Positions 1 to 13,918 of a DNA stretch of 13,918 nucleotides are shown in pieces. The stretch is from a bacterium. GTDB taxonomy: Bacteria; UBA9089; CG2-30-40-21; SBAY01. The number at the start of each line of letters is the position of its first letter. The first letter of the stretch is position 1. Below the pieces are notes generated by a model, which saw nothing but the letters and a program-made list of their open reading frames with translations, ran no database searches and was not told the origin of the DNA. The stretch is from NCBI GenBank assembly GCA_040757115.1, contig JBFLYA010000097.1, positions 1-13,918 on the forward strand, written 5' to 3'. A program made the translations under genes and the position numbers.

Positions 1-161
1 GTAACACGTTCTCCTTTAGAGAGTAACAATATGATCTTATATCGTAGAGAGATACGAAGTTCTGTTTTCCTTTTAGACAGAACAGCTTGTATAGTTTTGA
101 GAACTTCTTCTGATAAATCAAATGAATTTGGTTTTGGACCACGTGGATATCTTTTTTGCAT
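1..161 (-). CDS. IS630-type transposase, N-terminal fragment (runs off window)
   Basis: A reading frame starts at an ATG (complement of 159-161) and stays open to base 1, giving 53 codons beginning MQKRYPRGPKPNSFDLSEEV. The start is supported by AAGGAG (complement of 171-176), 9 nt upstream. The segment LSEEVLKTIQAVLSKRKTEL followed by RISLRYKIILLLSKGERV resembles the start of IS630-family transposases, where a short acidic/basic helix leads into the first helix-turn-helix that binds the element ends. The catalytic DDE domain would lie outside the window. An IS-like terminus is visible upstream at 235-259. The plus-strand frame opposite it (31-228) is a shadow. The family call is from recall of the N-terminal pattern only, since no catalytic residue is visible. 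Confidence 0.65.
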   Translation of the reverse strand, partial: MQKRYPRGPKPNSFDLSEEVLKTIQAVLSKRKTELRISLRYKIILLLSKGERV

Positions 162-259
162 AATTCTTTCCTCCTTAAAATTTCTATGCCCACGTGGAAT
201 TATCGTCATTTTATCAGCAAAACTTTAGAAAAAACTGTGAAAAAATTTACTTAACACAG
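1..259 (-). mobile_element. Right end of an IS630/Tc1-type insertion sequence
   Basis: The sequence upstream of the transposase ends, read inward from 259, as CTGTGTTAAGTAAATTTTTT, with CTGTG/CACAG inverted at 235-239 and 255-259. It is followed at once by the dinucleotide TA (260-261), the target duplicated by IS630/Tc1 elements. From 262 onward the sequence matches the interior of the small element at 5052 and beyond, so the IS appears to have inserted into that element and cut off its left end. The palindrome CCACGTGG occurs at 139-146 and 190-197 and might be a transposase or regulator site. The boundary is inferred because the other IS end is outside the window. Confidence 0.6.
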
Positions 260-261
260 TA

Positions 262-601
262 CTAGCATAAAGGTTAAAATAGTGTATAGGGTTCTGCAAA
301 ATAGGATTTGGGGGAGACAACAAATAAATATCAAATATAAATATCAAAATGCAAAATTACAAATCAAATTTCAAAAAGGACTTCAAGTATTTTAACGCTG
401 AAAGGAAAGAGATAATTTTACTGAACTTTGGCAAAGATAGTTTATAGTTGATAGTAGATAGTTGAAGAACTATAGACTATAAACTATAAACCATAAACTA
501 TAAACTATAAACGAGTTTTGCATTTTGCTCTTTGGAGGAAATCCCTTTTGGACACCAAATCTGCATAGATTTCACTATTAGAGTTATTTTGAGACACCAC
601 C
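262..601. mobile_element. Truncated copy of a 0.35-kb non-autonomous element (copy 1)
   Basis: This stretch matches 5052-5394: a shared left part from CTAGCATAAAGG, a shared middle (TTCAAGTATTTTAACGCTGA) and a right block of 86 bp (516-601 against 5309-5394) with one mismatch. It ends with the same terminal sequence AGACACCACC (592-601). The expected left terminus GGTGGTGTCT is missing, because the IS630-type end lies there instead. Compared with copy 2 it has lost a segment after the AAATATC repeats and gained a 7-bp repeat array at 438-510. No coding potential is seen, and this element fills most of the gene-free stretch 162-693. Confidence 0.75.
438..510. repeat. Inverted pair of 7-bp tandem arrays
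   Basis: Four units of the type TAGTTGA occupy 438-465 (TAGTTTA, TAGTTGA, TAGTAGA, TAGTTGA). Six units of the type ACTATAA occupy 469-510, one of them ACCATAA. The two arrays are roughly reverse complements; for example TAGTTTATAGTT at 438-449 pairs perfectly with 496-507. The transcript could therefore fold into a long AT-rich hairpin. The array lies inside copy 1 of the small element and is absent from copy 2. Confidence 0.8.
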
Positions 602-630
602 TCATTCTTCTGCAATTTCTGCCCGTTTTA

Positions 631-665
631 GTCTGAAGTCTGATGTCTATAGTCTATTGTCTGAA
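631..665. repeat. Five-unit 7-bp tandem array (GTCTRWN)
   Basis: The units GTCTGAA, GTCTGAT, GTCTATA, GTCTATT and GTCTGAA run without interruption. The array sits in the intergenic gap just beyond the 3' end of the YfhO-like gene. No gene or terminator was recognised in it. Confidence 0.85.
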
Positions 666-693
666 TCACAGTTGGAAATTGGCAAGGTTCAAA

Positions 694-2946
694 TCAGTTC
701 TTTATTCCATAATCCATTTTTCCGGTTACAACTCCAATAACCATAAGGATTAAAGTTAATAAACTCCCAAATAATCCTGTTTTAAAACTTAGCGGAAAAT
801 ACACAAATTCAACCTGATGATTACCTTTTGGGAATTTGATAGCCCGAAAGATGTAATTCGCCCGATAAATTTCAGTTTTTTGCCCATCTACATACGCCTT
901 CCAACCAGGATAATATGTCTCACTCATGAATAAAAAGCAATCAACAGACGATGAGGCGTTAAGAATAATTTTATTCGGTTGATAATTTATTATCTCAACT
1001 CGGGATTGGAGATTGGAGATTGGAGATTGAGGATTGGAGATTGGGGATTCTAAAATTACTTCTTTTGTCGGGTCGAACGACGCTGAAATCACCGCCTTAA
1101 AAGCCTCCTTCCGATTCTTCACTACTCTAACTTTAGCCACTAAATATGCCCGCGGTAAAACCCCTTTATTTTCATATATTCTGACTATTCTATCTTTATC
1201 TTTAATCACACAAACCAGATTTAGTCCTTTAATAATATCTTCTGAAATAATATATTTAACATTTATCATTGAAATGAGTTTCCAGGTATTTGGTAATGGC
1301 ACATTTTTAAGGAAATATATAAACCTGTCATAATCAACAATCGGGATTGCCTCATAACCGTATGCATCAAAAAGGAAATAATACATACCCATATTAGGTG
1401 CTAAAACAGATTGCATCTTTTCGGATGCCTCAAGAAAAGATTTAGCCGTAACTTCCCGATACCTTTTCTCGGTCTTCGGTTCTAATAAAAATCTATAAAA
1501 TCCATCTTTACTTTTGATAACCTTAACTGTCTCAGGAACATAGTTATAAATATTCTGGTTAATAACCGGGTTAAGCGGCCATCCAAAAATCATTAATTCA
1601 AAACTCACCAGACTAATGACCACCGCAGAAAATAGCCATAATTTCATTCTGTTACCAACATAAATTAAAAAACAAAAGATACACAGAAGAAAAATACCCA
1701 GGCACGGGCTGTGGAAATAACCGAATAGTTCATTGACTTCTTTAAATAAGAAAAAGCCTCCCTTAATCCAGCAAAGGATACAAACAACCATCAGGCTAAT
1801 GGCAGGTAAAACCAAAAGAGAGCGTTTTTTTTGTTCTAAATTTCCTAATAGATATTGAAATCCAAATCCAGCTAAAATACTGATTGAGAAATTTATGATA
1901 CAGAAAGATTTTATGGGGTAACGCATCATATTAAAAAGTGGTATGTGCTTATAGAAAAACTTATATAAGTTTCCACCATAAGATACCGTGATAAAACTTA
2001 TGAGTATTATTATCCAGAAGATAACGAGTTTCCTTTGTTGTCTAAAAAATATGGCAATTAATGAGAACAAAAGGGGTAAAATCCCCAAATGTAGGCTTTT
2101 AAAGAATTGTTGGTGCAAAAGAGTATTTGCCTCGTTAAAAAAAGGGACGATTAGATTTAAAAATTCATATTGAGAAAAAGCCCATTTAGTTGCTTCATTA
2201 AGACCAACTCCTTTTCCCCGCGTAGATAAAAGAGTTAACTCAAAAAAGGGTAAGGTTTGAAACAGGGTTAAGCCAAGAGCAATGAGCACCACAAGAAAAT
2301 ATCTCCGCATTGCCTTAAATGAAAAATACCAGAGTGTCCAAAGAAATAAGGTAATTAAGCTCAGATAAAAGACCACCGGGTCTCCACCAAGGAGTTGAAT
2401 CCCGAGTGCAGTTCCACTCAACAGGGTGAAAATAAGCCCATTTGATTTTATAGCGATTGAATAAAGAAAAAAGATTATTGGAATCCAGGTCACAGAGGTT
2501 AAGGTATTAGTCAGGTCAATGCAAGATAGCATATACCCACTAAAGATATAGGTGAGACTGCTGATTAATGCAGAGGATATGCACAAATTCCAGTGTCGCA
2601 TCAGGAAATAAACAAATACACCAGCTAAAAAGTAATGGATAACAATAAATAATTTAAGCGAAAGCATAAAAGGGAAGAGATAAAAAATAATTGAGATGGG
2701 ATAAAAGATAGCCAGTTGAATTAAGGCAAAAAAAGGCATTCCACAATAAACATAAGGATTCCAGAATGGGAGGATGCCTTGTTTAAGACATAAAACGCCG
2801 TAGTGATAAAGTGGATAAAAATATCGGCTAAAATCACGATAAACAAAGGTTAAGTCCGTGAATAGAACATAGCCAAAGAAAAAAATGATTAATAATCCGA
2901 TAATTAATATTGCTAAAATATCCTTTTTATTCAATTTTAGTTCCAT
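694..2946 (-). CDS. YfhO-like multi-pass membrane protein (probable GT-C type glycosyltransferase)
   Basis: A 750-residue protein with an N-terminal membrane helix (about 10-30) and then a conserved-looking extracytoplasmic loop, DFSRYFYPLYHYG followed by FWNPYVYCGMPFFA (about 37-75). Around ten further hydrophobic segments reach to about residue 480. A soluble C-terminal region carries YYPGWKAYVDG (from residue 678), and a last helix lies near 725-742. This layout and the PGWKAYVDG motif are typical of the YfhO family. In Bacillus and Listeria YfhO proteins attach sugars from a lipid carrier to teichoic acid; here the acceptor would have to be another surface glycan. It follows a sugar acyltransferase and aminotransferase on the same strand, but a repeat element separates it from them, so co-transcription is uncertain. 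No clear Shine-Dalgarno precedes this ATG. Residues 633-648 are encoded by a 7-bp tandem repeat. Confidence 0.85.
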   Translation of the reverse strand: MELKLNKKDILAILIIGLLIIFFFGYVLFTDLTFVYRDFSRYFYPLYHYGVLCLKQGILPFWNPYVYCGMPFFALIQLAIFYPISIIFYLFPFMLSLKLFIVIHYFLAGVFVYFLMRHWNLCISSALISSLTYIFSGYMLSCIDLTNTLTSVTWIPIIFFLYSIAIKSNGLIFTLLSGTALGIQLLGGDPVVFYLSLITLFLWTLWYFSFKAMRRYFLVVLIALGLTLFQTLPFFELTLLSTRGKGVGLNEATKWAFSQYEFLNLIVPFFNEANTLLHQQFFKSLHLGILPLLFSLIAIFFRQQRKLVIFWIIILISFITVSYGGNLYKFFYKHIPLFNMMRYPIKSFCIINFSISILAGFGFQYLLGNLEQKKRSLLVLPAISLMVVCILCWIKGGFFLFKEVNELFGYFHSPCLGIFLLCIFCFLIYVGNRMKLWLFSAVVISLVSFELMIFGWPLNPVINQNIYNYVPETVKVIKSKDGFYRFLLEPKTEKRYREVTAKSFLEASEKMQSVLAPNMGMYYFLFDAYGYEAIPIVDYDRFIYFLKNVPLPNTWKLISMINVKYIISEDIIKGLNLVCVIKDKDRIVRIYENKGVLPRAYLVAKVRVVKNRKEAFKAVISASFDPTKEVILESPISNPQSPISNLQSRVEIINYQPNKIILNASSSVDCFLFMSETYYPGWKAYVDGQKTEIYRANYIFRAIKFPKGNHQVEFVYFPLSFKTGLFGSLLTLILMVIGVVTGKMDYGIKN
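1004..1050. repeat. In-frame 7-bp tandem array inside the YfhO-like gene
   Basis: Plus-strand units GATTGGA, GATTGGA, GATTGGA, GATTGAG, GATTGGA and GATTGGG, then a partial GATTC. Read on the coding strand this gives a 7-residue peptide repeat, SPISNPQ then SPISNLQ (residues 634-647). It falls in a probable loop of the soluble C-terminal domain. A gain or loss of three units would keep the frame, while any other change would shift it. Confidence 0.85.
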
Positions 2947-2995
2947 TTGTTTAGAGTAGAGGTCAGAAGACAGAGGACGGATGTTAAGGTAATAT

Positions 2996-3192
2996 ATAAC
3001 TATTCAGCCACAGATGAATACGGATGAAACACTGAAAATTCGTGAATCGTGTCCGGTATCCGTGTCCGTAATTAGGCTCAAGGGTTTTTCTCCTGTTGTC
3101 CTCTGCCCTCTGCCTTCTGCCCTCTGCCTTCTGCCCTCTGCCCTCTGTATTTATCCGTGCTAATCCGTATCAATCAGTGGCTGAATAGTTAC
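2996..3192. mobile_element. GTAACTATTCA-ended inverted-repeat element (197 bp)
   Basis: The left end ATAACTATTCAGCCAC (2996-3011) and the right end GTGGCTGAATAGTTAC (3177-3192) are near-perfect inverted repeats. Just inside, both arms carry related ATNCGGAT-rich sequence. Read from 3192 leftward, it closely matches the repeat at 13671-13770, and its first part matches 9855-9894. It holds a 7-bp tandem array and no ORF of its own. It fills the gap between the YfhO-like and aminotransferase genes and extends 33 bp into the aminotransferase gene, supplying its last ten codons and stop. Confidence 0.85.
3101..3147. repeat. YTCTGCC 7-bp tandem array, about 6.7 units
   Basis: The units CTCTGCC, CTCTGCC, TTCTGCC, CTCTGCC, TTCTGCC and CTCTGCC are followed by a partial CTCTG. 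The reverse complement of the same type of array lies at 13717-13758, inside the related repeat element, but with a different order of unit variants. This suggests independent unit turnover. Confidence 0.9.
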
Positions 3193-4362
3193 CTGATTTA
3201 ATTCATCCCGATGTTGGTAAATCTGGCAAATAACCTCACAAATCTTATTTAACTCCTCTGGTTGCAATTCGTCATAAATAGGCAGACAGAGAATATTATT
3301 TGATATTTTCAGGGTATTGTCAAGGTCTTCTTTATATTTAGGGTAGAAATGGCGATATGCCTTCTGGATGTGGACAGGTGGATAAAAGTATTTTCGGGTC
3401 TGGATATTTTCCATTTCTAATGCTCTGGCTAATTGGTCACGATTTAAACCAAATAATTCCTCATTGATTAAAATAGCAAAATCTTTAAATGTGCACAGAC
3501 AATCTTTATTTATTTCCTGAAATTCAATTCCTGGAATTTCGGATAACTTTGTTTTATAATCCTGGGCTAATTTATTTCTAATATTTATTAAATCTTCTAT
3601 CCTAACTAAGTTTTTTAACCCTAATATGGCAGAAAATTCAAGCATTCTGGCATTTAGGCCAATTAATTCACAATCATAATCCGAGTCAATGCCGTAATTC
3701 CTCATTAATCGTAATTTTTGTGCCAGGTCTTTATTATTTGTCGTGATTAACCCTCCTTCGCCAGTAGTCAATGTTTTAGTTGGGGTTAAACTAAATATCT
3801 CTGCATCTCCAAAACCACCAATTAATTTAGATTTATATTTAGCTCCAAATCCGTGAGCAGAATCAAATATTAGACTTAATCTATAATCTTTGGCTAAATT
3901 ATCCAATTCATCTATCTGAGGGGGATTGCCAAATATGGATACGGCTAATATTGCACAGGTATTTCCAGTGATTGCTTCCTCTACCTTAACCGGGTCAAGC
4001 GTAAATGATCTGGGGTCGCAATCAACATATCGCGGTTCAAGATTATTCCATTTTAATGAAAGGCAGGTGGCAGTAAAGGTAAAACTGGGGACAAGCACTT
4101 CACCGATTAATCCTAATGCCTTTTCAACTAAGATTAATCCAGAGGTCGCATTTGATACAGCAATGACATTTTCTACACCTAAATATTGAGCACATCGTTG
4201 TTCAAATTCGGCAACATATCTGCCATTAGTGATAATTCCTGAATCAAATGTTTCTTGTAATTCAGATTTTATCTCCTCTAATTTTGGCAGACCTGGTCGA
4301 GTAATTGGGAATAGTTTCTGAAATGCTGGGTTACCACCTAAAATAGCGGGTTTATAATTCAT
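3160..4362 (-). CDS. DegT/DnrJ/EryC1/StrS-family sugar aminotransferase
   Basis: A PLP-dependent aminotransferase of 400 residues, expected to convert a nucleotide-linked keto sugar to the amino sugar. Visible landmarks are the phosphate-binding NATSGL (71-76), DSAHGFGA with the PLP-nitrogen Asp167, and the Schiff-base lysine K196 in PTKTLTTGEGG. The ATG is preceded by AAGGAGG (complement of 4367-4373). Its first 11 bp overlap the end of the upstream acyltransferase gene, so the two are translationally coupled. The pair resembles PglE plus PglD of bacillosamine-type synthesis, but the exact sugar cannot be read from sequence. The last ten residues, VTIQPLIDTD, and the TAG stop are encoded by the adjacent inverted-repeat element. 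The original C-terminus has therefore been replaced, probably harmlessly, since it lies after the last recognisable helix. Confidence 0.92.
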   Translation of the reverse strand: MNYKPAILGGNPAFQKLFPITRPGLPKLEEIKSELQETFDSGIITNGRYVAEFEQRCAQYLGVENVIAVSNATSGLILVEKALGLIGEVLVPSFTFTATCLSLKWNNLEPRYVDCDPRSFTLDPVKVEEAITGNTCAILAVSIFGNPPQIDELDNLAKDYRLSLIFDSAHGFGAKYKSKLIGGFGDAEIFSLTPTKTLTTGEGGLITTNNKDLAQKLRLMRNYGIDSDYDCELIGLNARMLEFSAILGLKNLVRIEDLINIRNKLAQDYKTKLSEIPGIEFQEINKDCLCTFKDFAILINEELFGLNRDQLARALEMENIQTRKYFYPPVHIQKAYRHFYPKYKEDLDNTLKISNNILCLPIYDELQPEELNKICEVICQIYQHRDELNQVTIQPLIDTD

Positions 4363-4999
4363 TACTCCTCCTTATTATTCTGCCCGGGATACCTACAACC
4401 GTCACATTATCAGGCACATCTCTAATTATGACTGCGCCCGCACCAATGATGGAATTCTCACCAATAGTCAAGTCATCAATCACTGTTGCTCCAATGCCAA
4501 CGAAGGCATTTTTTTTAACCTTTACGCCACCAGCTAAATGCACCCCTGGGGCAATATGAACACCATCTTCGATAATACAATCATGCTCAACAATTGCCCC
4601 GGTATTGATAATAGCATTATTGCCAATTTTTACATCAGGATTGATGGAGACATTAGGCGAGATGACGATGCCTTCACCTAAAATAGCACATCTTGAGATA
4701 ACTGCGGAGGGATGAATCGCATTGATAAGTAAATAACCTATTTTTTTTGCCGCATCAGATAGTTCTACCCTTCTTTTATTATCTCCAAAGGCAACAATAC
4801 AACCATCTGCCTTATTTTTATACAATTCTGGTAAAAGAGATAATCCTCCTAAAATCTTAATTCCTTTAACTTCTGTTTCCCAGATTTGAGGATTATTACA
4901 AACATCAATAAAACCTATGATTTGAATATCTTTATTATACTGGAGAATATTTAATACCACCCGTCCTTGTTCCCCAGCACCTAAAATTATAGCACGCAT
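4352..4999 (-). CDS. NeuD/PglD-type sugar O/N-acyltransferase, left-handed beta-helix
   Basis: A 215-residue two-domain protein. The N-terminal Rossmann-like domain opens with IILGAGEQG (Gly7, Gly9, Gly12), the nucleotide-sugar binding turn of this family. From about residue 97 hexapeptide repeats form the left-handed beta-helix that binds acyl-CoA. His139 in NTGAIVEHDC matches the catalytic base region of PglD, and the helix ends with the expected VVGIPGRII. Length is normal. GGTGA lies just upstream of the ATG. The gene overlaps the aminotransferase downstream by 11 bp, so the two probably act in sequence: amination of a nucleotide sugar, then acylation of the new amine. I see no convincing promoter in the 39 bp between it and the small element at 5039-5394; transcription may start inside that element. 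Confidence 0.88.
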   Translation of the reverse strand: MRAIILGAGEQGRVVLNILQYNKDIQIIGFIDVCNNPQIWETEVKGIKILGGLSLLPELYKNKADGCIVAFGDNKRRVELSDAAKKIGYLLINAIHPSAVISRCAILGEGIVISPNVSINPDVKIGNNAIINTGAIVEHDCIIEDGVHIAPGVHLAGGVKVKKNAFVGIGATVIDDLTIGENSIIGAGAVIIRDVPDNVTVVGIPGRIIRRSNEL

Positions 5000-5030
5000 A
5001 AATCACCCATTTATGAAAGCTTTTTTATCC

Positions 5031-5402
5031 CGAATTCCGGTGGTGTCTTAATCTAGCATAAAGGTTAAAATAGTGTATAGGATCCTGCAAAATAGGATTT
5101 GAGAGAGACAATAAATAAATATCAAATATCAAATATTAAATATCAAACATAAATATCAAAATGCAAAATTACAAATCAAATTTCAAAGAGGAAGTAGCAG
5201 GGTTTCTCAAAGAGTTGGAGGAATTTGGTAATATCTTTGCTTCAAGTATTTTAACGCTGAAAGGAAAGAGATAATTTTACATTTTGATATGTAATTTTTA
5301 TATTTGCTTTTTGCATTTTGCTCTTTGGAGGAAATCCCTTTTGGACACCAAATCTGCATAGATTTCACTATTAGAGTTATTTTCAGACACCACCCGAATT
5401 CC
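5031..5402. mobile_element. Complete 356-bp non-autonomous element (copy 2) with 8-bp target duplication
   Basis: The element spans 5039-5394. It begins GGTGGTGTCT (5039-5048) and ends with the exact reverse complement AGACACCACC (5385-5394). The bases immediately outside are the same 8-mer on both sides, CGAATTCC at 5031-5038 and 5395-5402, as expected of a target-site duplication. The interior has no ORF encoding a recognisable protein and shares long blocks with 262-601. It contains a 7-bp array of AAATATC units at 5117-5151. This is the pattern of a MITE moved by a transposase encoded elsewhere. Because CGAATTCC is nearly palindromic, part of the match could instead be an extended inverted repeat. 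It fills most of the gene-free stretch 5000-5569. Confidence 0.8.
5117..5151. repeat. AAATATC 7-bp tandem array inside copy 2
   Basis: The units AAATATC, AAATATC, AAATATT, AAATATC and the degenerate AAACATA run in series. The corresponding place in copy 1 (326-339) has only AAATATC and AAATATA. The two copies of one element therefore differ in unit number. Confidence 0.75.
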
Positions 5403-5481
5403 GACCCCCAAATACTTCTATATCCACTATAATTTTCTTGTCTTTCTAATCTGCGAAATCTGCGGATATTATTTATAAAAC

Positions 5482-5525
5482 AAGACCCCACTATTTATAT
5501 TTTTATAGCAGGGTCTTATTTTTTT
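5482..5525. terminator. Hairpin terminator after the pilin gene, possibly bidirectional
   Basis: AAGACCC (5482-5488) pairs with GGGTCTT (5511-5517), and CTAT (5491-5494) pairs with ATAG further in, giving a long stem with an AT-rich loop. A run of seven T (5519-5525) follows on the plus strand, and TTGTTTTAT follows on the minus strand. It lies about 50 bp past the stop of the minus-strand pilin gene, the likely user. There is no plus-strand gene to the left that needs it. Confidence 0.75.
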
Positions 5526-5569
5526 CATATTTTAAGTTTTTTTCTTCTTATCAACGATAATTTTCATTG

Positions 5570-5764
5570 TTATTTCATTGCACTTTCCATCTTTTCGATA
5601 TGTCCACTTGAGACTGCACCTTCAAATAACTTTTTAATTTGAGGTCCTAAGGCGATAAAAATAGCCACCACAATCACCGCAATCAAACCTATAATTAACC
5701 CATATTCCACCATTCCCTGACCTCTTTCTTTTCCTCCAAACCATTTTTTCAACAGGCTTTTCAT
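5570..5764 (-). CDS. Flp/Fap-type pilin precursor (Tad pilus subunit)
   Basis: A 64-residue class IVb prepilin: a short basic leader MKSLLKKWFGGKERG, then QGMVEYGLIIGLIAVIVVAI, the hydrophobic assembly helix. Cleavage by a TadV/CpaA-type prepilin peptidase would fall after the Gly of KERG, putting Glu and Tyr at +5 and +6 as in Flp pilins. The start was moved from the longer GTG frame beginning at 5776. That GTG is part of the perfect Shine-Dalgarno AAGGAGGTG (complement of 5774-5782), which is correctly spaced, 9 nt, from the ATG at 5764. It has its own promoter and terminator and looks monocistronic. No secretion ATPase, TadB/C or secretin gene is in the window, so the assembly machinery must be elsewhere. 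Confidence 0.9.
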   Translation of the reverse strand: MKSLLKKWFGGKERGQGMVEYGLIIGLIAVIVVAIFIALGPQIKKLFEGAVSSGHIEKMESAMK

Positions 5765-5792
5765 CTCTTTCCCCACCTCCTTTAGATTTGGT

Positions 5793-5822
5793 AATTGGTT
5801 AAATAGATACTACTTACCAATT
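5793..5822. promoter_or_regulatory. Hairpin in the pilin 5' leader
   Basis: AATTGGT (5793-5799) and ACCAATT (5816-5822) are a perfect 7-bp inverted repeat with a 16-nt loop, lying between the predicted transcription start and the Shine-Dalgarno. It could stabilise the leader of a highly expressed pilin mRNA. Function is unproven. Confidence 0.4.
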
Positions 5823-5832
5823 CCTTGAATTT

Positions 5833-5861
5833 ACTATATCATACTTTTAATTAATTGTCAA
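5833..5861 (-). promoter_or_regulatory. Consensus promoter for the pilin gene
   Basis: Read on the minus strand, TTGACA (5861-5856), a 17-bp spacer and TATAGT (5838-5833). Transcription would start near 5826, leaving a leader of about 60 nt. The -35 box begins directly after the lpxK stop codon. Confidence 0.8.
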
Positions 5862-5862
5862 G

Positions 5863-6933
5863 TTAATTTTTTAGATATTCTAAAATTAACTCCTGCCAAT
5901 TTGGGGTGATAATCTCAAATTCTATCATTAAATAAATAATAGGAAGGTCATCTGGAATTAAATCTTGTAATCTGACCATATCCTTTTCAGTTGTAACAAT
6001 AAAACTTACTCCTTGTAAATAATCTATTAATTTATTAATATCATTTTTTGTATAAACATAATGGTCAGGGAATTTCAGGTGTATAAATTTTTTTGTGGTG
6101 AGTTTTTTTAGAATAGTTTCAAAAGAATCAGGGTCAGCAATACTTGATAAAGCCAAAATATCTAAATCTTTAATGAATTCTAATGGGTATTCCTTTTTTG
6201 AATCAAACTCAATAAATTTTATTGGTTTATGAATACTTTCTAATATTGGTGCTTTTAGATTAATCCTTTTTAAGTTCTGAATAATCTCGTTTCTATTTAA
6301 AGATTGGTCTATTTTTGTAATAATAAAGATATCTGCCCTTTTTAAATTTTTAATTGGCTCTCTCATAATTCCCATTGGGAAAAGGGCATTATTACCAAAG
6401 GGATTTTTGCCGTCTATTAAAACTATGTCCAGATTCCGTCTAAGTCGCCAGTACTGAAACCCGTCGTCAAGGATGATTATCTCTGCTTTAAATCTGTCCC
6501 TGGCGTAGGTGGCAGACTTAATCCTATTCTTTCCAATTATAACCGGGATATGTGGTAATTTTTTTGCTAAAAGATATGGTTCGTCTCCTGCTTCTGATGG
6601 TGTAAGAAATATTTGCTTCCCATCTGAAACAACAGCCATTTTATGTTCGTAGGAACTTTTATATCCTCTACTTAAAATAACAACCTTCTTATCTTGAAAT
6701 AAGTTGGCTATTTGAATCACCGCCGGTGTTTTTCCCGTGCCACCTAAGGTAATATTCCCAATACTTACAACTTTTGCCCGACCGTGATGTTGGTTCATTA
6801 TTCCTGTTTTATATAACAATAGTTTTATTTCTATAACGATATAGTAAAAAAAAGACAAAATATCCAGAACAAATAGGATTAGTTTATTACCTCTTTCTTT
6901 TCCAAAGATAATTTCTTGAATATAATTAACCAT
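5863..6933 (-). CDS. lpxK: Tetraacyldisaccharide 4'-kinase LpxK (lipid A synthesis)
   Basis: LpxK phosphorylates the 4' position of the lipid A disaccharide precursor at the cytoplasmic face of the inner membrane. The 356-residue protein has an N-terminal hydrophobic anchor (about 18-41) and a P-loop in SIGNITLGGTGKTP (Walker A 64-70). The family blocks LSRGYKS, GDEPYLLA (about 116-123), LDDGFQYWRLRRNLDIVLID and FPMGIMREP follow, and length is typical. Only 3 bp separate it from the upstream secreted-protein gene, so the two share a transcript. Finding lpxK indicates a Gram-negative cell envelope. No other lpx gene is present, so lipid A genes are dispersed or this one is isolated. Confidence 0.95.
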   Translation of the reverse strand: MVNYIQEIIFGKERGNKLILFVLDILSFFYYIVIEIKLLLYKTGIMNQHHGRAKVVSIGNITLGGTGKTPAVIQIANLFQDKKVVILSRGYKSSYEHKMAVVSDGKQIFLTPSEAGDEPYLLAKKLPHIPVIIGKNRIKSATYARDRFKAEIIILDDGFQYWRLRRNLDIVLIDGKNPFGNNALFPMGIMREPIKNLKRADIFIITKIDQSLNRNEIIQNLKRINLKAPILESIHKPIKFIEFDSKKEYPLEFIKDLDILALSSIADPDSFETILKKLTTKKFIHLKFPDHYVYTKNDINKLIDYLQGVSFIVTTEKDMVRLQDLIPDDLPIIYLMIEFEIITPNWQELILEYLKN

Positions 6934-6936
6934 TTT

Positions 6937-8040
6937 TTAACCTTTTCTTTTATATGGGAAAATGGTCAGCCGTGCCCCAAAGTAGCCGATTACAGAAAAT
7001 CCATCTTTTGTTTTTATAAAACCTAAATCAAATCCTATAAATCGCTCAATAGAGGTGTTTATGACTAAAGTAGAACCAGAATCAAGTGGGCTAAAACCTT
7101 CGATATTAATCCGACGGTTAAAAAGTTTTGTTTCAAAGCCAAATATAAGTGTTTTATTAGAGGTTACAGCCATATACTTTGATAACGGATTTACCAATTT
7201 CCCGATTTCACCAGACATCACACCTAAATGATATTTTTTGTTTTTGAATTCTTTACTAAAGATAAGATATGGGAATCCAAATCTATCTGACTTACCTGAG
7301 AATTCACCACCCATTTGAGCCGGAGTAGATGCCGCCCCCTGAAGGACTAAAAACCACTCATATCCACATCCAACATTGGGGATTTGTGTTTTCTCTTTCA
7401 GCAAAGAGAATTTAAAATCAGCGGATAAAAATAAAAATTTAATTGGTTCAAAAAGTCCACTATCTTTTTTCCTTCCTTCATCATACTTATATTTATACCA
7501 TAATTCCCCAATATAATAAGCAATTAAAAAATCTGTATTAAATCCTAATTTATCATCCCTTCTATAAGCCGTGGGGATGAGCATCAATCCTGTATCTAAA
7601 AGAGTATCTGTGCCAGGTTCAGCCGTTACCGTTCCAATAGTCAAAGTGCCGGATAAAGGTGCAGTTGTTTGAGTTCCTGCAGACAAAGTTATTGTTGCTG
7701 GTATAATTTCCTGGGTTGAACTACCTACTGGCGTCCGTGTGCCACTATCAAGACCTGTTGTTCCCACAACTTCTATGGTTGTTACAGTCCCTTTGAGTTC
7801 TTGAGATTCTAATGTGGTGGTTGTTGTTACATCTGGAGATGAGGTAGTTTCAGGCTCGCTGGGAAGATTTACATCTTCTTCTTGTATGGTTGGTGTGCCC
7901 GTCTGAATTGTCTCCGTCCCTGTCAACACACTAATTTCCTCTTCTTCTTCTTTCAATGGCATCTTCTCATCTAATTCTTGACAAAAAGATACCCCTGCCA
8001 TTGAAATAAAAAGGCATAAACATAAAATTTTATGAAACAT
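6937..8040 (-). CDS. Secreted protein: Thr/Glu-rich linker plus beta-rich, outer-membrane-like domain
   Basis: I do not recognise the family. Residues 1-20 (MFHKILCLCLFISMAGVSFC) form a signal peptide, with cleavage probably close to QELDE; the cysteine is not in a good lipobox, so a lipoprotein is less likely. About residues 22-150 are low-complexity and rich in Thr, Ser, Glu and Gly, like an extended spacer. From about 152 to the end, alternating aromatic and polar stretches (for example LIAYYIGELWYKYKYDEG and the C-terminal YFGARLTIFPYK) suggest an antiparallel beta-barrel or beta-sandwich in the outer membrane. It is the first gene of a transcript with lpxK, which supports an envelope role. 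A TTGACA/TAAAAT promoter lies so close to the ATG that the mRNA would have almost no leader. Confidence 0.75.
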   Translation of the reverse strand: MFHKILCLCLFISMAGVSFCQELDEKMPLKEEEEEISVLTGTETIQTGTPTIQEEDVNLPSEPETTSSPDVTTTTTLESQELKGTVTTIEVVGTTGLDSGTRTPVGSSTQEIIPATITLSAGTQTTAPLSGTLTIGTVTAEPGTDTLLDTGLMLIPTAYRRDDKLGFNTDFLIAYYIGELWYKYKYDEGRKKDSGLFEPIKFLFLSADFKFSLLKEKTQIPNVGCGYEWFLVLQGAASTPAQMGGEFSGKSDRFGFPYLIFSKEFKNKKYHLGVMSGEIGKLVNPLSKYMAVTSNKTLIFGFETKLFNRRINIEGFSPLDSGSTLVINTSIERFIGFDLGFIKTKDGFSVIGYFGARLTIFPYKRKG

Positions 8041-8047
8041 ATTATAT

Positions 8048-8076
8048 ATTTTACACCTTAATCATCACTTTGTCAA
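8048..8076 (-). promoter_or_regulatory. Promoter for the secreted-protein/lpxK transcript
   Basis: Minus strand TTGACA (8076-8071), a 17-bp spacer and TAAAAT (8053-8048). The ATG at 8040 is 7 nt after the -10 box, so transcription would begin at or next to the start codon. The nearest Shine-Dalgarno-like AAGGTG is 13 nt upstream of the ATG and would not be transcribed from this promoter. Confidence 0.7.
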
Positions 8077-8093
8077 CAAACTTTTGCACAAAA

Positions 8094-8552
8094 GTAACTA
8101 TTCACCGCAGAGACACGGAGACACAGAGAAAAAATTAAAATCTATTGGCTATACGCTTAATTCCATCTCTTAGAACAGAAACATTAAAATTGATCAATAA
8201 ACCTATCCTTTTATTCATCATTTTTAGATAGGTTAAAAGTTGAGCTTCGTGAATCGGAAGTAGTTGCTCGACTGCTTTTAATTCTACGATAACTTTTTCT
8301 TCAACTAAAAGATCTATCCGGTATCCACAATCTAATTTAAATCCTTTATATATTACAGGTAATTCAACTTGTCTTTTGAAAGCTAACCCCACCATAGATA
8401 GTTCATAACATAAACACTCTTCATATGCAGATTCTAATAGACCTGGACCTAATGTCTTATGTATTTCAATTGCTGCACCAATAATTTTTTCTGTTATCTG
8501 ATTTATTTCCATGTTTTCTCTGTTCCTCTGCGTCTCTGCGGTGAATAGTTAC
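8094..8552 (-). mobile_element. Terminal-inverted-repeat cassette carrying a GxxExxY gene (459 bp)
   Basis: The left end (8094-8131) and right end (complement of 8552-8515) are inverted repeats. The outermost 21 bp, from GTAACTATTCACCGCAGAGA, are identical, and the match continues imperfectly as GCAGAG-rich sequence for about 17 bp more. The only gene inside is the GxxExxY ORF, which starts and stops just within the arms. It has no transposase. No clear target duplication was found (left flank ACAAAA, right flank CAATAA). A second unit at 9792-9999 has the same arms and the same gene edges but no gene. Confidence 0.85.
8135..8512 (-). CDS. GxxExxY protein, PD-(D/E)XK nuclease-like
   Basis: A small 125-residue protein of the GxxExxY family. 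The name-giving motif is G24-LL-E27-SA-Y30 in [13 protein letters not shown]. Asp67 in CGYRIDLLV, then E77-x-K79 in VIVELKA, and Gln91 in [10 protein letters not shown], fit the active-site layout of PD-(D/E)XK nuclease folds. Its substrate is not known to me, and nuclease activity is inferred from fold residues only. Length appears complete. The ATG sits 2 bp inside the gene-side end of one repeat arm, whose AGAGGAA may act as a weak ribosome site. The gene fills a terminal-inverted-repeat cassette lying between two divergent host promoters. A plus-oriented relic of the same gene unit is seen at 9814-9999. Confidence 0.93.
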
Positions 8553-8571
8553 CAATAAGTATTCAAAAATA

Positions 8572-8600
8572 TTGACAATATTAAAATTTTGTGGTATAAT
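8572..8600 (+). promoter_or_regulatory. Perfect consensus promoter for etfA
   Basis: TTGACA (8572-8577), a 17-bp spacer and TATAAT (8595-8600). The etfA ATG at 8611 is only 10 nt after the -10 box, so the leader would be about 3-4 nt. The -35 box is 19 bp from the end of the GxxExxY cassette. Confidence 0.85.
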
Positions 8601-8610
8601 ACAGGTCAAG

Positions 8611-9795
8611 ATGAATAATATTTTGGTTATGGAAGATAAATGTATCAGTTGTGAAGAATGTATCAAGGTGTGTCCTTTTGGTATAATTGCGTTAGCGGCG
8701 GATAAAGCGACAATAGGAGCGGGGTGCAATTTATGTGGAATATGTGTTGATGCCTGTCCTACAGGGGCTATTGTGATGACAGGGAAGGTTGAGGTAAAAA
8801 GCACGAATGATTATAAAGGTGTGTGGATATTTGCAGAACAACATTTTAACAATTTAGCCACGGTATCATTAGAACTCCTTGGAGTAGGAAGGAAATTAGC
8901 CGATAATTTACAGGTAGAGCTGAGTGCTGTGTTTTTAGGAAGTAGAATCGAAGAATTTTGTCCTCAATTAATTGCCTCAGGAGCAGATAAGGTTTATTTA
9001 TTGGATTCGGAGATTCTGGCAAATTATTGTGAAGATACATATACAAAGGCAATAGTTGATTTAATTTTAGAGTATAAACCAGAGATTTTTTTGTTGGGCG
9101 CAACTAATAGTGGACGGGCTTTGGCGCCAGGAATAGCGGCAAGATTAAAAACAGGACTAACCGCTGATTGCACTGAACTTAAAATAGATGAAGAAGGTAA
9201 ATTTCTTCAAACAAGACCAGCATTTGGTGGTAATTTGATGGCAACTATTATCACCCCCAATCATAGACCACAAATGGCAACAGTCCGACCAAGGGTAATG
9301 AGCAAACCTATCCCGATAGTTGAACGAACTGGAGAGATTATTAGAATAAAACCCAATGTTATGCAGGAAGATATGAGAACTAAGATAGTAAATTGGGTTA
9401 AGGAGATAAATGAAGATGTAAATTTAGAAGAGGCTGATATTGTCGTTGCCGGAGGAAGGGGATTACAGGAGGCAAAGAACTTTGAATTAATTTCAGACCT
9501 GGCTAAGGTTTTAGGGGGAGCAGTAGCGGCCTCACGAGCCGCAGTAGATGCCGGCTGGATTTCTCATCATCATCAGGTTGGTCAAACAGGAAAAACTATC
9601 TGCCCAAAACTTTATATTGCTTGTGGTATCTCCGGAGCTATTCAACACTTAGTTGGAATGCAAACTTCAGATTGTATTGTGGCTATAAATAAAGATAAAG
9701 ACGCCCCTATCTTTGATGTCGCCAGCTATGGAATCGTGGGTAACCTATTTGAAATACTTCCGGTTTTAATTGAAGAATTTAAAAAAAATCTGTAA
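8611..9795 (+). CDS. etfA: Electron transfer flavoprotein alpha subunit with N-terminal 2[4Fe-4S] ferredoxin domain
   Basis: A 394-residue fusion. Residues 1-55 form a bacterial ferredoxin domain with two CxxCxxCxxxCP clusters (Cys 11, 14, 17, 21 and 39, 42, 45, 49). The rest is EtfA, with GRALAPGIAARL and the FAD-binding C-terminal domain: SRAAVDAGW near 308-316, GQTGKT, and PKLYIACGISGAIQHL from 332. Ferredoxin-fused EtfA occurs in anaerobic bifurcating systems such as the caffeyl-CoA reductase and lactate dehydrogenase Etfs. The start at 8611 was preferred because the longer TTG frame from 8572 begins in the -35 box, and MNNILVMEDKCISC is a normal ferredoxin opening. No etfB or dehydrogenase is adjacent, which is unusual since etfB and etfA normally sit together. 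The TAA stop lies within the terminal repeat of the next element. Confidence 0.95.
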   Translation: MNNILVMEDKCISCEECIKVCPFGIIALAADKATIGAGCNLCGICVDACPTGAIVMTGKVEVKSTNDYKGVWIFAEQHFNNLATVSLELLGVGRKLADNLQVELSAVFLGSRIEEFCPQLIASGADKVYLLDSEILANYCEDTYTKAIVDLILEYKPEIFLLGATNSGRALAPGIAARLKTGLTADCTELKIDEEGKFLQTRPAFGGNLMATIITPNHRPQMATVRPRVMSKPIPIVERTGEIIRIKPNVMQEDMRTKIVNWVKEINEDVNLEEADIVVAGGRGLQEAKNFELISDLAKVLGGAVAASRAAVDAGWISHHHQVGQTGKTICPKLYIACGISGAIQHLVGMQTSDCIVAINKDKDAPIFDVASYGIVGNLFEILPVLIEEFKKNL

Positions 9796-9999
9796 CCGTT
9801 CAGGTAGTCCTTTACCGCAGAGACGCAGAGGAACAGAGAAAACATAGAAATAAAGTAACTATTCAGCCACTGATTAACACGGATTAGCACGGATAAAAAA
9901 TAAAATCAGTGTTTCATCTGTGTCCATCTGTGGCTGAATAGTTATCAATAAATTTTAATTTTTTCTCTGCGTCTCTGTGTCTCTGCGGTGAACGGTTAC
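9792..9999 (+). mobile_element. ORF-less relic of the GxxExxY cassette
   Basis: The ends GTAACCGTTCA (9792-9802) and TGAACGGTTAC (9989-9999) are perfect inverted repeats. Bases 9814-9854 match the start side of the 8094-8552 cassette at 40 of 41 positions. This includes the first codons of the gene, with its ATG changed to ATA. Bases 9946-9999 match the end side at 49 of 54 positions, including the last codons and TAA stop. Everything between is gone and replaced by a different inverted-repeat element (9855-9945). Compared with the intact cassette, 12 bp are inserted after the left terminus. The orientation is opposite to the intact cassette, so the two flank etfA head to head. This element fills most of the stretch 9796-10095. 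Confidence 0.85.
9855..9945. mobile_element. Nested 91-bp GTAACTATTCA-ended element
   Basis: The ends GTAACTATTCAGCCAC (9855-9870) and GTGGCTGAATAGTTAT (9930-9945) are inverted repeats with one end mismatch. The left half is nearly the same as 13671-13711 and the right end of 2996-3192; here the long 7-bp array is missing, so it looks like a short deletion form. It lies precisely between the two remaining edges of the GxxExxY gene. Confidence 0.85.
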
Positions 10000-10043
10000 G
10001 GCGAGGGATTAAGAAAAACAGAAAATAGCAGGCAGATATAATT

Positions 10044-10071
10044 CTGACTACTAACTACTGTCTACTGACTA
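10044..10071. repeat. Four-unit 7-bp tandem array (CTRWCTA)
   Basis: The units CTGACTA, CTAACTA, CTGTCTA and CTGACTA end 24 bp before the start codon at 10096. A TATAAT hexamer lies just ahead (10037-10042) but has no convincing -35 partner, so the array may sit in the leader of the downstream operon. Confidence 0.75.
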
Positions 10072-10095
10072 CTATATTTAGTGAGGTAAGGAAAA

Positions 10096-10533
10096 ATGAT
10101 TCATAAAGAAGATTCAATCTTAATTAATCAGAATATAATTGCAACCTTTAAAGTCGCTAAAGATATTGAAAGACTCTCAAGTTTTATCCCGGAATATAAA
10201 CAGGTGAAAATTATAAGTAAAGAAAACAATAAAATGGTGCTTGAGGCAAAAATTAAAATCTTTGGATTTGTGCCAATTACCTATATATCTACCGGGCTAA
10301 TTACGGAAAATAAATCAATCAAGTATGAACAGATTAAAGGACCTTTAAAGGGTTTGCAGACAGAATGGAAATTTGAAGAAATAGGAAATGCAACTAAACT
10401 AACTATAATCCATGATATTGATATAAAAATACATAGAATAGAAAAGTTGATTTATAATTTATGTATTAAAAAACTTGCTAATGAAGTATTAGTAAGTATG
10501 AAAAAAGAATTAGAAAGGGGTGATTTAAAATGA
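10096..10533 (+). CDS. SRPBCC-superfamily (START/COQ10/CoxG-like) protein
   Basis: A cytoplasmic 145-residue protein with no signal or membrane segment. The order of a short strand, a helix (VAKDIERLSSFIPEYKQVKI), several strands and a long C-terminal helix (about 115-140) matches SRPBCC folds, which bind hydrophobic ligands in a deep pocket. The phrase EYKQVKIISKENNKMVLEAK is typical of the COQ10/CoxG branch. The ligand cannot be read from the sequence. GAGG (10083-10086) and AAGGA (10088-10092) precede the ATG. Its stop overlaps the next start as ATGA, and that gene overlaps the kinase gene the same way, so the three are translationally coupled. A lipid or quinone ligand would suit a neighbour that methylates membrane molecules, but this is inference. 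Confidence 0.75.
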   Translation: MIHKEDSILINQNIIATFKVAKDIERLSSFIPEYKQVKIISKENNKMVLEAKIKIFGFVPITYISTGLITENKSIKYEQIKGPLKGLQTEWKFEEIGNATKLTIIHDIDIKIHRIEKLIYNLCIKKLANEVLVSMKKELERGDLK

Positions 10534-11108
10534 ATTTTACCTTTATCTATGTTGCCTTCCTCATTATATCAACTGTATATCGGTTGAGGAGAATAACCAA
10601 ATCATATGCTGAAGAACCAAGACCAGGTAAGGTTTATATGCCGATAAGTTATGCTATCTTACTTCTCCTTTACCTTTTAATCTGGACCGGTTCTGTGGTC
10701 GAATATTTTTATCTCCATATTCAGAAGGTTAATTTAATAATTAGTGGGATTGGTTTTTTAATGTATGTCAGTGTGATTCCATTACGCGATTATGCCGCAC
10801 AAACCCTGGGTAAATATTTAAGTCCGGATATTAAAATTGTAGAAGGGCATAAATTAATTAAGGAAGGACTTTATAAATACATAAGACATCCCCTGGCACT
10901 ATCTGCTATCATTGAGGTTGTTGGCATTACCCTTATTCCCAATTCTTACTATTCATTTCTTGCCGCCTTATTTATCTTTCTCCCATATATGCTTTTCAGA
11001 ATCCACTTAGAAGAAAAAGCATTGACTGAAAAATTTGGTCAAGAATATATTGATTACAAAAAAGAAGTGTCGGCATTTTTACCTTTTAAAAAGAGGATTT
11101 CAAAATGA
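10530..11108 (+). CDS. ICMT/PEMT-like integral membrane methyltransferase
   Basis: A 192-residue membrane protein with four to five helices (about 3-19, 36-60, 67-86, 121-156). The S-adenosylmethionine-binding signature of isoprenylcysteine carboxyl methyltransferase and phospholipid N-methyltransferases is clear: GLYKYIRHPLAL with Arg119-His120-Pro121, then HLEEKALTEKFGQEYIDYKKEV with Glu161-Glu162 and the closing FG.EY..Y pattern. The usual Tyr after RHP is replaced by Leu-Ala. Bacterial members methylate lipids, quinones or other small membrane substrates, and the target here is unknown. The start overlaps the SRPBCC stop (ATGA, 10530-10533) and the stop overlaps the kinase start (ATGA, 11105-11108). 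Confidence 0.87.
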   Translation: MNFTFIYVAFLIISTVYRLRRITKSYAEEPRPGKVYMPISYAILLLLYLLIWTGSVVEYFYLHIQKVNLIISGIGFLMYVSVIPLRDYAAQTLGKYLSPDIKIVEGHKLIKEGLYKYIRHPLALSAIIEVVGITLIPNSYYSFLAALFIFLPYMLFRIHLEEKALTEKFGQEYIDYKKEVSAFLPFKKRISK

Positions 11109-13639
11109 CTTTTTATCCAATTACATTAGGTTTGGTTAGCTTCATCAATCTATTTTTAGCTCTATTTGTTTTTACTAAAAATGTTCAATCTGAGAAAAAT
11201 AAGTCATTTGCCTTCTTTGAAACCTGCCTTGCTGTCTGGGGTAGTGGGATGTTGATTATGACCGTTGCTAAAGATAAAGAAACAGCAATGTTGGGTGTAA
11301 CTATTCTCCATCTTGGGCTTTTGTTTAGCTTTTCAAGCTTTCTTAATTTTGTCTTAGCCATTACAGATGACCAGACTAATCTAAATAGAAAGATATGTTT
11401 TCTCGCCTACCTCTTAGGTCTATTTTTTAACATTATTGATAAAATACCTCTGTTGGCGGTAGTTTCGGATGTAACTATTACCTTTGGGACTTACCAACCT
11501 ATTACCGGACCATCAGGACCTCTTTTCAACCTGATGTTTCTCTCCTTTATGTCTTATGCAATTTTACTCCTCTACAAAAAATATAGAAAAACAGACTCAT
11601 TCTTAGAAAAGAATCGTCTAAAATACATCTTTTTTGGTATGGTAGTGGTAATATTAAGTAGTCTATCTAATATCCTTTTAGTTATGGGAATAAAGATATA
11701 TCCTCTGGCTCATCTGGGGCTTACCATTTATGCCTTAATGGTTACATATAGTATTGTTAAATATCGATTAATGGACATTACCATTATCATTCAGAAAGGA
11801 CTTATCTATTCATTACTAACGGCATTAGTTACCGCTATCTGGCTATTAGCCATATTTACCTTTGAAGTGCTTTTGCACTTTGAGACACTCTCTGCTCGAA
11901 TACTGACGATAATTATTATCATCCTTATATTTCAACCCGTAAGAGAAAAAATCCAGCTAATTGTAGATAAGATGTTTTATCGGGAAAGACATGACCTGCA
12001 AGAACTCTTAAAAAAAGTAACCGGGGAAATATCTACAATTATTAGCCGCGATACCTTGATGTCATCAATACTTAATACAATTAACCATACCCTTCACCCT
12101 GTCTTTGTCCAGTTATTACTTTTAGAGGAATCTGAAAGGGTCTATAAACCAGAATTTGGACTCGGTGAGAACGATAAATCTATTATTATACAACAGGATG
12201 AGCCTATCGTGGCGTGGTTTAAGAATGAAAAAAGGGAATTATTACAGGAAGAGGTAAGGGAGAATCCTGAATTTAACGGGATGAGGGCAGTAGTAACCCA
12301 GGCTATTGAAAGATTTAAAGCAATTGTTTCTATCCCAATTATTTTTAAAGAAAACTTAATTGGGATATTAAATTTAGGGCCGAAATTAAGTCAGACACCA
12401 TATAATCAAGATGAATTGACCTTTCTTACTACCTTATGTAATGAGGTTGCGGTTGCCTTAGAAAATACAAAACTATATACTGACCTTCAAAAAGAGACTA
12501 TAAAACTACAAAATTTAACCCAGGACCTAAAAATAGCCAATAAATCTAAATCTGCCTTTTTGAATATTGTTTCCCATGAATTACGCACTCCACTAACGGT
12601 AATTATGGGTTATGCGAGTTTGTTGTCTAATAAAGCCCTCGGTGAAATCACAACAGAGCAAGAAAAATCTGTTAAAATTATGCTGGACAAATGCAGACAC
12701 CTGAATGAACTAATCGGTGATATCTTAGACCTGTCTAAAATCGAACGAGGGAAAAAATATGAATTAAAAAAACAGCCTGTTGACTTTAGAAAGATAATCG
12801 AAGAAACTGTATTGATTTTTACCCCATCTGCCAGGGAAAAACAAATCTCTATTCAGACAGAAGTAGCCCCCAATATCCCTGTAGTGTGGTATGACCCGGA
12901 GATAGCAAAGGAGATTTTTAGTAAATTGGTCGATAATGCAATAAAATTTACACCCGCTATGGGGAAAATAACCATCAGATTTGAAGATAAAGATAATTAT
13001 TTGCAAGGTTGTGTAGAAGATACGGGAATTGGGATTAAACCCGAAAATCTCAATAAGATATTTGAACGGTTTTATCAGGTGGATATGTCTGATACCAGGA
13101 AATATGAAGGCACAGGACTGGGACTATCCATCGTCAAAGAGGTATTGGAAGATTCTGGTGGCAGTATCAAAGTAGAATCACAAGAAGATATTGGTAGTAA
13201 GTTTATATTTACCATACCCAGAGAAGAAGTACCAGAAGAAGAACTACCGAAAATAAAATTAAAGGGGAAAATACCATCAGAAACAAAAATTTTAATGGCA
13301 GATGAGGATTATGATAATTTAAAACTCGCCGAGTTATATTTAAAAACCAATGGTTATAAAATAGATATTGTCCAGGATGGTTTAGAGGCATTAAAAATGT
13401 TAGATAAAGAAAAACCTAATTTAGTCATAGTCAGCCTTAAACTTCCGAAGATAAATGGTTATAATATTGTCCATATCTTGAGAGAGCATAAAGAGACAAA
13501 GGATATTCCACTGATTATGTTGGTTCCGCTGGCAGAGGAGGAAAATTTACCCACGATTTACAAAGCCGGAGCAACCACCCACCTTTTTAAGCCTTTTGAT
13601 TTTAAAAATTTGATGGAGAAGGTCGCAGAATTTTGTTGA
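11105..13639 (+). CDS. Multi-pass membrane hybrid histidine kinase (TM-GAF-HisKA-HATPase-pseudoreceiver)
   Basis: An 844-residue sensor kinase. Residues 1 to about 280 hold roughly nine membrane segments, the last followed by FQPVREKIQLIVDKMFYRER, a linker common in 7TM-type kinases. A GAF domain spans about 313-455 and a coiled coil about 455-485. HisKA has the phospho-acceptor His491 in SHELRTPL. The ATPase domain shows the N box DNAIKF (Asn611), DTGIGI (639-644) and GTGLGLSI. The C-terminal receiver (729-844) keeps the acidic cluster D733-E734-D735 and Lys829 (FKPF). Its phospho-acceptor Asp is Ser777 (VIVSLKLP) and the switch Thr/Ser is Val807, so it should not be phosphorylated in the normal way. 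It is the third gene of the coupled operon. No separate response regulator is nearby, so the output partner is unknown. Confidence 0.95.
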   Translation: MTFYPITLGLVSFINLFLALFVFTKNVQSEKNKSFAFFETCLAVWGSGMLIMTVAKDKETAMLGVTILHLGLLFSFSSFLNFVLAITDDQTNLNRKICFLAYLLGLFFNIIDKIPLLAVVSDVTITFGTYQPITGPSGPLFNLMFLSFMSYAILLLYKKYRKTDSFLEKNRLKYIFFGMVVVILSSLSNILLVMGIKIYPLAHLGLTIYALMVTYSIVKYRLMDITIIIQKGLIYSLLTALVTAIWLLAIFTFEVLLHFETLSARILTIIIIILIFQPVREKIQLIVDKMFYRERHDLQELLKKVTGEISTIISRDTLMSSILNTINHTLHPVFVQLLLLEESERVYKPEFGLGENDKSIIIQQDEPIVAWFKNEKRELLQEEVRENPEFNGMRAVVTQAIERFKAIVSIPIIFKENLIGILNLGPKLSQTPYNQDELTFLTTLCNEVAVALENTKLYTDLQKETIKLQNLTQDLKIANKSKSAFLNIVSHELRTPLTVIMGYASLLSNKALGEITTEQEKSVKIMLDKCRHLNELIGDILDLSKIERGKKYELKKQPVDFRKIIEETVLIFTPSAREKQISIQTEVAPNIPVVWYDPEIAKEIFSKLVDNAIKFTPAMGKITIRFEDKDNYLQGCVEDTGIGIKPENLNKIFERFYQVDMSDTRKYEGTGLGLSIVKEVLEDSGGSIKVESQEDIGSKFIFTIPREEVPEEELPKIKLKGKIPSETKILMADEDYDNLKLAELYLKTNGYKIDIVQDGLEALKMLDKEKPNLVIVSLKLPKINGYNIVHILREHKETKDIPLIMLVPLAEEENLPTIYKAGATTHLFKPFDFKNLMEKVAEFC

Positions 13640-13670
13640 CATAATCAATGATTAGTGATAAACTTTACTC

Positions 13671-13770
13671 GTAACTATTCAGCTACTGATTAACACGGAT
13701 TAGCACGGATAAATAGCAGAGGACAGAGGGCAGAAGGCAGAGAGCAGAAGGCAGAGGACAACAGGAGAAA
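13671..13770 (+). mobile_element. One-ended copy of the GTAACTATTCA element
   Basis: The copy begins GTAACTATTCAGCTACTGAT and continues with the same ACGGATTAGCACGGATAAAT sequence as the reverse complement of 3192-3088. It has an array of six GGCAGAR-type units (13717-13758) and the shared tail ACAACAGGAGAAA. The opposite terminus is not found before the window ends, so this is a half copy or one interrupted at 13771. It starts 31 bp after the kinase stop codon. Confidence 0.8.
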
Positions 13771-13771
13771 C

Positions 13772-13793
13772 GGACATGTCCACAGGGTGGACA
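13772..13793. repeat. Overlapping palindromes
   Basis: GGACATGTCC (13772-13781) is a perfect palindrome. It overlaps TGTCCAC-AGG-GTGGACA (13777-13793), a perfect 7-bp inverted repeat. This could be a protein-binding site or a mobile-element end. No T-run follows, so it is not a typical terminator. The rest of the window (13794-13918) is AT-rich with no gene that I can support. Confidence 0.5.
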
Positions 13794-13918
13794 CAAAGTC
13801 TTACGGTAAAATGTCAAGTAAAAAATTAAGTTTTTTTAAAAATATTTTTCCTGACTTATATCCCTAAAAAGGCACAAAAATAGTATGTTCGGATACAAGT
13901 GAATTTTTTAAATATCCA

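Follow-up and report, generated by a model that had tools for sequence, protein, structure and literature searches.

How does a gene enclosed by matched inverted repeats multiply in a genome when no transposase accompanies it? This question is posed by a 459-bp unit at positions 8094..8552 of the window, that is, the whole 13,918-nucleotide stretch of DNA analysed here, which corresponds to contig C97 of a draft genome (G000; 4.3 Mb, 462 contigs). A sequence-only reading had offered two routes: either the GxxExxY protein encoded in the unit nicks or cuts at the arms like a homing nuclease, or the unit borrows another enzyme. We consider it likely that an old GxxExxY gene/arm cassette acquired IS66 ends in this lineage and spreads with them as a non-autonomous, MITE-like element.

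A GxxExxY gene between inverted arms with IS66-type ends

The predicted layout, a gene fitted between inverted arms with 21 identical outer base pairs, was recovered exactly, and the gene is a full GxxExxY gene. Inverted-repeat analysis of the window delimits a left arm (8094..8141, + strand), a tandem CRCRRAG-type repeat, and a right arm (8505..8552, − strand), which are identical over the outer 21 bp and 85% complementary over 48 bp; the sequence GTAACTATTCACCGCAGAGA occurs at 8094-8113 (+) and 8533-8552 (−), while shuffles expect 0 matches. The outermost bases are IS66-type terminal repeats, GTAACTATTCA on the left (8094..8104, +) and TGAATAGTTAC on the right (8542..8552, −), and both read GTAACnnTTCA, as in the GTAACCGTTCAGG ends of an IS66 element found elsewhere in the genome (L051:893-2455). 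Between the arms lies an open reading frame on the − strand (8135..8512) for a GxxExxY protein of 125 aa, assigned by profile matches to the PD-(D/E)XK superfamily. It is a full-length family member (PF13366, E=1.4e-46; TIGR04256, E=4e-48, with 162.6 bits compared to a cut-off of 35) and contains the name-giving motif as GPGLLESAY. The statement that the unit lacks a transposase also held: none is present inside 8094-8552, and the IS66-family element with the same outer ends resides elsewhere in the genome. The unit is intergenic, located between two protein genes and not within an rRNA gene as a 23S intervening sequence (IVS) would be. When flanks were compared, an 8-bp target duplication was absent at the window unit and at its 459-bp twin described below; the window unit has lost its target duplication or never had one.

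Other arm-bearing units in the window

A second unit 1.3 kb away had been taken for another copy with the same arms and the same first and last codons. Arms and ATG/stop edges indeed match, but the gene is absent. This unit (9792..9999, arms at 9811-9854 and 9946-9999) ends in GTAACCGTTCAGG and TGAACGGTTAC and retains the edges of the gene, whereas a nested palindromic unit with CACGGATTAG-type arms (9855..9945), which reads GTAACTATTCAGCCACTG...GGCTGAATAGTTAT, takes the place of the gene interior. Because the interior is swapped for another palindrome, we classify the second unit as a gene-less derivative. Its flanks (AAAAATCT / GGCGAGGG) contain no 8-bp duplication. A related unit at 2996..3192 has ends that resemble GTAACTATTCA, arms of the CACAGATGAA type and an array of CTCTGCC heptamers, and a partial unit at 13671..13770 combines a GTAACTATTCAGC end with an inverted copy of the heptamer array at 3087-3141.

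Further repeats occur in the window. Inverted CTCTGCCTTCTGCC heptamer arrays at 3087-3147 and 13716-13770 resemble arms of the four-helix-bundle type (see below) but have no gene. Two copies of a composite repeat at 262-601 and 5053-5394 share longer blocks that are 93-99% identical, and the first of them contains (AACTATA)n heptamer arrays at 464-516. A 14-nt tandem repeat (GATTGGAGATTGGG; in-frame reading SPISNPQSPISNLQS) is present at 1003-1049, inside the coding ORF 694-2946 (−).

Copies in this genome and the sister genome

A search of the genome for arm-bounded units, as the sequence-only reading had proposed, confirmed that arms and gene form one multiplied unit. Allowing up to three mismatches, we counted 268 occurrences of the arm in G000, compared with a single one of the reversed-pattern control. 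PF13366 yields 65 matches; most are fragments, and about 20 are near full length. Many of these matches have internal deletions; one such unit, 292 bp long, recurs. The twin of the window unit (G000:C129:8601-9059) has the same length of 459 bp and encodes a protein that is 98% identical. Where the C129 locus aligns, G000 is 97-98% identical to a genome of the same genus (G001), and there the gene-bearing 459-bp unit of G000 is replaced in G001 by a shorter, internally deleted copy. Copies therefore also change in situ, or recombination with other copies replaces them.

Two observations had been named in advance as arguments against a joint unit, and each was encountered in part. GxxExxY genes without these arms do exist in this genome (L024, L026-L033), but every one of them lies between other, inverted arms of its own. 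Likewise, the arms are mostly gene-less, yet these copies are deletion derivatives that were transposed and carry target duplications, not random neighbours of unrelated genes. Some cassettes (L027, L029, L030, L166, L177 and L178) carry other common outer ends (CGACCTGTGAAATAGG; CGACCTGATGAATAAGGG; TTTAACCCTACAACGWCAT), which suggests capture by further IS families.

IS66-type ends, target duplications and empty sites

We scanned 1.86 Mb of G000 and its sister genome G001 for the end pattern GTAACnnTTnA...TnAAnnGTTAC. Exact 8-bp flanking duplications were found at 53 end-pairs, while there were few of 3-7 bp and none of 9-13 bp; IS66 members tabulated in the literature generate 8-bp duplications (PMC3281130). 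A looser definition of the ends retrieved 80 distinct units, 40 of them with CRCAGAG arms, three with a near-full GxxExxY gene and one with a full four-helix-bundle gene. The insertions, gene-less copies included, sit at unrelated, AT-rich, scattered sites and are flanked by differing 8-mer duplications. None of the scanned gene-bearing units combines CRCAGAG arms with an intact duplication: gene-bearing units with duplications carry other arms, and the CRCAGAG-armed units with duplications are deletion derivatives. The comparison of occupied with empty sites that had been suggested for close strains gave two orthologous empty sites between G000 and G001: the unit L074:3797-4004 is absent in G001 (98.1% identity over the joined flanks), and the G001 unit L267:5194-5340 is absent in G000. 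At the G001 flanks of GxxExxY units without IS66 ends, a clean empty site was absent.

A candidate source of the ends is the IS66-family transposase element L051:893-2455, in which a PF03050 gene lies between 15-bp identical terminal repeats (GTAACCGTTCAGGTA). Its transposase, the only near-complete one of the IS66 family found in the G000 draft, contains two stop codons, and the flanks of the element show no target duplication. Other G000 copies are broken or partial, and a search of the G001 draft assembly gave weak IS66 matches only; intact copies may be unassembled in this many-contig draft genome.

Since the GTAAC ends match those of the IS66 element, the duplications measure 8 bp and two empty sites are available, movement in this genome is DNA transposition, probably by an IS66-like transposase supplied in trans, and not GxxExxY homing. 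Thus, the borrowed-enzyme option is supported, and the same ends, duplications and empty sites make the unit comparable in its behaviour to a MITE with IS66 ends. Homing as the way of movement in this genome was rejected on account of the unrelated AT-rich sites, the 8-bp duplications and the movement of gene-less copies; a homing endonuclease has a specific cognate site and produces no random target duplication. As to the mechanism, an IS66 transposase may be the active enzyme: from another locus, it would cut at the GTAAC ends and duplicate 8 bp of the target on inserting the unit, and internal deletions would give rise to gene-less copies that go on spreading.

In G001, a 2968-bp segment (L251:3566-6533) has two inverted GTAAC-type units at its borders and is flanked by an exact 8-bp duplication (TTATCTTT). 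Its interior holds host-like ORFs, a possible case of composite transposition by MITE ends.

The gene and its arms across phyla

In a genome collection covering bacteria and archaea, the strongest 80 GxxExxY relatives span many phyla, archaea included, and some of them come from isolate genomes; 76 of these loci have full flanks. At 69 of the 76 loci, a CRCRRAG motif lies no more than 160 bp from the gene on one side or both, compared to 36 of 760 control windows. It is present on both sides at 48 of the 76, and at 42 of these both arms point toward the gene (controls: 1 of 760). The arms around these genes are matched inverted arrays of degenerate 8-10-nt repeats. The two arms of one unit match with a score of 36, whereas arms of different units reach 17 and the control 15 (p=1.9e-24), and arm similarity tracks protein similarity (Mantel test, 0/999). 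No GTAAC end was seen by eye at the cross-phylum loci; the gene-plus-arms core is therefore separate from the IS66 layer, and gene plus arms are an older cassette inside IS66 ends. That chance, or faulty assembly of a metagenome bin rich in repeats, created this picture is next to impossible: G000 does come in 462 contigs with breaks at repeats, but the pattern is repeated in G001, in complete plasmids and in isolate genomes among the 80 loci, and the shuffle, arm-motif, duplication and arm-match statistics already refute such an origin.

In a Chitinophaga-type genus, the same intergenic site is empty in three genomes (L318, L321, L326), holds a full GxxExxY cassette in two (L316, L317), a truncated one in L327 and arms only in L319 and L330, a series that we read as gain and decay on the basis of alignment coordinates and intergenic sequences. 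A comparison of Bacteroides plasmids was dismissed as an empty site because an ordinary gene is present there instead. A literature search of open-licence papers, which may miss an earlier account, found no mention of the arm sequences and no description of an inverted-arm context of GxxExxY; two of these papers mention GxxExxY, once each, and in one of them it is just the label of a domain adjacent to an RT.

The GxxExxY protein is maintained

D67, E77, K79, Q91 and N108 are conserved in two GxxExxY alignments (A1 and A2). Among 50 sequences, D67 and K79 are invariant and E77 is nearly so, as in the D...ExK signature, and by these catalytic residues the window protein is a predicted PD-(D/E)XK nuclease. 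Comparison of the window copy with others of its clade gave dN/dS values of 0.08-0.11 at dS 0.11-0.80; together with the conserved nuclease residues, this indicates that the protein is maintained. A PDB sequence search with the GxxExxY protein returned no match. A role in anti-phage defence was rejected, as the Cas4-like match was weak only (E=4e-4).

Since the arms are inherited together with the gene, and purifying selection preserves the protein, GxxExxY probably acts on its arms by binding or cutting. It could even be the mover, mobilising the cassette in a homing- or resolvase-like manner through cuts at or close to the arms, with the IS66 ends as a late accident of the lineage. The joint inheritance of arms and gene across phyla in noncoding DNA would fit, as would the purifying selection on conserved PD-(D/E)XK residues and the gain and loss of cassettes without IS66 ends at the Chitinophaga-type site. 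However, gene-less units in this genome move with IS66 hallmarks, so that the GxxExxY protein is not needed in cis, and no specific target site was seen; we regard this explanation as unlikely. In the preferred reading, GxxExxY gene and inverted arms would form the old cross-phylum cassette, to which IS66-family terminal ends were added in this lineage, and the protein would recognise the arms and, in the older layer that is independent of IS66, serve the cassette by binding or as a nuclease.

Cassettes with four-helix-bundle genes

The 23S rRNA intervening sequence protein, a four-helix bundle (PF05635), has 26 matches in the genome. Where we examined their flanks, these genes share the architecture described above, with arms of 6-7-nt repeats, and some of these units possess IS66-type ends and 8-bp duplications. 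In cyanobacterial plasmids, most examined four-helix-bundle genes likewise lie between inverted heptamer arrays (13 loci; above control for arm matching in 7/13 and for tandem repeats in 9/13). One such site is filled in one plasmid and empty in another, the plasmids being about 98% alike; one cassette without IS66 ends is flanked by a possible target duplication, GTAAT (5 bp, or 8 bp with one mismatch). At a second cassette site the target sequence is lost and a third is too diverged. On Anabaena and Pseudanabaena plasmids (L273, L275), four-helix-bundle cassettes with unlike heptamer arms are both located between cas6 and cas4.

An unbiased search of 1.15 Mb for inverted tandem-repeat arms revealed compact units that hold only GxxExxY (two) or four-helix-bundle genes (five). 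Other gene families in arm-bounded units were discarded as host genes between separate copies or short frames in repeat sequence. The restriction to two gene families in compact units, the dN/dS of about 0.1 in the window clade and the recurrence of the gene/arm pairing across phyla without IS66 ends all argue against pure hitch-hiking, in which the arms would be ordinary MITE sequence and the gene a dead passenger; most copies are gene-less or fragments, as hitch-hiking would have it, but we deem it improbable. The design is general across phyla and common to four-helix-bundle (23S IVS) genes, two aspects that escaped the sequence-only reading.

In Coxiella, the 23S IVS is reported to have tandem GACAGAT heptamers before the S23p ORF and to be excised by RNase III (PMC4990558). 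The four-helix-bundle cassettes with heptamer arms match this layout, the four-helix-bundle proteins resemble Avd of diversity-generating retroelements (DGRs), and the genome contains two reverse transcriptase matches. The arms might accordingly act as RNA, with a long stem processed in an RNase III-like manner and spread via reverse transcription. This scenario, too, is improbable, as the 8-bp duplications and terminal inverted ends point to DNA transposition here and we saw no reverse transcriptase linked to the cassettes.

Relation to known systems

The units resemble IS66 MITEs in their GTAA-type ends, which match those of an IS66 element in the same genome (L051, GTAACCGTTCAGGTA, albeit with two stops in the element), in the 8-bp duplication typical of this end class, in the lack of a transposase, in internally deleted copies and in high copy number. 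They differ in that some carry a conserved gene and a second pair of inverted repeat arms inside the IS66 ends, and in that the gene/arm core is present in other phyla without these ends. MITEs have no coding capacity, whereas some units here contain a full GxxExxY or four-helix-bundle gene, although many are gene-less. On account of these full genes, we describe the unit as working like an IS66-mobilised MITE and not as a plain member of that class. With 23S IVSs and their S23p ORF, the cassettes share a gene for about 120 aa that is enclosed by inverted sequences, with tandem heptamers beside the ORF, a layout also seen for the PF05635 genes of this analysis. Unlike them, the units here are intergenic and not in rRNA, and GxxExxY is an unrelated protein family that has the same layout with arm repeats of 8-10 nt.

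STRRs are heptanucleotide repeats of cyanobacteria. The TAACTGA heptamers of Beggiatoaceae are treated as stand-alone repeats of uncertain role (PMC4679880). Both are, like the repeats described here, degenerate 7-nt tandem repeats that are dispersed and mostly intergenic, and heptamer arrays on cyanobacterial plasmids form inverted arms around S23 genes. In contrast, the heptamers here are seen as arms of gene cassettes and of the gene-less relics of such cassettes; TAACTGA was compared by description only, and the link to STRRs is based on layout in this genome and at the 13 cyanobacterial plasmid loci.

Implications

A wider reading, which we put forward tentatively as a possibility, is that GxxExxY and S23/IVS genes supply the protein components of an unrecognised mobile cassette, which occurs in two parallel classes across bacteria and archaea, that the inverted arms of these cassettes are the source of many STRRs, that the encoded protein recognises the arms of its own cassette and either maintains or moves them, and that 23S IVSs are copies that landed in rRNA. 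Our findings give a concrete home to a widespread nuclease family without assigned function and, if the wider reading is true, there would be one origin for dispersed bacterial short tandem repeats and 23S rRNA intervening sequences. Both puzzles become open to testing through the defined ends of the cassettes, their empty sites and, in this genome, a candidate transposase acting in trans. The gene-plus-repeat design may thus link bacterial heptamer repeats and rRNA intervening sequences.
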